64,000 bases of DNA from Haladaptatus caseinilyticus (GTDB lineage: Archaea > Halobacteriota > Halobacteria > Halobacteriales > Haladaptataceae), in contig NZ_CP111036.1 in assembly GCF_026248685.1 (NCBI RefSeq), positions 682,001-746,000 on the forward strand, given 5' to 3'. A program made the translations under genes and the position numbers. Every line of letters begins with the position of its first letter. Positions within the stretch are counted from its first letter, which is position 1. Below the pieces are notes generated by a model that did not search any database, was not told the origin of the DNA, and saw only the letters and a list, made by a program, of their open reading frames with translations. Of the stretch, positions 1-64,000 are shown piece by piece.

Positions 1-2
1 AA

Positions 3-503
3 AACATGGTCATCAAGTTGCAAAACGAGATGGACCAAGTCGGTATCAACGCGGAGGTTCAGGAGGTAGATATCGGCCGCTGGCTCGACCAACTCGACAC
101 GGGGGAATTCGACGTAACCATCTATGGCTGGTCAGGAGGACAAGACCCCGACGGCTTCTACTACTATCTCTTCCGCAACCCGCGCAATGACGATGGTGGC
201 GTGGAAGACAGCTACGTTGGCAACGCTTCTGCCGGGATGCTCTACGAGGCGTATCCGGATAGCGAGAAATTGAAGAAAGCAGACCAGAAGATTCGAGAGG
301 CGCGGAAACTCGGAAGCCGCGACGAACGCCGAAAGCTGTACATCGAACTCGCGGAGACGTTCCAATCCGAGTATCCGCACATCCCGGTGTATTCCGAACA
401 GTCCGCAACGGCGTGGAGTAAGAAAGTCAACGGGTACGACCCGACAGCGTTCGCAGCCCAACCGCTATGTAACAAGTGGTCGAACGCCTCGCTCAGCAAC
501 TAA
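3..503 (+). CDS. Peptide ABC transporter substrate-binding protein (C-terminal part)
   Basis: This is the C-terminal 165 or so residues of an extracellular solute-binding protein of the dipeptide/oligopeptide family (SBP_bac_5, DppA/OppA-like); the gene begins before the window. The visible part has features usual for the C-terminal lobe: an early segment ending VTIYGWSGGQDPDGFYY, then the helix with RRKLYIELAETFQSEYPHIPVYSEQ. It should capture peptides outside the cell and deliver them to the permeases encoded directly downstream, 27 bases after its stop. The signal peptide cannot be seen. The ligand cannot be told from this fragment; the downstream D-peptide enzymes make wall-type peptides a possibility. 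Confidence 0.9.
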   Translation, partial: NMVIKLQNEMDQVGINAEVQEVDIGRWLDQLDTGEFDVTIYGWSGGQDPDGFYYYLFRNPRNDDGGVEDSYVGNASAGMLYEAYPDSEKLKKADQKIREARKLGSRDERRKLYIELAETFQSEYPHIPVYSEQSATAWSKKVNGYDPTAFAAQPLCNKWSNASLSN

Positions 504-530
504 CTACCTTCCGTTTCCATACACGAAATC

Positions 531-1481
531 ATGAGTATGTATCGATACACCGTCCGACGGCTCCTTCAGATCATACCGGTCTTGTTGGGCGTGTTCACAC
601 TCACGTTCGTGATGATGCACGCACTGCCTGGAAATCCGGTGCGCATCTACCTCGGACTAAATCCCAGTCAAGAACTCGCAGATGAACTGATCCGTCAATA
701 TGGGTTCGACCGACCACTCTGGCAACAGTATCTCGACTACCTCGGACGGGTTCTCACCGGGAACCTCGGTGAATCGTTCCTGCTGAAACGTCCCGTTGCC
801 GACCTCATGTTGGAACGCCTCGGGCCGACTCTCACCCTGATGGGCCTTTCGTACGTCATCGCACTCCCGATTTCGCTCCTGCTCGGCGTTTATGCCGCCT
901 CGCGGCACAACGAGTTGGGCGATCACGTCTCGCGGTTTTTCGGACTGGCGGGTCTCTCGACCCCGAACTTCTGGCTCGGTCTAATGCTGATCTTCCTGTT
1001 CGCCTACGAACTGGGCTGGCTTCCCGCCTCGGGCTACGTTCCGTTCGCACAAGACCCGGTGGAGTCGGCGAAACGACTCGTCATGCCCGTAATCACGCTG
1101 GCGACCGCACAGACCGCGACGTTGATGCGAATGACGCGCTCCAGCATGGTCGAGGAGCTATCACAGGACTACGTCCAAACGGCCCGGGCGTTCGGCCTGC
1201 CGGAGCGACGCATCCTGCTCAAACACGCCTTCAGAAACGCACTCCTACCGCTGGTGACCATCATCGGGCTACAGCTGTCGTTTCTGCTGGACGGCAGCGT
1301 CATCGCCGAGAAGATATTCGCCATTCCGGGCATGGGCCGTCTGTTCTTCAAGGGAATAACGAAACAGGACTACGGTATCATCATGGGAATGACGCTGTCG
1401 TTCGCGTTGTTGTTCCTCGTCGGCGTCCTGCTGACCGACCTCGCGTACGCCTACATCGACCCGCGAATCAGATACGACTGA
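531..1481 (+). CDS. dppB: Dipeptide ABC transporter permease, DppB type
   Basis: 316-residue inner-membrane permease, the usual DppB/OppB length. It starts MSMYRYTVRRLLQIIPVLLG, the standard N-terminal membrane helix of the family, followed by the periplasm-side loop with ALPGNPVR. The cytoplasmic EAA loop, which docks on the ATPases, is visible around DYVQTARAFGLPERRILLKHAF. It forms the translocation channel with DppC, encoded two bases downstream. Best read as the second gene of a five-gene importer operon. Substrate class (peptides rather than nickel or glutathione) is inferred from the operon as a whole. Confidence 0.93.
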   Translation: MSMYRYTVRRLLQIIPVLLGVFTLTFVMMHALPGNPVRIYLGLNPSQELADELIRQYGFDRPLWQQYLDYLGRVLTGNLGESFLLKRPVADLMLERLGPTLTLMGLSYVIALPISLLLGVYAASRHNELGDHVSRFFGLAGLSTPNFWLGLMLIFLFAYELGWLPASGYVPFAQDPVESAKRLVMPVITLATAQTATLMRMTRSSMVEELSQDYVQTARAFGLPERRILLKHAFRNALLPLVTIIGLQLSFLLDGSVIAEKIFAIPGMGRLFFKGITKQDYGIIMGMTLSFALLFLVGVLLTDLAYAYIDPRIRYD

Positions 1482-1482
1482 T

Positions 1483-2541
1483 ATGAGTACGAGCAAATCA
1501 CTTACCGAGACGGGCATCGACACCGAAAGCCGGCTTATGGGGACGATTCGGGAACTCCGACACAGTCCAACGGCAATCGCTGGCGCAGTTATCGTCGGAA
1601 TCCTCGTCGTGCTGGCCATTTTCTCGACCATCGACCTCATGGTGTTCGATAAGAGCCTTATTACCGCGATTCACGCGGACCCCCACGTGCAGAACACAGC
1701 CGAATCCTACTCGGCCCCCTCCCTCGACCATCCGATGGGAACGGACAATTTCGGTCGGGACGTGCTCTCTCGAATCGTTTACGGAAGCCGAATCGCGCTC
1801 GCCATTGGTATCATTTCCGTCGGAATCAGCTTCCTTGGCGGAATCGTGTGTGGCGCTGCGGCGGCCTACTTCGGCGGTCGAATCGATGACCTCATCATGC
1901 GTCTGTTAGAGGTATTGTACTCGATTCCGAGCCTCGTCCTCGCGATGACTATGATGGCGATCATGGGACCGAGCGTCTACAACCTCTTCATCGCCTACGG
2001 GGTCATCGGTATCCCAGCATACGCCCGTGTGATGCGCTCCGAGGTGCTTTCCATCCGCGAAGAGGAGTACGTCGAAGCGGCTCGAGCCGCCGGACTGCCG
2101 AACCGAACCATCCTTTTCCGTGAAATCGTCCCGAATGGATTGGCTGCGGTCGTCGTGCAGGGAACGCTCTCGATGGGCGGCGTCATTATCGGCGCGGCTG
2201 CACTGTCGTTCCTCGGATTCGGCGTGCAACCGCCGACCGCGTCGTGGGGGCGGATGCTGAATCAAGCACAAGAAGCCATGATCATCGCCCCGTGGGTCGC
2301 GGTGTTCCCCGGCCTGATGATTTTCCTCACCGTGATGGGGTTCAATCTGCTCGGCGACGGTCTCCGAGACGCCATGGACCCCAGAACGACGCTCCGCAAG
2401 GCGAACTGGGACGAACTGGACGACGATTTCCTCTCCAGCGAGAGTACGATGCGCGACGACCCCGACCCGGTAACCGAGAATCCGGCTACGGATGGCGGAA
2501 CGCAGAGCGAAGATGAAACTGACGGGAGGCGAACGCAATGA
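1483..2541 (+). CDS. dppC: Dipeptide ABC transporter permease, DppC type
   Basis: 352-residue partner permease. It has the N-terminal helix typical of DppC (SPTAIAGAVIVGILVVLAIF), the family motif HPMGTDNFGRDVLSRIVYGS at the start of the transport domain, and an EAA loop around EYVEAARAAGLPNRTILFREI. A C-terminal tail of about 45 residues is strongly acidic (DDDFLSS...ATDGGTQSEDETDG), a common haloarchaeal addition and probably cytoplasmic. The stop overlaps the start of dppD by 4 bases, which indicates translational coupling. Confidence 0.93.
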   Translation: MSTSKSLTETGIDTESRLMGTIRELRHSPTAIAGAVIVGILVVLAIFSTIDLMVFDKSLITAIHADPHVQNTAESYSAPSLDHPMGTDNFGRDVLSRIVYGSRIALAIGIISVGISFLGGIVCGAAAAYFGGRIDDLIMRLLEVLYSIPSLVLAMTMMAIMGPSVYNLFIAYGVIGIPAYARVMRSEVLSIREEEYVEAARAAGLPNRTILFREIVPNGLAAVVVQGTLSMGGVIIGAAALSFLGFGVQPPTASWGRMLNQAQEAMIIAPWVAVFPGLMIFLTVMGFNLLGDGLRDAMDPRTTLRKANWDELDDDFLSSESTMRDDPDPVTENPATDGGTQSEDETDGRRTQ

Positions 2542-3548
2542 GTCTCCTCGAAGTCGAAGACCTCCGGACGTACTTCTACACCGAAGAAGGAATCGTCCAA
2601 GCCGTCGATGGCGTGAGCTTCGAAGTGGACCGCGGCGAGACGCTTGGGTTGGTCGGCGAGAGTGGGGCCGGAAAGAGCGTGACGGTGAAGAGCCTCCTCG
2701 GACTCATCAACCCACCCGGCAAGGTGGTCGACGGAACGGTTCGGTTCGACGGTCGTGACCTCACCGCCTGCACCGAACGCGAACTTCGACGGGACGTCCG
2801 CGGGAGCGAGATTTCGTTCGTCTTCCAAGACCCGATGTCGGCGTTGAACCCCGTCTTTACGGTCGGAAATCAGATCGCCGAAATCGTGGAATATCACACC
2901 GACTGCACGGAGTCGGAAGCTCACGACAGGGCGGTCGAACTGCTCGACGACGTGGGAATTCCGGATCCTGAACAGCGGGCCGATCAGTACCCACACGAGT
3001 TCTCGGGCGGGATGCGCCAGCGGGCGCTCATCGCGATGGCACTGTCGTGCAGCCCGAAACTCATCATCGCGGACGAACCGACGACGGCGCTGGACGTGAC
3101 GATTCAAGCACAGATTTTGGACCTGTTCGACGAGATTCAGGAGAAATACGACACGAGCGTCGTCTACGTCACCCACGACCTCGGCGTCGTCCGGGAAGTC
3201 TGTGACCGCGTTGCCGTGATGTACCTCGGAAAAGTGGTCGAACAGGCACCCTACGACGAACTGTACCGAAACCCGAAACACCCCTATACGCAGTCGCTCC
3301 TGCGGTCGGTCGTCCGACCCGACCGGCAGGCGGACGACCTGAATCCCATCGAGGGGACGATGCCGAGTGCGATCGACCCGCCCTCCGGCTGTCGGTTCCG
3401 TACGCGCTGTCCCGTCGCCGTCGATGACTGCTCGCGAATCGAGCCGCCACGCGTCGGTGTGGGACCGAATCACGACTCGGCGTGTATCCTCTATAAAGAC
3501 GACTACGGAGCGAACGAGCCGATGCTACACGAACGAGGTCAACGATGA
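2538..3548 (+). CDS. dppD: Dipeptide ABC transporter ATPase, DppD type
   Basis: 336-residue ATPase. Walker A is GESGAGKS, the ABC signature is SGGMRQR, Walker B is LIIADEPTT, and the switch histidine is in YVTHDLGVV. The C-terminal oligopeptide-transport domain carries the family's cysteine-rich block (SGCRFRTRCPVAVDDC and a later C). It energises the DppBC channel together with DppF. It overlaps dppC at its start and dppF at its end by 4 bases each. Confidence 0.94.
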   Translation: MSLLEVEDLRTYFYTEEGIVQAVDGVSFEVDRGETLGLVGESGAGKSVTVKSLLGLINPPGKVVDGTVRFDGRDLTACTERELRRDVRGSEISFVFQDPMSALNPVFTVGNQIAEIVEYHTDCTESEAHDRAVELLDDVGIPDPEQRADQYPHEFSGGMRQRALIAMALSCSPKLIIADEPTTALDVTIQAQILDLFDEIQEKYDTSVVYVTHDLGVVREVCDRVAVMYLGKVVEQAPYDELYRNPKHPYTQSLLRSVVRPDRQADDLNPIEGTMPSAIDPPSGCRFRTRCPVAVDDCSRIEPPRVGVGPNHDSACILYKDDYGANEPMLHERGQR

Positions 3549-4828
3549 GTCAACGCCTGCAGCAACGCCCGGAACGAGCCGACGAACCGCTACTCAGGGT
3601 CGAAAACCTGACGAAACACTTTCCGGTCAACACGGGCCTCATTGGTTCGCTCCGATGGAATTCGGATGATGGGTTTCCGATCGAGCTGGACAGTCGGAGC
3701 GTCAGAGCGGTCGATGGCGTGAGCTTCGACCTCTATCCCGGCGAAACCCTGGGTGTCGTCGGCGAATCCGGCTGTGGCAAATCGACGCTCGCACGAACCC
3801 TTCTTGGCTTAACGGAACCGACCGACGGCGCAGTCGAGTTCCGCGGCGTCAGAACGACGACGTTCGACGGCGACGCGAAACACGAATTTCGACGAAACGC
3901 CCAGATGGTGTTCCAAGATCCACAGTCCAGTCTCAATCCGCGTCGAAAAGTCGGGAACATCATCGCGGACCCGCTCGAAGCGGCAGGGTGGAACGAAGGA
4001 CGACGCAGGGAGCGCGTCCGCGAACTGCTCGGTCAGGTCGGCCTGAAGGAGGAGCATTACGGACGGTACCCACACGAGTTCTCGGGCGGACAACGCCAAC
4101 GAATCAACCTGGCACGGGCGCTGTCGATCAATCCCGACCTCGTCATCGCCGACGAACCCGTGAGTGGTCTCGATATGAGCGTGCAGGCACAGATCCTCTC
4201 GCTCATGCAGGATTTACAGGAGGAGTACGGCCTCACGTACCTGTTCATCACGCACGACCTCTCCGTCATCAGGAACGTCGCAGACCGCGTCGCGGTGATG
4301 TACCTCGGTGATTTCGTGGAAACTGGCCCGGTTAACCGATTGTTTACCGACCCGCATCATCCCTACACGCGCGCCCTGCTGGATTCGGTTCCGAATCCGG
4401 ACCCGGACACGCGCGGTGTGGAATCGAGATTGGTCGGCGACGTCCCGAGTCCGAGCGATCCCCCTTCGGGCTGTAAGTTTCACACCCGCTGTCCCGAACT
4501 CATCATTCCTGACCCGTTCACTCGGGACACATATCGCGAATACATGGACCTCCGGAACGACGTACGGGACGAGAACCTGCAAACGGATACCGATCCAGCG
4601 TCGGTTCGCTCGCATTATTTCACGGCGAGCCTTCCGGCGGCGGTCGACCGGACCATCGAACGGGCCATCTCGAACGCGGCGGACGGAGACTGGGATGAGG
4701 CGCAATCAACGCTCGCGGAATATCTGTCGCCCTGCGAAGCGCACATTCCGAAACTGGAATCAGTCGCCGACGGGCAGCTGTCGGCCTGTCACTTGGAGAG
4801 CGACGAGCGAGAGGCATTTTCGTGGTAA
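3545..4828 (+). CDS. dppF: Dipeptide ABC transporter ATPase, DppF type
   Basis: 427-residue ATPase with Walker A GESGCGKS, signature FSGGQRQR, Walker B LVIADEPVSGLD and switch histidine FITHDLSVI. It is about 90 residues longer than bacterial DppF: between the first half of the C-terminal cysteine block (GCKFHTRCPEL) and the last cysteines (SPCEAHI, LSACHLE) lies an extra acidic helical region, which haloarchaeal members of the family often have. Its last 7 bases overlap the GTG start of the S13 peptidase gene, so the peptidase is very likely part of this operon. Confidence 0.93.
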   Translation: MSQRLQQRPERADEPLLRVENLTKHFPVNTGLIGSLRWNSDDGFPIELDSRSVRAVDGVSFDLYPGETLGVVGESGCGKSTLARTLLGLTEPTDGAVEFRGVRTTTFDGDAKHEFRRNAQMVFQDPQSSLNPRRKVGNIIADPLEAAGWNEGRRRERVRELLGQVGLKEEHYGRYPHEFSGGQRQRINLARALSINPDLVIADEPVSGLDMSVQAQILSLMQDLQEEYGLTYLFITHDLSVIRNVADRVAVMYLGDFVETGPVNRLFTDPHHPYTRALLDSVPNPDPDTRGVESRLVGDVPSPSDPPSGCKFHTRCPELIIPDPFTRDTYREYMDLRNDVRDENLQTDTDPASVRSHYFTASLPAAVDRTIERAISNAADGDWDEAQSTLAEYLSPCEAHIPKLESVADGQLSACHLESDEREAFSW

Positions 4829-6042
4829 CCGGAGCGTCCTTTGCGTCGAGCGTGGTGGCCAAAGAACTCGGCGGCGACGAACTGATAGCACACGACCCGG
4901 ACGTTCCGCTTCCGCCAGCATCGAACACGAAACTACTCACCGCCGCACTGGCCTACCACCATCTCGGCCCGGACTATCGGTTCGAGACGAACGTTTCTCG
5001 ATCCGGCGATTCCCTTGTGCTCGCAGGGCGGGGAAATCCATCGCTTTCGCTCGACCGATTGTCGGTCCTTGCCGAACGCGTCGGAAACAACGGCATCGGC
5101 ACAGTGACGAACGTCATCGCCGACGTGGGATGGTTCTCCGAAGCATCCCGTGGGCCGGGATGGATGTGGGAAGACGGACGGCACGAGTACGGTGCGAAGA
5201 GCACGGCACTCGCGCTCGACGGAAATACAGTCTCGGTAACGGTGACGGGCACGGAGGTCGAGATAACCCCACGAACGAGTGCTATCGAACTCGACACGAA
5301 CATCGACCCGTCCGCGGACGAGTTACGAATGTTTCGTGACGACGATACGATTCGTATCGAAGGACGATCACCTGACGAATCGAACACCGAGCGCGTCCCG
5401 GTCGGTGACCCGGTTTGTCACTGCCTGCTCGCGTTCCGGGACGCGCTGGAAGCGGTCGGGGTGGCTCACATCGGCGGTCTGCACGTCACGGAAAAACCGA
5501 AGTCGGGCGAACCGATAGCGACGGTGAAATCGCCGCCGGTCTCCGAACTCGTTCGGGAGATGAACGTGCCATCCGACAACTTCCTCGCGGAACAACTCGC
5601 TCGAAACATCGCCAAAGAGGTTCGTGGAAAGGGGTCGTGGAGCGAATGGGAAACAGTCATCGAGGAGTTCCTCGATTCCCGCACCGTCGGCGCGTTCAGA
5701 ATTCGAGACGGGTCCGGGCTATCGCGGTACAATCTGATTTCCGCCCGTGGCATCGTTCGCGTCCTCGAATGGGTCACGGAGCAACCGTGGTCGGAGACGT
5801 TTTTCAACTCGCTCCCGAAACCCGGCGAGGGAACCCTCGAAGATCGACTGTCGGATGTTGGCTGCGACGTTCGAGCGAAAACGGGAACCCTCACCGGAAG
5901 CAGAACGCTCTCCGGAATCGTTCGTCGGGATAACGGACGGAGCGACGTGATTTTTTCCGTGCTTCTCGGGGGGTTGACCGCCGAGGACGAAGAGAACGCA
6001 CGGGAGACCATCGACGATTTCGTTCGGGAACTGGCGGAGTGA
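4822..6042 (+). CDS. PBP4-like D-alanyl-D-alanine carboxypeptidase/endopeptidase (family S13)
   Basis: A 406-residue serine peptidase of the PBP4/DacB family, which cuts D-Ala-D-Ala or D-Ala-mDap bonds in peptidoglycan peptides. All three active-site motifs are present: SNTK (S34, K37), SDN (251-253) and KTG (353-355), plus the DGSGLSRYN block usual between them. The GTG start at 4822 overlaps dppF by 7 bases. From there the protein runs straight into the catalytic domain (ASFASSVVAKELG, then PPASNTK), leaving no room for the signal peptide that bacterial PBP4 has. It therefore looks cytoplasmic. Being tied to a peptide importer in an organism without peptidoglycan, it probably trims imported D-amino-acid peptides; this last point is inference. 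Confidence 0.85.
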   Translation: MVTGASFASSVVAKELGGDELIAHDPDVPLPPASNTKLLTAALAYHHLGPDYRFETNVSRSGDSLVLAGRGNPSLSLDRLSVLAERVGNNGIGTVTNVIADVGWFSEASRGPGWMWEDGRHEYGAKSTALALDGNTVSVTVTGTEVEITPRTSAIELDTNIDPSADELRMFRDDDTIRIEGRSPDESNTERVPVGDPVCHCLLAFRDALEAVGVAHIGGLHVTEKPKSGEPIATVKSPPVSELVREMNVPSDNFLAEQLARNIAKEVRGKGSWSEWETVIEEFLDSRTVGAFRIRDGSGLSRYNLISARGIVRVLEWVTEQPWSETFFNSLPKPGEGTLEDRLSDVGCDVRAKTGTLTGSRTLSGIVRRDNGRSDVIFSVLLGGLTAEDEENARETIDDFVRELAE

Positions 6043-6254
6043 GTTCGCGAGCGTTTTTATTCGAAGACGGGCCAAGGGGAGTCGATGGACTTCCTCGTTC
6101 GATCTGTGGTTTAGGTGTTACTGGGTGCAGTTAAAAATCACGGGGACGGTTTCAACCGGAGACGACGTCTCAGGCGAACAGGGTTCCGCCGAAAGGTGGA
6201 CAGGTATCGAAATACGCCCCGTGTCAGCGTCACCTCCCAACCACCGACTTCGAA
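6043..6254. other. Intergenic space between converging operons
   Basis: 212 bases between the stop of the S13 peptidase and the stop of the oppositely oriented M55 peptidase. Right after the peptidase stop there is a T-rich run (gcgtttttattcg near 6051-6063) that may serve as an archaeal oligo-T terminator. No gene was recognised here. Confidence 0.4.
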
Positions 6255-7097
6255 CTATCCGTACCACTCGTTTCGGCCCGCACCTGCGGCGCGTAACATC
6301 GCCACCGAGGCTTCGAATACGCCGGCGTAGTCCGTCCCCTCGACGCGAGTCGTCCGGCCTCCCGCTCGTTCGACGGACGGTAGCCCTGCCGCACGAGCGG
6401 CTTGATTCGTCGTCGCCCAGTCGGCCTCGATAGCGATCGGTTCGTCCGGAACCGATTGCTCGAAGTCGTCGGTTGCGGCCCGTCGAACCGCCCGCTCCGC
6501 GGCGGTTCGAATCCGTTCGCGGGCCGCCTCAATCGGAAGACAGTCGGCCGTGAATCGGTCGATTCCGTCCTTGACGACGGCAGTTTCCACGTCCCCCAGT
6601 TCGTCACGAGCCTCGGTTTCGGTCGCGTCGTCGCCCGTCACGAGCCCGATCGGAACGCCGAGCGAGCGGGCGAGTCCGGCGTTCCATCCGAGTTCGCCGA
6701 CCTCGCCGTCGTTCACGCGAAGCGCGACGAGTTCTTGCGCGTAGAACGTGTGGTTCAGGACGGCCGCAGGCGTTCCGGCCTTGGCGTGATAGCCGATGAA
6801 AAAGGCGACGCCGTGGTCAGCGGTCAGTCCCTGCATCATGGACCGGGGTTTCGTTCCACCCCGAATCAAGCGAGCGCCGTCGTGGAGCGCACTCCGAGGG
6901 AGGTTCGTCATCGAGGAATGTGAATCGTTGACGAGCACTCTCTCCGCGCCAGCCGCGAGTGAACCTTCGACTGCGGCGTTCACGTCGCCGACCATCAGCT
7001 TCCGTCCATCGTCGTAGTCCGCTTCGTCTTTCACGACGTCGCGCGGGTCGGCGATGCCCGTGATGCCTTCCATATCGGCGGAAACGAAGACGTTCAT
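6255..7097 (-). CDS. dppA: D-aminopeptidase, DppA type (peptidase family M55)
   Basis: 280-residue zinc peptidase. Counting from the chosen ATG, the metal ligands known from Bacillus subtilis DppA fall at the same positions: D8 and E10 in SADMEG, H60 in NDSH, H104 in GYHAKAG; an acidic residue follows near 132-135. DppA removes N-terminal D-amino acids, especially D-Ala, from short peptides and acts in the cytoplasm as a decameric tunnel. The start at 7097 is the one that begins with the conserved MNVFVSADMEG; the frame is open further upstream but that extension is arginine-rich antisense sequence. The ATG overlaps the stop of the S9 peptidase by 4 bases (ATGA), so the two are co-translated. 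This DppA is the enzyme, not the substrate-binding protein also called DppA in E. coli. Confidence 0.92.
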   Translation of the reverse strand: MNVFVSADMEGITGIADPRDVVKDEADYDDGRKLMVGDVNAAVEGSLAAGAERVLVNDSHSSMTNLPRSALHDGARLIRGGTKPRSMMQGLTADHGVAFFIGYHAKAGTPAAVLNHTFYAQELVALRVNDGEVGELGWNAGLARSLGVPIGLVTGDDATETEARDELGDVETAVVKDGIDRFTADCLPIEAARERIRTAAERAVRRAATDDFEQSVPDEPIAIEADWATTNQAARAAGLPSVERAGGRTTRVEGTDYAGVFEASVAMLRAAGAGRNEWYG

Positions 7098-9061
7098 CGT
7101 GACGCCTCCAGCGTTCGTTCGACCTTCGCCAGCGTTCGTTCCCACGTCGCCCGTTTCGAAAAGACGTGATTTTCGCCGGGGTAGTGGTCGGCGTCGAACT
7201 CCTTTCCGAGGTCGGTGAGCGTTTCCACGACGAGGTCCAACTGTTCGAAGTTGACGTAGCTGTCGGCGGTCCCGTGGAAGTTGTACAGTGGCGCCTCGTA
7301 GCGATCCATGTGCGTCACCGGCGATGCTTCGGCCCAGCGTTCCGGGACGTCCCACGGTTCGCCACCCATCCGGAGCACTTCCGCGGAGGTAGCGGCCGGA
7401 TATTTCGTCTCTTCTGCCCAGTCGCGATATAGTTCGAGGTCCGCGAGTCCGGCGAGGTTGATACCGAGCGAGAATACGTCGGGATGTGTACCGAGCACTT
7501 GGAGCGTGGCGTAGCCACCGTACGAAAGTCCCCAGACGGCGACCGAGTCGGAATCGACATAGTCGAGTTCTTTTAGATACTGTCCCGCCCGTGCAACGTC
7601 CTCGATTTCGTCGGCACCTCTGACGCCCGCGATCGCCTGTCGAAAGTCCCGACCATAGCCGATACCACCGCGGTAGTTGACGAATAGACCGATGTATCCC
7701 CTTTCGGCGAGATACTGATGAAACGTGTAGAACAGGCTGTAGGAGCGCGATGGGTGCCAGCCATCGCGCATCTGGCGCATCGGTCCGCCGTGAACACAGA
7801 CGACCGCAGGCAGGTCGGTCGCATCGCCCGCAACCGTCTCGAATTTTCGGGGGTCGAGCAGATAGCTCTCGATGTGCCGGCCCGCGCTTTCGAACTCGAT
7901 TCGCTCCGGCTCGATGGGTGGGACTGGCCAGTTCTCGACTGACGACCGAGTGATTCGATTGGTGTGCCCATCCACATCGACACGAAGTTCCGGCGAACGG
8001 TGGCGGTCCGCGTGTAGATACGCGAGCGCACTACCGTCGGGGGATGGACGGGGTGAGACGTTCGTCCCTGCCGTTTCGACGAGTGATTCCGTCGCACCGT
8101 CGAGCGTGACCGAAAAGATGTGACGTTGTCCGGCGTCGTTTCGATTCGAGGCGAAGACGAGGGTCTCGTCGTCGCGCCATTGCGGCGCCCCGTCGGCGAC
8201 TCCTTTGTCCTCGAACGTGCCTTCCGTCAGTTGCGTGCGTTCGCCAGTCTCGGTATCGACCACGTGGACGTGATCCCAGCCGTCGAGTGGAAGCGTGAGC
8301 GCGATTCGGGTTCCATCGGGGGACACCTCCGTTGCTCCCTGTGAGACGACGCCGCGTTCGCGGTCGATTTCCCGGGCGAGAACGGTTTCCTCGCCGGTCG
8401 TCGGATCGACTGCGACGATGCGTCGCACGCGTCCACCCTCACCTTGCTGGTCGAAGACGATGCGACCGTCGGCCAACCACGTGGGACTTCTGCTCGCCGT
8501 CTCGTCTCGAGTACGCCACACCAGTTCGTCGTTCTCGACATCGACGACGCCGATCTGCGTCGTCCCGTCGTCGACGAATCGATACGCGAGAGAGACGTCG
8601 TCGTCCGACCACGCAAACATCCGGGATTCACCGAGGAACGGACCACGTACCGGTACGTCGTACGTTCGTTCGTCGCCCGTTACGGCGTCACGAACGACGG
8701 GTCGGCCGTCGCGATAGAAGGCGAATCGGGACCCGTCGTTCGACCACGTGTAAGCTTCGCGGTCGTCCGAACCGGATATGAGTCGTCGTGTCGTCCGTTC
8801 GTTCGGGACGGCGAGGAGGAGGTCGCCACCGTCGGTGGCGACGAGCAGTTCCGGAGCGGTCGGTGACCACGAAAATTCGGAGACGAAGCCTTCTTCGGGA
8901 GCGAAACGCCACGTCCGGTCTCCCGTTCGGTCGGAGACGAGGAGAACGTTTCCGTCGTCTTCGTACATCGTGGTGGCGAGAAATTCACCGTCCGAAGACC
9001 ACGAGGGAGGAGCGGGATACTCCACGTCGAGAACGTCGGAAAGCGTGAGGTTCGATGACAT
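7094..9061 (-). CDS. S9 family peptidase (acylaminoacyl/prolyl oligopeptidase type)
   Basis: 655-residue serine peptidase with an N-terminal beta-propeller (repeated blocks of the form W..DG..., residues about 10-380) and a C-terminal alpha/beta hydrolase domain. The catalytic triad is visible: serine in GLSYGGYATL, aspartate in FHGTADSYVNFEQ, histidine in GENHVFSKR. Such enzymes trim short peptides or acylated N-termini in the cytoplasm. The start at 9061 gives the usual N-terminus (LTLSDVLDVEYPAPPSWSSDG); an in-frame start at 9100 would add 13 residues. It sits between an HTH_10 regulator and the M55 D-aminopeptidase on the same strand and is coupled to the latter. Confidence 0.92.
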   Translation of the reverse strand: MSSNLTLSDVLDVEYPAPPSWSSDGEFLATTMYEDDGNVLLVSDRTGDRTWRFAPEEGFVSEFSWSPTAPELLVATDGGDLLLAVPNERTTRRLISGSDDREAYTWSNDGSRFAFYRDGRPVVRDAVTGDERTYDVPVRGPFLGESRMFAWSDDDVSLAYRFVDDGTTQIGVVDVENDELVWRTRDETASRSPTWLADGRIVFDQQGEGGRVRRIVAVDPTTGEETVLAREIDRERGVVSQGATEVSPDGTRIALTLPLDGWDHVHVVDTETGERTQLTEGTFEDKGVADGAPQWRDDETLVFASNRNDAGQRHIFSVTLDGATESLVETAGTNVSPRPSPDGSALAYLHADRHRSPELRVDVDGHTNRITRSSVENWPVPPIEPERIEFESAGRHIESYLLDPRKFETVAGDATDLPAVVCVHGGPMRQMRDGWHPSRSYSLFYTFHQYLAERGYIGLFVNYRGGIGYGRDFRQAIAGVRGADEIEDVARAGQYLKELDYVDSDSVAVWGLSYGGYATLQVLGTHPDVFSLGINLAGLADLELYRDWAEETKYPAATSAEVLRMGGEPWDVPERWAEASPVTHMDRYEAPLYNFHGTADSYVNFEQLDLVVETLTDLGKEFDADHYPGENHVFSKRATWERTLAKVERTLEASR

Positions 9062-9136
9062 ACCATCGTAAATTACGTACTCCCTCATAGCGATTCCCAC
9101 TTCGGCGAGGTCGACGGGAACGGTTCGGTCGAGCGG

Positions 9137-9862
9137 TCAGTAGTTCCGTCCGGCGAGTTTCGTCAGAAACGCGTCGAGTACTTTCTGCTCACCCTTCCGG
9201 AGATGTTCGAGGAAGGTCGGGCCGCTGATACCGAAATTCTCGGCGATATCGTTTGCCGATATCTCGCGTGGCCAATTGTAGTAGCCGGCATCGTGTGCTT
9301 CGAAGAGACACTCCGTCTGCCGGGTCGATAGCGAGTCGTAGATCTGATCGCTGGTGTCGGCAAATTCGACGTTATCTCGGGGGTTTACCTCCTGTATCGC
9401 TTCCAGTGTGATATCGTACTCCCCTTCCATTCTGGCGAACACGGCTTCGAGTCGGTCGGAGCGCACGAGGACTGTCCAGTGTTCGTATCCACCGGTGATA
9501 TGAACCGGTTCGATGGGCATGAACTCCGAATTGACGATTTCGGGGACGATGCTCGATGCGCGTTGATACGTGACGACGATACGGGCACGGCTCCCACCGT
9601 CCTTTAGAATGGCGGTGCTCTCGACCACGCGGTGGGCGTCGATGGCTTCGACCAGCGTTTCGATATCGTGGTCACCCTCGGAAACGAGGATGAAATCCCC
9701 CTTGACCGTCTCGTCGGTCGGGTAGAGCGACTTTTCCAGAATGTGTGTTCCATCGAACTCCTCGGTCACTTCGAGGGTCCAACAGCCCGGATGCCACAGT
9801 TTGAGTTCGACCTGTCGATGTGAAGTCCCATCGTGTTGGTCTCTGACGTGGATAACACTCAT
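9137..9862 (-). CDS. Bacterio-opsin-activator-like HTH_10 transcriptional regulator
   Basis: 241-residue DNA-binding protein. The C-terminal 55 residues form the haloarchaeal HTH_10 domain, starting LSTRQTECLFEAHDAGYY and continuing through the recognition helix (NDIAENFGISGPTFLEHLRKGEQKVL). The first 180 residues are a sensor-like domain of the kind found in Bat/DmsR-type regulators (VELKLWHPGCWTLEVTEE). It precedes the S9-M55 peptidase pair by 75 bases on the same strand and may control it. The ligand is unknown. An AT-rich tract at about 9888-9899 is placed where a TATA box would be. Confidence 0.82.
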   Translation of the reverse strand: MSVIHVRDQHDGTSHRQVELKLWHPGCWTLEVTEEFDGTHILEKSLYPTDETVKGDFILVSEGDHDIETLVEAIDAHRVVESTAILKDGGSRARIVVTYQRASSIVPEIVNSEFMPIEPVHITGGYEHWTVLVRSDRLEAVFARMEGEYDITLEAIQEVNPRDNVEFADTSDQIYDSLSTRQTECLFEAHDAGYYNWPREISANDIAENFGISGPTFLEHLRKGEQKVLDAFLTKLAGRNY

Positions 9863-9914
9863 GATACGTGGTCACACCACTCAGTGAAAAATTTGTATAC
9901 TTTTCAACGTACAT

Positions 9915-10106
9915 TTAGCGCTGGGCGGCCCAAACCGCGGTCGCACCGAGCAGAATCGCCGGAACCAGCGGTACGACGATGTATGCGAACTTGAACGGGA
10001 GATACGGCGGATTGATGTAGATGAGCAGTGGCGCGATGATGAACGCCAGTACCATCACTGCAACCAAAACCCATCCACTTCGTCCGAACTCCCTGTTTTC
10101 AGCCAT
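9915..10106 (-). CDS. Small membrane protein with two helices
   Basis: 63-residue protein with two predicted membrane segments (WVLVAVMVLAFIIAPLLIYI and IVVPLVPAILLGATAVWAA) joined by a PPYLPF loop. The ATG at 10106 shares one base with the stop of the upstream dehydrogenase gene (TGATG), so the two are probably co-translated. Similar short proteins occur next to metabolic genes in haloarchaea, but no function can be assigned from the sequence. Confidence 0.7.
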   Translation of the reverse strand: MAENREFGRSGWVLVAVMVLAFIIAPLLIYINPPYLPFKFAYIVVPLVPAILLGATAVWAAQR

Positions 10107-11146
10107 CACAGTTCGCTATCCGGTTTGACGACGACTTTTCCAAACCCATCGCGGTTCTCGAGTAGTTCGTGAGCGCGTGCCGTCTCGCTCATCGGAAGCA
10201 CCGCTCGAATCGCGGGTTCGAAGGTACCGTCCCAGACCAGTTCCATCACGTCGTCCGCCTCGCCGTGGGATGCCATCGTGGAACCGATGACCGAGAGCTG
10301 ATTCCAGAAGATGCGGTTGATGTCGGTTTCCGGTCGTCCGCCCGTCGTCGCACCGCAGGTGAGAACCCGTCCGCCCTTGGCCAGACTCTTTAGGGAATCC
10401 TGCCATGTGGCCGCACCGATGTGGTCTACCACCACATCGACGCCGCGTTTGCCAGTTAGTTCACGAATTTGGTGGGCGAAGTCGTCGTCCTCATAGTTGA
10501 TGGCGTAGTCCGCACCGAGTTCGTGAGCGTGGTCGAGTTTTTCCTCGCTACTTCCCGTGGCATACACCGTCGCACCTGCGTAGTCGGCGATTTGAACGGC
10601 GGCGTGGCCGACGCCGCCGGACGCGCCGAGGACCAGCACGTCCTCACCGGGTCGAACGTCGCCACGCGTGAGAAGCATGCGCCACGCAGTTTGGAAGACG
10701 AGTGGCGCGGCGGCAGCAGTCTCCCACGAAACGTCCTCCGGGACCGGGAGCAGATTGTCCTCTGGAATCGCGGCGAGTTCGCTGTGAACGCCGCGAATGT
10801 GCTCGCCGATGATATGGTATTTGACACACAGCGAATGTTCGCCGTGGCGGCAGTACTCGCAGTTTCCGCAACTGACGCCCGCCGAGAGGGCGACGCGGTC
10901 GCCGGGCTCGAATCGGGTTACGCCCTCGCCGACCTCGATGACTTCGCCCGCACCGTCACTGCCGGGGACGTGTGGCATATCGAGCGTGAGTCCGGGCAAC
11001 CCACGTCGCGTCCACACGTCCAAGTGGTTCAGCGCGCCCGCCTTCATATCGACGAGAACTTCGTCGCGCGCAGGTTCCGGGTCGGGGAACTCCGCGTAGT
11101 CGATAACCTCCGTCCCGCCGTGTCCTTCGAACTGGACGGCTTTCAT
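10106..11146 (-). CDS. Zinc-type alcohol dehydrogenase / quinone oxidoreductase family protein
   Basis: 346-residue medium-chain dehydrogenase. The N-terminal catalytic domain contains the structural-zinc cysteines (SCGNCEYCRHGEHSLC) and the family motif GSDGAGEVIEVG; the nucleotide-binding Rossmann domain has VLVLGASGGVGHAAVQIA, which lacks the usual acidic residue preference for NAD and could use NADPH. The catalytic-zinc cysteine of true alcohol dehydrogenases is replaced (LNHLDVWTRRGLPG has no C), which points to an enoyl/quinone reductase activity rather than alcohol oxidation. Substrate unknown. Confidence 0.88.
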   Translation of the reverse strand: MKAVQFEGHGGTEVIDYAEFPDPEPARDEVLVDMKAGALNHLDVWTRRGLPGLTLDMPHVPGSDGAGEVIEVGEGVTRFEPGDRVALSAGVSCGNCEYCRHGEHSLCVKYHIIGEHIRGVHSELAAIPEDNLLPVPEDVSWETAAAAPLVFQTAWRMLLTRGDVRPGEDVLVLGASGGVGHAAVQIADYAGATVYATGSSEEKLDHAHELGADYAINYEDDDFAHQIRELTGKRGVDVVVDHIGAATWQDSLKSLAKGGRVLTCGATTGGRPETDINRIFWNQLSVIGSTMASHGEADDVMELVWDGTFEPAIRAVLPMSETARAHELLENRDGFGKVVVKPDSEL

Positions 11147-11232
11147 GTACAGTTGGTTAGAGGGGAGGCGTAAAACTGTAACTCAACGGATTCGCCGACG
11201 ACTTTTAGGAAGCGCAACGGGAAAGAACGGCC

Positions 11233-11850
11233 ATGGTCGATCTTCAGTCACGTGACACACGCCGGGCATCGACGGACGACGAAGACGAGGAAGTGGGGGA
11301 CGAATCGAATACGGGGAAGGACGGGAACCACCACGACGACCAGCGGCACGAACACGACCATCACGCACACGACGTAGACGAACTCGGGTTTGGCGTCGTC
11401 ACCGTCTCGTCCTCGCGTTCGCTCGACGAGGACCCCGCGGGAGATGCCATCGCCGAACTGGTCGAAAGCGAAGGGCACGACTTGGTGACCCGTGAATTAG
11501 TCGCGGACGATTACGATTCAGTACAAAAAACAGTGGATAACCTCGTCGGCAGAAAGGACGTCGATGTGGTCGTGACGACCGGTGGAACCGGCGTCACGCC
11601 CGACGACGTGACCGTCGAGGCGGTAACACCGCTCCTCGAAAAGGAACTTCCGGGATTCGGTGAACTGTTCCGCACCCTCTCCTACGACGAAATCGGGACG
11701 AAAGTCGTCGGGACGAGAACGACAGCAGGTGTCGTCGATGGTGTCATCGTCTGTTGTCTTCCCGGGAGCGAAAACGCGGTTCGCCTCGGTACCGACGAAA
11801 TCCTCCTGCCGGAAGTAGGTCACCTCGTCGGACTCTCCGGACGGGAGTAG
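11233..11850 (+). CDS. moaB: Molybdenum cofactor biosynthesis protein MoaB/MogA with His-rich N-terminus
   Basis: 205 residues. The last 155 form a MoCF-binding domain that adenylylates molybdopterin: TTGGTGVTPDD (residues about 115-125) and the late CCLPGSENAV block are diagnostic. The first 50 residues are a low-complexity tail of Asp, Glu and especially His (eleven histidines, HHDDQRHEHDHHAHD), predicted to be disordered and possibly metal-binding; acidic His-rich tails of this kind occur in haloarchaeal MoaB. If the tail is not translated, a later start would be needed, but none is obvious. Confidence 0.88.
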   Translation: MVDLQSRDTRRASTDDEDEEVGDESNTGKDGNHHDDQRHEHDHHAHDVDELGFGVVTVSSSRSLDEDPAGDAIAELVESEGHDLVTRELVADDYDSVQKTVDNLVGRKDVDVVVTTGGTGVTPDDVTVEAVTPLLEKELPGFGELFRTLSYDEIGTKVVGTRTTAGVVDGVIVCCLPGSENAVRLGTDEILLPEVGHLVGLSGRE

Positions 11851-11860
11851 GGATGGAATC

Positions 11861-12667
11861 TTAGAGACGAAGCGGTTCCGCCACTTCCCATCGAGAAGTG
11901 AACTGGCTGTTCACGTTCGCGGCGAACTCCGGATCCTTGAGGTCGATCATGGCGAACGCTTCGCCCGGTGAGAGGGGGTTTGCGACCTCGATACACACCT
12001 CTATTTCGTCGATGAGATTGAACGTCCCATCGAGTTTCGAGGTCGTCCGCACGGAGAATTTCGGATGGTCGGAGAGGGTGGTCGCGTATCGGTCACCGAC
12101 GCTCGGCGGCAACGTGCGGACGAGTTCCGGCGACATGAGCACCGAGACTTCGACGTCACGGGAGAGGGCTTGCTCGATATGTTTGGTGACGGTTTCACCG
12201 ACATCACCGATGTCGAACGTCGGCGACACACGACCAGCAACCATGACAATGCGATCCTCGGCGGCGTCCAACCGTTCGATCAGCAGTTCGAGTGATTCTT
12301 CCGGGCCGACTGCCGCCGTCCAAAATCCTTCCTCGATGGGCGGTTCCGTGTTGTCGAGTTCCGTTCCCAACTCATCGACGATGTCCTCGTACTGCTCCGC
12401 TTTCGCGTCCAGTTCCTGCAGTTTGTCGTCCAGCAGTCGGTCGAGCGCGGTTCCCGGTTCGACGGCGACGTACTTTTTCGGACGACTCGCGCTCTGACTG
12501 CGGACGAGGTTGTGCGTCTCCAAACTGTTGAGGACGTCGTATATTCGACCCATCGGAACTTCACTCGCGCGCGAAAGCTCCTTCGCCGTGGTCGGACCGG
12601 TGTTCAACAGTGCCCGATACGCCCGCGCTTCGTATTCGGAGAGGCCTAAATCGCGGAGACTTGCCAT
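11861..12667 (-). CDS. TrmB family transcriptional regulator
   Basis: 268 residues. A winged helix (LGLSEYEARAYRALL, then TAKELSRASEVPMGRIYDVL) is followed by a coiled coil (residues about 75-105) and a TrmB-type C-terminal domain that in relatives binds sugars or other small effectors. The start at 12667 (MASLRDLGLSEYE) is chosen because a TATA box lies at about 12688-12697, 26 bases upstream, so this ATG would open a leaderless transcript; an in-frame ATG at 12679 would fall inside the promoter. The target genes are not evident; it converges on moaB. Confidence 0.85.
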   Translation of the reverse strand: MASLRDLGLSEYEARAYRALLNTGPTTAKELSRASEVPMGRIYDVLNSLETHNLVRSQSASRPKKYVAVEPGTALDRLLDDKLQELDAKAEQYEDIVDELGTELDNTEPPIEEGFWTAAVGPEESLELLIERLDAAEDRIVMVAGRVSPTFDIGDVGETVTKHIEQALSRDVEVSVLMSPELVRTLPPSVGDRYATTLSDHPKFSVRTTSKLDGTFNLIDEIEVCIEVANPLSPGEAFAMIDLKDPEFAANVNSQFTSRWEVAEPLRL

Positions 12668-12686
12668 ATCTGTTGACATTACGCTA

Positions 12687-12698
12687 GCTCTATAAAAA
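12687..12698 (-). promoter_or_regulatory. TATA box of the TrmB regulator gene
   Basis: On the minus strand the sequence reads gtttttatagag. Its centre is about 26 bases before the ATG at 12667, the distance expected between a TATA box and the start of a leaderless archaeal transcript. This decides between the two possible starts of the gene. Confidence 0.6.
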
Positions 12699-12757
12699 CG
12701 CTACGTGCGTTCGCCGAGATTTTAACCGCATGCTCGTTTTTATCTACTGATTGCATT

Positions 12758-14428
12758 TTAAAACAAATCCGCTGCGAGTTCGTTCAGTTCGGCAGGTGTG
12801 CTCGCCGGGTCGGATACCGTGTCTTCTGCAACGAGGTAGGCGTGTCCATCCTCGAATTCGCCGTCCGCGTTCGGGACGACAACTTTCTCGTGGTCCGCAA
12901 TCCGGAGTGCAGCGCGATGAAGGTCGGATCCGGACGGCGTAGCGACGACGATCGTGAGTGGTTGTCTACACACGCGCGATGCCGCGGTTCCGTAGCCAGC
13001 AACCTGAACACCGATTCGGTCCGCCGCGCCGGCAAAAGCACCGAGTGCCTCCGCTGCCGTCTCCTCGTATCGTGGGTCGTCGGTGAGAACTGAGAGGTCC
13101 ACCAGTGCGTCGGCGAGCGCCGCGTTTCCATCGACGGGACGGAGCGGCCGGTCGAGCAGTCCAGGCCCTTCGATCGGTCCGTCGACGAACGCGCCGTCGT
13201 CCTGCTGAAGCGTATCGATCGTGTAGTCGGTGACTTCGCACGCAGTGTCGAGGTAGCCGGAATTCCCGTCGTCAGTTCCGTCTCCAAGTACTTGGGCGGC
13301 GGTGGTGAACGCACGAACGACGTACGCCTGGTCGGCGAGCAGTCCGGATTCGCCCCCCTCGATTTCGTCACTCTCGTCGCCGTCTCGATAGTGGGCGACG
13401 GCACCGTCATCGATGAGCGAATCGAGAAAGTCGAGAGTTCGTTCGGCGTAGCGACGAGCGTGGTCGTCGTCAGTGTAGGCCGCAAACGTCAGTAAGGCAT
13501 CCGCTGCCAGCGCGTTCCAGTCGGCGAAGGCGGTCGAATCGATGGCCGGGGCGTCTTCGCTCTCGCGGTCGCTCGCATCACCATCGTAGTATCCATCGCC
13601 GGGTTGCTGGCTTCCACCGAAGGCCTCGCCGTTCCAGAGCGTCGTCGTCAGATATTCGATCGTTTTCTCGGCGGGGTCGCGGTAGCGTTCCTCGCCCGTG
13701 TACAGGTAGGCGTTCGCGTATGCGCGCACGAGTGCGGCGTTTGCGTCGAGCACTTTTTCGTGATGAACGTCGTTCCAGTCGCGAGTTCCCGCGTAGCGGA
13801 AGAATCCACCCTCGTAGTCGTCGAAAAGGTTCGCCGTGATCGGCGACAAGGTGGCGAGTGCGCGCTCCCGGTCTCGTTTCAGCGCGAATTCGACGGTCCG
13901 AGGGAGCGGGAACTTCGCATCGTCACCCCATCCGCCATGTGTCGCGTCGAATCGGTCCTCGACCTGTCCGACCAGGAGGCGCTCGATTTCCTCGGTTACG
14001 TCGTCAGCGGGCGGGTTTTGGTCGCGTACGTTTCGCGGCACCTGTGCCGCTTCTCGCCCTTTGTGTTTCCAGAGGTCGCGAACCTGCCCGACGACCTGTC
14101 GCATCGTGTCGTGGTCGAGGAAGGTCGCACCGGTCAGATGTTCGCCTTCCGGCGTGAGGAAGACCGTCGTCGGGAATCCGCCCATGTTGTATCGCTCGCG
14201 AACGCGGGGATGTCGGTCGATATCCACTCGGACCGGGACGAACGAGTCGTTGACGTTCGCCGCCAACGTCGGTATCGAATACGTCGTCTCGTCCATCTCG
14301 TGACACCACGAACACCACCGCGCGGAGAGGGACAGGAGGACGGGTTTGTTCTCGTCTTGCGCCTCGGAAAAGGCGTCCGAACCCCACTCTCGCCACTCGA
14401 TCTTCGTTCCTTTCGCGGACTCGTCCAT
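12758..14428 (-). CDS. DUF255 thioredoxin-domain protein (YyaL/SPATA20 family)
   Basis: 556 residues. The N-terminal 150 residues are a thioredoxin-like domain with the family's CSWCHEM motif (residues 37-43 from the chosen start) and GGFPTTVFLTPEG. The rest is a six-hairpin-like helical domain similar to N-acylglucosamine epimerases, with segments such as NAALVRAYANAYLYTGEERY and NALAADALLTFA. It is shorter than bacterial YyaL (about 680). The start at 14428 gives the conserved IEWREWGSDAF beginning; upstream in-frame sequence is not family-like. Biochemical role is not established for the family. Confidence 0.87.
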   Translation of the reverse strand: MDESAKGTKIEWREWGSDAFSEAQDENKPVLLSLSARWCSWCHEMDETTYSIPTLAANVNDSFVPVRVDIDRHPRVRERYNMGGFPTTVFLTPEGEHLTGATFLDHDTMRQVVGQVRDLWKHKGREAAQVPRNVRDQNPPADDVTEEIERLLVGQVEDRFDATHGGWGDDAKFPLPRTVEFALKRDRERALATLSPITANLFDDYEGGFFRYAGTRDWNDVHHEKVLDANAALVRAYANAYLYTGEERYRDPAEKTIEYLTTTLWNGEAFGGSQQPGDGYYDGDASDRESEDAPAIDSTAFADWNALAADALLTFAAYTDDDHARRYAERTLDFLDSLIDDGAVAHYRDGDESDEIEGGESGLLADQAYVVRAFTTAAQVLGDGTDDGNSGYLDTACEVTDYTIDTLQQDDGAFVDGPIEGPGLLDRPLRPVDGNAALADALVDLSVLTDDPRYEETAAEALGAFAGAADRIGVQVAGYGTAASRVCRQPLTIVVATPSGSDLHRAALRIADHEKVVVPNADGEFEDGHAYLVAEDTVSDPASTPAELNELAADLF

Positions 14429-14696
14429 GCGCGGGGGTTTGGGATGGACGGGGAAGTGATTTCGGAATCGCGCGCTTGGGGGAGACGGTTTCGAAGGGTA
14501 TCGCCAGGACTGTTGACTTGTGGGAGTTCGCAAGGCGAGATTCACGTGAAACGGTGAGCGGTTCGATCGGTACGACTCAAATAACGTGCGTTCGGGCGTG
14601 CAACCTCGAAGGTCGTCGCTGTATCACCCTCGTTGCCGTCGTCGGTGTATCAACAGTCGAGCACGGAAAAAAACTGTCCGCGACTCCTCGGCGTCG

Positions 14697-15218
14697 TTAT
14701 TCGTCGTGAACTTCGATCGACTCGAGCACGACGTCGCTCTTCGGTTTGTCCTGTCGGTCCGTGTCCACGGAGCCGATTTCCGTGACGACATCCATGCCGT
14801 CGATGACTTCGCCGAAGACGGAGTGTTTGTTGTCGAGGTGCGGCGTCGGGGCGAGCGTGATGAAGAACTGCGAGCCGTTGGTGTTCGGGCCGGAGTTCGC
14901 CATCGAGAGGATGCCCTCGCTGTCGTGTTTGAGTTCGGGGTGGAACTCGTCGTCGAACTGGTAGCCGGGACCGCCGCGGCCGGTTCCGGTCGGGTCGCCG
15001 CCCTGAATCATGAAGTCGTCGATGACGCGGTGGAAGAGCACGTCGTCGTAGAGGGGTTCGCCGGAGACTTTGTCGCCGGATTTCGGGTCGGTCCAGTCCC
15101 GGTCGCCCGTCGCGAGTCCGACGAAGTTCTGGACGGTGCGGGGTGCGCGCTCGTCGAACAGTCGTACCTCGATGTCGCCGTGGTTCGTGTGAAGCGTGGC
15201 TGTCAGGTCGTCTGCCAT
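14697..15218 (-). CDS. Peptidyl-prolyl cis-trans isomerase, cyclophilin type
   Basis: 173-residue cyclophilin, a folding helper that isomerises X-Pro bonds. Active-site segments are visible: [19 protein letters not shown] (catalytic Arg), [20 protein letters not shown] and [18 protein letters not shown]. There is an insertion of about 18 residues after NFVGLATG ([18 protein letters not shown]), as in many haloarchaeal members. The start at 15218 gives [20 protein letters not shown]; there is no signal peptide, so it acts in the cytoplasm. Confidence 0.93.
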
Positions 15219-15258
15219 AGACGAACCGTCTATCTCCAGGGGAAAAAAGCGTTCTATC

Positions 15259-15519
15259 CTATCTGCTCGCGGTCGTGTACAGCAATGGGGCGATAACCAG
15301 CAGTGCGACGCCGAGATAGGCGAAGTGGGCCGGTGCACCCATCGCCACGACGATGAGGAACAGCAGACCGAACAGGATGGTGTTCAACGACAGTACCTTC
15401 CGGGACTTTAGCGGAATCGCGGCCAGTAGTGAGAGCGCGAACAGGACGAAGACCGCCTGTCCCACGTTGTATTTGATGAGGAAGTCGTCGATGAGTGGGA
15501 GTGGGACGAACTCAAGCAT
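15259..15519 (-). CDS. Small haloarchaeal membrane protein with three helices
   Basis: 86 residues with three hydrophobic stretches ([44 protein letters not shown]). It lies 40 bases upstream of the cyclophilin gene on the same strand. I do not recognise a named family; the even spread of hydrophobic segments and the compact start support a real gene. Confidence 0.7.
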
Positions 15520-15560
15520 TCCTGTCCGTGAGTCGGTGTGAGTTCTCCTTTAAACTTCCG

Positions 15561-15773
15561 CTATGCCCCGCTCGATCCGGTCAGTTCCAGCGGTCTGACC
15601 CAGATGTACCAGATGAGAAGCGCGGCGGTGAGATAGCCCGTGTAGAAGACGGCAGTACCGACCAGCCCGTATCCCATCTCGGTCAACACGTATTTCGACA
15701 TCCCGGGGACGATGACACCGAGCGCCAGCGCCAGCCCGAATCGCACCTTTCCAGCCGCGTTCCCTGTGCTCAT
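15561..15773 (-). CDS. Small membrane protein with two helices
   Basis: 70 residues with two membrane segments (FGLALALGVIVPGMS and VFYTGYLTAALLIWYIWV). It sits 41 bases upstream of another small membrane protein gene on the same strand, so the two may form an operon with the cyclophilin gene. Function unknown. Confidence 0.65.
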   Translation of the reverse strand: MSTGNAAGKVRFGLALALGVIVPGMSKYVLTEMGYGLVGTAVFYTGYLTAALLIWYIWVRPLELTGSSGA

Positions 15774-15946
15774 ACCACCGCCTACGTATTCGACCCGGGT
15801 GAATCGCTCGGTTCGGGTTCAGCGAAATGGACACCCGTGGGAGTACGAAAATCAATGACCCGTCCGGCCGTGAAACGTTTCGAACATGGATCGCGACGGG
15901 ACGCTCGCCGGGATCCGTCACCTCCGTGGTCCGGAAAATAGACTAC

Positions 15947-17266
15947 TTATCGAGCGCGAACCGTCATCTCGACCGGGTCTTCGGGATGAATCGTGACAAA
16001 CGGAACCAGCGAGAGCGGCGTGTCGGATATTCGTTCGAACGCGAACCGACTTCCGAGCGTCGCCAACACGAGTTTTGCCTCACGCATGGCGAACCCGTCG
16101 CCGATGCATTTGCGCGTGCCACCGCCGAACGGGAAGTAGGCAAATTCGGGAAGGTCCCGGCGGAACTCGTTCGTCCATCGTTCCGGACGGAACGCTTCGG
16201 GGTCGTCGAAAAACCGTTCGTCTCGGTGGACGACCCACTGCGGCGTAGCGACGATGGTTCCGGCAGGAATATGAAATCCGGCGAGTTCATCGGCTTCCGC
16301 CGCCTGTCGATAAACGACGTAGGCGGGCGGGTAGAGGCGCATCGCCTCCATCACCACGGTCTCCAAATAATTCAGTTTCCCGAGGTCGGCGATGGTCGGG
16401 GACTCGTCGACTACCGAATCGAGTTCGTCGTGGAACGTTCGTTCCTTCTCGGGATGCCTCGACAGGAGATCCCAAGCGTACGTGAGGGTTAAGGCAGTCG
16501 TGTCGTGGCCCGCGAGCAACATCGTCATCATCTCGTTCCGGACCGATCCCTCGTCCAGTCGTCCGTCCGCCTCCTCTCCGAGAAGCGTTCCGAGCAAGTC
16601 GTCTTCCGAGCCGTGAACGTCGTGTTCTCTGCGAACTTCGCGAAGGATCCGGTCTAGGATCTCGACCGACCGGCGATAGCGAACGTTCCGCGGCGTCGGC
16701 ACCTCTTCGGGGACGAATCCCTGCGGGCCGGGGCGGAACCGCTCGCCGACCTCCAACAGTGCTTCGCGGATGGTTCGCTCCATCCCGTCGATTCGCGCAC
16801 CGAGCAAACTCTCGACGACGATTCGAAGGGTGAGTTCGGACATCTCGCGGTGGATATCTATGTGTTTGCCGTCGTGCCACGAATCCGCCAGCGTCTCCGT
16901 ATCGCGGACGATGATGTCGGCGTACTCGTTCAGTTTATCGCCGTAGAAGGACGGTTGCATGATTTTTCGCTGGCGCTGCCAGTGCTCCCCGTTGCTCGTC
17001 AGCAACCCATCGCCGAGCAGCCCGCCCAACCCTTCGTCGCCACCCAAACTCGGCTTGCGGTAGTTCGCCGCGTTCGTTACGAGAACGCGGCGAATGGCTT
17101 CGGGGTCGGTGACCTGATACACTTCCTGCGTATACACATCCATTCGAGCGACGTCGCCGTACTCGTCCGCGACACGTTCCATGAACCCCAGCGGGTCGTC
17201 GGCGTAGCGGAGACTCGACCCAAGAAACGGTACCCCCTCCGGCCCCGATGGCACTCGGCCTGCCAT
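15947..17266 (-). CDS. Cytochrome P450
   Basis: 439-residue haem monooxygenase. The haem-binding loop FGGGTRKCIGDGFA with its cysteine ligand is near residue 390, the I-helix oxygen-activation motif is AGHDTTA, and the K-helix ExxR is in EAMRLYPPA. No membrane anchor is seen, so it should be soluble. The start at 17266 (MAGRVPSGPEGVPFLGSSL) matches the proline-rich beginning of the family; the longer open frame upstream crosses the promoter of the divergent gene. Substrate and redox partner are not evident nearby. Confidence 0.92.
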   Translation of the reverse strand: MAGRVPSGPEGVPFLGSSLRYADDPLGFMERVADEYGDVARMDVYTQEVYQVTDPEAIRRVLVTNAANYRKPSLGGDEGLGGLLGDGLLTSNGEHWQRQRKIMQPSFYGDKLNEYADIIVRDTETLADSWHDGKHIDIHREMSELTLRIVVESLLGARIDGMERTIREALLEVGERFRPGPQGFVPEEVPTPRNVRYRRSVEILDRILREVRREHDVHGSEDDLLGTLLGEEADGRLDEGSVRNEMMTMLLAGHDTTALTLTYAWDLLSRHPEKERTFHDELDSVVDESPTIADLGKLNYLETVVMEAMRLYPPAYVVYRQAAEADELAGFHIPAGTIVATPQWVVHRDERFFDDPEAFRPERWTNEFRRDLPEFAYFPFGGGTRKCIGDGFAMREAKLVLATLGSRFAFERISDTPLSLVPFVTIHPEDPVEMTVRAR

Positions 17267-17318
17267 GTGAGACAGTAGGTCGCAGACGGTAAGAACCCTC
17301 GCCCAACGGGTGACAGTG

Positions 17319-17330
17319 ATTTTATACTTC
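17319..17330 (+). promoter_or_regulatory. TATA box of the SHOCT protein gene
   Basis: attttatacttc, centred about 24 bases before the ATG at 17348, so the transcript is probably leaderless or nearly so. Confidence 0.55.
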
Positions 17331-17347
17331 GTGGAGAAGAGAAGAAC

Positions 17348-17734
17348 ATGGACAGCAGTCACCGATCGCTTGAGAGGCAAATTCCACCGATTGTCACGCT
17401 TCTCGTCCTCGGTTTCGGATTGACAGCGCTGTTTCTCGGGTATGAGTGGTTCTGGATGGTGTTCGCCCTCGGGTTCGCCGTAGTACTCCCCATTTTGACT
17501 ATTCTCTCCAACGCAGTGTTCGGGTGGGAAAGCGAGAGCGAACGGCGAGAAGACGAACCGAAATCGGAACCGGTGGACGAACAGCAGGATGCCCTCGACA
17601 TACTTCGAAGCCGATACGCGAGCGGCAAAATCGACGAAGGTGAGTTCGAGCGTCGGGTTGACCTGCTGCTGGAGAACGAGACCGTCGAGGACGTGAAAGC
17701 ACAGAGAACGCGGAACGAACGCGAATTGAGTTGA
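17348..17734 (+). CDS. SHOCT-domain membrane protein
   Basis: 128 residues: two N-terminal membrane helices (IPPIVTLLVLGFGLTALFLG and WFWMVFALGFAVVLPILTIL), an acidic linker, then a SHOCT short C-terminal domain (DALDILRSRYASGKIDEGEF, continuing to LLE). SHOCT segments are found at protein ends and are thought to mediate assembly. It is divergent from the P450 gene. Function unknown. Confidence 0.82.
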   Translation: MDSSHRSLERQIPPIVTLLVLGFGLTALFLGYEWFWMVFALGFAVVLPILTILSNAVFGWESESERREDEPKSEPVDEQQDALDILRSRYASGKIDEGEFERRVDLLLENETVEDVKAQRTRNERELS

Positions 17735-17961
17735 GATGCAACTGGCTAGAAAGTCTATGCCGTCGTCCCGACTCCGACGAACTGCCGAAGCGACGTGAGA
17801 TTGGTTTCTGGCTCTCCCCTCTCGGTTGACCTCGCTGGATGTGTCGGTTCGGTCGGGATCGGAACTGAGGCTGCCACGAAAGGGACAGCAGAAACGACGA
17901 CTTCGACTCCTCCCTCATAACTCGCCACAATCCATTTGGTCCTCTCACCCGACTGTAATCC
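17735..17961 (+). other. Gene-free spacer
   Basis: About 227 bases between the SHOCT gene and a small membrane protein ORF. No gene, tRNA or convincing repeat was seen. Confidence 0.4.
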
Positions 17962-18084
17962 ATGGAACAAGAACGAAAACGGCCGGAGTGGCGCGAACTG
18001 GCGAAGCACGTTTTGACGGGGGTTGCACTCCTCACGTTCGTTTGGTTGATTCGAAGACTCCAAGGCGAACCCACCGACGGGTAG
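17962..18084 (+). CDS. 40-residue single-pass membrane microprotein
   Basis: Short ORF starting MEQERKRPEWRELAKH, followed by one hydrophobic helix (VLTGVALLTFVWLI) and a basic/polar end (RRLQGEPTDG). The charged N-terminus, clean single helix and haloarchaeal codon use support a real small gene, but nothing else confirms it. It has no recognised relatives by eye. Confidence 0.45.
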   Translation: MEQERKRPEWRELAKHVLTGVALLTFVWLIRRLQGEPTDG

Positions 18085-18178
18085 CGGTTCGAGGCCAAAG
18101 ACTCAGATTCACCGACACGTATACGATGACGACGAGCGTACCATTGTTCGCGTCGCTGTCGTGACGTGGGATGGGAAA

Positions 18179-18388
18179 ATGAACGAAGGATTACGGCACA
18201 AGCGAATACTGGCGATACTGCTCGTTTTACTGATGCTGCTGGGTGGAGCGGGAGCGATCGTCTCGGTAACTGACGCGAAAGAGGGCGATGGAACCGACCC
18301 GGAGATGGAGGTCGTCGGAGGAGTGGAAGACGTAGCAAGCGGCCACGATACCGCCATAGCACAGGCGACAGACGACGATAGGGGGTGA
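18179..18388 (+). CDS. Small secreted or membrane-anchored protein
   Basis: 69 residues from the ATG at 18179: a basic start (MNEGLRHKR), one hydrophobic segment (ILAILLVLLMLLGGAGAIVSV) and an acidic tail rich in Asp, Glu and Gly. It looks like a signal-anchored extracytoplasmic microprotein. An in-frame GTG at 18161 is a weaker start. Immediately after the stop lies an inverted repeat (TGATACC at 18393-18399 and GGTATCA at 18412-18418) that could end transcription or bind a protein. Confidence 0.5.
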   Translation: MNEGLRHKRILAILLVLLMLLGGAGAIVSVTDAKEGDGTDPEMEVVGGVEDVASGHDTAIAQATDDDRG

Positions 18389-18392
18389 CACG

Positions 18393-18418
18393 TGATACCC
18401 ACATGGCGGTAGGTATCA
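18393..18418. repeat. Inverted repeat TGATACC/GGTATCA
   Basis: Perfect 7-base arms (18393-18399 and 18412-18418) with a 12-base spacer, just after the stop of the small gene ending at 18388. It lies between converging genes, so it may be a hairpin near a transcript end; there is no T-run after it. Confidence 0.4.
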
Positions 18419-18520
18419 TTGACAAGCACGCATCGACAACACGATCCGTCGCACGCCGTCGCGGAACACCGCGGCAAACAGTTTCGGTGTCGGGATTACG
18501 AACTGGTGTTGCCGTTGCCA

Positions 18521-19039
18521 CTACAGTCCGCTCCCTGTACCACCAGTGGCGAGCGCGCGAAGCGTGCGGCCAATCGTATCGAGTCGTTGCTCCTGATTCC
18601 GTATGCCGTGACGATTTGCGATATACTGCGGGTCGTTGTAGGTGACGTTCACCGTCTCGCCGTCCTGCCAGACCAGCAGTTTCTGCGGCAGGTCGATGGC
18701 GACGGTTCGACTCGCCTGCATCAGCGGCGTGCCGAGTTCCGGATTGCCGAAAATGAACAGCACCGTCGGCGGTAAATCGAGACCCGCTGACTCGGCATTA
18801 TCGGAGTGGTCAACCGTCGTGACGAGGGTCAGCGCGTCCGTGTTCTCGATATCTCCCTCGATTCGTTCGACGGTCTCGTCGAAACTACGGTCGCTTTCGA
18901 CCGTTACGAGGCCGTTTTCGTCGGGTTGGGTTCCAGTAGTTGTTTGTCGAGTCGCTCCTCCGACGGTGGCGAATGCGCCGCCGCCGAGAAGTGCGCTGGC
19001 GAGTTTCAACATCGTTCGTCGATTCGATTTCCTCGGCAT
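18521..19039 (-). CDS. DUF302 protein with N-terminal export signal
   Basis: 172 residues. The start NRRTMLKLASALLGGGAFATVGGA looks like a twin-arginine signal, although the motif is short, so the protein is probably exported. The remaining residues form a DUF302 domain (VTVESDRSFDETVERIEGDI, later LIFGNPELGTPLMQA-like segment VLFIFGNPELGTPLMQASR). DUF302 proteins are about this size and of unknown activity. Confidence 0.82.
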   Translation of the reverse strand: MPRKSNRRTMLKLASALLGGGAFATVGGATRQTTTGTQPDENGLVTVESDRSFDETVERIEGDIENTDALTLVTTVDHSDNAESAGLDLPPTVLFIFGNPELGTPLMQASRTVAIDLPQKLLVWQDGETVNVTYNDPQYIANRHGIRNQEQRLDTIGRTLRALATGGTGSGL

Positions 19040-19202
19040 AGCGACGTAGTCGGCGAGGGATGCCTTTGTTATTCACCACAGTCGGAACTGAAACCGAGGA
19101 TACTCGTACTAAGCAGTCATTACGAGAGGAGCTCCTCAGAACTGTTGTGGACAGCAAGATTAGGTGGCTGGGGAGATTATGTCCTCGGCCCCCGTTGAAA
19201 GG

Positions 19203-19276
19203 TGGGCCAACGCGGATTTGAACCGCGGACCTCCCGGTTATCAGCCGAGCGCTCAACCTAACTGAGCTATTGGCCC
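19203..19276 (-). tRNA. tRNA-Ile (anticodon GAT)
   Basis: 74-base tRNA read on the minus strand. The acceptor stem pairs gggccaa with ttggccc, the D-loop has agctcagttaggttgagcgc, the anticodon arm is gctGATaac and the T arm is gcggttcaaatccgc. The anticodon GAT reads isoleucine codons ATC/ATT. The 3' CCA is not encoded (the next bases are CCT). There is no intron. A TATA-like cttaaacg at about 19309-19316 could be its promoter. Confidence 0.95.
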
Positions 19277-19312
19277 TCAGTGAGCGCATTTCATCGTTGC
19301 GCCCTGCAACGT

Positions 19313-19861
19313 TTAAGGGTTTCTTTTCGAATCGGAATCCTCCTCGAAGTCGATGTCGTAGGTGTCCGAATCCATCCGATACGTGTCACCACCGTTTCCG
19401 CCGGAACTACTCGAACTGCTCGCTCCGCCGGAGTTTCCGGGGTTCGGGAACCCGAACGTGTAGATGTTACCCGAGGCGAACCCGCCGGTCTGCTTGTCGA
19501 TGTAGGGCGTGATGACCCACTTCTTCGCGACCGTTCGGAACATCGCCCGCGTCACGGGGAACGCGAGCAGGAATCCGAGGGTATCCGTAATCAGTCCGGG
19601 CGTCAGGAGGAACGCACCTGCGATGAGCAAGAATCCACCATCGATGATGCGATCGGTGGGAATGTCACCGCGTTGGATATCGGACTGAATCTTCCTGATG
19701 GTGTGTCTCCCCTCCGCGCGCACGAGTAACATTCCGAGAAGGGCGGTCAGCACGACGAGCGCCACGGTGAGTTGCCATCCGATATTCCCAGCGACGAAGA
19801 CGAGGAACAACCCGTCCAGTAACGGAATCAACAGCAGCAGCGCCAGCAACCGTTTCCACAT
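19313..19861 (-). CDS. FxsA family membrane protein
   Basis: 182 residues. The FxsA domain has the typical four-helix layout: LLLLIPLLDGLFLVFVAGNI, TVALVVLTALLGMLLVRAEG, then GGFLLIAGAFLLTPGLITDTLGFLL. The tail is Gly/Ser-rich then acidic (DTYDIDFEEDSDSKRN). In E. coli FxsA overexpression relieves F-factor exclusion of phage T7; the normal role is not known. Confidence 0.88.
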   Translation of the reverse strand: MWKRLLALLLLIPLLDGLFLVFVAGNIGWQLTVALVVLTALLGMLLVRAEGRHTIRKIQSDIQRGDIPTDRIIDGGFLLIAGAFLLTPGLITDTLGFLLAFPVTRAMFRTVAKKWVITPYIDKQTGGFASGNIYTFGFPNPGNSGGASSSSSSGGNGGDTYRMDSDTYDIDFEEDSDSKRNP

Positions 19862-20237
19862 GCGCGGACGTAGTGGTTCCGACTGTAAAACCCTTTACCT
19901 GCTGATGCGTCGGCGGGGAGGTGAACGATTTGGATGACGGGTCTGCGTCGTTGAACGTCGTTTTGGTGCTGGCGGAAGGCTCGATGAGGTGTTGTCGTTT
20001 GTAATCGCGAGGCGTACGCTAAACCTGCGGGAGACGGACCGTCTTTCGCGGTACGTAAAAACCAGCAGTCTTCCGTAACTCACAAACGCTTGGCGTTTGC
20101 TCATCCGAGGATGTCGACGGTTTCCTCGTCCCGAACTCGCTCCTCTCGCAGCGTGTTCGGGTTCGCTCGTTCGTTCCCCATTCCCGGTTCGATTGCAGGG
20201 CGGGCGGGTCGGTTTGGGCCGCCCGCTCCAAGGCCGA
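19862..20237. other. Gene-poor spacer with possible small reading frames
   Basis: 376 bases. The minus-strand frame ending at 20101 codes LREERVRDEETVDILG before its stop, which looks protein-like and might be a relic or a second tiny gene, but no start or family could be recognised. Minus-strand sequence near 20020-20110 contains arginine- and serine-rich coding-like debris. I see no RNA gene. Confidence 0.3.
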
Positions 20238-20363
20238 TCAGCCGTTTTCTGCAGCAAGTCGTTTTTCGACCCGCGGTGGCAAATCGGTCACGTACTCGCC
20301 CGCCTGCTGTGCCTGGAGGCGACGGGCGAGGGAAGAAAGGAGGGAGTGGCTCGTGCCTAACAT
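20238..20363 (-). CDS. 41-residue small protein
   Basis: Short minus-strand ORF, ATG at 20363 to TGA at 20238-20240: it begins MLGTSHSLLSSLARRLQAQQ and ends VEKRLAAENG, with the middle AGEYVTDLPPR. The codon use and the amphipathic helix (SLLSSLARRLQAQQAGEY) look like a genuine haloarchaeal protein and not antisense noise. A TATA-like gctaaaaac lies about 30 bases upstream. It is divergent from carB. Function unknown. Confidence 0.55.
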   Translation of the reverse strand: MLGTSHSLLSSLARRLQAQQAGEYVTDLPPRVEKRLAAENG

Positions 20364-20542
20364 CAGCAATCGTCACGACACCGTATTCACCGTTTTTAGC
20401 CGTCATACTGCCCTCAGCGATACGAACTGGTCACACATTCCTCTCCTATCGCCCGCGATTCCGAAATTCGAAACTGGGTTTCGCACCTCGTAATCTTTCG
20501 TGGGGCTTATTACGATGTACGAACTTCACACCGATAACAGCC

Positions 20543-23500
20543 ATGACCGAGGACACCGAAGACAGAACGATCTTGCTCATCGGAAGCGGACCCATCCAAA
20601 TCGGACAGGCCGCGGAGTTCGACTACTCCGGCGCACAGGCCTGCCGCGCGCTACAGGAAGAGGGAGCACGGGTCGTTCTCGTCAACTCCAATCCGGCGAC
20701 CATCATGACCGACCCGGAGATGGCCGACGAGGTATACATCGAACCCATCACCACGGACGCCATCGCGGAAATCATCCGAAAGGAACGTCCCGACGGAGTC
20801 ATCGCCGGGCTCGGGGGACAGACGGGACTGAACGTTACCGCGGAGTTGAGCGAGGAGGGTGTACTGGACGAGTACGACGTCGATATCATGGGAACGCCGC
20901 TCGACACCATCTACGCCACCGAGGACCGTGATCTGTTCCGCGCGCGCATGGAACAGTTGGACCAACCGGTTCCGCGCTCGACGACCATCACGCTCGAAGA
21001 CGACGAATCCGTCGGTGACGTGGATGCGGACGCACTCGGCGAACGGGTCGAGGAAGCAGTCGAATCGGTCGGCGGCCTGCCCGTCATCTCACGCACGACC
21101 TACACCCTCGGCGGGTCGGGGTCGGGCGTCGTCGGCGAGATGAACGAACTGAAGGAGCGAGTCCGCAAGGGACTGCGACTCTCGCGCAACAACGAGGTGC
21201 TCATCACCGAATCGATCGCCGGCTGGGTCGAACTGGAGTACGAAGTGATGCGCGACGCCGACGATTCGTGTATCATCATCTGTAACATGGAGAACTTGGA
21301 CCCGATGGGTATCCACACGGGGGAGTCCACGGTCGTCACGCCTTCGCAGGTCATCCCCGACGACGGCCATCAAGAGATGCGCAACGCGGCCCTCGAAGTC
21401 ATCCGCGACTTGGGGATTCAGGGCGGCTGTAACATCCAGTTCGCGTGGCGTGACGACGGCACCCCCGGCGGGGAGTACCGCGTCGTAGAAGTGAATCCCC
21501 GAGTCTCTCGCTCCTCGGCACTCGCGTCGAAGGCAACCGGCTATCCCATCGCCCGCGTCACCGCGAAGGTCGCACTCGGCAAACGCCTCCACGAAATCGA
21601 GAACGAAATCACCGGCCAGACGACGGCGGCGTTCGAACCCGCAATCGACTACGTCGTGACGAAGGTGCCGCGCTGGCCCAAGGACAAGTTCGACGACGTG
21701 GATTTCGAACTCGGCACCGCGATGAAATCGACCGGCGAGGCGATGGCGATCGGCAGAACGTTCGAGGAAAGCCTGCTGAAAGCCCTCCGCAGTTCGGAGT
21801 ACGAACCCGACGTGGAGTGGAGCGAAGTCGGCGACGACGAACTCGAAACTGACTACCTCGAAGCGCCGACACCTGACCGCCCCTACGCCATGTTCGAGGC
21901 GTTCGAGCGCGGCTACACCGCCGAACAGGTCGCGGAACTCACCGGAATCGAAGGGTGGTACGTCGAACGGTACGAACGCATCGCGGAGGCGGCCGAGGGC
22001 GCCGAAGACGGGAACTTCGACCGTGCCGCGGAGAAAGGGTTCACGAATCAGGAGGTCGCCTCGATGGCCGGTGCGGACGTTGGAGTCGTCGAAACGTCGG
22101 CCCCTGACCGCTCGTTCAAACAGGTAGACACCTGCGCTGGCGAGTTCGCTGCATCGACACCGTACTACTACTCGGCCCGCTCGGCCCTTGAGACAAACTT
22201 CTCGGGTCGTGACGAACTCCAAGTCGACACCGACGTCGAGAGCGTCGTCGTGGTCGGCGGCGGTCCGATTCGCATCGGCCAAGGTGTCGAGTTCGACTAC
22301 TGCTCGGTGCACGCCGTGCGCGCCCTGCGCGAGATGGGTATCGAAGCGCACGTCGTGAACAACAACCCCGAGACGGTTTCGACCGATTACGATACCTCCG
22401 ACGGACTGTTCTTCGAACCGATCACTGCCGAGGAAGTCGCCGACGTTATCGAGGCGACGAACGCCGACGGCGTGATGGTACAGTTCGGCGGTCAGACCTC
22501 GGTCGATATCGGTCACCCGCTCGAGACGGAAATCGAACGCAGGGGACTGGACTGTACGATTCTGGGAACAACGGTTGACGCGATGGACCTCGCGGAGGAC
22601 CGCGACCGCTTCAACCGCCTGATGGACGACTTGGGTATCGCTCAGCCGACCGGCGGAAGTGCGACGAGCGAGGAAGAAGCGCTCGACCTCGCACACGAAA
22701 TCGGCTATCCCGTCCTCGTGCGTCCCTCTTATGTCCTGGGCGGTCGCGCGATGGACGTCGTGTACAACGATGACGAACTCGAAGAGTACATCGAGGAGGC
22801 GGTTCGCGTCTCGCCGGACAAGCCGATTCTCGTGGACGAGTTCCTCGCAAACGCGGTCGAACTGGACGTTGACGCCGTGAGCGACGGCGAAGATATCGTC
22901 ATCGGCGGAATCATGGAACACGTCGAAAGCGCCGGGGTTCATTCGGGCGACTCGGCCTGTATGATTCCGCCTCGTTCGCTGGACGACGAGACGCTGGGTC
23001 GCGTACGCGAAGTTACCGAAGACATCGCTCGCGCCCTCGACACGGTCGGTCTGATGAACGTCCAACTGGCGGTGCAAGACGACGAAGTGTACGTCCTCGA
23101 AGCCAACCCGCGCTCCTCGCGTACCGTTCCGTTCGTCTCGAAAGCGACTGGCGTTCCGATCGCCAAACTCGCCGCGAAGGTGATGGCCGGCGAGACGCTG
23201 TCCGAACTCGATGCGACGGAGCAGATCCCCGAACAGACGAGCGTCAAGGAGGTCGTGCTCCCGTTCGACCGCCTTTCCGGGTCCGACCCCCGCCTCGGCC
23301 CGGAGATGAAATCCACCGGAGAAGTGATGGGAACCGCCGATTCGTTCGGCAAAGCCTACGAGAAGGCACAGGCCGCCGCGTACAACGCCCTGCCCGAGGA
23401 GGGCACCGCAGCCGTGGAACTCGACGTGGCTGGCTTCGGCGACTACTACGACCTCGCCGAGTTCGAGAACACCGCGGATGCGATTCGTGCCGGGAAAATC

Positions 23501-23677
23501 GACCTCCTCGTGACCGACGACCGCGAGGCGCTCGAGATGGCCGTCGAAGAGGACGTTCCGTACTTCACGACCGTCGCAGGTGCGAAGGCCGCTGTCGAAG
23601 CGCTCGATGCGCGCGATGAACCGCTGTGCGTGCAGTCCGTCGGCGACAGGCCAAAGCGTGCTGAGAAATGGGGATGA
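20543..23677 (+). CDS. carB: Carbamoyl-phosphate synthase large subunit
   Basis: 1044 residues. It makes carbamoyl phosphate from bicarbonate, ammonia delivered by CarA, and two ATP, feeding pyrimidine and arginine synthesis. The two homologous ATP-grasp halves are clear: ILLIGSGPIQIGQAAEFDYSG at the start and VVVVGGGPIRIGQGVEFDYC near residue 570. Each is followed by ATP-grasp motifs (VEVNPRVSRSSALASKATGY and VLEANPRSSRTVPFVSKATG). The C-terminal allosteric MGS-like domain is about 95 residues, shorter than in E. coli. The start at 20543 gives MTEDTEDRTILLIG, and a TATA-like cttatta near 20508 fits it. CarA is not adjacent but lies 2.5 kb away on the other strand. Confidence 0.96.
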   Translation: MTEDTEDRTILLIGSGPIQIGQAAEFDYSGAQACRALQEEGARVVLVNSNPATIMTDPEMADEVYIEPITTDAIAEIIRKERPDGVIAGLGGQTGLNVTAELSEEGVLDEYDVDIMGTPLDTIYATEDRDLFRARMEQLDQPVPRSTTITLEDDESVGDVDADALGERVEEAVESVGGLPVISRTTYTLGGSGSGVVGEMNELKERVRKGLRLSRNNEVLITESIAGWVELEYEVMRDADDSCIIICNMENLDPMGIHTGESTVVTPSQVIPDDGHQEMRNAALEVIRDLGIQGGCNIQFAWRDDGTPGGEYRVVEVNPRVSRSSALASKATGYPIARVTAKVALGKRLHEIENEITGQTTAAFEPAIDYVVTKVPRWPKDKFDDVDFELGTAMKSTGEAMAIGRTFEESLLKALRSSEYEPDVEWSEVGDDELETDYLEAPTPDRPYAMFEAFERGYTAEQVAELTGIEGWYVERYERIAEAAEGAEDGNFDRAAEKGFTNQEVASMAGADVGVVETSAPDRSFKQVDTCAGEFAASTPYYYSARSALETNFSGRDELQVDTDVESVVVVGGGPIRIGQGVEFDYCSVHAVRALREMGIEAHVVNNNPETVSTDYDTSDGLFFEPITAEEVADVIEATNADGVMVQFGGQTSVDIGHPLETEIERRGLDCTILGTTVDAMDLAEDRDRFNRLMDDLGIAQPTGGSATSEEEALDLAHEIGYPVLVRPSYVLGGRAMDVVYNDDELEEYIEEAVRVSPDKPILVDEFLANAVELDVDAVSDGEDIVIGGIMEHVESAGVHSGDSACMIPPRSLDDETLGRVREVTEDIARALDTVGLMNVQLAVQDDEVYVLEANPRSSRTVPFVSKATGVPIAKLAAKVMAGETLSELDATEQIPEQTSVKEVVLPFDRLSGSDPRLGPEMKSTGEVMGTADSFGKAYEKAQAAAYNALPEEGTAAVELDVAGFGDYYDLAEFENTADAIRAGKIDLLVTDDREALEMAVEEDVPYFTTVAGAKAAVEALDARDEPLCVQSVGDRPKRAEKWG

Positions 23678-23782
23678 GATAACTGGCTGGTAGAAGCGTA
23701 TTTTTGATATCAGGTACGCTCGAACAGTTCACCGTCAGTACCACCACAGTACGGCTATTTTCAGCGATACGGAACCCCCGAT

Positions 23783-24055
23783 TCAAATCAACGTCCCGAT
23801 CGCACCACCGAGCAAGAACGCCGTCAGTGCATACCACGGTTCGCGCCGAATCGTCCGCTGGGCTATCGGCACGTCGCCGCGAATCCCGACGCCGAGGGAA
23901 ATCATGATGAACACGATGGCGACACCGACCGCCATGCTGTGAAATCCGAGTTCGCTAACGTATCCCGCGAGAACACCGATGACGATACCGAGAATTCCGG
24001 CGTGTACCTCGGTATACGTGATGTTATTTTTACTGCCGACGACAGGTTTGCCCAT
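23783..24055 (-). CDS. Small membrane protein with three helices
   Basis: 90 residues from the ATG at 24055 (MGKPVVGSKNNITYTEVHAG). Three hydrophobic segments: ILGIVIGVLAGYVSELGF, AVGVAIVFIMISLGVGI and a final ALTAFLLGGAIGTLI. Similar short three-helix proteins occur throughout haloarchaea. No function is assigned. Confidence 0.7.
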   Translation of the reverse strand: MGKPVVGSKNNITYTEVHAGILGIVIGVLAGYVSELGFHSMAVGVAIVFIMISLGVGIRGDVPIAQRTIRREPWYALTAFLLGGAIGTLI

Positions 24056-24128
24056 AGTTACCAGTATCCCTACGGACACTTTTTTGTTCCGAATGCTTCG
24101 AACACAACGAAAACTTGCTGCCGACTGC

Positions 24129-25178
24129 TTACTGGAGCCAGTAACCAGCCGACCAACCGGTTTGTGCGCTGTCGTAATCGACCTTCCACCAGCGATAGCC
24201 ACCGGAATCGACCGGACCATCGAGGATGGTTCCGCCTTCGCCGTTGGAAGCGGTATCGATTTTCGTCCCATCGGGACTGGTGCGCACCGAGAGCGCGGAG
24301 GTAGTTGTCACGCTGTCACTCGGGCCGAACCGCGCGTAGAGAAGCCAGTCGGCCGCCGACCAACCGGTTTGTGTGCTTCCCTCATAATCGACCTCGTACC
24401 ACTCGTAACCGCCGTCGTTGACCGGGCCGCTGAGGATTTCACCTGCCGTGCCGTCGGGTGCAGTGTCGATGGCGGAGCCGTTCGGACTGTCCCGAACGTT
24501 GAGATCGGAAGAAGTGACGACGTGCTGGCCAGCACCCATGTGGAAGCGTCGGAGGTAGCCCTCGTAGCGACCCCAGTTCCACGTCGAACCGGGATCACCG
24601 TGGCGACCCGCTCCACCGCCCGCCGAACAGTTGTTCGGGTCAGGGATCTGGTCGTGCCCGATGATACCACCGTCATCGCTTGGATTACACGGCGCGACGT
24701 CGTACCGTCGGACGCGAAGCGGGAAGTTGTACGTCTCTGCCGCCCACTGTGCGATTTCGGCGGATTTTTCGTACATGCCGTCTACGAACGTCGTTTCGCC
24801 CGTGTAGCCCGGATGTTCGATGCCGAGCGACTGTTTGTTGTACTCCCAGTTGCCCGCATGCCACGCCGTATCCGATTCGTCCACCATCCGCGTTATTTCG
24901 GGGTCATCCTTGTTTTCGATGACGTAGTGGGTACTAGCATCGGCATCGGGATTCTGGAACCAGTTGATCGTTCCCGAATAACTCCCTTCCGCGACGTGGA
25001 CGATGTACCAGTTTATGTTCTCGCCGTACCGACCGTCATCGTAGTTGCTCGAATCCGCCGCGACCCACCGCATATTCGGTTTCGCGTGCGCAGAAACGGG
25101 CGACGCACTCGCCAGTATCGCTCCCGTACTTGCTGTCGCGCCCGTGAGTTTGAGAAACTGCCGTCGTGATGGTGTCAT
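24129..25178 (-). CDS. Tat-exported N-acetylmuramoyl-L-alanine amidase with two SH3b domains
   Basis: 349 residues. A twin-arginine signal (SRRQFLKLTGATASTG) with an AHA-type end is followed by an Amidase_2 domain (residues about 35-215). Zinc ligands by family position: H in IVHVAEGSY, H in GIIGHDQIPDPN and D in HGDPGSTWNW. These enzymes cut the amide between muramic acid and L-Ala of peptidoglycan. Two SH3b modules follow (about 220-285 and 290-349), each ending in a TGWSA..WL block; SH3b modules usually bind cell-wall peptide. The ATG at 25178 suits a TATA box at about 25208-25220. An archaeon has no peptidoglycan of its own, so the target would be other cells or debris. Alternative substrates cannot be excluded. 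Confidence 0.88.
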   Translation of the reverse strand: MTPSRRQFLKLTGATASTGAILASASPVSAHAKPNMRWVAADSSNYDDGRYGENINWYIVHVAEGSYSGTINWFQNPDADASTHYVIENKDDPEITRMVDESDTAWHAGNWEYNKQSLGIEHPGYTGETTFVDGMYEKSAEIAQWAAETYNFPLRVRRYDVAPCNPSDDGGIIGHDQIPDPNNCSAGGGAGRHGDPGSTWNWGRYEGYLRRFHMGAGQHVVTSSDLNVRDSPNGSAIDTAPDGTAGEILSGPVNDGGYEWYEVDYEGSTQTGWSAADWLLYARFGPSDSVTTTSALSVRTSPDGTKIDTASNGEGGTILDGPVDSGGYRWWKVDYDSAQTGWSAGYWLQ

Positions 25179-25204
25179 AACCACCCGATTGTATTTTCCG
25201 ACCC

Positions 25205-25222
25205 GACTTAAATATTTTTAAT
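25205..25222 (-). promoter_or_regulatory. AT-rich promoter of the amidase gene
   Basis: On the minus strand taaaaatatttaag, about 30-40 bases before the ATG at 25178. It stands out in GC-rich surroundings and would place the transcript start about ten bases before the first codon. Confidence 0.45.
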
Positions 25223-25438
25223 TAGATGGTGAAAAATACGTCCAGAACACGATAGTCGATGTACGTTACCCCCTGAATTTAAAGAGCGCTCGACAGGAGT
25301 AGTAGTTCGAGGTTTCGGAAGCCGACGGAAATAACACACCCCTATCATGCTATGTCCTTTCGGACCGCGTATTGACAGTCGAATCGTAACCGTCACGGCC
25401 GCGAGAACTTTGCCCGTCCTAAGCGAACAACGGTGGAG

Positions 25439-26167
25439 ATGAGTTCTGAGAGACAACGAGTGTTGATCGCGGGTGCCAGTGGGAGGACGGGCCGGGAAAT
25501 ACTGACACGGCTTCGGAACGCCGACCTCACCATCAGGGCGATGACGCGGTCGCCGGACGAAGAGCACAAGCTCTCGAATCAGGGTGCAGACGAGGTTATC
25601 GTCGGAGATCTCCTCGACCCGGCAGACGCCTCACAAGCCGTCACCGACTGCGACGTAGTTCTCTGTGCGGTCGGTTCGAAGCCAGGTCCCAGCGTCATTA
25701 TCGGCGGACGGCTCGTGGACGGGGCGGGCGTCGAAAACCTCGTTCATGCGGGAGTTGCGGCCGATATCGACCACTTCGTTTTCGAGAGTGCGATCGGGGT
25801 CGGCGACTCCCGCGAAGGGATGCCAGCACCGTTTCGGGCGCTGCTTTGGAACAACCTGAACGCGAAAAATCACGCCGAAGCAGTGCTTCGTACGTCCCAA
25901 CTCTCCTACACTATCATCCGGCCGGGGAGATTGACGAACGCCCCTGCGACCGAGGACGTGCTGATCGGCGAAGGTGGTGAAACCGTTTCCGGCGCGATTC
26001 CACGCGCCGACGTTGCTCGGCTGATGGTGGCCGCGCCGTTTACCCCCGAGGCCAAAAACCGAACGTTCGAAGTCGTCAGTCGGGATGGATTGCGCGGGAC
26101 CGCCCGGGGAGTAGTCGAGCTGAATTGGCAAATTCCGGGCGAGAACACGATAGAAATCGGAGAATAG
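25439..26167 (+). CDS. NAD(P)-binding SDR/NmrA-like oxidoreductase
   Basis: 242 residues with an atypical short-chain dehydrogenase/NmrA-like fold. The dinucleotide-binding loop is VLIAGASGRTGREIL, followed by the ligand-selecting TRSPDE region and VVLCAVGSKPG. The usual catalytic YxxxK is not obvious; NHAEAVLRTSQLSYTIIRPGRL matches the C-terminal pattern of the family. Such proteins act as oxidoreductases or redox sensors. The ATG at 25439 is preferred to a GTG six bases earlier. Substrate unknown. Confidence 0.85.
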   Translation: MSSERQRVLIAGASGRTGREILTRLRNADLTIRAMTRSPDEEHKLSNQGADEVIVGDLLDPADASQAVTDCDVVLCAVGSKPGPSVIIGGRLVDGAGVENLVHAGVAADIDHFVFESAIGVGDSREGMPAPFRALLWNNLNAKNHAEAVLRTSQLSYTIIRPGRLTNAPATEDVLIGEGGETVSGAIPRADVARLMVAAPFTPEAKNRTFEVVSRDGLRGTARGVVELNWQIPGENTIEIGE

Positions 26168-26203
26168 TGTCGATGTAATCGGAGTCGATGCGGACCCGCC
26201 GGA

Positions 26204-27286
26204 TCAGTCGGCAGCGACGATCCGCTTTCGGGGTGCCATCGAAAGCACATCGTCGAAGAAGTCGAAAGTATCGTGGGGGCCAGGGTTGGCTTCGGGGTGA
26301 TACTGACGAGTGATAACCGACAGTTCGTCGCTTTCCAACCCTTCCGGGGTGTCGTCGTTGACGTTGATTTGCGTTACGTCGAGGTCCCCGGGGTCGGCGA
26401 CGGTGTAGCCGTGATTCTGCGTGGTCATGACGACTTGACCCGATTCGAGGTCACGAACTGGCTGGTTGACGCCGCGGTGGCCGAAGTCCATCTTCTCCGT
26501 CGTCCCACCGAGCGCACGGGCGATAATCTGCTGACCGAGACAGATACCCGCGAGCGGGAGTTCACCGACGTAGTTTTCGACCAGTTCCTGCGCCGCTTCG
26601 AAGTTCGCAGGGTCGCCCGGGCCGTTCGAGACGAACAACACGTCGGGGTCGACGCTCTCGACATCATCGGTAGTCGCGTCGTGAGGGAGCACGTGAACGT
26701 CCGCGCCGCGTTCGACGAGCGCGTCGATGATGCTTCCCTTCGCACCGCAGTCGATGAGTGCGACCGTCTTCTCGTCGTCGGTGTCTTCGCCGAGGTGAAT
26801 CTCCCGTTCGTGGACGCTGACCTGCGAACCGATGTCTTGGTGGTCGCTCATCCCCGGGCAGCGTTCGAGTTCCGCGAGCGCGTCTTCGGGCGTGGCGTTC
26901 TCGCCGACCGCGATACCGCACTTCATCGCGCCCTGTTCCCGAATCCCGCCGACGAGGTCGCGCGTATCGAGGTGGTCGACCGCTGGAACGCCCTCGGCTT
27001 CAAGCCACTCCGCGACGTCGTCGGTCAGTTCACGCGCGACGACGGCGCGCGGATGGACTCGGTCGCTTTCGAAGCGTTCCTCTCGGACACCGTAGTTCCC
27101 GATGAGCGGATACGAGAACGTCAGGACCTGTTCCTCGTAGGATGGGTCCGTGAGGCTCTCTTCGTATCCAGTGTATGCTGTTGTGAAAACCAGTTCCCCG
27201 CAAGCCGTTCCCGGAGCGCGACCACGGGCTTCCACCACATGGCCACCCTCCAGCGCAACATAGGCACCCGGCATTACGAGATTCAT
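26204..27286 (-). CDS. carA: Carbamoyl-phosphate synthase small (glutaminase) subunit
   Basis: 360 residues. It hydrolyses glutamine and passes ammonia to CarB. The class I glutamine amidotransferase domain has the nucleophile in GICLGQQII, the partner histidine and glutamate in YHPEANPGPHDTF, and the conserved HGYTV and FVSNGPGDP segments. The N-terminal domain has FTTAYTGYEESLTDPSYEEQ. The minus-strand TATA (tttatt, 27301-27306) is about 26 bases before 27277, which would favour the in-frame ATG at 27274 (MPGAYVALEGG) over 27286; both are close. It is divergent from an Lrp-type regulator gene with a palindrome between them. Confidence 0.96.
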   Translation of the reverse strand: MNLVMPGAYVALEGGHVVEARGRAPGTACGELVFTTAYTGYEESLTDPSYEEQVLTFSYPLIGNYGVREERFESDRVHPRAVVARELTDDVAEWLEAEGVPAVDHLDTRDLVGGIREQGAMKCGIAVGENATPEDALAELERCPGMSDHQDIGSQVSVHEREIHLGEDTDDEKTVALIDCGAKGSIIDALVERGADVHVLPHDATTDDVESVDPDVLFVSNGPGDPANFEAAQELVENYVGELPLAGICLGQQIIARALGGTTEKMDFGHRGVNQPVRDLESGQVVMTTQNHGYTVADPGDLDVTQINVNDDTPEGLESDELSVITRQYHPEANPGPHDTFDFFDDVLSMAPRKRIVAAD

Positions 27287-27325
27287 ATGGAATCCGGGAT
27301 AATAAACCTTGCTTTCGAAGCATTG

Positions 27326-27340
27326 TTACGATATTCGTAA
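27326..27340. promoter_or_regulatory. Palindromic operator between carA and the Lrp gene
   Basis: TTACGA TAT TCGTAA, perfect 6-base arms with a 3-base spacer. It lies 40 bases before carA and 37 before the Lrp gene, a good place for a regulator to act on both. A related half site (TTACGAGATTCAT) overlaps the carA start at about 27274-27286. Lrp/AsnC proteins bind such AT-flanked palindromes, so self-regulation is plausible. Confidence 0.5.
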
Positions 27341-27376
27341 TCATGAAGTAGCAGCCCCGACTAGGTGCTAATCTCA

Positions 27377-27790
27377 ATGGACGCACTCGATCGACAGATT
27401 CTGAATCTCCTCCGACGAGACGCCCGAACACCGTACACGGAGATAGCCGAGGAGGTCGGAACCTCGGAAGGAACGGTTCGAAATCGAGTCGAACGAATGA
27501 CCGAGGAGGACGTTATCGAGCGGTTTACCGTCGCAACTCGAACAGGGAACGTGAAGGCGATGATAGAAATCGGGGTAGACGTGGCCGTCGATACCACCGA
27601 GATGTCCGACCAACTCGCGGAGTGGGAACAGGTGGACTTCGTCTGGCAAGTCAGCGGCGAAGACGACATCGTCCTGGTCGTGGACGCCGCCGACACACAG
27701 GGCGTGAATCAACTCATCACCCGTGCACGTGAGTTGGAAGAAGTCGTGAGCACGAAGACTCGACTCATCTTGGACGAACGACTCGGGTGA
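27377..27790 (+). CDS. Lrp/AsnC family transcriptional regulator
   Basis: 137 residues from ATG 27377. An N-terminal winged helix (LDRQILNLLRRDARTPYTEI, then VGTSEGTVRNRVERM) is followed by an AsnC-type ligand-binding (RAM) domain with the GEDDIVLVVDAADTQGVNQL stretch. Such proteins sense amino acids; one beside carA could tie carbamoyl phosphate supply to glutamine or arginine. The final 20 or so bases of the gene, with its stop codon, lie in a sequence that is repeated just downstream. Confidence 0.9.
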   Translation: MDALDRQILNLLRRDARTPYTEIAEEVGTSEGTVRNRVERMTEEDVIERFTVATRTGNVKAMIEIGVDVAVDTTEMSDQLAEWEQVDFVWQVSGEDDIVLVVDAADTQGVNQLITRARELEEVVSTKTRLILDERLG

Positions 27791-27886
27791 GGATACCTCG
27801 TCCGAACCCGAAAGGTACCGAGATGAGTCGAAGGTCGCTCTTGGACGAACGACTCGGGTGAGGATACTTCGTCCGAACCCGAAAGG
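27768..27886 (+). repeat. Tandem duplication over the end of the Lrp gene
   Basis: A 48-base sequence at 27768-27815 recurs at 27839-27886 (offset 71 bases) with one mismatch (acctcg versus acttcg). The first copy contains the last codons and TGA stop of the Lrp gene plus a small hairpin, with arms cgggt and acccg and a nested gagg/cctc. The second copy keeps the codons but is not translated. It looks like a recent local duplication of a gene-end or terminator module. Confidence 0.75.
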
Positions 27887-27906
27887 AAAACCGGGTGATT
27901 ACGGTC

Positions 27907-28611
27907 TCAATCCTCGGGCTGCGGCGGTTCCCCTACGCCCGGCGATTCCTCCTTCGGGCGATGAAGGTTGTCCTTCCCCTCGTGGATCCTTCGATACAGG
28001 CGTCGAACACCCTGGTCGAACGTTCCGCGTCGGACCGCGGGTTCGACGCGGCCGTCTCGAATCGCCTCCACGACGTTTCCGGGGGTGAGCACGTCAGCAT
28101 CCACACGCGTGTATGCGCGACCGACCTCGACAGGATAGTGAGCGTCACTGCCGCCGACCAGCGGGAGGCCGTTGCGTTCCGCAAGGGTTCGTACCCACTC
28201 CTCCGTTCGTGGGTGTTTGCCGTTTACTTCGATCGCGTCGAAATCCGCACCGACTTCGCGTACCGTGCTATTCCGGTAGGGATGAGCAACGATGGCCGCA
28301 CATCCGCGTTCGTGGGCCATCTCGACTACCTCGTGGGGCGTCAGCGTTCCCGGTTCGGTGCTGGTCGGGGGGTCGGGGCCAACGACCAGCACGTGGCCCT
28401 TCGTCGTCGAAATCTCTATCCCCGGAATCGTCTCGACCGGAAGACCGCCGAACGGACGATAGTAGTCGTGGTTCGTCAGCGCGACTCCATCCAGTTCGCG
28501 GTAGCGTGCGGCCAGCGTGAGGAGTCTGACACCGAGTGGGTCGAACAGTTCCGCGGCCCGCTCGTGGCCGTGGAAGAACCGCGTATGGGCGTGAAGGTCG
28601 ATGGCGAACAC
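27907..28611 (-). CDS. PHP-domain metal-dependent phosphoesterase
   Basis: 234 residues from a GTG start at 28611. The metal-site motifs of the PHP family are present: FAIDLHAHTRFFHG (HxH), LTNHDYYRPF, EISTTKGHVLVV, IVAHPYRN and GGSDAHYPVEVG. PHP enzymes hydrolyse phosphodiesters or phosphomonoesters such as histidinol phosphate or small oligonucleotides. A long open frame upstream is antisense to the lipid kinase gene and is not used. It is divergent from the lipid kinase gene. Confidence 0.88.
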   Translation of the reverse strand: MFAIDLHAHTRFFHGHERAAELFDPLGVRLLTLAARYRELDGVALTNHDYYRPFGGLPVETIPGIEISTTKGHVLVVGPDPPTSTEPGTLTPHEVVEMAHERGCAAIVAHPYRNSTVREVGADFDAIEVNGKHPRTEEWVRTLAERNGLPLVGGSDAHYPVEVGRAYTRVDADVLTPGNVVEAIRDGRVEPAVRRGTFDQGVRRLYRRIHEGKDNLHRPKEESPGVGEPPQPED

Positions 28612-28665
28612 GTCCGTAAATATACTGCCGACAGAACTTTGGTTTTTCCGCCGAATTTTTACCAT

Positions 28666-29625
28666 ATGGATGCCGACGAGGCTGGAACAGAGGGCGACCT
28701 CGCGGCGACGGACGATATCGAGTACGAGCGCGTCGTCGTATTGAACCCCGTTAGCGGGGACGCAGAACACGCCGAAGAGGTCCGTGAACTCGCTGCGGAA
28801 CGCGATTTTACGATCCTCGAAACCCGCGAAGAAGGGGATGCCGTCGAATTCGCGGAGCAAGCCGCGGAGAACGGCGCATCGATGGTGGCCGCGGCGGGTG
28901 GCGACGGAACCCTGAACGAGGTCGTCCGCGGTCTCGTTTCGGCGGATGCACTCGATTCGGTGACGTTCGGCGTCATCCCGGCGGGAACCGGGAACAATTT
29001 CGCCGGGAATATCGGCATCACCGGCATCGAACACGCCTTCGACGTGCTCGAACGCGGCGAGCGGCGACGAATCGACCTCGGGACCGCGAACGATCGGGAG
29101 TTCATCAACTCCTGCGTCGGCGGCCTCACCGCGGACGCGAGCGTCGAAACCGACTCCGAGCAAAAAGAGCGCCTCGGCGTGCTCGCCTACGTCGTGAACA
29201 CGTTGCAGTTGATGGCCGATTTCGACGGCGTTCCGTTGACCGTTACCACATCGAGCGACGGCGAGATATCGTGGTCGGGTGATGCCGTCTTCGTCCTCGT
29301 CGGAAACGGTCGACGATTCCCCGCGAAGGGGCGAACGCAAGCGAACATGGAGGACGGCCTGCTCAACGTCACGATCATCGAGGAGATGCCCGCCCCGAAC
29401 CTCGTCGGAGAAGCCCTCCTTCAGCGACTGTTCGGCACGGAGTCCGAGAACGTGACACACCTACGAGCGCCGACGGTGGATATCGAGATCGCCCGGGACG
29501 ACCCCGTGCAGTTCAGCCTAGACGGCGAGATAGGGGAGTGGAACGAACTGACCCTCGGCGTGATGCCACGCGCGCTGGAGCTCCCCGTCGGCTCGAAGTA
29601 CGAGCCAGTCCCCAACGACGAGTGA
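28666..29625 (+). CDS. Diacylglycerol/lipid kinase family protein (YegS/DgkB type)
   Basis: 319 residues. The catalytic DAGK domain is shown by LNPVSGDAE, AAAGGDGTLNEVVRGL and FGVIPAGTGNNFAGNIGI; the C-terminal domain holds FPAKGRTQANMEDGLLNVTII and QFSLDGEIGEW. Family members phosphorylate diacylglycerol or related lipids with ATP; in an archaeon the substrate is presumably an isoprenoid ether lipid, which is inference. Starts at an ATG at 28666, three to four bases from a T-rich tract in the divergent promoter region. Confidence 0.9.
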   Translation: MDADEAGTEGDLAATDDIEYERVVVLNPVSGDAEHAEEVRELAAERDFTILETREEGDAVEFAEQAAENGASMVAAAGGDGTLNEVVRGLVSADALDSVTFGVIPAGTGNNFAGNIGITGIEHAFDVLERGERRRIDLGTANDREFINSCVGGLTADASVETDSEQKERLGVLAYVVNTLQLMADFDGVPLTVTTSSDGEISWSGDAVFVLVGNGRRFPAKGRTQANMEDGLLNVTIIEEMPAPNLVGEALLQRLFGTESENVTHLRAPTVDIEIARDDPVQFSLDGEIGEWNELTLGVMPRALELPVGSKYEPVPNDE

Positions 29626-29927
29626 GAGGCGAGGAGTGGCTTTTGGTCGGAATTCACGGCTTTTTTCCAGAACTTCGGGAGTTCGGAACCACGCTCGAAT
29701 CAGTGTTGTGGCGGTAATGAACGCAACTGCGCGATGCACGCTCCGTATTCGATACGTCGGTAGGAGGGTGTGCGACTCGATCGCCGTGTGCAAACAACCC
29801 CCAGCAACCGAAGCCATCGGGTCACAGAACCAGTTCCAGTAGGTACCCGTGACGGGAACAGTCGCGGACGACGAATCACCACCGAACGTTTTTATCGGAA
29901 GACGAACCAACCAATCGACGTCCCCGT
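29626..29927. other. Gene-free spacer
   Basis: 302 bases between the lipid kinase and methyltransferase genes. A T run at 29670-29676 may end the kinase transcript, and a TATA-like gtttttatcgg at 29888-29898 may serve the methyltransferase. A minus-strand frame (MASVAGGCLHTAIESH onward) has some hydrophobic segments but no recognisable family; I do not call it a gene. Confidence 0.4.
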
Positions 29928-30560
29928 ATGTCCCCCGATAGAAACGACGTTCGCCGCACCGAGGTCCGCCGGGCGTACGACGAAATCGCGGACGACTATC
30001 TCGCAGAGAGAGCGCAAAGTGGCGACGATACGGTGCTGCTGGGCGAGTTTTGTGATCGTCTCCCGGAAAACGCCCGCGTGCTCGATGCCGGTTGCGGCGC
30101 GGGGCGGCCAATCGCTCGGCGATTGGCCGCCGAATACGACCTCGTCGGAATCGATTTCTCTCGCGAACAGGTGATGCGCGCACGCGAAAACGTCCCTGCC
30201 GGACGGTTCTGTCAGTCCGACATGACGCAGTTGGGTCTTTCAACCGAGGCATTCGACGGCGTCTGTGCGTATTATTCGGTCATCCACGTCCCGATCGATG
30301 AACATCCCGATGTGATACGGGAGTTCCATCGTGTCCTCAGACCCGGAGGATACCTCCTTCTCACGGTCGGTTCGTCGGCGTGGGAAGGGTCGAACGACGA
30401 TTGGCTCGGAACCGGCGTCGAGATGCACTGGAGCACTCTCGCGCCCGAGGGAAGTACGACCATTGTCGAAGATGCTGGATTCGAAGTCCGCTGGCGGCGG
30501 ACTGTCAACGATTCGATGGGCGATACGACCGATTTCGTTCTCGCTCGAAAAAGTGGGTGA
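29928..30560 (+). CDS. Class I SAM-dependent methyltransferase
   Basis: 210 residues. Motif I is VLDAGCGAGRPIARRLA, the acidic SAM-binding residue follows in VGIDFSREQ, and the late RVLRPGGYLLLTVGSSA is the usual motif IV-V region. The methyl acceptor is unknown. The ATG at 29928 lies about 35 bases after a TATA-like gtttttatc. Confidence 0.88.
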   Translation: MSPDRNDVRRTEVRRAYDEIADDYLAERAQSGDDTVLLGEFCDRLPENARVLDAGCGAGRPIARRLAAEYDLVGIDFSREQVMRARENVPAGRFCQSDMTQLGLSTEAFDGVCAYYSVIHVPIDEHPDVIREFHRVLRPGGYLLLTVGSSAWEGSNDDWLGTGVEMHWSTLAPEGSTTIVEDAGFEVRWRRTVNDSMGDTTDFVLARKSG

Positions 30561-30572
30561 CGATCGTCGGTC

Positions 30573-31541
30573 TTAGTCGTCCGATTCGCCGATCGATTCG
30601 CCGGTTGCCTCATCGATAACACTCCCATCGATGGGGCTGTCGGGGGTCACCTCGCCCAGTTTCGACGGCATGCCGAGGCGGTACTCCTCGTCGGTGTCCG
30701 TGAGTTCCGTGCGGCCGCGCCGAACCGATACGTCGTCGTTGAGATGCAAGCGCACCGCTTCGAGCAGTGCGTCCGCTTCGAGGGGCTGACCACGTTCGCG
30801 CATCTCCGGCACAGTCGTGTCGTCGGGGACGTTGAACACGCGCTGGGTGACGATCGGCCCTTGGTCCAGATCGGTCGTCACGTAGTGGGCGGTGACACCA
30901 GCGACGCGAACGCCCGCTTCCTTCGCCTGTCGGTAGGCTTTCGCGCCGGGGAACGCCGGGAGGAGGCTGGGATGGATGTTGATGATGCGACCCTCGTATC
31001 GAAAGACCACTTCCGGACTGAGAATCCGCATGAACCGTGCGAGCACGAGGAGGTCGATATCGTAATCGTCCAGTAGGGAAAGGAGATGATCCTCGTCGTG
31101 GACGCCCTTCTCGTCACCAACGTTGTGGAAGGGGATACCGTGTCGTTTAGCGACCGGTTCGAGGTCGTCGTGGTTACCGATGATGACGCCGATTTCGGCA
31201 TCGAGGTCGCCTCGTGCAGCGAGCAATCGCTGCAAACAGTGCGATTCTTTCGTAACGAGGACGGCGACCTGTCGCGTGTCTCGTTCAGACGGAAACCGCA
31301 CCCGGACGTCCACATCCAAATCGTCGCCGAGGTCAGCCAAGTCGCGGCGGAGCCGGTGTTCGTCCACCGTCATATCGCTCGTTTCGACGTGCATCGTCAT
31401 CCGGAAGATACCGTCACGAACCGCTTGATCGACGTCCTCGATATTGATTCCCCGCTCGAAGAGGAGGGTCGTGACACGGGCGACGAGTCCGGTGTCATCG
31501 TTTCCGACGACCGTGATTTCGGTTAGCTCACGGGAGTTCAT
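30573..31541 (-). CDS. purU: Formyltetrahydrofolate deformylase (PurU family)
   Basis: 322 residues. An N-terminal ACT domain (ITVVGNDDTGLVARVTTLLF) precedes a formyltransferase-like domain with the catalytic asparagine-histidine-aspartate set (INIHPSLLPAFPGAKAY and YVTTDLDQGPIV). It hydrolyses 10-formyl-THF to formate; in haloarchaea the same fold could instead serve purine formyl transfer, as no purN is seen here. A C-terminal tail of about 55 residues (from RRGRTELTD) is absent from bacterial PurU and is acidic. Start at 31541. It diverges from purS. Confidence 0.88.
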   Translation of the reverse strand: MNSRELTEITVVGNDDTGLVARVTTLLFERGINIEDVDQAVRDGIFRMTMHVETSDMTVDEHRLRRDLADLGDDLDVDVRVRFPSERDTRQVAVLVTKESHCLQRLLAARGDLDAEIGVIIGNHDDLEPVAKRHGIPFHNVGDEKGVHDEDHLLSLLDDYDIDLLVLARFMRILSPEVVFRYEGRIINIHPSLLPAFPGAKAYRQAKEAGVRVAGVTAHYVTTDLDQGPIVTQRVFNVPDDTTVPEMRERGQPLEADALLEAVRLHLNDDVSVRRGRTELTDTDEEYRLGMPSKLGEVTPDSPIDGSVIDEATGESIGESDD

Positions 31542-31809
31542 CGTTCCACCTGCCAAATACGGGGGATAGTCATGAGATGGGTGTAAAGCAGTGGAGGAAC
31601 AAAAACGTTGCCGACGTTGCAAAATTTTCGGCACCGCCTATACGAGTCACGGGGAGCCTGAACCGAAATCACTCGAAGAAGCGGGCAAAGCTGACCGAAA
31701 AATCACTCGAAGGAGCGTGTTCGAACCATTTCGCGCTTCGGAATACACAAACGTGTACAAGAGAATCGTTCCAAAAGAGTTTTTGAACACAGACACGCAG
31801 GAATAGGTG
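31542..31809. other. Divergent promoter region of purU and purS
   Basis: 268 bases with no gene. A TATA-like gagtttttgaac at 31778-31789 is about 26 bases before the purS ATG at 31810, so the purSQ transcript is probably leaderless. Confidence 0.45.
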
Positions 31810-32061
31810 ATGACTGGCTACACCGCGACGGTGACGGTTCGGCTGAAGCAGGGTGTCCTCGACCCTGAAGCGGAAACTACCCGACAAGCACTAGAACGAC
31901 TCAGCTTCGAACTGGAGTCGCTCCGTTCGGCGGACCAGTTCGAAATCGACCTCGATGCCGAATCCGTCACTGACGCCGAAGAGCGCGCCGGAGAGATGGC
32001 GGAGCGTCTGCTCGCCAATCCGACGATTCACGACTATACGGTGGCCGTCGAGGAACGATGA
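31810..32061 (+). CDS. purS: Phosphoribosylformylglycinamidine synthase subunit PurS
   Basis: 83 residues. It is the small subunit that joins PurQ and PurL for the fourth purine step. The family features are TATVTVRLKQGVLDPEAETT near the start and the alpha/beta repeat. The ATG at 31810 follows a TATA box about 26 bases upstream. It overlaps purQ by 4 bases. Confidence 0.95.
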   Translation: MTGYTATVTVRLKQGVLDPEAETTRQALERLSFELESLRSADQFEIDLDAESVTDAEERAGEMAERLLANPTIHDYTVAVEER

Positions 32062-32732
32062 CCGTCGCTATCGTTCAGTTCGGCGGGAGCAACTGTGACC
32101 GAGACGCCAAACGCGCACTTTCACACCTCGATATCGACGCCGAGCTCGTGTGGCACGAGGATGGGTTACCAGCGGACGTAAGCGGTGTAATGCTCCCCGG
32201 TGGGTTCTCCTACGGCGACTACCTCCGTGCGGGAGCCATCGCCGCGAACTCGCCGATCGTCGCCGAAGTGCGCGAGGCCGCCGAGTCGGGTGTCCCCGTC
32301 CTCGGCGTCTGTAATGGCGCACAAATCGGCTGTGAATCGGGGCTGACTCCCGGTGCGTTCACGACCAACCGAAGTGCACGCTTCCAGTGCGAACACGTCT
32401 ACCTACGCGTCGAGAACGCCGATACCCCGTGGACCGCTGTCTACGATGAGGGCGAGGTCATCGAAGTTCCGATCGCTCACGGCGAAGGCCGATTCGAAAT
32501 TACCGAGGAGAAGTACGACGAACTCGATTCGGAGGGACGAGTCCTCTTTCGCTACTGCGACGAAGACGGTACCGTGAGTGATGCAACGAACCCGAACGGG
32601 TCGAAAGGAAACGTCGCCGGAATCGTCGGCGAGTCGGACACCGTCGCGGTCATGATGCCGCATCCGGAGCGGGCGACCCTGCCGGACATCGGGGGAACTG
32701 ACGGTGAAGGCGTGCTGTACGGTTTCGCGTAA
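32058..32732 (+). CDS. purQ: Phosphoribosylformylglycinamidine synthase glutaminase subunit PurQ
   Basis: 224 residues. It supplies ammonia from glutamine for formylglycinamidine synthesis. The nucleophile is in GVPVLGVCNGAQIG, the catalytic histidine-glutamate in MMPHPERATLP, and MLPGGFSYGDYLRAGAIAA is characteristic. Its ATG lies within the purS stop (ATGA). The large subunit purL is not in the window. Confidence 0.96.
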   Translation: MTVAIVQFGGSNCDRDAKRALSHLDIDAELVWHEDGLPADVSGVMLPGGFSYGDYLRAGAIAANSPIVAEVREAAESGVPVLGVCNGAQIGCESGLTPGAFTTNRSARFQCEHVYLRVENADTPWTAVYDEGEVIEVPIAHGEGRFEITEEKYDELDSEGRVLFRYCDEDGTVSDATNPNGSKGNVAGIVGESDTVAVMMPHPERATLPDIGGTDGEGVLYGFA

Positions 32733-32765
32733 GTCCGGACGTTGCACGGATTTCGTCTTTTGTTT

Positions 32766-33695
32766 TCATCGACCGGACGAGAAGACGCCGGTAAGACGTG
32801 GCAGTTCACGCGAAATCGCCCGTCGCTTCAGCAGACAGAATCCGACGAAGATGATGAGGAACCCGAGCGCGGTGAGGGGCGTGATGGTTTCATCGAGGAA
32901 CAACAGGCCAGCGACCGCAGCGAAGACGGGTGCGACGTAGGAGACGAGATTGATTTCGATGGGACCGAGTCGTTCCAGCAGGTCGAAGTAGACCAGAAAG
33001 CCGATCGCGCTGGCGGCGAGCGAGAGATAGGCGAGTGAGACGAGTGCTTCCGGCGTCCACTCGACCGCGGCGAACGATTCACTGGGGCGGGCGATGCTGA
33101 TGACGTGCATCATGAGCGCGCCGAGTAGCATCGACCACGCTTCCATCGTTTCGATGGGCAGTTCGGCGTCGATTCGGCGTGTGAGTACGCTTCCAAAGGC
33201 GAACGAGAGCGCCGCCAGCAGCACGAGGATTTTGCCGACGAAATCGTCCGCAAGCAGGTTGTTCGGGTTCGGTTGGCTCAACACGGCGACACCGACGAGT
33301 CCGAGGAAGAGTCCGGCGATTCCCGACGGTTCGAGCCGTTCGCTGGGAAGGAGGACGCGCGCGAACCCCGTGGTGAGGACGGGGCTGAAGCTGACGATAA
33401 TAGCCGCGACGGCACTCGTCGTCTCCGTTTCGCCGATGAAGAGGAAAGCGTGATAGCCCGCAATCATCAACGCGGCGCCGACGAGGACGAGTCGCCACTC
33501 ATCGTTGGTGCGCGGAAGCCATCGGTCGGTGACGTAGACGGCATACGCGAGCATCAGGACGCCCGCAACGTCGTAGCGGATGGCCGCGAACAACACCGGT
33601 GGGAAGTAGTCCAGTCCGACCTTGATGGCCATGAACGCGGACCCCCAGACGGCGGCGAGGAAGACGAACAGCACTGCATTTCTGTACCGGGTCAC
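32766..33695 (-). CDS. EamA/DMT family transporter
   Basis: 309 residues with ten predicted membrane helices arranged as two EamA repeats. The first begins FVFLAAVWGSAFMAIKVGLD and the second LVLLAALSFAFGSVLTRRI, with the closing LGFLIIFVGFCLLKRR. DMT proteins export or exchange metabolites such as amino acids; the substrate is not known. Confidence 0.87.
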   Translation of the reverse strand: MTRYRNAVLFVFLAAVWGSAFMAIKVGLDYFPPVLFAAIRYDVAGVLMLAYAVYVTDRWLPRTNDEWRLVLVGAALMIAGYHAFLFIGETETTSAVAAIIVSFSPVLTTGFARVLLPSERLEPSGIAGLFLGLVGVAVLSQPNPNNLLADDFVGKILVLLAALSFAFGSVLTRRIDAELPIETMEAWSMLLGALMMHVISIARPSESFAAVEWTPEALVSLAYLSLAASAIGFLVYFDLLERLGPIEINLVSYVAPVFAAVAGLLFLDETITPLTALGFLIIFVGFCLLKRRAISRELPRLTGVFSSGR

Positions 33696-33755
33696 TACTC
33701 GACATCACCCTCGCGGAAGGGAGTAGCTTTCGAAAACCCCCGTCGAATGCCGGAG

Positions 33756-34511
33756 TTAGTAGTAAACTTTCGGGACGCCGCTCCGCTCAAAGTATTTGTT
33801 TCCTTCGTCGGACTCGCTCGGCGGGACGTACTGTCGGACACCGTTCTTGCGGATTTCGTAGTGAACGTGCGGGCCGGTGGAGTTACCGGTGCTTCCCATC
33901 TCTCCGATGTGCTGGTCCCAGTAGACGCTCTCGCCTTCCGAGACGAGAACGGAGTAGAGGTGACCGTACAAGGTTTGGAAGCCACCGCTGTGATTGATGA
34001 TGATGTAGTTTCCATACCCGTCAGGGTCCCATCCGACGGTTCCGACGGTTCCGCCGCGAGTCGCGCGGACGTTCGTGTATCGGTCGTTGGCGATGTCCAC
34101 GGCACCGTGATTACCCGAACTTCGACTGTCGTAGTAGGTCGCGGTGACGATTCCAGTTGCGGGATAAGAGAAGTCCGAGTGAACGAGCCAGTCGCCTGCG
34201 GACCAGCCAGTAACCGTACTTCCGCTCGAATCCGCGTTGTATCGTACCTTCCACCAGGTGTAGCCGTTCGAGTTTTGTGGGCCAGCGAGAACGTAACCGC
34301 CGGTATATTTGTCGGCGACCGCTTTTCGGGAGTAACCCGTTCCCGGACCGGAACGAACGGAGAGGTCCTCCGTCGTATAGACGGAGCTATATTTGTTGAA
34401 TCGTGCAGCACTCGCTGTTTCGGAGAGTGCACCGACACCAGCAGCGGCGGCGGCGGTTCCGGCAGCAGCAGTCATGAACTGTCGTCGTCCAAGCGTTTTG
34501 TGTGAACGCAT
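33756..34511 (-). CDS. Tat-exported M23 metallopeptidase with an SH3b domain
   Basis: 251 residues. A twin-arginine signal (LGRRQFMTAAAGTAAAAAG, with a SASAA end) leads into one SH3b module (residues about 45-115, ending VTGWSAGDWLVHS) and then an M23/LytM domain. Its zinc ligands fit the family: H and D in GNHGAVDIAND and HxH in GPHVHYEIRKNG, with LYGHL in between. M23 enzymes cut the peptide cross-bridges or stems of peptidoglycan. The start at 34511 is favoured because a TATA-like tattaag (34536-34542) is about 27 bases upstream. It lacks the extended catalytic insertions of large lysins. Some M23 proteins act on other substrates, so the target is inferred. Confidence 0.88.
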   Translation of the reverse strand: MRSHKTLGRRQFMTAAAGTAAAAAGVGALSETASAARFNKYSSVYTTEDLSVRSGPGTGYSRKAVADKYTGGYVLAGPQNSNGYTWWKVRYNADSSGSTVTGWSAGDWLVHSDFSYPATGIVTATYYDSRSSGNHGAVDIANDRYTNVRATRGGTVGTVGWDPDGYGNYIIINHSGGFQTLYGHLYSVLVSEGESVYWDQHIGEMGSTGNSTGPHVHYEIRKNGVRQYVPPSESDEGNKYFERSGVPKVYY

Positions 34512-34532
34512 GAAACACAAATAGCGTAGTCA

Positions 34533-34544
34533 GCACTTAATACT
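34533..34544 (-). promoter_or_regulatory. TATA box of the M23 gene
   Basis: Minus strand gtattaagtgc, centred at about 34539, some 27 bases before the ATG at 34511. This fits a leaderless transcript and decides the start against an earlier in-frame start at 34520. Confidence 0.5.
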
Positions 34545-34546
34545 AC

Positions 34547-34564
34547 AATCTAGTATACTAGATT
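34547..34564. promoter_or_regulatory. 18-base perfect palindrome upstream of the M23 gene
   Basis: AATCTAGTATACTAGATT reads identically on both strands. It lies directly upstream of the TATA box of the M23 metallopeptidase gene, where archaeal activators or repressors bind. No second copy was noticed near the amidase gene. The sequence around it is unusually AT-rich. Confidence 0.55.
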
Positions 34565-34735
34565 TATTACTAATTGTTGTGAATTTATTTGCCAGCCATA
34601 TCTCAGGAGGGCATGGTGAGTTCGAACATATGTCAAATAATATAGCTAGCCGGGGATTACAAAGACGAACCGAATAGATCGGTGATTCGTGGTTAAAATC
34701 TGGTTGGTATCCAATGGGCACCGCCTTCGGACGTG

Positions 34736-35236
34736 TTATTTCGAGGAGCGGCGCTGATCACGAATCGCACGAATCACGTCTTGTCGCGCGATGATTCCGA
34801 CGAGTGTGCCGTTTTCGAGCACGGGTAATCGGTTGATATCCGCCTCGGCGTCGGCCAGCAAATCGAGAATCCGGTCCAACTCATCGTTCGGCGAAACCGT
34901 CACCACCTCCTCGGTCATGATCTCGTGGATCGGTTTGCCCGCGTTTTTCGCGAGGTCGAGTCCGGCGTCGAGTTCGTTCCACGAGAGGTCGATTCCGTAC
35001 TCCAGACTCTCGAGAAACGGTGGGAAACCGATCGGAATCCAGAGCGTCCGGTCGCTTGGTTGAAAAATGTGGACGAGATCGTGCTGTGTCACGATACCGA
35101 CGAGTTCCCCATCTTCGACGACCGGGAAACCGTTGAACTGAACACGGGCAAGGCGGGTCAACACCTCACCGATCTCGTCGTCGGGAGAAACCGTTTCGAC
35201 GTCGGTCGTCATAAGGTCACGAGCGGTGATTGCCAT
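34736..35236 (-). CDS. Two-CBS-domain protein
   Basis: 166 residues. A CBS pair: first domain about 1-60 (TARDLMTTDVETVSPDDEIG, GIVTQHDLVHIF) and second about 105-166 (IHEIMTEEVVTVSPNDELDR, GIIARQDVIRAI), with a 45-residue linker of the type that often holds the adenine-nucleotide pocket. Standalone CBS proteins bind AMP, ATP or SAM and regulate partners. The start at 35236 fits a TATA-like ggtttacgc about 26 bases upstream. Confidence 0.88.
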   Translation of the reverse strand: MAITARDLMTTDVETVSPDDEIGEVLTRLARVQFNGFPVVEDGELVGIVTQHDLVHIFQPSDRTLWIPIGFPPFLESLEYGIDLSWNELDAGLDLAKNAGKPIHEIMTEEVVTVSPNDELDRILDLLADAEADINRLPVLENGTLVGIIARQDVIRAIRDQRRSSK

Positions 35237-35491
35237 ACGAGATGGAAGGTGAGATGGCAGCGTAAACCTTGTTACGGGGTGGAAAAGCATCGAGGGTTTA
35301 GCAACGGCGTCGAGCCAGTCGAAGATGATGGAATGGTTTCGACTGTGACCGTTAGATACGAACCGACCGCTCACAGGCACAACGGTCGCGTTATCCATCG
35401 TGCTCCGGTACGACAGAAATACGTCGAGAAAAGGCCCGATTTCCCGTCGTCTTCCGGTACGCAAAAGAGCACTGACATCCTACTAGCGAGC

Positions 35492-35833
35492 ATGGTCTCG
35501 GCCGCCACGGCGTTCGGATTCCTCGTCATCATCCTCGTCAACACCGTCATCACGGCAGTCGTTATTCGTTTTTTCCGCCTTCGTCTCTCGACGAAGTGGG
35601 GCGCCGTGGTGTACTCACTCCTCCTCGTCCCCTTGGTTTATGTCGCCACCACCATCCTGTTGAGTGGTGCGGTCGGACTCGGGGGCACCGGCATCCGAGA
35701 TAGGGGAACCGCGCTCATTCTCGTCTGGGTGCTTCCATTCACGCTCGGGCTCTCCATCGACCTGTTCTGGATGCCCCCGCCCGAGGAAGTCGACCTGCCG
35801 AACAAATCGAACAAGCAACAACAGAGTCGCTGA
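35492..35833 (+). CDS. Haloarchaeal membrane protein of unknown function
   Basis: 113 residues with three hydrophobic segments (FLVIILVNTVITAVVIRFF, VVYSLLLVPLVYVATTILL, LILVWVLPFTLGLSIDLFW) and an acidic-basic tail after the conserved-looking WMPPPEEVDLP. I recall similar haloarchaeal proteins with the WMP-PEEVELP ending, but cannot name the family with certainty. Its last 219 bases overlap the antiparallel gene that ends at 35615. Confidence 0.72.
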   Translation: MVSAATAFGFLVIILVNTVITAVVIRFFRLRLSTKWGAVVYSLLLVPLVYVATTILLSGAVGLGGTGIRDRGTALILVWVLPFTLGLSIDLFWMPPPEEVDLPNKSNKQQQSR

Positions 35834-36181
35834 CGGGACGACTGCGAACCAGCCGACGCCCGCAAAAACCGCCACTCCTTCCCAGAGATACAGAACACTC
35901 ACGGGACCGACGATGATCATCAATATCGCGGTTCCGACTACCGCTCGAAACCACGGTGCTGGCGAACCTTGGAGAGCGAACAAAGCGTCGATCGCATCGA
36001 AAAGAAGCAGGAAAACGACGAGCGTTCGGACACGAACGCGAAGTCGTGCCGACTTTTCCGGATGCTCCGGGCGTTCGAAGAGGGGAGCGATGAGGCGAAC
36101 CCGGTCGGGGAACGTCACCGGTGGAAGGCGCATCGGGGGCAGTGTTAAACTGAATCCCGAGTCGTCATCCCGTTCTGCCAT
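35615..36181 (-). CDS. Membrane protein overlapping its convergent neighbour
   Basis: 188 residues with three hydrophobic segments (VRTLVVFLLLFDAIDALFAL, AVVGTAILMIIVGPVSVLYL, GVAVFAGVGWFAVVPSATLLLL) and a polar tail of about 60 residues. The tail (from RFVRQVDFLGRG) lies wholly on the antisense strand of the neighbouring membrane-protein gene, so it may be read-through after loss of an original stop codon. The N-terminal two thirds look like real protein. Start at 36181. Confidence 0.68.
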   Translation of the reverse strand: MAERDDDSGFSLTLPPMRLPPVTFPDRVRLIAPLFERPEHPEKSARLRVRVRTLVVFLLLFDAIDALFALQGSPAPWFRAVVGTAILMIIVGPVSVLYLWEGVAVFAGVGWFAVVPSATLLLLVRFVRQVDFLGRGHPEQVDGEPEREWKHPDENERGSPISDAGAPESDRTTQQDGGGDINQGDEEE

Positions 36182-36255
36182 AGGGGTCGTACGACCCCCA
36201 CCCTGAAAACTACTCGTCCGACCGGTCGTCCAATAGATCGTTCCGACCGTCCACA

Positions 36256-36843
36256 CTACTCGTCGCTCGTGACGCGTTCGATGGTCGAAACGACGCTGTC
36301 GATGACCGCCTCGGGCGATCGTGTCGCGTCGATACGGACGAAGCGACCGGGTTCCGCATCCATCAATCGTTCGTAGTTCGACTGCACCTGCGCGAGGAAT
36401 CCAGCCTGTTCGAACTTGTTCGTCGCCCCACTCCGCGCCGCCGCGGTTTCCGGGTCAACGTCGAGATAGATAGTGCAGTCCGGCGGTCGTGTCCATGGCT
36501 TGTGAACTCCGATTATGTACTCCATCGGTCGCGTGACGTGGCCTTCCAGCGCGACCGCTTGGTAGGCATAGCGGGAGTCCGAGTAGCGGTCGGAAATGAC
36601 GAGTTTTCCGTCGTCCAACGCGGGCCGAATCGTGTTCGAGAGATGAGCCGCGTGGTCCGCGGTGTACAGAAACAGTTCGGCAATGGAGTCCGCATCGTCG
36701 TCATTAATTGAACGATCGACAGCCTCCCCGTACCACGAGTTCGTCGGTTCGCGGGTGAACACCGCATCGGAAAACTCCTCGTGGAGCACCTCCCAGACGG
36801 TCGTTTTTCCGCTCCCGTCGAGTCCCTCCAGCGTTAGCAGCAT
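36256..36843 (-). CDS. tmk: Thymidylate kinase
   Basis: 195 residues. It phosphorylates dTMP to dTDP. The P-loop is [16 protein letters not shown] at the very N-terminus, the dTMP-binding arginine motif is [13 protein letters not shown], and [16 protein letters not shown] is the LID-side segment. It lacks the E. coli extra arginine in the P-loop and so is of the LID-based type by eye. Standard length. Confidence 0.94.
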
Positions 36844-36926
36844 AGCCGGACCTTCGAGTTGGGAGGTAAAACCTTCCGGGTTTCGTGGTAGACAGCTTTA
36901 CCTACAATCACGTACATATCCGTACT

Positions 36927-37811
36927 ATGAAGGTTCTCGTAGCTGGCGGTACCGGATTTATCGGGCGCAATCTCGTTCGCGAACTACACGGGCGAGGACA
37001 CGAGGTGACGGTGCTCGCACGCACTCCGGACGATGCCGACGTTCCAGCGGGTGTCGAACAAGCGACAGGCGATGTGACCGCACTCGCGTCCATCGAGAAC
37101 GCGTTCGAGAACCAAGATGCAGTCGTAAATCTCGTGGCCCTCTCGCCGTTGTTCAAACCGCCGCGAGGAGTGACACACATGAGCGTTCATCTCGGTGGCA
37201 CCCAGAACATCGTCCAGGCCGCCGAAGAGCACGGTGTCGGAAAAATCGTCCAGATGAGCGCCCTCGGTGCGGACCCGACCGGTCCGACGGAGTACATTCG
37301 ATCGAAGGGACAGGCAGAGGGACTCGTGAAAAATTCAGACCTCCGGTGGACGATTTTCCGCCCGTCGGTCGTCTTCGGCGACAAGAGCGAGTTTCTCTCG
37401 TTCACGAAGAAACTCACGCCGCCGTATCTGGCACCGCTTCCCGGCGGTGGCAGAACGCGATTCCAACCGATCTGGATCGGTGACCTCGCACCGATGCTCG
37501 CCGCCAGCGTCGAGGAAACACACGACGGCGAAACTTACGAAATCGGCGGACCGGAAGTACTCACCCTCGCTGACGTGGCGCGACTCGTCCGGCAGGCGGA
37601 GGGGCAACCGGTGACTATCGTTTCGGTGCCGATGGCATTGGCGGGGGCGGGGTTGAAAATCGGCGGGACGATTCCGGGTGCCCCGATGGGTGCGGACCAG
37701 TATCGGTCGCTGAAGTTCGACAACACCGTGCAGGAGAACGACGTGACGGCGTTCGGCGTCGAACCAAGTTCGTTGACGACGCTGGCGACATACCTCGGCG
37801 TCGAAAGCTGA
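36927..37811 (+). CDS. NAD(P)-binding epimerase/dehydrogenase, complex I NDUFA9-like
   Basis: 294 residues. An extended-SDR Rossmann fold opens with MKVLVAGGTGFIGRNLVREL, continues with TGDVTALASIENAFENQDAV, and has RFQPIWIGDLAPMLAASVEE, a segment shared with the NDUFA9/YbjT-like subfamily. The usual YxxxK is present as YIRSKGQAE. Substrate unknown. A TTTA-containing TATA-like stretch about 26-30 bases upstream suits the ATG at 36927. Confidence 0.88.
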   Translation: MKVLVAGGTGFIGRNLVRELHGRGHEVTVLARTPDDADVPAGVEQATGDVTALASIENAFENQDAVVNLVALSPLFKPPRGVTHMSVHLGGTQNIVQAAEEHGVGKIVQMSALGADPTGPTEYIRSKGQAEGLVKNSDLRWTIFRPSVVFGDKSEFLSFTKKLTPPYLAPLPGGGRTRFQPIWIGDLAPMLAASVEETHDGETYEIGGPEVLTLADVARLVRQAEGQPVTIVSVPMALAGAGLKIGGTIPGAPMGADQYRSLKFDNTVQENDVTAFGVEPSSLTTLATYLGVES

Positions 37812-37872
37812 GGCGCTCGAACCAGCGTCTGGACGAGCGCGCGCGGAGTTGGCAATTTTCTAACTAGTTTGC

Positions 37873-37920
37873 ACATATCCACACTTCATAACCCCCGACA
37901 TCGTGGACATATCCAGACTT
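37873..37920 (+). repeat. Direct repeat acatatcca-actt in the cetZ upstream region
   Basis: ACATATCCACACTT at 37873-37886 recurs as ACATATCCAGACTT at 37907-37920 with one mismatch, 34 bases apart (about three helical turns). It lies in an AT-rich 275-base region ahead of cetZ that has no gene. It could be a pair of regulator sites. Confidence 0.4.
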
Positions 37921-38021
37921 AAAGAGAGGATGTCTGCGTACTGTCTATTCCGATACCAGAATGGTGATAAAATACCGCCTCAAGGCGTTTACTGCTGCGA
38001 CTATCTTTTAAGTAATACACC

Positions 38022-38048
38022 AAACACCACAAGGTTTATACGGTGTTT
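38022..38048 (+). promoter_or_regulatory. cetZ promoter: TATA box inside an inverted repeat
   Basis: AAACACC at 38022-38028 and GGTGTTT at 38042-38048 are perfect inverted arms around the TATA-like aaggtttata at 38031-38040. The transcript would begin near 38062-38066, about 22 bases before the ATG at 38087. A hairpin gttctc/gagaac (38058-38075) falls in the short leader. A factor binding the arms would block the TATA box. Confidence 0.55.
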
Positions 38049-38086
38049 AGTTCTGTTGTTCTCTCAACGGAGAACGGTACCGAAAA

Positions 38087-39262
38087 ATGAAACTCGCGAT
38101 GATCGGATTCGGTCAGGCAGGCGGAAAAATAGTTGACAAGTTCCTGGAATATGACCAGCGAACACGAAGCGGCATCGTGCGCGCCGCAGTCGCAGTCAAC
38201 ACCGCTCGCGCTGACCTCATGGGCCTACAGCACGTTCCGGAGGAAAACCGGGTGCTCATCGGACAGTCCCGCGTCAAAGGTCACGGCGTGGGTGCGGACA
38301 ACGAACTCGGCGCGGAAATCGCCGAAGAGGACATCGACGAAGTACAGGGAGCGATCGACAACATCCCCGTTCACGAAGTCGACGCGTTTCTCATCATCGC
38401 CGGAATGGGCGGCGGTTCAGGAAGTGGTGGCGCACCGGTCGTCGCCAAACACCTGAAACGAATTTACACCGAACCCGTCTACGGACTCGGTATCCTCCCT
38501 GGCGGCGACGAAGGAGGCATCTACACCCTCAACGCGGCGCGCTCGTTCCAGACGTTCGTCCGCGAAGTGGACAACCTGATGGTGTTCGACAACGACTCGT
38601 GGCGCCAATCGGGTGAGAGCGTTCAGAGCGGCTACTCCGAAATCAACGAGGAGATCGTTACGCGGTTCGGTATCCTCTTCGGAGCAGGTGAAATCGGCGG
38701 CGACGACGACGTTGCAGAGAGCGTCGTGGACTCCAGCGAAATCATCAACACGCTCGCTGGGGGCGGCGTCTCGACCATCGGCTACGCCGCCGAGGAAGTC
38801 GAAATGCAGAACTCCGGCGGGCTCCTTTCCCGATTCACCGGCAGCGGTGGCGGTCAAACGGAGGATACCGCACACACGACGAACCGAATCACCAGTCTCG
38901 TGCGAAAGGCAGCACTCGGCCGTCTAACGCTTCCGTGTGAGATTCAGGGAACCGAGCGTGCACTGCTCGTCATGAGCGGTCCGACCGAGCACCTGAACCG
39001 CAAAGGGATAGAGCGCGGGCGGAAGTGGCTGGAGGAGCAAACCGGCAGTATGGAAGTTCGCGGCGGCGATTATCCCGTCAACGAACCCAACGTGGCCAGC
39101 GTCGTCCTCCTCTCGGGAGTGACGAACGTGCCACGAATCAAGGAGCTTCAGCAGGTCGCCATCGAAGCGCAGGACAACATCGACGACATCAAACAGGAGA
39201 GCGAGACGAATCTCGAAAATCTCGTTGAGGATGATGAGGATGAACTCGACCCGTTGTTCTAA
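38087..39262 (+). CDS. cetZ: CetZ, archaeal tubulin/FtsZ-family cytoskeletal protein
   Basis: 391 residues, the usual CetZ length. CetZ proteins polymerise with GTP and control cell shape and motility in haloarchaea. The GTPase tubulin signature is GMGGGSGSGGAPVV, the first loop is FGQAGGKIVDKF and the catalytic T7 loop region is NALAGGG-like at STIGYAAEEVE onwards. It lacks the division-type FtsZ C-terminal peptide and ends in an acidic tail (EDDEDELDPLF). Its gene end overlaps the next gene, which encodes an anchored extracellular protein. Confidence 0.94.
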   Translation: MKLAMIGFGQAGGKIVDKFLEYDQRTRSGIVRAAVAVNTARADLMGLQHVPEENRVLIGQSRVKGHGVGADNELGAEIAEEDIDEVQGAIDNIPVHEVDAFLIIAGMGGGSGSGGAPVVAKHLKRIYTEPVYGLGILPGGDEGGIYTLNAARSFQTFVREVDNLMVFDNDSWRQSGESVQSGYSEINEEIVTRFGILFGAGEIGGDDDVAESVVDSSEIINTLAGGGVSTIGYAAEEVEMQNSGGLLSRFTGSGGGQTEDTAHTTNRITSLVRKAALGRLTLPCEIQGTERALLVMSGPTEHLNRKGIERGRKWLEEQTGSMEVRGGDYPVNEPNVASVVLLSGVTNVPRIKELQQVAIEAQDNIDDIKQESETNLENLVEDDEDELDPLF

Positions 39263-40037
39263 GCTGACAGCACTTCTCCTCGTCCTCACACTTGCCCTCT
39301 CGGCAGTCGTCCCTGCCGCGGCGATTTCGACCGAGACGCAAGGCATTCCTGACGACGCGAACGTGGGAGACGAAGTGAGCGCGAAGCTGACGCTAACCGA
39401 CCTCTACAGCGACTACGAGCAGTGGACGCTCAACGGTGAGACTGAACTGATGGACGTAACGTGGACGGTGACGACGTACGACCAGGCCGGAAATCAGAAG
39501 GCGAAAAAGTCCTACGACGGCCAGTCGTTCAACCACTCCCTCACGCTCGACAGTGACGCGAGCGAAACAGTGGTGAAGGTGTCCGGAACGGTTCCGGAAA
39601 TCGAGAACTTCACATACGAACCCCAACAGGCGTTCACGCTCGCCACACTGAGCCAGACCCGAGAGGGCGGCAACAGCGACGAAATCGATTCGTGGTCGGC
39701 GAACTACCACACCGAGGATAGCACGGACGCACGAGAAGCGATAGCCGCCGCGCAGAAGGCCATCGATGAAGCCCCGGCCGGTGCGAACACCGAGGATGCC
39801 GAGGGACGCGTCGAAAACGCCATCTCCGCCTACGAGGCGGGTAACTTCGGCAACGCCGTCGATATCGCCGGACAAGCGGAAAACAGCGCCAGTTCGGCCG
39901 CAGAGAAGGCCAACAAATCGGCCCAACAGAGCGAACTGCTGATGTACGGTGGCGTCGCTATCGTGGGTCTCGTAGTCGTCGGCGGTGCTGGGTTCTGGTA
40001 CCGTTCCCAGCAACGGAACACGAACCGACTGCGGTAA
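39240..40037 (+). CDS. Exported, C-terminally anchored protein overlapping cetZ
   Basis: 265 residues. A signal peptide (TALLLVLTLALSAVVPAAA) is followed by a beta-rich extracellular domain (residues about 30-145), an alanine-rich helical stretch (REAIAAAQKAIDEAPAG to EKANKSAQQ) and one C-terminal membrane helix (LMYGGVAIVGLVVVGGAGFW) with a basic end. Possible starts are ATG 39231, 39234 or 39240; all overlap cetZ by 23 to 32 bases, so translation is coupled. It could link CetZ filaments to the cell surface only indirectly, since most of it is outside. I do not recognise a named family. Confidence 0.75.
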   Translation: MNSTRCSKLTALLLVLTLALSAVVPAAAISTETQGIPDDANVGDEVSAKLTLTDLYSDYEQWTLNGETELMDVTWTVTTYDQAGNQKAKKSYDGQSFNHSLTLDSDASETVVKVSGTVPEIENFTYEPQQAFTLATLSQTREGGNSDEIDSWSANYHTEDSTDAREAIAAAQKAIDEAPAGANTEDAEGRVENAISAYEAGNFGNAVDIAGQAENSASSAAEKANKSAQQSELLMYGGVAIVGLVVVGGAGFWYRSQQRNTNRLR

Positions 40038-40099
40038 CGACACTGACGCCGATTTTCGACGCCGTTTTCGCAACTTCTTAACACGCCAACCCAGTAGGG

Positions 40100-40738
40100 A
40101 TGACCATGCAGGTGGTGGTGCCGTTCTCGGCGAGCGACCCGAAAACGCGATTGGCCGACACCCTCGGCCCCGACGAGCGTCGGGAGTTCTCGATGGCGAT
40201 GCTCGAAGACGTACTCTCGGCGATTCGCGCGACGGGACACGAACCGCGAGTGCTCACCACCAGTCCAACCGACGTGGACGCACCCCAGACGGTCGATTCA
40301 CGACCATTGACTCCCGCGGTGAACGACATGCTGGGGGAAAACGACGCCACCGCAATCGTGATGGCGGACCTCGCGCTGGCGACGCCGAACGCATTGGAAC
40401 GGCTTTTCTCGACCGCTGGCGACGTGGTGCTCGCGCCGGGTCGCGGCGGCGGGACGAACGCGCTCGTCTCCCGCCACGACGAATTTCGGGTGGATTACCA
40501 CGGAACCTCGTATCTCGACCATTGCCGAATCGCGAACGATGCGGGGGCCTCAGTCGCGGAGGTGGATTCACACCGGCTCGCAACCGACGTGGACGAATCG
40601 GCCGACATCGCGGAGGTGCTGATGCATAGCGACGGGTCGGCCCGCGATTGGCTTCGGGGGGCAGGCTTCTCGCTCTCAGTGACGGACGGACGAGTCGAGG
40701 CGGGTCGGGACCGGCGAATCGAGGGGACGGGGCAGTAG
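40100..40738 (+). CDS. cofC: 2-phospho-L-lactate guanylyltransferase (F420 biosynthesis)
   Basis: 212 residues. It activates 2-phospho-L-lactate with GTP for F420 synthesis. The N-terminus VVVPFSASDPKTRLADTL with GPDERREFSMAMLEDVLSAI is diagnostic, as are VLAPGRGGGTNALVSR and FRVDYHGTSYLDHCRIA. The start could be 40100 or, six bases later, the second ATG. It lies upstream of cofG on the same strand, and cofH is close. Confidence 0.93.
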   Translation: MTMQVVVPFSASDPKTRLADTLGPDERREFSMAMLEDVLSAIRATGHEPRVLTTSPTDVDAPQTVDSRPLTPAVNDMLGENDATAIVMADLALATPNALERLFSTAGDVVLAPGRGGGTNALVSRHDEFRVDYHGTSYLDHCRIANDAGASVAEVDSHRLATDVDESADIAEVLMHSDGSARDWLRGAGFSLSVTDGRVEAGRDRRIEGTGQ

Positions 40739-40776
40739 GGAAAACTGGACGGTCGAAGGAAACTATCGGTCGAAAA

Positions 40777-41499
40777 TTACGCCAGGACACGGATCGGAAC
40801 GGTGGTCGAGTTCGTCGCTGGACGCGTTTCGAGGTCCAGCGGTTCCGGCGCGGTGGTCGTGGCGAACTGGAGTCGGACATGTCCGAGCCACGGAATTCGG
40901 AGTTTCGCCTTGCCGACGACCCACGACGGTTTGACGGGACCGGTGTACGCGCCGAATCCGACTTGGTCGTAGCCAGCGTTGTTGTCGCCCTTGGTGATGA
41001 AACCGGCGTGTGGGGCCGGGCAGTTGGCCAGTTCTCGGCAGTTGTCCGCATCGCCGACATAATCGGGGGTGGCTCTGCCGTACCAGTTTTCGCCCCCTTC
41101 GACCCAAAGCATGGCGCGGTGGATTATCGGCGTCGCCCGTCCGTTTCCGTCCGGCTTGAAGATTATCACGTCGCCGGGTTCGTTGAACGACGAATAGCCG
41201 GACCGCTGTCCGGCGCGGTAGGTGACGATTCCCGTATTTGCATGCGCACCATCGCCCGCGAATCGATGTTCTTCCATCACGAAGATGAGGTCACCGCGGT
41301 ACATCTGCGGCTCCATACTGCCGCTTTCGACGGCCACCAGCGGCGGCCAGACGCCGCTGATCGCGAACAGGAGCAGACCGATTCCGACCGCCCACATCGC
41401 CGTCGTGAGGATATCACGGATGAAGGCGACCGGTTCGTCCTCGGTCGTTCTGAACCAGTGGAAAACTTCGCGTGGAGAGGCGTCGTCGGGCGGTGACAT
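40777..41499 (-). CDS. Signal peptidase I, archaeal type
   Basis: 240 residues. One N-terminal membrane helix (ILTTAMWAVGIGLLLFAISG) precedes the catalytic domain outside the cell. The Ser is in VESGSMEPQMYRG and the His, replacing the bacterial Lys, in PIIHRAMLW; GFITKGDNN is the third conserved box. It removes signal peptides from Sec-exported proteins. It is antiparallel to the cof genes around it and unrelated to them functionally. Confidence 0.92.
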   Translation of the reverse strand: MSPPDDASPREVFHWFRTTEDEPVAFIRDILTTAMWAVGIGLLLFAISGVWPPLVAVESGSMEPQMYRGDLIFVMEEHRFAGDGAHANTGIVTYRAGQRSGYSSFNEPGDVIIFKPDGNGRATPIIHRAMLWVEGGENWYGRATPDYVGDADNCRELANCPAPHAGFITKGDNNAGYDQVGFGAYTGPVKPSWVVGKAKLRIPWLGHVRLQFATTTAPEPLDLETRPATNSTTVPIRVLA

Positions 41500-41815
41500 T
41501 CGTTATTTTGTTTTGAGAGTTAAATGGCTTGAAGATTCGGATTTCACGGGTTGTTATAGAAAGTGAGCAAGTCGCCCTTGTGAGTCGGTTTTATCGTAAC
41601 GTCGGAGGGTAACGCTTCTGTCGCTGAACACTGCTGACTCTACTCGATGTCTTGTTTTGGGGAAGTGGATCACTGCATTCACCAAAGTCCCGGAGCAGTA
41701 TAGAAAGAAAATATCAATCCACATTATTGATAAGGAATCAACGAATAAGGACGGTCCCACACACTCGTATCCGACTTCCAAACGAACTTTTACCCACCCG
41801 TCCAACAACCAGTCA
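41500..41815. other. AT-rich spacer ahead of cofG
   Basis: 316 bases without a convincing gene. Near its end a TATA-like acttttaccc (41786-41795) lies about 26 bases before the cofG ATG at 41816, which would make that transcript leaderless. The stretch 41690-41760 is markedly more AT-rich than neighbouring genes. Confidence 0.5.
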
Positions 41816-42934
41816 ATGATTCCGGGGGCCGACGAGTACGATATCGACATCACGTTCGACGAGGCCGACATCGACCGACTGCTCGCCGTCACCCCGGAGG
41901 ACGTGGAACCGGCGGAATCGCTCACCTACGCGAAGAACGTCTTCATCCCCCTCACGACGGCCTGCCGGTACACCTGCACCTACTGCACCTACTTCGACCC
42001 GCCGGGGGAGGCCTCCTTGCTCTCGCCCGAAGAAGTCCGAGAAACCGTCAAGATGGGTGCGGACGCAGGCTGTACGGAAGCCCTGTTCACCTTCGGCGAC
42101 GACCCCGACGACCGCTACACGAAGGTCAATGACCAACTCGCGGAGTGGGGGCACGATTCCATCCATTCGTACCTCCGCGAGATGTGTGAACTCGCGCTGG
42201 AGGAGGGACTGCTCCCCCACTCGAATCCGGGCGACCAGACACGCGACCAGATGGAACTCGTCGCCGACGTGAACGCCAGCATGGGCGTAATGCTGGAGAC
42301 GACGGCCGACGTGTCGGCCCACGCGGGCCCTCGACGGAAGAACCCCGGCCAACGACTCGCCACGATCCGAACGGCGGGCGAATTGAACGTTCCGTTTACC
42401 ACCGGACTCCTCGTCGGTATCGGCGAGGGGTGGCGCGATAGAGCCGAGAGCCTGCTTGCAATTCGGGAACTCCACGAGCGGTACAGTCACATTCAGGAAG
42501 TCATCGTGCAGAACGTCGTACCCAACGAGCGCTCACGGTTCGAACAACCGTCCGTCGAAACGATGCGACGGGCCGTGGCGATGGCCCGAGCGGCACTTCC
42601 CGACGAGGTTTCCGTACAGGTACCGCCGAACCTCTCGCCGACGCGCGAACTCCTCGACTGCGGCGTCGATGATTTGGGCGGCGTCTCGCCAGTCACGGAC
42701 GACTATATCAATCCGGAGTACGCGTGGCCCGCATTACGGGAGTTGGAGGACATCGCGGCGGAAGCCGGGGTGCCGTTACGTGAGCGATTACCAGTGTATC
42801 GTCGATTCCTCGATGACGAACGGGAGTGGACGTCCGCTCGCATCCGGCAGAAAATCGAATCCGACGGTGTCGCAGGTGAGCGATACCGGACTGTTCTCTC
42901 CCGGAACGAGCCTTCCTACCGGCCGCCATCGTGA
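41816..42934 (+). CDS. cofG: 7,8-didemethyl-8-hydroxy-5-deazariboflavin synthase subunit CofG
   Basis: 372 residues. A radical-SAM enzyme that, with CofH, builds the deazaflavin core Fo of cofactor F420. The iron-sulfur cysteines are CRYTCTYC (CxxxCxxC) followed by FDPPGEASLLS; the LETTADVSAHAGPRRKNPGQR region is typical. The start at 41816 is set by the TATA distance and gives the family N-terminus; the frame is open further upstream without protein-like sequence. Confidence 0.95.
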   Translation: MIPGADEYDIDITFDEADIDRLLAVTPEDVEPAESLTYAKNVFIPLTTACRYTCTYCTYFDPPGEASLLSPEEVRETVKMGADAGCTEALFTFGDDPDDRYTKVNDQLAEWGHDSIHSYLREMCELALEEGLLPHSNPGDQTRDQMELVADVNASMGVMLETTADVSAHAGPRRKNPGQRLATIRTAGELNVPFTTGLLVGIGEGWRDRAESLLAIRELHERYSHIQEVIVQNVVPNERSRFEQPSVETMRRAVAMARAALPDEVSVQVPPNLSPTRELLDCGVDDLGGVSPVTDDYINPEYAWPALRELEDIAAEAGVPLRERLPVYRRFLDDEREWTSARIRQKIESDGVAGERYRTVLSRNEPSYRPPS

Positions 42935-43020
42935 ACCCATCGGTGGCACCGACACGACAGCCGATCCGATCTGACATCATGCCAGTAAACCGGGCACCAT
43001 GGGGTCACACGTTTCATACC

Positions 43021-44370
43021 CTACTCGAGGAGTGGCGTTCCGTCGGCACACGGACCGAAGGTCGGACCGAACGGAGAATCGTCGGGGTCGATCGGTCGAA
43101 TCTGCCGGTAGTCGGTGGTACGCTCCGCTGGAGTCCGGCCGATTGCGGTTATCATCTCGACGTACTCCTCGAACGAGCGGAACTCGCCGAACTCGCCCCC
43201 CGCCCGTTTCGTGATTTCCTCGGAGAGGATGGTTCCCATGAAGTCGTTTGCGCCACAGGAGAGCATCTTTAACCCCTGTGCGTCGCCGTACTTCACCCAC
43301 GACGATTGGATGTTCTCGACGTTGTCCAGAAAGAGCCGCGAGACGGCAATCATCAGTTCGTCCTCGTGGGTGGTCGCGCCAGCATCGACCATTCCACGTT
43401 CGTAGAGCGGCGTGTTTCGATGGACGAACGATAGCGGAACGAACTCGGTTATCGCGCCGGTTCGGTCTTGGAGGTCACGAACCCGCTCCAAATGCATCAC
43501 GCGGTGCATCTCGTTTTCAACGTGGCCGTACATGATGGTCGCCGTCATGTCGAGTCCGACGGCCGCCGCGGCTTCCATCGATTCCAACCACTCGTTCGTG
43601 TCGATTTTTCCGGGACAGATGACTCTGCGCACCTCGTCCACCAGAATCTCGGCGGCGGTGCCGGGAACGCTCGCCAGTCCGGCGGATTGCAGTTTCTCAA
43701 ACACCGCTTCGTACCCCCACTCCGTCCCACGCCGGGCGTGATAGGCTTCCTCCGGCGTCATCGAGTGGACGTGGATTCCGGAAAGGTTCATCGCGCGGAG
43801 ATGTTCGACGTACGTTTTCGGGTCGGTTTCGTATGCCTCGGGCGATTTGTAGTTCAGGTCGCCGCGGTCACTGGCTTCGAGAATTTCACGGTGTTCGTCA
43901 TCCAACGCGAGTCCGGGATGGAGTCCGCTGACGGACGTCACCTCGTAAATACCGCGTTCTCGGGCGTCCGCGACGAGATCGCGGGATTCTTCCGGCGTTT
44001 TCGTGAATCCACCGTGTTCGCCAGCGCCGACTTCGAAATTCTGGGCAGTGTTCTTGAAATTACAGAAGAGACAGCCGGTGTTGCAGGCGGTCGTGACGTT
44101 GTTGTTCAGGTTGGCAACGAATGTGACGTAGTCGCCGACGACTTCCTCTCTGCGCCGGTCCGCGGCCTCCAACACGCGTTCCTTTCTGGCGATGTCGATA
44201 CCGAGCGATTCCGTTCCGGTCGTCAGCAGTTCGACGCCGTCCGCCACCGTCAACCGCTCGCCGTTTCGTGCCGCTTCGAGCGCGTTCTCGAACGATTGGT
44301 CGGTTTCGGGGACGTGTTCGAAACCGAACTGGTCCCGCGGAACGTTGTTTTCCCCGCGCACGTTAGCCAT
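43021..44370 (-). CDS. cofH: 5-amino-6-ribitylamino-uracil-tyrosine C-transferase subunit CofH
   Basis: 449 residues. The second radical-SAM half of Fo synthesis, which joins a tyrosine fragment to the ribityl-uracil. The iron-sulfur cysteines are CNTGCLFC, followed by CNFKNTAQNFEVG-type sequence; the C-terminal half has SWVKYGDAQGLKMLSCGANDFMG. The start at 44370 (MANVRGENNVPRDQ, then FGFEHVPETDQSFENALE) agrees with haloarchaeal CofH; an earlier in-frame start at 44427 would add 19 residues. It converges with cofG. Confidence 0.94.
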   Translation of the reverse strand: MANVRGENNVPRDQFGFEHVPETDQSFENALEAARNGERLTVADGVELLTTGTESLGIDIARKERVLEAADRRREEVVGDYVTFVANLNNNVTTACNTGCLFCNFKNTAQNFEVGAGEHGGFTKTPEESRDLVADARERGIYEVTSVSGLHPGLALDDEHREILEASDRGDLNYKSPEAYETDPKTYVEHLRAMNLSGIHVHSMTPEEAYHARRGTEWGYEAVFEKLQSAGLASVPGTAAEILVDEVRRVICPGKIDTNEWLESMEAAAAVGLDMTATIMYGHVENEMHRVMHLERVRDLQDRTGAITEFVPLSFVHRNTPLYERGMVDAGATTHEDELMIAVSRLFLDNVENIQSSWVKYGDAQGLKMLSCGANDFMGTILSEEITKRAGGEFGEFRSFEEYVEMITAIGRTPAERTTDYRQIRPIDPDDSPFGPTFGPCADGTPLLE

Positions 44371-44515
44371 ATCCTCCTCATCCAGTTCGACCGTGAAAAA
44401 GCGCAGGGTCACGGCAGAACCCATCACACGAGTGTGTATATCTCTCAGCAGCCTACCGGCTCATTTCAACATGAGGATGGAAACTTCTTAGTCCGGGCAC
44501 GGTAGACCACACACC

Positions 44516-45535
44516 ATGACGAGTGTGAAGGAGTTCCGGGTCGAGCGTGAACCGACGCCGGACTCCCTCGGACGTGGCTCGTTCGTCTTTACCGACGACT
44601 ATTCGGTGTTCGACTGGGGCAAGATGCCCGACGAAATCGAGGATAAAGGTGCGAGCCTCTGCACCATGGGGGCGTTCAACTTCGAGCTGTTGGAAGATGC
44701 CGGAATCCCGACGCACTATCGCGGCGTCGTCTCGGATGGCGAGGTCGTTTCCCTGTCCGACGCGACAACACCGCCGACCGAGATGGCCATCGATCTCACA
44801 CAGGTGCCGAACCTGCCGCGTGAGGGTCGAAACTACGACTACGACCTGTTCCACAGTGGAGCTGACGACAACTACCTCATCCCACTCGAAATCGTTTTCC
44901 GGAACAGCGTGCCAGTCGGGTCGAGTCTCCGACGCCGCACCGACCCCGCCGACCACGGGTTGGACTTTCCCGAGTGGCCCGAGGGCGCGGTCCAACTCGA
45001 AGAACCCGTCGTCGAATTCTCCACGAAATACGAGGAAGAAGACCGCTATCTCTCACGGCGAGAGGCAGACACGATCGCCGGAAAGGCAAGCGTCGAGACG
45101 CTCGAAACCCTCGCCAACGAGGTCAACGATATCATCACCAAACAGGCCGCCGAAGCCGACCTCGTTCACGAGGACGGGAAAATCGAGTGTTGCTACTACG
45201 ACGGGGAAATCCGCGTCGCGGACGTGGTCGGGACGTTCGACGAGAATCGATTCACGTTCTACAGCCAACAGGTGAGCAAGGAGTTCATCCGCCAGTACCA
45301 CAAGCGCGAGCAGTCCGGGTGGGTCGATGCAGTGTACGACGCGAAGGAAAGCGCAAAAGAGCGCGGTATCGCCGACTGGAAATCCCTGTGCGAAGTTGAA
45401 CCGGAACCGCTCCCCGACGACGTGCTAACCGCAGCCCATGACCTCTACACTGGCGGTGCGAACGCCTACATCGGTCGCGAGTTCTTCGACGCTCCGGACC
45501 TCGAAGAGGCCGTGATGACTATCAAGGATTTGTAA
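44516..45535 (+). CDS. purC: Phosphoribosylaminoimidazole-succinocarboxamide synthase
   Basis: 339 residues, longer than bacterial PurC (about 240), as in other haloarchaea. It joins aspartate to carboxyaminoimidazole ribotide using ATP. SAICAR motifs visible: [40 protein letters not shown] and the downstream [26 protein letters not shown] segment with [10 protein letters not shown]. Another purine gene in this window, away from purSQ. Confidence 0.93.
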
Positions 45536-45700
45536 GGGAAGTTTCGCGGGCTGATTTTGAAAGCGGTTGTCGGAGAAGGTGGTCACACGTTGGCTGAATC
45601 TGCTGTGTACAAGCATCGCGTCTGTAAAGCGAAGTCATAGTATCGTTCCATCGACGATTGGAAGTGTGCTACCATTCGCTGATCGATCACAAAACCACCG

Positions 45701-46072
45701 CTAATACTTCACCTCGACGGAACTACCGAGGTATTTCGAGATCACCTCTGACACCGTATCGGCCTTGAACTCCGCCAACTGCTCCCCGATTTCCTCCTTG
45801 AGGGCATCGTAATACTCCTCGTCAGTTTCGAAGGCGCGGTACTCCACACTCGTCACCGAAACGCCGAGCGCGTCGCTCGTCAGGTCGCGAAAATGCCGAT
45901 CGTCGCCGATTTCACCGCGCCAGAGGTTGTCGCGGAAAAACAGCCACCCATCGGTCCCCGGTGGGTCGGCCCGTCGTGACAGGCGCGTCTCGAACTCCCG
46001 AGGTTCGAGCGAGAGACCGGAAGCGGTCGGGTCGAGGCGGAATCGAACCGCGAAGACGTACCGGGCGTTCAT
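45701..46072 (-). CDS. LWR-salt family small protein
   Basis: 123-residue haloarchaeal protein with the DNLWRGEIGDDRHFRDL motif that gives the LWR-salt family its name. It begins NARYVFAVRFRLDPTASG, is soluble and of unknown role. Its start overlaps the stop of the pterin dehydratase by one base (TGATG), so the two are likely translated together. Confidence 0.82.
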   Translation of the reverse strand: MNARYVFAVRFRLDPTASGLSLEPREFETRLSRRADPPGTDGWLFFRDNLWRGEIGDDRHFRDLTSDALGVSVTSVEYRAFETDEEYYDALKEEIGEQLAEFKADTVSEVISKYLGSSVEVKY

Positions 46073-46347
46073 CAGCGCACGTCGTCGAACCGCTCGGCCA
46101 TCTCCACGTCTTTGTCCGTAATCCCACCCGCTTCGTGGCTGGTCAGTCGAACTTCTACCTCCTCGTATCCGATGATGATCTCCGGATGGTGAAACTCCTC
46201 TTCCGATATTTCACCGATTTCGGAGGCGAACGCGACACCATCGAGATAATCGTCGAACTCGTAGCTACGGACGATTTCGTCGGCCTCGCGTTCCCAACCG
46301 TTCGGTAGTCGAGTCTGAATCTCGTCGTCGGAAAGTAGGCTTGCCAT
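46072..46347 (-). CDS. Pterin-4a-carbinolamine dehydratase family protein
   Basis: 91 residues. The PCD/DCoH fold with its conserved EEFHHPEIIIGYEEVEVRL and SHEAGGITDKDVEMAE. These proteins dehydrate 4a-hydroxy-tetrahydropterin or act in molybdopterin or pterin metabolism. No phenylalanine hydroxylase is seen nearby. Operon partner of the LWR-salt gene. Confidence 0.92.
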   Translation of the reverse strand: MASLLSDDEIQTRLPNGWEREADEIVRSYEFDDYLDGVAFASEIGEISEEEFHHPEIIIGYEEVEVRLTSHEAGGITDKDVEMAERFDDVR

Positions 46348-46449
46348 GCCTGGGCGGACGAGTGGAAATAAGATAAAAGCGTTTGCCGTCTCGGTGGTAT
46401 GTTGCGTTCCTCGCTCCTGTGAAGTCCTTCGATATGCGTTCCGAGTGGC

Positions 46450-47748
46450 TCAGTCGTCCGCGGCCGATTCGAGTTGCTTAGCCACGAACTCCGGCGGTTC
46501 CTCGGCGGTCTCGGGACTGAACAGTTGCAGTGCGGTGTTGATGGTCGTCCAATCGTCTTTCGCTGCCGCGTCGCGCAGGCTCTTGGTCGGCGGTGCGAGC
46601 AGTTGTGACAAAAGCGCATCCGCCATGGATTCAACGATCGCCTGTTGGTCGTCGTCCAAGCCTTTCGCGTCGAGTCGAGCGAGTGCGGTTTGGAGCTCTC
46701 GCTCCTTCACCCGTTCCGCACCTTCATACATCGCCGCGATAGCTTCGTCAGCGCGTTTTCGTTTGTACTGTTCGAGCAAGTTTTCGAACTCCCGGTCGAC
46801 CATCGTTTCGACCGACTCGGCGGCGGCCCGTCGTCGGTTTCGTGTTTCGTCCGTAACCGACTCCAGTGCGGCCATATCGTGGACGGAGACCCCATCGAGT
46901 GCGGCTACGGCGGGCGAAACGTCGCGGGGTTGTGCGATATCGACGACCAACGTCTCGTCAGAACCCGAAAGGAGGTCGGCATCGAGGACGTATCCATCGC
47001 TTCCGGTCGCCGTGACGACCACATCAGTCCGCGGGAGACAGGCGGGAAGCGCCGTCAGGCCGACAGCACGAGCGTCGGGGATGCTGACCTCCTCCGCAAC
47101 CGTCTCAGCGCGCTCGACCGACCGATTGGCGACGATGAGCGTCTCGATATTTGCATCCGCCAGTGCGTGCGCCGCGATGGTTCCCATCTCACCCGCTCCG
47201 ACGACGAGTGCCGTTGCACCATCGAGATCGCGGTGTTCGTCCGCAAGCGCTACCGCGGCACTACCAACCGAAACGACCCCCTCGTTGATCGCCGTCTCGG
47301 TACGAGCACGTTCGCCGACGTGAATCGCCTTCATCAGTGCCTCTTCGAGCATCGGGCCGATAGCTCCGATGGATCGTGCGGACTTGTACGATTCGCGCAC
47401 CTGCCCGATTATCTGATCTTCACCGAGGACGATGGATTCCAGTCCCGCGGTAACACGCAAGAGGTGACGCAGGCTCTCTTCGTGCCCCATCGTCACGACA
47501 GCGTGGTCGGCTACGTCCGGGGCGAACCCCTGGAGGACTTCTCCTCCGGCCGACGGTGTGTCGGTCACGATGTACGCTTCGAAGCGGTTGCACGTCTGAA
47601 GCGCGAACGCTTCCGTCACGCATGGTTCTTTGACGAGTCGTGCGACGATTTCCTGTTGGTCAGCATGACAAGCTGCCGCAACATCGTCGAGACTCGCTCG
47701 GTCGTGGGAAACCCGCACGCCCGAGATTACGCCACCTGTTGTTGTCAC
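46450..47748 (-). CDS. hemA: Glutamyl-tRNA reductase
   Basis: 432 residues. It reduces glutamyl-tRNA to glutamate-1-semialdehyde, the first committed step of haem synthesis. The active cysteine is in FALQTCNRFEAYIV, and LESIVLGEDQIIGQVRESYK and NRSVERAETVAEEVS are typical; the NADPH site is VVGAGEMGTIAAHAL. The start is a GTG at 47748 with an ideal Shine-Dalgarno GGAGG (minus strand, 47757-47761). In many haloarchaea this gene follows a precorrin-2 dehydrogenase gene; here there is none. Confidence 0.95.
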   Translation of the reverse strand: MTTTGGVISGVRVSHDRASLDDVAAACHADQQEIVARLVKEPCVTEAFALQTCNRFEAYIVTDTPSAGGEVLQGFAPDVADHAVVTMGHEESLRHLLRVTAGLESIVLGEDQIIGQVRESYKSARSIGAIGPMLEEALMKAIHVGERARTETAINEGVVSVGSAAVALADEHRDLDGATALVVGAGEMGTIAAHALADANIETLIVANRSVERAETVAEEVSIPDARAVGLTALPACLPRTDVVVTATGSDGYVLDADLLSGSDETLVVDIAQPRDVSPAVAALDGVSVHDMAALESVTDETRNRRRAAAESVETMVDREFENLLEQYKRKRADEAIAAMYEGAERVKERELQTALARLDAKGLDDDQQAIVESMADALLSQLLAPPTKSLRDAAAKDDWTTINTALQLFSPETAEEPPEFVAKQLESAADD

Positions 47749-47756
47749 GAGGTTTG

Positions 47757-47761
47757 CCTCC
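47757..47761 (-). promoter_or_regulatory. Strong Shine-Dalgarno site of hemA
   Basis: GGAGG on the minus strand, 8 bases before the GTG at 47748. It is unusual here, because many transcripts in the window look leaderless, and it supports the GTG as the true start of hemA. Confidence 0.7.
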
Positions 47762-47893
47762 GGGGAATAGAGAATATACGATTCATACGAAGCGCTCCCA
47801 GTCTTACTATCAGTCCGTTAGAATGGGCCATATGTAAAGGCTTCTGACTTGCGTCCGGTTGCCGCTACCTCTCAGGTCGGACGCGCAGGACGT

Positions 47894-48295
47894 TCACCCT
47901 TCGACGCCAGTCACCTCGAACCCGAGATCTTGGATTCCATCCAGAATGCCCTGCTGATCGGCAGTTGCTTCGTAATAAAACACCACGTCGAACGATCCGT
48001 CGCGGAGCAACTGCTGACACTCCCAGACGAATTCGTCGTCCGAGAGCGTCAGACCCTGATGCTGATTCGACGCGAAATCCGTGTCGTCGGTGCCGGAGTA
48101 GACGTACGTGTCGCTAGCGTCGAGGCCCGCGTTTTCCGCGATCACGTCGCCGATGTCTACACACGCCTGATGCATCTCGATGTCCGCGTCACTTCCGAGG
48201 TCAGTGTGGACGATGGCTCCATTGAGCGCTATCTCGCCAGGTTCGAGGAGTCGTTTCGTGCGCCGATAAAGGTCGTCGTCGATGACGCGATCCAT
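47894..48295 (-). CDS. DUF5778 family haloarchaeal protein
   Basis: 133 residues starting MDRVIDDDLYRRTKRLLEPG at 48295. The protein is soluble and acidic, with the conserved-looking GAIVHTDLGSDADIEMHQ stretch that I recall for this haloarchaeal family. Function unknown. A longer open frame upstream (24 residues) is basic and not protein-like. Confidence 0.75.
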   Translation of the reverse strand: MDRVIDDDLYRRTKRLLEPGEIALNGAIVHTDLGSDADIEMHQACVDIGDVIAENAGLDASDTYVYSGTDDTDFASNQHQGLTLSDDEFVWECQQLLRDGSFDVVFYYEATADQQGILDGIQDLGFEVTGVEG

Positions 48296-48427
48296 ATCCG
48301 AGGATACGTGGCGGCCGTTATACGACCTACGATTACGCCGTCGCTCTCGAGTACAGACGATGCTCAAAAATTGTAGTTTTCGCGCGGCAGTGTGACCTCC
48401 CGCGGGAAGTAATCACTACCGATACGT

Positions 48428-48622
48428 TTACAGGCGCGTGACGTTGGTCGCGCGTGGACCTTTGTCGGCCTGTTCGATGTCGAATTCGACTTCTTGGCCC
48501 TCTTCGAGGTCTGGGCCGCCGACGTCTTCCATGTGGAAGAACACGTCTTCGTCTTCGTCCTCTGCGTCAATAAATCCGTAACCACCGGTCTCGTTGAAGA
48601 AGTCAACCGTACCTTTCGCCAT
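48428..48622 (-). CDS. cspA: Cold-shock domain protein
   Basis: 64 residues. OB-fold RNA/DNA-binding protein with both RNP motifs (GGYGFIDAE and DVFFHMEDV). The sequence between them is acidic (DEDED), a halophile adaptation. It probably melts RNA structure. A TATA-like cctttttaac about 26-30 bases upstream makes a leaderless transcript likely. Confidence 0.95.
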   Translation of the reverse strand: MAKGTVDFFNETGGYGFIDAEDEDEDVFFHMEDVGGPDLEEGQEVEFDIEQADKGPRATNVTRL

Positions 48623-48758
48623 TGCATTCTACCAGAGAGAGGCCACAGTTAAAAAGGTATGCAACTGACCTCGTGAAAATGTCAATATTATAATTTAACA
48701 AGCATGGAGCCGGAGGATAAGGCTGATAGCGATCGAACGAGTGAGAACGAGCAAGACG

Positions 48759-49679
48759 ATGTTGACGCGGGCCCGGCGACAGTTGGAGACTGCCTACGAA
48801 CGACATTTGCGGCGGAGTATTTCGGGCGCACCGACCCACGTCGCGGTCATTCAGGACGGAAATCGACGGTACGCGACGAAACAGGGCGAGGAAGCCTCCG
48901 ACGGCCATCGGGAGGGTGCAAAAACGACCGAGCGCGTCCTCGACTGGTGTGAGGATATCGGCGTCGAAGAGCTAACGCTGTACACCTTCTCGACCGAGAA
49001 TTTCGACCGTCCGAAGGACCAACGCGAATCCCTGTTCGACCTGTTGGAGGACAAGCTGTACGAGTTCGCCGACGCGGAACGCGTCCACGAGAGCGGCGTC
49101 TGCATCCGGGCAATCGGTGACGTCCCTGAACTGCCGCCGCGCGTTCGGGATGCCATCGACTACGCCGAAGGACAAACCCGCGACTACGACAATTTCGTCC
49201 TCAACATCGCGCTAGCCTACGGCGGCAGGAACGAACTCCTCGGCGCGGCCCGAGACGTGGCCCGTGAAGTCGAAACGGGTGACCTCTCCCCGGACGACAT
49301 CAACGTCGAAACCATCGAAGCGCGACTCTACGACCGCCCGCTCCGCGACGTGGACCTCATCATCCGAACCGGCGGCGACGAACGAACGAGCAACTTCCTC
49401 CCGTGGCACGCCAACGGCAACGAGGCCGCCGTCTTCTTCTGTACGCCCTACTGGCCCGAGTTCTCGAAGATCGACTTCCTGCGCGCAGTTCGAACCTACG
49501 AATCCCGCGAGCAATCGTTCCACCAGGCGAAAGTCCAGCGCGCGCTGGCACTCGTACGGGCGGTGGGTGGCGTGGAGTTGGACGAAGCGCGCTCGATTAT
49601 CCGGACGTTCCGCGAATACGTGCCGGATGGAGTATCGATGGACGAATTGGAGAGCGGCGAGGAACAAAATTCTGGGTAG
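48759..49679 (+). CDS. uppS: cis-Prenyltransferase (undecaprenyl diphosphate synthase family), catalytic
   Basis: 306 residues. It adds isoprene units to make the long polyprenyl phosphate carrier for surface glycans. The catalytic aspartate is in VAVIQDGNRRYA, and LIIRTGGDERTSNFLPW keeps the RTGG and SNF residues. However, the C-terminal RxG motif of one-subunit enzymes (RERRFGG in E. coli) is replaced by REQSFHQ. This suggests that it needs a partner subunit carrying that motif, such as the one encoded at 51321-51929. The start at 48759 is preferred to a GTG at 48741. Confidence 0.92.
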   Translation: MLTRARRQLETAYERHLRRSISGAPTHVAVIQDGNRRYATKQGEEASDGHREGAKTTERVLDWCEDIGVEELTLYTFSTENFDRPKDQRESLFDLLEDKLYEFADAERVHESGVCIRAIGDVPELPPRVRDAIDYAEGQTRDYDNFVLNIALAYGGRNELLGAARDVAREVETGDLSPDDINVETIEARLYDRPLRDVDLIIRTGGDERTSNFLPWHANGNEAAVFFCTPYWPEFSKIDFLRAVRTYESREQSFHQAKVQRALALVRAVGGVELDEARSIIRTFREYVPDGVSMDELESGEEQNSG

Positions 49680-49713
49680 TATTCTCGAATTCGCGCGGGA
49701 TTCCATTAAAAGA

Positions 49714-49871
49714 ATGAATCGAAGAACAGCAGTGAACACGTGTGGTTCGATGGTCGCATCGATGGGTCTCGCCGGTTGTGCAGTATCCTGACCTCGAACG
49801 ACGAGCCAGTCCCGACATTTGCGGAAAACGATGATACTGTCGAACATTCGGCTACAGTGACAATAAATTAG
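49714..49871 (+). pseudogene. Frameshifted remnant of a small Tat lipoprotein
   Basis: The first frame gives MNRRTAVNTCGSMVASMGLA followed by GCAVS and a stop (49714-49791): twin arginines and a LAGC lipobox in the right places. In another frame, from 49788, the reading continues LTSNDEPVPTFAENDDTVEH and ends at 49871. Restoring one base at about 49786 would join them into a 52-residue lipoprotein. It may instead be a tiny real product ending at the first stop, but that has no mature part. Confidence 0.5.
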
Positions 49872-51193
49872 TTCCCACCCAGATCCACGTTTCGCAGTGT
49901 CGGCATCGGGCCGGGCGTGACGATCGGGACGCCACTCACACGCAAGCGAGCGTCGCTGATCGTCGTCCGTCGCCCGCTCTTTATGGTGATTCCATCCCGC
50001 TTGCCGAGCGGGTGGTGAATCGAGAAATCCTCGAATCTACAGCCGTTCCGTCCTGCGAGAAGGACGGCGGTTCCGTCCGTCGCGGTTCCGGAAATCGAGA
50101 CGTTCTCGCAACTGACGTGAGTGTCCGATGGAAGACGTTTCATGCTCGGCATCGTTTCCGGGTCATACTCGGTCGTCGGCACGCGAATGTTGATGGCCGG
50201 TACGCTGCGATCCGTTCGAATCGTCGTATTCGTGATTTTCGCGCTTCCGAACTGCGTTTCGACCACGATGCCGCCCGAGCTGTACGTCCCGGTCAAGTCC
50301 GTGATGTCGATGGTGCAGTTGTCCACGACTGCGTTCGTCCCTTCCTCCAACCAAATCCCACGCATGTTCGGTTTCGCTTCCGAGTTCTGTGGGTCGTCCA
50401 TACGAACGGTCGCGTTTTCCACCCGTGCTCCGGTCGTTCCGCCACCGATTCGTATCTGGTCGATACCGTTGTTCGCGTAGGTCCCGCCGCTGACCAGGAG
50501 TGGGCCGGAGTGCGGGGATGCATAGAGACCCTCCGCCCAATGTTCCACGTGACAATCGACGAATTTCAGCGATCCATGGCCTGTATGCGTGAAGATCGCG
50601 TTTCCATTCCGCGACCCACCTCGCATGTAGACTCGTTCGACGAGCAGTGATGCGGACCGCTTTGGAACTTCGAGTTCGAGACCGCTCCGTGGGTACGGAC
50701 CACGACTCCCCTTGAACGTCAGATTCCGAAGGACGTTGTTCCCCCCGGCAACCGAGAAAGCGACGACGGGGGCCGCCGTGGGTTCCCGATAGTCGAAGGT
50801 GAACCCATCGAGCACGAGGTCTCGAACCGGTTCCCCGTAAATCCAGTTTCCCTGCTCTCCCGCCGGAACGACGAGCGTGGACTCGTTTCCCACGAGCCCA
50901 CAGTTCGAGTAGTGGGAGAGGTCCAGGTTCGAGAGTCGATACGTTCCGGGGGGAAAGTAGAGCAGGGTTCCATCGCGTATCGACCGATTCACGACCGTAT
51001 CGACCGATTCGGCACTATCCCGGTCCAGTTCCCCGATGTCGATGATCTCCTCGAATCGGTTGCGGTACGGACGGATAACCGACTCTTTGCTCGGTTCGGA
51101 CATCCCGCCACACCCCGCAACCGCCGTCGCGAGCGCGACACCGGCTGCCTGGAGATACGCCCGTCTCCCAGTCCCATCACTCGGTGTCCCCAT
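49868..51193 (-). CDS. Tat lipoprotein with right-handed beta-helix
   Basis: 441 residues. The N-terminus GRRAYLQAAGVALATAVAGC combines twin arginines with a lipobox, so the protein is exported folded and anchored by lipid. After a 45-residue linker, NRSIRDGTLLYFPPGTYRLS starts a parallel beta-helix of pectate-lyase/polysaccharide type, with repeating turns of the form N..V.N.T.....  (for example VDNCTIDITDLTGTYSSGGI). Such proteins bind or cut polysaccharides outside the cell. No clear catalytic residues are recognised. Confidence 0.83.
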   Translation of the reverse strand: MGTPSDGTGRRAYLQAAGVALATAVAGCGGMSEPSKESVIRPYRNRFEEIIDIGELDRDSAESVDTVVNRSIRDGTLLYFPPGTYRLSNLDLSHYSNCGLVGNESTLVVPAGEQGNWIYGEPVRDLVLDGFTFDYREPTAAPVVAFSVAGGNNVLRNLTFKGSRGPYPRSGLELEVPKRSASLLVERVYMRGGSRNGNAIFTHTGHGSLKFVDCHVEHWAEGLYASPHSGPLLVSGGTYANNGIDQIRIGGGTTGARVENATVRMDDPQNSEAKPNMRGIWLEEGTNAVVDNCTIDITDLTGTYSSGGIVVETQFGSAKITNTTIRTDRSVPAINIRVPTTEYDPETMPSMKRLPSDTHVSCENVSISGTATDGTAVLLAGRNGCRFEDFSIHHPLGKRDGITIKSGRRTTISDARLRVSGVPIVTPGPMPTLRNVDLGGN

Positions 51194-51320
51194 CCCGATG
51201 AGTACAACTGTCGTCTTCTATTTCATAATTATGGAACTAGCGGTTTCGAGACCGGCGGAACGGAGTATAAGCAGTCCTTTCGGGACATGTTCGAAAAGGC
51301 GTGTGACTGGATGGCTGTCC

Positions 51321-51929
51321 CTACCGCCCGAACCGTCGCTGTCGATTCTTGTAATCCAAAATTGCACGAAGATAATCCCGTTGGCGGAAATCCCGCCAGT
51401 TCACGTCGGTAAAGTATAGTTCCGAATACACCGACTGCCAGATCATGAAGTCCGACAGGCGTTCCGCCCCGGTTTTGATGACGATGTCGGGGTCGGTCGG
51501 AAACACCAGTCTCGACTCGATGGCCGATTCGTCGATTCCGTCCACCGACACGTCTCCTGCTTTCACGTCCTTTGCAACCGCGCGCACCGCCTGCGCGAAT
51601 TCACTTTTCCCACCGAGTCCGATACTCACCTGAATCGGTGCCTCGGCGGGCGTGAGATCGTCCGGGCCGCGCACCGCGATGTCTCGCGGTGCGCGGATGC
51701 TTTCGAGTTCGCGTTTGAGGGTCGGCACCGCGCCGGAATCCAGCACGCTAACGTAGACGGTGACGCGCTCCGCGCCGTAGTCGAACGTCCAGTCGAAGAA
51801 CGATTCGAGCGTTTCGTAGGCGCCCTGTTCGAGCAGGTCGCGTTCGGTGATGACGACGGCGATGTGACTGGGTGCGTCCGCTCCGTGGCGGCGGACGCGT
51901 GCCGTGAGGTACCGGTCGTAAAGTCCCAC
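51321..51929 (-). CDS. cis-Prenyltransferase-like partner subunit lacking the catalytic DGNRR
   Basis: 202 residues, shorter than true synthases. The fold is recognisable from SHIAVVITERDLLEQGAYET, QVSIGLGGKSEFAQAVRAVA and the C-terminal SDFMIWQSVYSELYFTDVNW followed by RDFRQRDYLRAILDYKNRQRRFGR (read in parts). The position of the catalytic DGN is ITE, so it should not be active alone. It does keep the RFG (RxG) motif that the full-length enzyme nearby lacks. This is the pattern of the NgBR/Nus1 subunit of two-part cis-prenyltransferases. Confidence 0.85.
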   Translation of the reverse strand: MGLYDRYLTARVRRHGADAPSHIAVVITERDLLEQGAYETLESFFDWTFDYGAERVTVYVSVLDSGAVPTLKRELESIRAPRDIAVRGPDDLTPAEAPIQVSIGLGGKSEFAQAVRAVAKDVKAGDVSVDGIDESAIESRLVFPTDPDIVIKTGAERLSDFMIWQSVYSELYFTDVNWRDFRQRDYLRAILDYKNRQRRFGR

Positions 51930-52016
51930 TGGCGCGGAGTTACCGCTATCGAATCTTAAACGTCACGCCATGTCCCGTTCGGGAAGATTAAGTGTTCGTC
52001 CCCGAAAATCCACATC

Positions 52017-53333
52017 GTGACCACGAGCATACGACGGGCGGCAGCGTTCGCGGCAGTCGGAACGGTAGCCCTCGTTGGATCGGTGCTGGTGGCGGGCGTG
52101 GCCGCACTGTTCGCCGCAATCGGTGCGCTCGCGCTTGTCGTTGACGATGGGGTCGTGTTCGACCTGTTCGCACGGCCCAGTGACCGCAGTGAAGGGAGGC
52201 TTCGCGGCCTCGCTGCATTCTCCTTCGCCACCGCAGGGCTGGCCATGCTCGTCATCGTCGTCGATCTACCGACACGCGTGTTCGTCGCCGCCGTCTGTCT
52301 GCTCGTCTATGGAAACCTGGTCGAACAAGTCGCCCGTTCGTGGAGTAATACGGCGATCACCGCGACAGCAGGTTTCACGGTCGGTGGTTTCGTCGCGGCG
52401 TTCGCTGCGCAGGTCGTCGTTTTGACCGTCAGCGATGCACCGATCGATTCGATGATACCCATCCTCATTTTCCTCGCCGCGAGCGGCGCACTCCTAGCAG
52501 GACTGCTCCGCTCCGTCCTGTTCGAGCGCGACGACCCACTGGTGATGTTCTCCGTGGCGCTCCTCCTGTGGCTGTTCGCCGACCTCACCGTGACGGTGAC
52601 GCCGCTCGAAGTCGCGATAGCGATCGCCGTCACGGTCGGCTTTGGCTACATCTCGTGGGCGCTCGATGCCGCTTCCGTAACCGGGATGCTCACCGGCGTT
52701 CTCCTCGCGCTGCTCACCATCGTCCTCGGTGGCTACCCGTGGTTCGCCGTCCTCATCTCGTTTTTCGCGTTGGGGGCGCTGTCCACGAAGTTCCGCTACG
52801 AACAGAAGCGGGAGAACGGCGTCGCGGAAGCCAACGAAGGCGCACGTGGAGGTGGAAACGTTCTCGGAAATGCCGCAGTCGCACTGTTCGCAGTGCTGGC
52901 GTTTGCTGCCAGTGATCGCTTACCCGTCGCCAATACCGTCTTTCTCTTCGCGTTCGCGGGAAGCATCGCAACCGCGATGAGTGACACCCTCTCCAGCGAA
53001 ATCGGGGGCGTGTTCGATAACCCACGGCTCATTACCACGCTCAAACGCGTCGAACCGGGTACCGACGGAGGCGTCACGTGGCAAGGCGAGTTGGCCGGTG
53101 CCCTCGGGGCGATCGTCGTCGCAGTCATCGCCGTCACGTTGTTCGGGACGATCGGACCGCTCGGCGGCATCGTCATCGCGATGGCCGGTATCGGTGGGAT
53201 GACCGTCGACAGCCTCCTCGGTGCGACTATCGAAGGAGAGAGAATCGGGAATCAGAGCGTCAACTTCCTCGCGACGCTCTCGGGAGCGCTCTTGGGTGCG
53301 GGGCTCTCGCTGCTGGTAGGGCTACCGGCGTGA
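52017..53333 (+). CDS. DUF92 membrane protein, polyprenyl/phytyl phosphate kinase-like
   Basis: 438 residues with about a dozen membrane helices. The C-terminal half has the DUF92 (TIGR00297) pattern: GALSTKFRYEQKRENGVAEA, GNAAVALFAVLAFA, SIATAMSDTLSSEIGGVFDN and GMTVDSLLGATIEG. Relatives include phytyl-phosphate kinase VTE6 of plants and proteins grouped with dolichol kinases, so isoprenoid phosphorylation is a reasonable guess next to cis-prenyltransferase genes. Start GTG at 52017, about 26 bases after a TATA-like attaag; the gene end overlaps the next gene by 4 bases (GTGA). Confidence 0.8.
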   Translation: MTTSIRRAAAFAAVGTVALVGSVLVAGVAALFAAIGALALVVDDGVVFDLFARPSDRSEGRLRGLAAFSFATAGLAMLVIVVDLPTRVFVAAVCLLVYGNLVEQVARSWSNTAITATAGFTVGGFVAAFAAQVVVLTVSDAPIDSMIPILIFLAASGALLAGLLRSVLFERDDPLVMFSVALLLWLFADLTVTVTPLEVAIAIAVTVGFGYISWALDAASVTGMLTGVLLALLTIVLGGYPWFAVLISFFALGALSTKFRYEQKRENGVAEANEGARGGGNVLGNAAVALFAVLAFAASDRLPVANTVFLFAFAGSIATAMSDTLSSEIGGVFDNPRLITTLKRVEPGTDGGVTWQGELAGALGAIVVAVIAVTLFGTIGPLGGIVIAMAGIGGMTVDSLLGATIEGERIGNQSVNFLATLSGALLGAGLSLLVGLPA

Positions 53334-53746
53334 TTCGGGAAGCGACCACTGCTGACCTTCCACGTCTGCGTACGATTCGGACGTGGCTCGCCGAACCGGC
53401 ACCGGAACTGTTAGAAACAGCGCTTTCGGGGGGCGGACTCGCCTTCGTTTCGACTGCAGAGGGTCGGCCGGTCGGCTACGTCCTGCTGATGATTTCGGAC
53501 GACGCGTACCTCGCAGAGCTCGTCGTCGAGCCGATGCATCGTCGAGAAGGGCGGGCCACGGAGCTGTTGAAAACAGCGATGGCGATGGCACGGGAACGGG
53601 ACTGTGAACACGTTTCGCTTACGGTGCACGAAGCGAACGAATCAGCACGGATGCTGTACGAATCGTTTGGGTTCGAGTTGTGGCGAACAGTGTCGGATTA
53701 CTACGCCGATGGCGGAACTGCCCTCGTGTATGGAAAACGTTGCTAA
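53330..53746 (+). CDS. GNAT family N-acetyltransferase (RimI-like)
   Basis: 138 residues from a GTG at 53330 that overlaps the DUF92 stop. The acetyl-CoA motif is VEPMHRREGRATELLKTAMA and the C-terminal motif is VHEANESARMLYESFGFELW, which fits RimI-type protein or metabolite acetyltransferases. Acceptor unknown. It ends 4 bases inside the convergent dnaG end. Confidence 0.88.
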   Translation: MIREATTADLPRLRTIRTWLAEPAPELLETALSGGGLAFVSTAEGRPVGYVLLMISDDAYLAELVVEPMHRREGRATELLKTAMAMARERDCEHVSLTVHEANESARMLYESFGFELWRTVSDYYADGGTALVYGKRC

Positions 53747-55128
53747 AGCTGGTCCACCGTCAAGATACGAACCGTCGTCGGTTTTTTGACGAATTCGCCC
53801 TCGTCACGGGCGACGATCTGTTCGACGCCACGTTGGGCCGAAATGTCCAAGATTCGCTGACTGAGCGTTCCATCGAACACGACAGCGTGTGGAACGGACT
53901 CCGCACGTTCGATGGCGTCGAAGGTTTCGGCGGCGGGTGCTTCCGCGAGAATCGAATAGTCATCGTCCAGCAATCGTACCGTCTCGGATTCGGCCTCGAT
54001 GACCGTCCTCGCATGGCTTCGGATCGTTTGTGGTTCGCGGTCCGGAGTGTCGAGGTCGGTTGCATCGTCCAACGGTTCCGATTCGACAGCCTCGGCCACG
54101 AGTGAGTCGTCTTCGGCGACCGCCGATTCGTCGTCTGACTTCGATTCGCTCCCGTGGGACGTGTCGGCAACGGTTTCGCCAGTTTCGACTTCGGCACTGG
54201 ATTCGACCCCGTCGTCGGGCGAGTCCGTGGTCGATGGCTCGATGGGACGTTCGGTATCCGTCTCGTCGTTTTCGGGAGCAGGAAGCGCACTACCGTCCGT
54301 CGCGGCGGCGAACTGTGTCTCGTCGCGTTCGAATCGGTCGAGTGGGCGTTTCTTTCGGAGGGCGGACATCACCTCGTCGCGAGAGAGGTCTTCCACGGAT
54401 TTCCCGTCGGGGGCGACGGCCACGTAGTCGATATCACCGACCTGTTCGAGTTCCTTCAGGATGAGGTCACCGCCACGATCACCATCGAGAAACGCGGTCG
54501 TCGTGCACTCCTGCGTGAGGTCTGCGACGGCATCCGGGACGTTCGTTCCTTCCACTGCAATGGCGTTTTTGACGCCGTATCGGAGAAGCGTCAACACGTC
54601 CGCGCGACCTTCGACGACGATGATGGCGTCGGTGTTCGTGACGTTCGGTCCGGCCGGAAAGCCTTCGTATTCGGTGATGTCTTCGACGCGGATGCTCTGG
54701 CGGACTTCGGCCAGGATCTCACGACTCGTCATTACGTCGTCATCGAACGACGACGACAGGAGTTCCTTTGCGCGGTCGACGACTTCCCTCCGCTTCGCGG
54801 TTCTGACGTCTTCGATGTTGGCGATGCTGACGCTCGCGCGACACGGGCCGACGCGCTCGATAGTCTCGAGTGACGCCGCGAGGATCGCCGTTTCGACTTT
54901 GTCGAGACTGCTGGCGATGGTGACGGTACCGAACGATTGGCCGTGTTCGCTCTCGACGCGCACGTCGATACGGCCAACTTTCGAGGACTGCTGGAGGTCC
55001 CGTAAATCGAGGTCGTCGCCCAGCAGCCCTTCGGTTTGCCCGAAGATCGCGCCGACGACGTCACTCCGTTCCACCACCCCGTCGGCGGTAATGTCTGCGT
55101 GAATGAGGTATTTCGCTGTATCGTCCAT
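53743..55128 (-). CDS. dnaG: Archaeal DnaG primase-like protein
   Basis: 461 residues. The TOPRIM domain has the catalytic glutamate in IIVVEGRADVLTLLRYG and the DxD in FLDGDRGGDL. The archaeal DnaG N-terminal segment (KYLIHADITADGVVERSDVV) is present. After the TOPRIM domain lies a long acidic low-complexity linker (about 300-400, rich in E, D, S and T) before a conserved C-terminal region (FDAIERAESVPHAVVFDGTL). In archaea DnaG is tied to the exosome as well as to priming. Start at 55128. A 4-base convergent overlap with the GNAT gene occurs at its end. Confidence 0.93.
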   Translation of the reverse strand: MDDTAKYLIHADITADGVVERSDVVGAIFGQTEGLLGDDLDLRDLQQSSKVGRIDVRVESEHGQSFGTVTIASSLDKVETAILAASLETIERVGPCRASVSIANIEDVRTAKRREVVDRAKELLSSSFDDDVMTSREILAEVRQSIRVEDITEYEGFPAGPNVTNTDAIIVVEGRADVLTLLRYGVKNAIAVEGTNVPDAVADLTQECTTTAFLDGDRGGDLILKELEQVGDIDYVAVAPDGKSVEDLSRDEVMSALRKKRPLDRFERDETQFAAATDGSALPAPENDETDTERPIEPSTTDSPDDGVESSAEVETGETVADTSHGSESKSDDESAVAEDDSLVAEAVESEPLDDATDLDTPDREPQTIRSHARTVIEAESETVRLLDDDYSILAEAPAAETFDAIERAESVPHAVVFDGTLSQRILDISAQRGVEQIVARDEGEFVKKPTTVRILTVDQL

Positions 55129-55312
55129 GAGTGATGAACTGCCCCTGTGAAGGGCGTGATTGTGATGCGTCCATGAGCCGTGCCATGGATACGTCTCATT
55201 TTCGCGCTTGAACGCTGAAATAGCTGTCGTCACCAGCGTTCTCTCCTTCGATTTTGCGTCAATTTTTGCGAAAATTGAGAAAATTATTACAATATTTGAG
55301 CAGAATGTATGA

Positions 55313-56038
55313 TCAGCCGTCCAGCCCCGCCAATCGTTCTGCACCGTTGACAAGTGATGATTCCGGAGTATCGGGGTCATCGTGTTCGTAGATTATCCAT
55401 TCAGCCCCAGCCCGGAGAGCAGCGTTCACGCAATCCGCCACGTTCACATCGCCCTCGCCGAGTTCGACCGGTGAGCCATCGGCAGTGTCCTTCAGATGAA
55501 CCAACGGAACGTTTCCGGCAAGACAGTCGAGAAGCGAATACGGGTCACGGCCCGCGGCGACGACCCAACCCACGTCGAGCTCGATATGAACGTCGGACTC
55601 CGCGATGAAGGCGTCAAAACCGGTCCTGTCGCCGATTTCAGCGAACTCGTGGTCGTGGTTGTGATAGCAGAGTGTCGAACCATGTGCTTCGACCCGTTCC
55701 GCGAGGGCATCGAGTCGATGTGCAGTTTCCGTCGCCGTCGTCTCGCTGTCGAAGTTCGATTCGTCCAGATACGGCACGACGAGCCTGTCACAACCTATTT
55801 TGTGATACGTTTTCACTACCGCCTCCGTGTTTGATTCGAGTTCCTCGATCGGGACGTGTGCCCCAGCGGCGTCGAGTCCCGCAGTATCGAGTGCATCTGC
55901 CACGATTTCGGGGTCGGAATCACCTAACCCCGCGAACTCCACGCCGTCGAATTCGGTCTCGCCGACGCGGGCGAGCAGGTCGGGGAGCGATTCGTCCAGT
56001 TCACGGAGCGTGTACAACTGAATCGCAGTGCGTGCCAT
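55313..56038 (-). CDS. Sugar phosphate isomerase/epimerase, AP endonuclease 2-like TIM barrel
   Basis: 241 residues. TIM-barrel family with the N-terminal AIQLYTLRELDESLPDLLAR, metal ligands suggested by LCYHNHDHEF, HIELDVGWVVAAG, PLVHLKDTADG and the final WIIYEHDDPD. Such enzymes isomerise sugars or related polyols. Substrate unknown. Confidence 0.87.
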   Translation of the reverse strand: MARTAIQLYTLRELDESLPDLLARVGETEFDGVEFAGLGDSDPEIVADALDTAGLDAAGAHVPIEELESNTEAVVKTYHKIGCDRLVVPYLDESNFDSETTATETAHRLDALAERVEAHGSTLCYHNHDHEFAEIGDRTGFDAFIAESDVHIELDVGWVVAAGRDPYSLLDCLAGNVPLVHLKDTADGSPVELGEGDVNVADCVNAALRAGAEWIIYEHDDPDTPESSLVNGAERLAGLDG

Positions 56039-56201
56039 GGCGCTTCTGGGTCTTCTACGGTGTTAGCCGTTGTCACTAGATTCGAGCGATCAGTTCGGCA
56101 ATGAACGGGACTGGAGTAGTTTTGAAGACAAATTTTCTTCGAAGGCGTATTTCGAAAGTGATTGGTAAATCTTATCATCTCGCGGTCAGACAGTTGGGTC
56201 G

Positions 56202-56414
56202 ATGAATAACGACTCCGCACGAATCGGTTGGATGGTCGTTTTCGCGGTGATTATCGCGTTGACGATACCGTGGTTTCTCTGGGGAGACGGGCAAGTACTG
56301 TACGGTCTGCCGGTGTGGCTTTGGTGGCACATCGGATGGATGGCGGTCGTGTCACTCGTGTTCAAACTGTTCGCGGACCGAGCGTGGGGACTCGGCATTG
56401 AGGAGAGCATATGA
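56202..56414 (+). CDS. DUF3311 small membrane protein
   Basis: 70 residues with two membrane helices (IGWMVVFAVIIALTIPWFLW and LWWHIGWMAVVSLVFKLFA). DUF3311 genes are regularly found just ahead of sodium-solute symporter genes, as here, and overlap them (4 bases). Presumably it assists the transporter. Confidence 0.85.
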   Translation: MNNDSARIGWMVVFAVIIALTIPWFLWGDGQVLYGLPVWLWWHIGWMAVVSLVFKLFADRAWGLGIEESI

Positions 56415-57877
56415 ACGAGACGACGCTCCAATTGGGCATCGTCGGCGGGTATCTCCTCCTTTCACTGCTCGTTGGCCTGTTGGCGTATCGACTGACCGAC
56501 CGAAGTGCGGAGGATTACTACCTCGCCAGTCGAACGCTCGGGACCGTCGTCCTACTGTTCACCACGTTCGCGACGCTCCTGTCGGCGTTCACGTTCTTCG
56601 GGGGACCGAACCTCGCCTACGGCTCCGGACCGGAGTGGATCCTCGTGATGGGGCTGATGGACGGCGTGCTGTTCGCCGTGCTGTGGTACGTCGTCGGCTA
56701 CAAGCAGTGGCTTCTCGGACGGGAACACGGCTACGTCACCCTCGGGGAGATGCTCGGTGACCGATTCGGGTCACCTTTGCTCCGTGGACTCATCGCCGGA
56801 ATCAGTCTGTTCTGGCTGTTCCCATACGTGATGCTCCAGCAGGTTGGGGCGGGAACCGCGCTGGAGGCGCTGACCGGCGGCGAGCTCTCCTACGCGATGG
56901 GTGCAGGTCTGGTGACGGTGTTCATGATAGCCTACGTCGTTCTCGCGGGAATGCGCGGTATCGCGTGGACGGACACGCTGCAAGGGGCGTTCATGCTCGT
57001 GATGGTCTGGGCCGCCGTGCTCTGGGTGCTCGCCGAACTGGGCGGGATGAGTTCTGCGACTGCAACCCTCGCCGAATCGAATCCCGAATTCCTCTCGCTC
57101 GGCGGCGGCGTGTACTCCCCACAGTGGATGCTCTCGCAGGCCATCGGCATCGCCTTCGGCGTGGCGATGTTCCCGCAGGTCAACCAGCGGTTCTTCGTCG
57201 CCGGGTCGAAGAAAGTGCTGAAACGAACCTTTTCGCTGTGGCCGATTATGGTCGTCCTGCTGTTCGTCCCGGCGTTCATGCTCGGCGCGTGGGCGCGCGG
57301 CCTGCCAATCGACGCCGCAGACCAGAACGTCCTTTCCGTCCTGCTCGCCGAGTACGCACCGGCGTGGTTCGCCGCGCTGGTCGTCGCGGGTGCGATGGCC
57401 GCGATGATGTCCTCGTCCGATTCGATGCTGCTCTCCGGGTCGTCCTATTTCACCCGCGACCTCTACCGTCCGTTCGTCAACCCAAACGCCAGCGACGGTT
57501 GGGAGGACACCCTCGGCCGAATCGGCGTCGCCGTCTTCGCACTCGCCGCGTTCGTCGCGAGCCTCTACACGCCGAAAGCCATCGTCGAAATCGGTTCGAC
57601 TGCCTTCGGCGGGTTCGCTCAACTCGCACTTCCCGTCATCGTCGCGCTCTACTGGTCGCGGGTGACACGAGTGGGGATGTACTTCGGCATCGTCGGCAGT
57701 CAAGTGTTCTACCTCGCAAGTGTGTTCCTGCCGTTCGTGCCCGGCAGTTACGCCGGATGGCTGGCATCGGTCGTCGGCATGGTCGTCGGACTGGTGCTGA
57801 CGGTCTCCGTTTCGACCGTTACGTCGCACGCATTCAACGAGGAGACGAATCTCTACTTCGACCTACAAGCCGATTAG
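56411..57877 (+). CDS. Sodium:solute symporter family transporter
   Basis: 488 residues with about 13 helices. SSS-family markers include QLGIVGGYLLLSLLVGLLAY, DRSAEDYYLASRTLG at the start, FTTFATLLSAFTFFGGPNLA and the helix with MAAMMSSSDSMLLSGSSYFT. It imports a solute with sodium; pairing with DUF3311 points to a small organic acid or sugar-type substrate, which cannot be fixed. It overlaps DUF3311 at its start. Confidence 0.9.
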   Translation: MNETTLQLGIVGGYLLLSLLVGLLAYRLTDRSAEDYYLASRTLGTVVLLFTTFATLLSAFTFFGGPNLAYGSGPEWILVMGLMDGVLFAVLWYVVGYKQWLLGREHGYVTLGEMLGDRFGSPLLRGLIAGISLFWLFPYVMLQQVGAGTALEALTGGELSYAMGAGLVTVFMIAYVVLAGMRGIAWTDTLQGAFMLVMVWAAVLWVLAELGGMSSATATLAESNPEFLSLGGGVYSPQWMLSQAIGIAFGVAMFPQVNQRFFVAGSKKVLKRTFSLWPIMVVLLFVPAFMLGAWARGLPIDAADQNVLSVLLAEYAPAWFAALVVAGAMAAMMSSSDSMLLSGSSYFTRDLYRPFVNPNASDGWEDTLGRIGVAVFALAAFVASLYTPKAIVEIGSTAFGGFAQLALPVIVALYWSRVTRVGMYFGIVGSQVFYLASVFLPFVPGSYAGWLASVVGMVVGLVLTVSVSTVTSHAFNEETNLYFDLQAD

Positions 57878-58500
57878 TTGGAAACGCGGATTTTTGATCG
57901 CTGAGTTTTCTGGGATCGCTTTTCAGAAGTTGCATGGAGTCTTGATCGGTACTCTATTACTTCAGGGATAGCTGTTGCCGACAACAAACGAAGCCACCGG
58001 AAGAGCTTCGCTCTTCCGAGGCCGTCATCCGCTAAGGAACCGCCACCGCCGGTTTCCCCACTCTTCCCCGCCAGCGCGTTCGCACTCGTGACGAACGAAG
58101 TGAGGTACGAGTACGACTCCGCGCTGGCGGGGCCATCCGGATGGCCGATCAAGCAATGTGGCGCGCACTGACGTGGCGTCGAGTACACGGTCGTCCGAGA
58201 CGCCATCGTCGGAGCTGTGCGAGGGATGAGCGAAGCGAATCGGTTGGGGAGGGTGTGGCTGTCGCGGGACGGTGGCGGTGGCCGTTTGATTGGAGTCGGC
58301 GATACCTAGCGACAAATTGGCACCACCCTCTGTCACCCGTAGCACGCGTACACCGATGGTAGCTACTCGCTGTTCGTTTCGTCGCGGTGGCTTCCAGTTA
58401 TCATGAAGAAGTTCTGAAACACCAAATTCGACACACAAGAGACACGCGAGCCGAGAGAGTTGACGACGAGTTTAAATCTACTTCATGAGAACCGACTTGT
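57878..58500. other. Long gene-free, hairpin-rich region
   Basis: 623 bases with no recognised gene. The left part holds three adjoining stem-loops (see the structured element). The right part (58220-58300) contains a GC-rich stretch (gagcgaagcgaatcggttgg, then ggagggtgtgg). I have the impression of such sequence in haloarchaeal intergenic regions, but cannot confirm it is a dispersed repeat. A TATA-like tttaaatcta near 58470 would serve the following regulator gene. Confidence 0.5.
57998..58146. ncRNA. Structured element of three adjoining hairpins (candidate ncRNA)
   Basis: Hairpin 1: CGGAAGAGC (57998-58006), loop TTC, GCTCTTCCG (58010-58018). Hairpin 2: CCCCGCCAGCGCG (58066-58078) pairs perfectly over 13 bases with CGCGCTGGCGGGG (58120-58132); inside it ACTCGT (58084-58089) pairs with ACGAGT (58107-58112). 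Hairpin 3: GGCCATCCGGATGGCC (58131-58146), a perfect palindrome that shares two bases with arm 2. The strand is not decided because each arm pairs equally well on both. It could be a non-coding RNA, a transcription-end structure or a decayed mobile element. Confidence 0.45.
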
Positions 58501-59394
58501 ATGCAAACACACATCGTTCCGGTCGGATTCGACTACGACCGGCTTATCGCGCCACTCGTGCGCGACCAACTCGACGTCGACCGCGTTATCCTCCTCGAAG
58601 GCGCGGTCGGAAGCGAGGCAAACGTCGAGTACTCCCGCAACCTCTCTCGAAAGCTCGGCAAGGATTTCGAGAACCTACTTGGTGCGGAGACGGAGCGAGT
58701 GGTGTTGGAGGATGTCTACGACTACGACGCAGCGTTCGAACAAGCCTACGACCGAATCAACACGGAACTCGACGCGGGCGGGGAAATTTGGGTGAACGTC
58801 AGTTCGATGCCACGAACGGTGAGTTTCGCCTTTGCGACCGCGGCCCACTCCATCATGGTCGAGCGAGAGAGCGATCGTCAGAAGATACACACCTACTACA
58901 CGGCTCCGGAGAAATATTTGGAAACCGAGCTCGCCGAGGAACTGCGGGAGGAAATCGACTTGCTCGCGTCGGTGCGCGACGGCGACGTGGACGAAGCGCG
59001 AATCGAGATCCGACTCGAAAGCGCCCGAGATCTGCTTTCGGAGTTCGACGAGCGGGGAACGACCATCGGCGCGAAGGAAATCGATGGACGACACATCGTG
59101 GAACTACCGGTCGCCTCGTTTTCGAACGTCAAACCCTTCGAGGAACTCATTCTGTTTACGCTCGGGGAACACGGCGAGTTCGAAAGCGTGAGCGAACTCG
59201 CCCAAGCGCTCTCCAAGGATCTGAACGAGGAGTACACCGACAGCTTCAGGTCGAAAGTCATCTACAACGTCGATAGATTGGGTCCGGGCGGGAAAGGCTA
59301 TATCGAGCAGGAAGAGCACGGGAAGTCCCACCGAACGCGACTCTCCCGAATAGGGGAGTTGTGGGTACGATCCCATACGAACGGCGAAATGTAG
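58501..59394 (+). CDS. HFX_2341-type regulator with CARF-like domain
   Basis: 297 residues. The N-terminal Rossmann-like half (HIVPVGFDYDRLIAPLVRDQ, VILLEGAVGSEANVEYSRNL, IWVNVSSMPRTVSFAFATAA) resembles CARF domains, which bind cyclic oligoadenylates or other nucleotides in CRISPR-linked regulators. The C-terminal half is a winged-helix DNA-binding domain (FEELILFTLGEHGEFESVSE, continuing SKVIYNVDRLGPGGKGYIEQ). I place it in the HFX_2341 transcriptional regulator family (DUF6293) from memory. No CRISPR array or cas gene is in the window. Confidence 0.8.
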   Translation: MQTHIVPVGFDYDRLIAPLVRDQLDVDRVILLEGAVGSEANVEYSRNLSRKLGKDFENLLGAETERVVLEDVYDYDAAFEQAYDRINTELDAGGEIWVNVSSMPRTVSFAFATAAHSIMVERESDRQKIHTYYTAPEKYLETELAEELREEIDLLASVRDGDVDEARIEIRLESARDLLSEFDERGTTIGAKEIDGRHIVELPVASFSNVKPFEELILFTLGEHGEFESVSELAQALSKDLNEEYTDSFRSKVIYNVDRLGPGGKGYIEQEEHGKSHRTRLSRIGELWVRSHTNGEM

Positions 59395-59475
59395 ACCAGC
59401 ACGGGTTCGAGAGGGCAAGACGTGCCCCACGAGCGGCGAGTGCGAACCGGACCGATCATTCTCCCCGTTTCCGTT

Positions 59476-59787
59476 CTACCAGCCTGCGTTCCATTCTTCG
59501 CGGAGTTCGTCCAAGAGGCCCTCCGACTCCAGCGCTGCTATCCCTTCCTCTGCGAGCGTCCACTGCCCTCCATGACGGTGTAACAGCCCGTCGTCGGCTA
59601 AACGGGTCAGTACCGGCCCGATACTTCCATCGGAAATCCCCGTTCCATCTCGAATTTCGTTTCGGGTATATGCATGGCCATCGTTCGCGGCGAGAAACGC
59701 CATCGCACGGCGACCGTTCGTCCCTTCCTTGACAATCAACGAAACTTTCGACGGTTGATTCAAATCATCATCGTTCCCGAACGTCAT
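59476..59787 (-). CDS. Winged-helix transcriptional regulator
   Basis: 103 residues from ATG 59787. A MarR-like fold: NGRRAMAFLAANDGHAYTRN, EIRDGTGISDGSIGPVLTRL (recognition helix), ADDGLLHRHGGQWTLAEEG. A TATA-like cattttagta about 26 bases upstream would make the transcript leaderless at this ATG; an earlier in-frame start is not favoured. Target unknown. Confidence 0.8.
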   Translation of the reverse strand: MTFGNDDDLNQPSKVSLIVKEGTNGRRAMAFLAANDGHAYTRNEIRDGTGISDGSIGPVLTRLADDGLLHRHGGQWTLAEEGIAALESEGLLDELREEWNAGW

Positions 59788-59924
59788 GGTAGTTATTCGC
59801 ACGGGCATCTACTAAAATGTACTCTCGGATACAGTGATAATCGGGAGTACATCTCGGATACTGACGAACGGCGATGTCCCGAGGAGTTTCGTTTCACGAC
59901 AGTTCGGCCGTCTACCGAACGTCG

Positions 59925-60638
59925 TCAGTTCGGTCGCTCCAATTTCTCGACTCGCGTCGTGAGCGCCAGGAAGGTCGCCAACAGGGTCAGCGTAACCGCA
60001 CCCGCCGCCGCGATTTCGTGGGCCGGTGTCGGATGGCTGTACCCGACAGCAAGCACCTCCTGCGCCGGAAGTGCGGTGTGGTGTGGTGTCCCGACGATGG
60101 GAAGAAAGTAGTCCACGATATCGTTTCCGCCGTACCAGAGGACGGCGACGAAGACGGCACCGACCGGAAAGTCGCTGTAGCGGTGGATGAGAAACGCCTC
60201 GGCGACCATTCCGAGGTGACTGACGAACAGGAACGTGTACATCGGCCAGCCGACCCCGATGAAACCCGAAAAGAACGCCGCAAGGACGAACGGCGTCCAC
60301 GCTCCGAGCTTGATACAGCCGAAGAACGCGAGAGCATTCACCCACTCCGTGTTTCGGTCGAGTTTCCACAGGCCGAGCGAGAGCGCGATAAACAGCGTGG
60401 CGACCGGACTGTCAGGGACGAATAGCCACGTTTCGGGGGGTTCGACCGCGAACTGCCACGTTATGAGTGGGTCGGAGAGCGGAAGCGGATGAAAGCCGTA
60501 GTACCAGAAACCGAACACCGTACCGACGAGGTTGATAGCGACGATGGCCCACGCCATTCGAAGGCCGAAATCCTCCAGCCACTGCGGAAGCGGCGCGACG
60601 TACCACGGGAGATCATCTCGGGCCGGAAGGTCGGTCAT
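59925..60638 (-). CDS. DUF1405 membrane protein
   Basis: 237 residues with about six membrane helices. Family features: WAIVAINLVGTVFGFWYYGF at the start and NALAFFGCIKLGAWTPFVLAA, then VSHLGMVAEAFLIHRYSDFP in the middle. Function unknown. A second DUF1405 gene lies at 62286-62915, so the window has two paralogues. Confidence 0.86.
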   Translation of the reverse strand: MTDLPARDDLPWYVAPLPQWLEDFGLRMAWAIVAINLVGTVFGFWYYGFHPLPLSDPLITWQFAVEPPETWLFVPDSPVATLFIALSLGLWKLDRNTEWVNALAFFGCIKLGAWTPFVLAAFFSGFIGVGWPMYTFLFVSHLGMVAEAFLIHRYSDFPVGAVFVAVLWYGGNDIVDYFLPIVGTPHHTALPAQEVLAVGYSHPTPAHEIAAAGAVTLTLLATFLALTTRVEKLERPN

Positions 60639-60774
60639 ACTCGCGGGCACGGATGGTCGAGGCAAAGAGCCTTCGATACGGTTCAGAGGACGCGATTTTG
60701 GACCGGACGAGCGACGAATCGCGGAACGCCGAGCAATCGGTACGTCTTAAGCCCCACGTTCGTTAGGGACAACC

Positions 60775-61683
60775 ATGGCAGAGCCGACCGACATCGAGGA
60801 ACTGAAGCGTGGAACGGAACTCGTCAAGCGCGGGTTCGCGCGGATGCAAAAAGGCGGCGTCATCATGGACGTCGTCAATCCGGAACAGGCACGAATCGCG
60901 GAGGACGCGGGCGCGGTCGCGGTCATGTCGCTCGAAGCGGTTCCGGCGGACATCCGGAAACGCGGCGGCGTGGCGCGAATGGCGGACCCCGCCGACGTAG
61001 AGGAGATCATCGACGAGGTGTCCATCCCGGTCATGGGCAAGGCACGTATCGGCCACTCGGTCGAAGCCCAGATTCTGGAGTCCATCGGCGTGGACATGAT
61101 CGACGAATCCGAAGTGCTCACCCCCGCGGATGATGCCTATCACATCGACAAGCGCGAGTTCACCGCCCCGTTCGTTTGCGGTGCACGGAACCTCGGCGAA
61201 GCACTCCGCCGAATCAACGAGGGCGCGGCGATGATCCGAACCAAAGGCGAGGCAGGTACGGGCGACGTGAACCAGGCCGTTCATCACCAGCGGACCATCA
61301 AAGGAGCCATTCGGGAACTGCAGGGTAAGACTCACGAGGAACGCGAGATGCTCGCCCGAGAGCTCGAAGCACCAGCCGAACTCGTCCACGAAACGGCCGA
61401 AGCAGGGCGGCTTCCCGTCGTGAACTTCGCGGCAGGTGGCATCGCGACACCCGCCGACGCCGCGCTCATGATGCACCACGGCTGTGACGGTATTTTCGTT
61501 GGATCAGGTATCTTCGGGGCGGAGAACCCACGGGTCATGGCCAACGCGATCGTCGAAGCGACGAACAACTGGGACGACCCCGAACGTCTCGGCGAAATCA
61601 GCAAGGACATCGGGGCAGGCATGAAAGGCGAGGCCAACGTGGATCTACCCGAAGAGGAGAAACTCCAAGGCCGCGGGAACTAG
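60775..61683 (+). CDS. pdxS: Pyridoxal 5'-phosphate synthase subunit PdxS
   Basis: 302 residues. The synthase subunit of the DXP-independent vitamin B6 pathway, which condenses ribose 5-phosphate, glyceraldehyde 3-phosphate and ammonia. Motifs: [20 protein letters not shown], the catalytic Lys in [33 protein letters not shown] and [20 protein letters not shown]. The partner glutaminase pdxT is not next to it. A TATA-like cttaagcc about 28 bases upstream suits the ATG. Confidence 0.95.
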
Positions 61684-61763
61684 ACACGACATATCATTTC
61701 ACGCAGGTGTTTGGCACACGCTCGCAGCCTGCAGTTGGGTATTTGAATCGAAGGGTCCGTCGT

Positions 61764-62132
61764 TTACACGGCACCACCGTTTCCGAACCCATGATCGTGC
61801 GGCTGAAACTGCATGAGCTGTTCGACCCGGTTGGCCTTCGCTAACAGTACCTCTTTTAGCTCGGGTGGGTTGCGAATCCGAGTGTTTTCGAGTAGGTCGT
61901 CGGGGACGACGAGGGTTCGGTCCGGCACACCCTCCTCTGCGTGCACGGAGAAGTGTTGCTGGTCGATCTTCATCACCAGTGGCCAGTCGAGTCGCTCGAC
62001 GCCGTCGCCGCTCGCGTAGAGTGCTTGGTTGACGCGCTCGTGGTCATCTCGGGACATGACGGCGTGGTCCGCCCGATGTGGTTCGACGTACAGTCGCCCG
62101 AGGTAGTAGCCGCTGGAAAACGACTCGAACAT
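61764..62132 (-). CDS. DUF5802 family haloarchaeal protein
   Basis: 122 residues beginning MFESFSSGYYLGRLYVEPHR at 62132. Conserved features I recall for the family are YVEPH...A and the central VERLDWPLVMKIDQQHFSVH. A minus-strand TATATA at about 62160-62168 gives a suitable start distance. Role unknown. It diverges from the second DUF1405 gene across a strongly AT-rich stretch (62135-62225). Confidence 0.75.
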   Translation of the reverse strand: MFESFSSGYYLGRLYVEPHRADHAVMSRDDHERVNQALYASGDGVERLDWPLVMKIDQQHFSVHAEEGVPDRTLVVPDDLLENTRIRNPPELKEVLLAKANRVEQLMQFQPHDHGFGNGGAV

Positions 62133-62285
62133 GATAGACAGTAACACACAAGAGGTAATAGTTATATAGCAGTTATGCAAAAGCATTATATAGAAGGGCA
62201 GACATAGTATATAAATAATTCTATTCATTTCGGCCATGCAACGATGACAGCAGTTCTTTTAGTTGTTCACTACACGGTGATGAAT

Positions 62286-62915
62286 ATGGAGATTCCCGAC
62301 CGGTACGCCCGCTACTATCTCGAAAATACGCCAAGCTTAGTGTGGTTGCTGGTCGTGAACTCGCTGGCAATTCTCGTTGGGATTCGGTTTTACGTCGAGA
62401 CGATGCCCGAGGTACCGACGTTTCTCTGGCCACTGTACGTCGATTCACCGATGGCACTGGCCCTCGTCACTGCCTCGTTTCTGACGCTGTTACCCAATCT
62501 CGGCAATCGACTCTCCAACGCGCCGCAGAACCTCCCTCTTGCGTACCTTCACACCTTTGCGTTCGTCTGGCTTGTCAAGTTCGGCATCTGGACGTTCGTC
62601 GCACTCAACCTCGGATTTTCGGCGTATTTCGGTCCGCCATGGAACCCAAACGCGGTCTGGGATTACTGGGGAATCGTCATCACCCACCTCGCGTTCGTCG
62701 TCGAGGCGTTTCTCATCCCCCACTATGGGCGAACGACACGTGGGGCGTTGGTCGCGGCGCTCGGCGTCGCATTGGCAAGCGACGTTCTCGACTACGGGTT
62801 CGGGTTTCATCCACCACTTCGTTACGAACCCGGTGTCTTGCTCCCTCTTGCAACAGTTGTTCTTTCAGTGGTTTCCGTCCTCGCCGCAGACCGAGCATTC
62901 GAGCGGTTAGAGTGA
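62286..62915 (+). CDS. DUF1405 membrane protein, second copy
   Basis: 209 residues with about six membrane helices (LVWLLVVNSLAILVGIRFYV, MALALVTASFLTLLPNLGN, FVWLVKFGIWTFVALNLGF, ITHLAFVVEAFLIPHYGRTT, VLSVVSVLAADRAF). It shares the family pattern with the gene at 59925-60638. ATG 62280 is an equally possible start two codons earlier; a cttttag tract near 62256-62262 is about 26 bases before 62286. Confidence 0.84.
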   Translation: MEIPDRYARYYLENTPSLVWLLVVNSLAILVGIRFYVETMPEVPTFLWPLYVDSPMALALVTASFLTLLPNLGNRLSNAPQNLPLAYLHTFAFVWLVKFGIWTFVALNLGFSAYFGPPWNPNAVWDYWGIVITHLAFVVEAFLIPHYGRTTRGALVAALGVALASDVLDYGFGFHPPLRYEPGVLLPLATVVLSVVSVLAADRAFERLE

Positions 62916-63026
62916 ATTTAATCGGCTTTTAAACTCTCTTTCCGTCTCTCGTATCTCCATCTCGAGATGTGAACAGAACGAACGAATTACCGTCTTTTTA
63001 AAAGAAGGGACAGTAATGAACTACTG

Positions 63027-63776
63027 ATGCACGCCATTCGCGCCGTCCTGTTGGCGACGCTCACAGTGTGTGGGTTCGCCGTCGCTTTGCCGACCGCTGC
63101 CGCACCGTCGTCCACGGAACCAGCAAACGTCTCCCCGAACGCATTCCAAACCGATCAGAACACGACGAGTTCTAACAGCACACTCGGCGCTGAAATTTCG
63201 TCGTTCATGCAAGTCAGCACCTCACAAACAAAAGGCACGGTCGATACCGGCCTCTGGGTTGCCCGCTTCAACAACACCGAAAACAGGTCGGCGCGACAGT
63301 CCCTCGTCAGACACCAAGTCGCGGATTTGGAGACCGAACTGGAAGACGTGCGACAGCGCAAACAAGCCCTCGTCGAAGCACGAAACAACGGGGAAATCAG
63401 CACCCTACGGTATCAGGCACGAATGAGCGAAATCGTCGGTGAGATTCGTTCCCTCGAAAACGCAATCAACGAGACGAAACCGCGGGCGGAGAAGGTCGGG
63501 GTCGGAAACAGGAAACTCCGGAACATGAGTGAACAAACGAAAACCGTCGGCGGTCCCGAAATATCCGAGGTCGCTCGCTCGCTTCGTAGCGTGAGCGTCC
63601 CGGGCGAAAACGCGAACAACTCGACGAACACACCCGGAGTCGGCAACGGCAACGGTTCGAACGGGAGTGCAATCGGAACGACACCGGGAAACGATAACAC
63701 CAGCAACGGAAACATCGGCGTCGGCAACGGGAACTCCTCGGGCGGCATCGGAAACGGAAAGAACGGCAACAGCTAA
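63027..63776 (+). CDS. Exported coiled-coil protein with Gly/Asn-rich tail
   Basis: 249 residues. A signal peptide (HAIRAVLLATLTVCGFAVAL, then PTAAAPSS) is followed by a coiled coil of about 70 residues (VADLETELEDVRQRKQALVE, YQARMSEIVGEIRSLENAIN), then a flexible tail of repeats such as GVGNGNGSNGS and GIGNGKNGNS. The tail looks like a surface spacer. A DNA-binding gene follows on the same strand; similar pairs occur in haloarchaea. Function unknown. Confidence 0.75.
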   Translation: MHAIRAVLLATLTVCGFAVALPTAAAPSSTEPANVSPNAFQTDQNTTSSNSTLGAEISSFMQVSTSQTKGTVDTGLWVARFNNTENRSARQSLVRHQVADLETELEDVRQRKQALVEARNNGEISTLRYQARMSEIVGEIRSLENAINETKPRAEKVGVGNRKLRNMSEQTKTVGGPEISEVARSLRSVSVPGENANNSTNTPGVGNGNGSNGSAIGTTPGNDNTSNGNIGVGNGNSSGGIGNGKNGNS

Positions 63777-63900
63777 AACGGCAGAAAACGGCGTCTGAGC
63801 GTCCAATGACGAGTCTTTTGGTTTGGTGCCACATATCGGCAACGTTCGCTCACGGCGAGAGACACGCTTTTCCGTCCGCGTTACCAAGTCGTTGACGTGA

Positions 63901-64000
63901 ATGGACTCCGCAGTGCTGCTCGATATCCTCGGGAATGAAAATCGCAGGCGAATCTTGCGACTTCTCTCGCACAAACCCTGCTACGTCACAGAGATAAGCG
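63901..64000 (+). CDS. ArsR-type winged-helix regulator (N-terminus only)
   Basis: The first 33 residues of a DNA-binding protein cut by the window end: [20 protein letters not shown], then [13 protein letters not shown]. This is the usual beginning of ArsR-like regulators in haloarchaea ([11 protein letters not shown]...LL). It follows the coiled-coil surface protein gene. Confidence 0.8.

Follow-up and report, generated by a model that had tools for sequence, protein, structure and literature searches.

Two cis-prenyltransferase paralogs of Haladaptatus caseinilyticus as probable subunits of one divided DHDDS/NgBR-type enzyme

Two genes in the window, a 64,000-nucleotide stretch of the Haladaptatus caseinilyticus genome, very probably encode the two subunits of a single heteromeric cis-prenyltransferase of the DHDDS/NgBR type, which would make the polyprenyl precursor of dolichyl phosphate. 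The analysis is based on a division of motifs between the two proteins, their fold, their near-universal co-occurrence and a conserved gene order; from these we infer the physical complex, its activity and its product in H. caseinilyticus. The system belongs to a known class, the heteromeric DHDDS/NgBR-type cis-prenyltransferases, to which we add a phylum-wide rule, an invariant chain end consisting of RxG plus one residue, and a conserved tail-to-tail gene order. Our literature search found no account of the haloarchaeal pair as one enzyme, of its assay or of a phylum survey; because subscription papers mostly fell outside that search, we claim no priority.

The catalytic gene (48759-49679, forward strand, with a possible alternative upstream GTG start at 48741) encodes a DHDDS/UppS-like protein of 306 residues, assigned from its open reading frame, profile matches and AlphaFold model. 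In profile searches it scored as a full-length enzyme, with 232 bits against PF01255 and 238 bits against TIGR00055. The sequence-only reading had described a protein that keeps DGNRR and RTGG and has REQSFHQ at the RERRFGG site of one-subunit enzymes, and this was borne out: DGNRR occupies residues 33-37 (48855-48869), aligned with E. coli D26-R30, RTGG lies at residues 203-206, and SREQSFHQ takes the RERRFGG site. In the alignment with 127 catalytic proteins, S253-F254-H255 (49515-49523) stand in place of RxG and the motif is absent. The equivalents of E. coli D26, R30, S71, N74, R77, R194, R200 and S202 are all retained in the alignment. The AlphaFold model (pLDDT 88.7) gave human DHDDS (7pb1_A) as its top structural match, with a Z of 28.3 over 249 residues, which is a tie with bacterial UppS (Z 27.9, within 1 Z). 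Past the catalytic fold the model contains a C-terminal helical extension (49524-49679; helices 237-269, 274-287 and 294-304), in which confidence drops to 55-81 and which some relatives lack.

The partner gene (51321-51929, reverse strand, GTG start) encodes an NgBR/NUS1-like accessory subunit of 202 residues, assigned by the same three approaches. PF01255 covers just its C-terminal half (95 bits), and its TIGR00055 score of 88 bits lies under the cut-off of 110. The open reading frame also agrees with the earlier description of ITE for DGN beside a retained RRFG. VITERD stands where a catalytic DGNRR would be, with T-E-R-D at residues 28-31 (51837-51848), and the chain ends in NRQRRFGR, in which RFG-R (51324-51335) represents RxG plus one terminal residue. 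Comparison of the partner and catalytic profiles with hhalign demonstrated clear homology (E 5.8e-39). The AlphaFold model (pLDDT 86.7) resembles cis-prenyltransferases across the family, and its match to human NUS1 (7pay_B; Z 13.0, rmsd 4.5, 179 residues) is tied with those to other cis-prenyltransferases. Likewise, a single-sequence search retrieved the C-terminal halves of UppS proteins, with human NUS1 not among them, and the partner profile scored UppS at 108 bits and NUS1 at 29 bits, a weak match over nearly the full length of NUS1. As a counterpoint to the NgBR comparison, then, NUS1 does not exceed other cis-prenyltransferases as a structural match, and its profile score is below that of UppS. 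The predicted fold comprises the cis-prenyltransferase domain and a short N-terminal helix alone, with the N-terminal membrane domain absent. We rejected the reading of the partner as a decaying catalytic copy, since it has invariant residues of its own (RLSDF-IWQ, SEL-F and RRFG). Among haloarchaeal loci L033-L140, a GTG start was found in 71 of the 75 partner sequences with a recognised start motif; this conserved weaker start might set subunit dosage.

To follow the motifs across relatives, 127 catalytic and 105 partner proteins, collected by profile score and not by motif, were aligned with E. coli UppS as the register. An in-register RxG (E. coli R242-x-G244) occurred in none of the 127 catalytic proteins and in 103 of the 105 partners, the other two having K-x-G. 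Conversely, the D26 and R30 equivalents were present together in 126/127 catalytic proteins and in 0/105 partners; the sole exception has a gap at this position and seems to be a fragment truncated at the edge of its locus. The S71, N74 and R77 equivalents followed the same division, being found in essentially all catalytic proteins and almost no partners. The residues that bind the IPP phosphate, R200 and S202, are retained by most proteins of both types. The glycine of the partner motif is penultimate, with exactly one residue following it, in 105/105 partners. An alignment of haloarchaeal pairs had been proposed earlier as a check on the split, and all haloarchaeal pairs examined display it, as do sampled non-haloarchaeal pairs from most families, including methanogens of the phylum. 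The motif split over these 127 catalytic and 105 partner proteins is not a chance pattern and argues for the divided cis-prenyltransferase that had been put forward.

It had been stated beforehand that an RxG at any other position of the catalytic protein would count against the split. At the sequence level this refutation fails, because no catalytic protein has the motif in register; a search of the catalytic protein and its relatives returned just out-of-register strings near the chain end, none of them haloarchaeal. These were RFG in L068 (shifted by about 2), RSG in L147 (shifted by 1) and RAG in L150. The L068 catalytic subunit (L068:1408-2187) ends WQVRRFGGQKYK, in which R-F-G is displaced from the UppS register by about two positions.

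General family models score both proteins as undecaprenyl diphosphate synthases, each lying above the PF01255 cut-off. This double family match could be taken to mean that each protein is a catalytic enzyme in its own right, with its own product. We consider that extremely improbable, as the equivalents of D26, R30, S71, N74 and R77 are missing in essentially all 105 partners and the H. caseinilyticus partner falls below the TIGR00055 cut-off (88 versus 110 bits). Nor does the pair conform to the homodimeric UppS pattern of TIGR00055, in which a single chain carries both the catalytic residues and RxG.

A PF01255 profile search of the whole H. caseinilyticus genome returned exactly two members, both in the window, and no third cis-prenyltransferase family member. 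In a sample of 145 haloarchaeal genomes from 58 genera, the partner was present in all 145 and the catalytic protein in all but one 120-contig draft. Nearly always there is one copy of each; four genomes carry an additional catalytic protein, which likewise lacks RxG. Across the phylum sample both proteins occurred in 145 of 147 genomes and neither in the other two. The latter, G151 and G159 (family f17), are related drafts, 91% complete, without any PF01255 match, which means either that the genes were lost in assembly or that carrier lipids are made in another way. In a whole-collection scan, the best 80 loci with partner homologues all came apparently from the same phylum. Judged by sequence, the divided enzyme appears near-universal in Halobacteriota and extends beyond both this genome and the haloarchaea.

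In the most likely mechanism, the catalytic subunit would bind the allylic starter and IPP and supply the catalytic residues. The partner, with the same fold and a dead site, would dock on it like the second half of the UppS dimer and thread its C-terminus into the catalytic subunit's active site, giving one active site per heterodimer. The RFG-R tail would then provide an arginine, a glycine backbone amide and the terminal carboxylate to organise the two diphosphate sites. The product would be a cis-polyprenyl diphosphate that is converted to dolichyl phosphate, which carries the sugars for N-glycosylation of the S-layer, a role we propose because this is the known haloarchaeal pathway (PMC5867893). 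The invariant chain end of RxG plus one residue is likely to matter because the terminal carboxylate of human NgBR is functional. In the human complex the active site is completed by the tail of NgBR: the carboxylate of the last NgBR residue touches two catalytic arginines of DHDDS, and either deletion of that residue or addition of one alanine lowers activity (PMC7573591). NgBR G292A increases the KM for IPP approximately sixfold and reduces turnover approximately 12-fold, and DHDDS alone is approximately 400-fold slower than the DHDDS/NgBR complex (PMC7573591). By analogy with human DHDDS, the archaeal catalytic subunit may keep some homodimer activity.

The archaeal pair resembles human DHDDS/NgBR in having a catalytic subunit with DGNRR and without RxG and a partner without catalytic residues, which in both systems ends in RxG plus one residue; DHDDS and the archaeal catalytic subunit also share a helical extension beyond the catalytic fold. 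In contrast to NUS1, the 202-residue archaeal partner has no N-terminal membrane domain, and its sequence is far nearer to UppS than that of NUS1 is. Yeast Nus1, of the Rer2/Nus1 enzyme, differs from the archaeal partner in lacking the canonical RxG. Relative to the human and yeast complexes, a shorter product is expected of the archaeal pair. The E. coli IspU (UppS) homodimer has the same fold, and all of its substrate-binding residues are matched if the two archaeal subunits are pooled. However, bacterial UppS carries D26/R30 and RxG on one chain, whereas the archaeal pair divides them between two.

The closest precedent is Methanosarcina mazei, a member of the same phylum. The two-part methanogen enzyme invoked by the sequence-only reading is real: according to PMC8131916, citing Emi et al. 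2019, MM_0618 and MM_1083 were experimentally shown to form a heteromeric cis-prenyltransferase with a C45-50 product. There too, two cis-prenyltransferase paralogs constitute one enzyme for a glycosyl carrier lipid. The genes for the two subunits lie apart from each other in the Methanosarcina-family (f12) genomes sampled, whereas in H. caseinilyticus they are convergent neighbours beside a DUF92 gene.

M. mazei also possesses MM_0014, a cis-prenyltransferase that is active as a homodimer without RxG, ending instead in TLGG (PMC8131916), and that also accepts DMAPP and alcohols (PMC8131916). In some methanogens an MM_0014-like protein ending in TLGG is likewise present as a third family member. 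By this example, the H. caseinilyticus catalytic protein could be a self-sufficient homodimer, with the partner being either a relic or the regulator of some other process, a reading with which the unlinked state of the pair in 31 of 144 haloarchaea agrees. We regard it as very unlikely. MM_0014 and the catalytic protein share the cis-prenyltransferase fold and the lack of RxG, but MM_0014-type enzymes constitute a separate group in our tree. The co-occurrence of catalytic protein and partner is almost perfect, and the M. mazei pair from the same phylum is heteromeric (PMC8131916). Moreover, the RxG tail of the partner is almost invariant and never lost, which is not expected of a relic.

That tree was built on the C-terminal half and consisted of catalytic and partner proteins, E. 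coli UppS and MM_0014-type enzymes. Each subunit formed one group, and the two groups fell together, separate from the MM_0014-type enzymes and from E. coli UppS. The partner group had modest support (76/43) and included two long-branched members. The tree favours an old duplication behind the two subunits, and this evidence is moderate because of the few columns and the two long branches. A broader proposal, which we consider unlikely, is that the division of the enzyme is ancient in archaea and was inherited by eukaryotes, with DHDDS and NgBR each derived from one of the archaeal subunits; the split would then predate the eukaryotic cell and would not have arisen separately for dolichol synthesis.

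Gene order provides further evidence for a heteromeric enzyme. The earlier reading placed the two genes 1.6 kb apart; they are convergent, with stops separated by 1.64 kb. For 144 haloarchaeal genomes with coordinates for both genes, and with linkage defined as a separation within 8.2 kb, 113 pairs were linked and all 113 were convergent (tail-to-tail), leaving 31 unlinked. These counts are not independent events, because the genomes are related. The common haloarchaeal order runs hemA, a small conserved gene, the catalytic gene, the convergent partner gene, the DUF92 gene and dnaG. In H. caseinilyticus a gene for a beta-helix, pectate-lyase-like protein (49868-51193, reverse strand; PF13229, 39.5 bits) lies between the pair; it is unrelated to the enzyme and not part of it. 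Among 48 haloarchaeal genus representatives it was matched in just 1. The distance separating the convergent genes varies from about 0.16 to 8.2 kb, and together with the rarity of the beta-helix gene this suggests a tolerated insertion site.

On the other side of the partner gene, and divergent from it, lies a gene for a DUF92 membrane protein (PF01940/COG1836; 52017-53333, forward strand). Their starts are 87 bp apart, giving a short shared upstream region. The DUF92 gene was found at the locus in 46/48 haloarchaeal genus representatives and, across the phylum, at 50 of the 80 named loci that surround the partner gene. At these 80 loci the three genes occurred in just three arrangements: DUF92, partner and catalytic genes in that order with the subunits convergent (37), DUF92 and partner (13) or the partner alone (30). 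The DUF92 protein is likely a pathway partner of the cis-prenyltransferase pair. A DUF92-uppS link was proposed in 2015 as pointing to a kinase reaction within isoprenoid metabolism, and COG1836 has cytidylyltransferases and dolichol kinase among its relatives (PMC5898192). An extension compatible with the heteromeric enzyme would make DUF92 either the enzyme of the next pathway step, a kinase for polyprenol or prenyl phosphate, or a third, membrane-located component. Its locus conservation, shared upstream region and COG1836 kinship favour this, but gene order by itself is no proof of a shared pathway step and 30/80 loci have no DUF92 gene nearby; we hold the extension to be conceivable, though not the probable case.

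If the pair is one enzyme, the divided form is the norm in Halobacteriota and not one methanogen's exception. Haloarchaea are a main genetic model for archaeal N-glycosylation, and the carrier-lipid step would become directly testable in Haloferax volcanii. The pair would also offer a partner without a membrane anchor for structural work.

Two variants were noted among the relatives. Partners of family f19 are very short (L189:1363-1869 and L190:1495-1989; at most 164-168 residues), yet end in RRFG plus one residue. In the haloarchaeon G002, a 622-residue open reading frame (L127:1486-3354, reverse strand) carries a divergent PF01255 domain, confined to its C-terminal third, and no DGNR motif.
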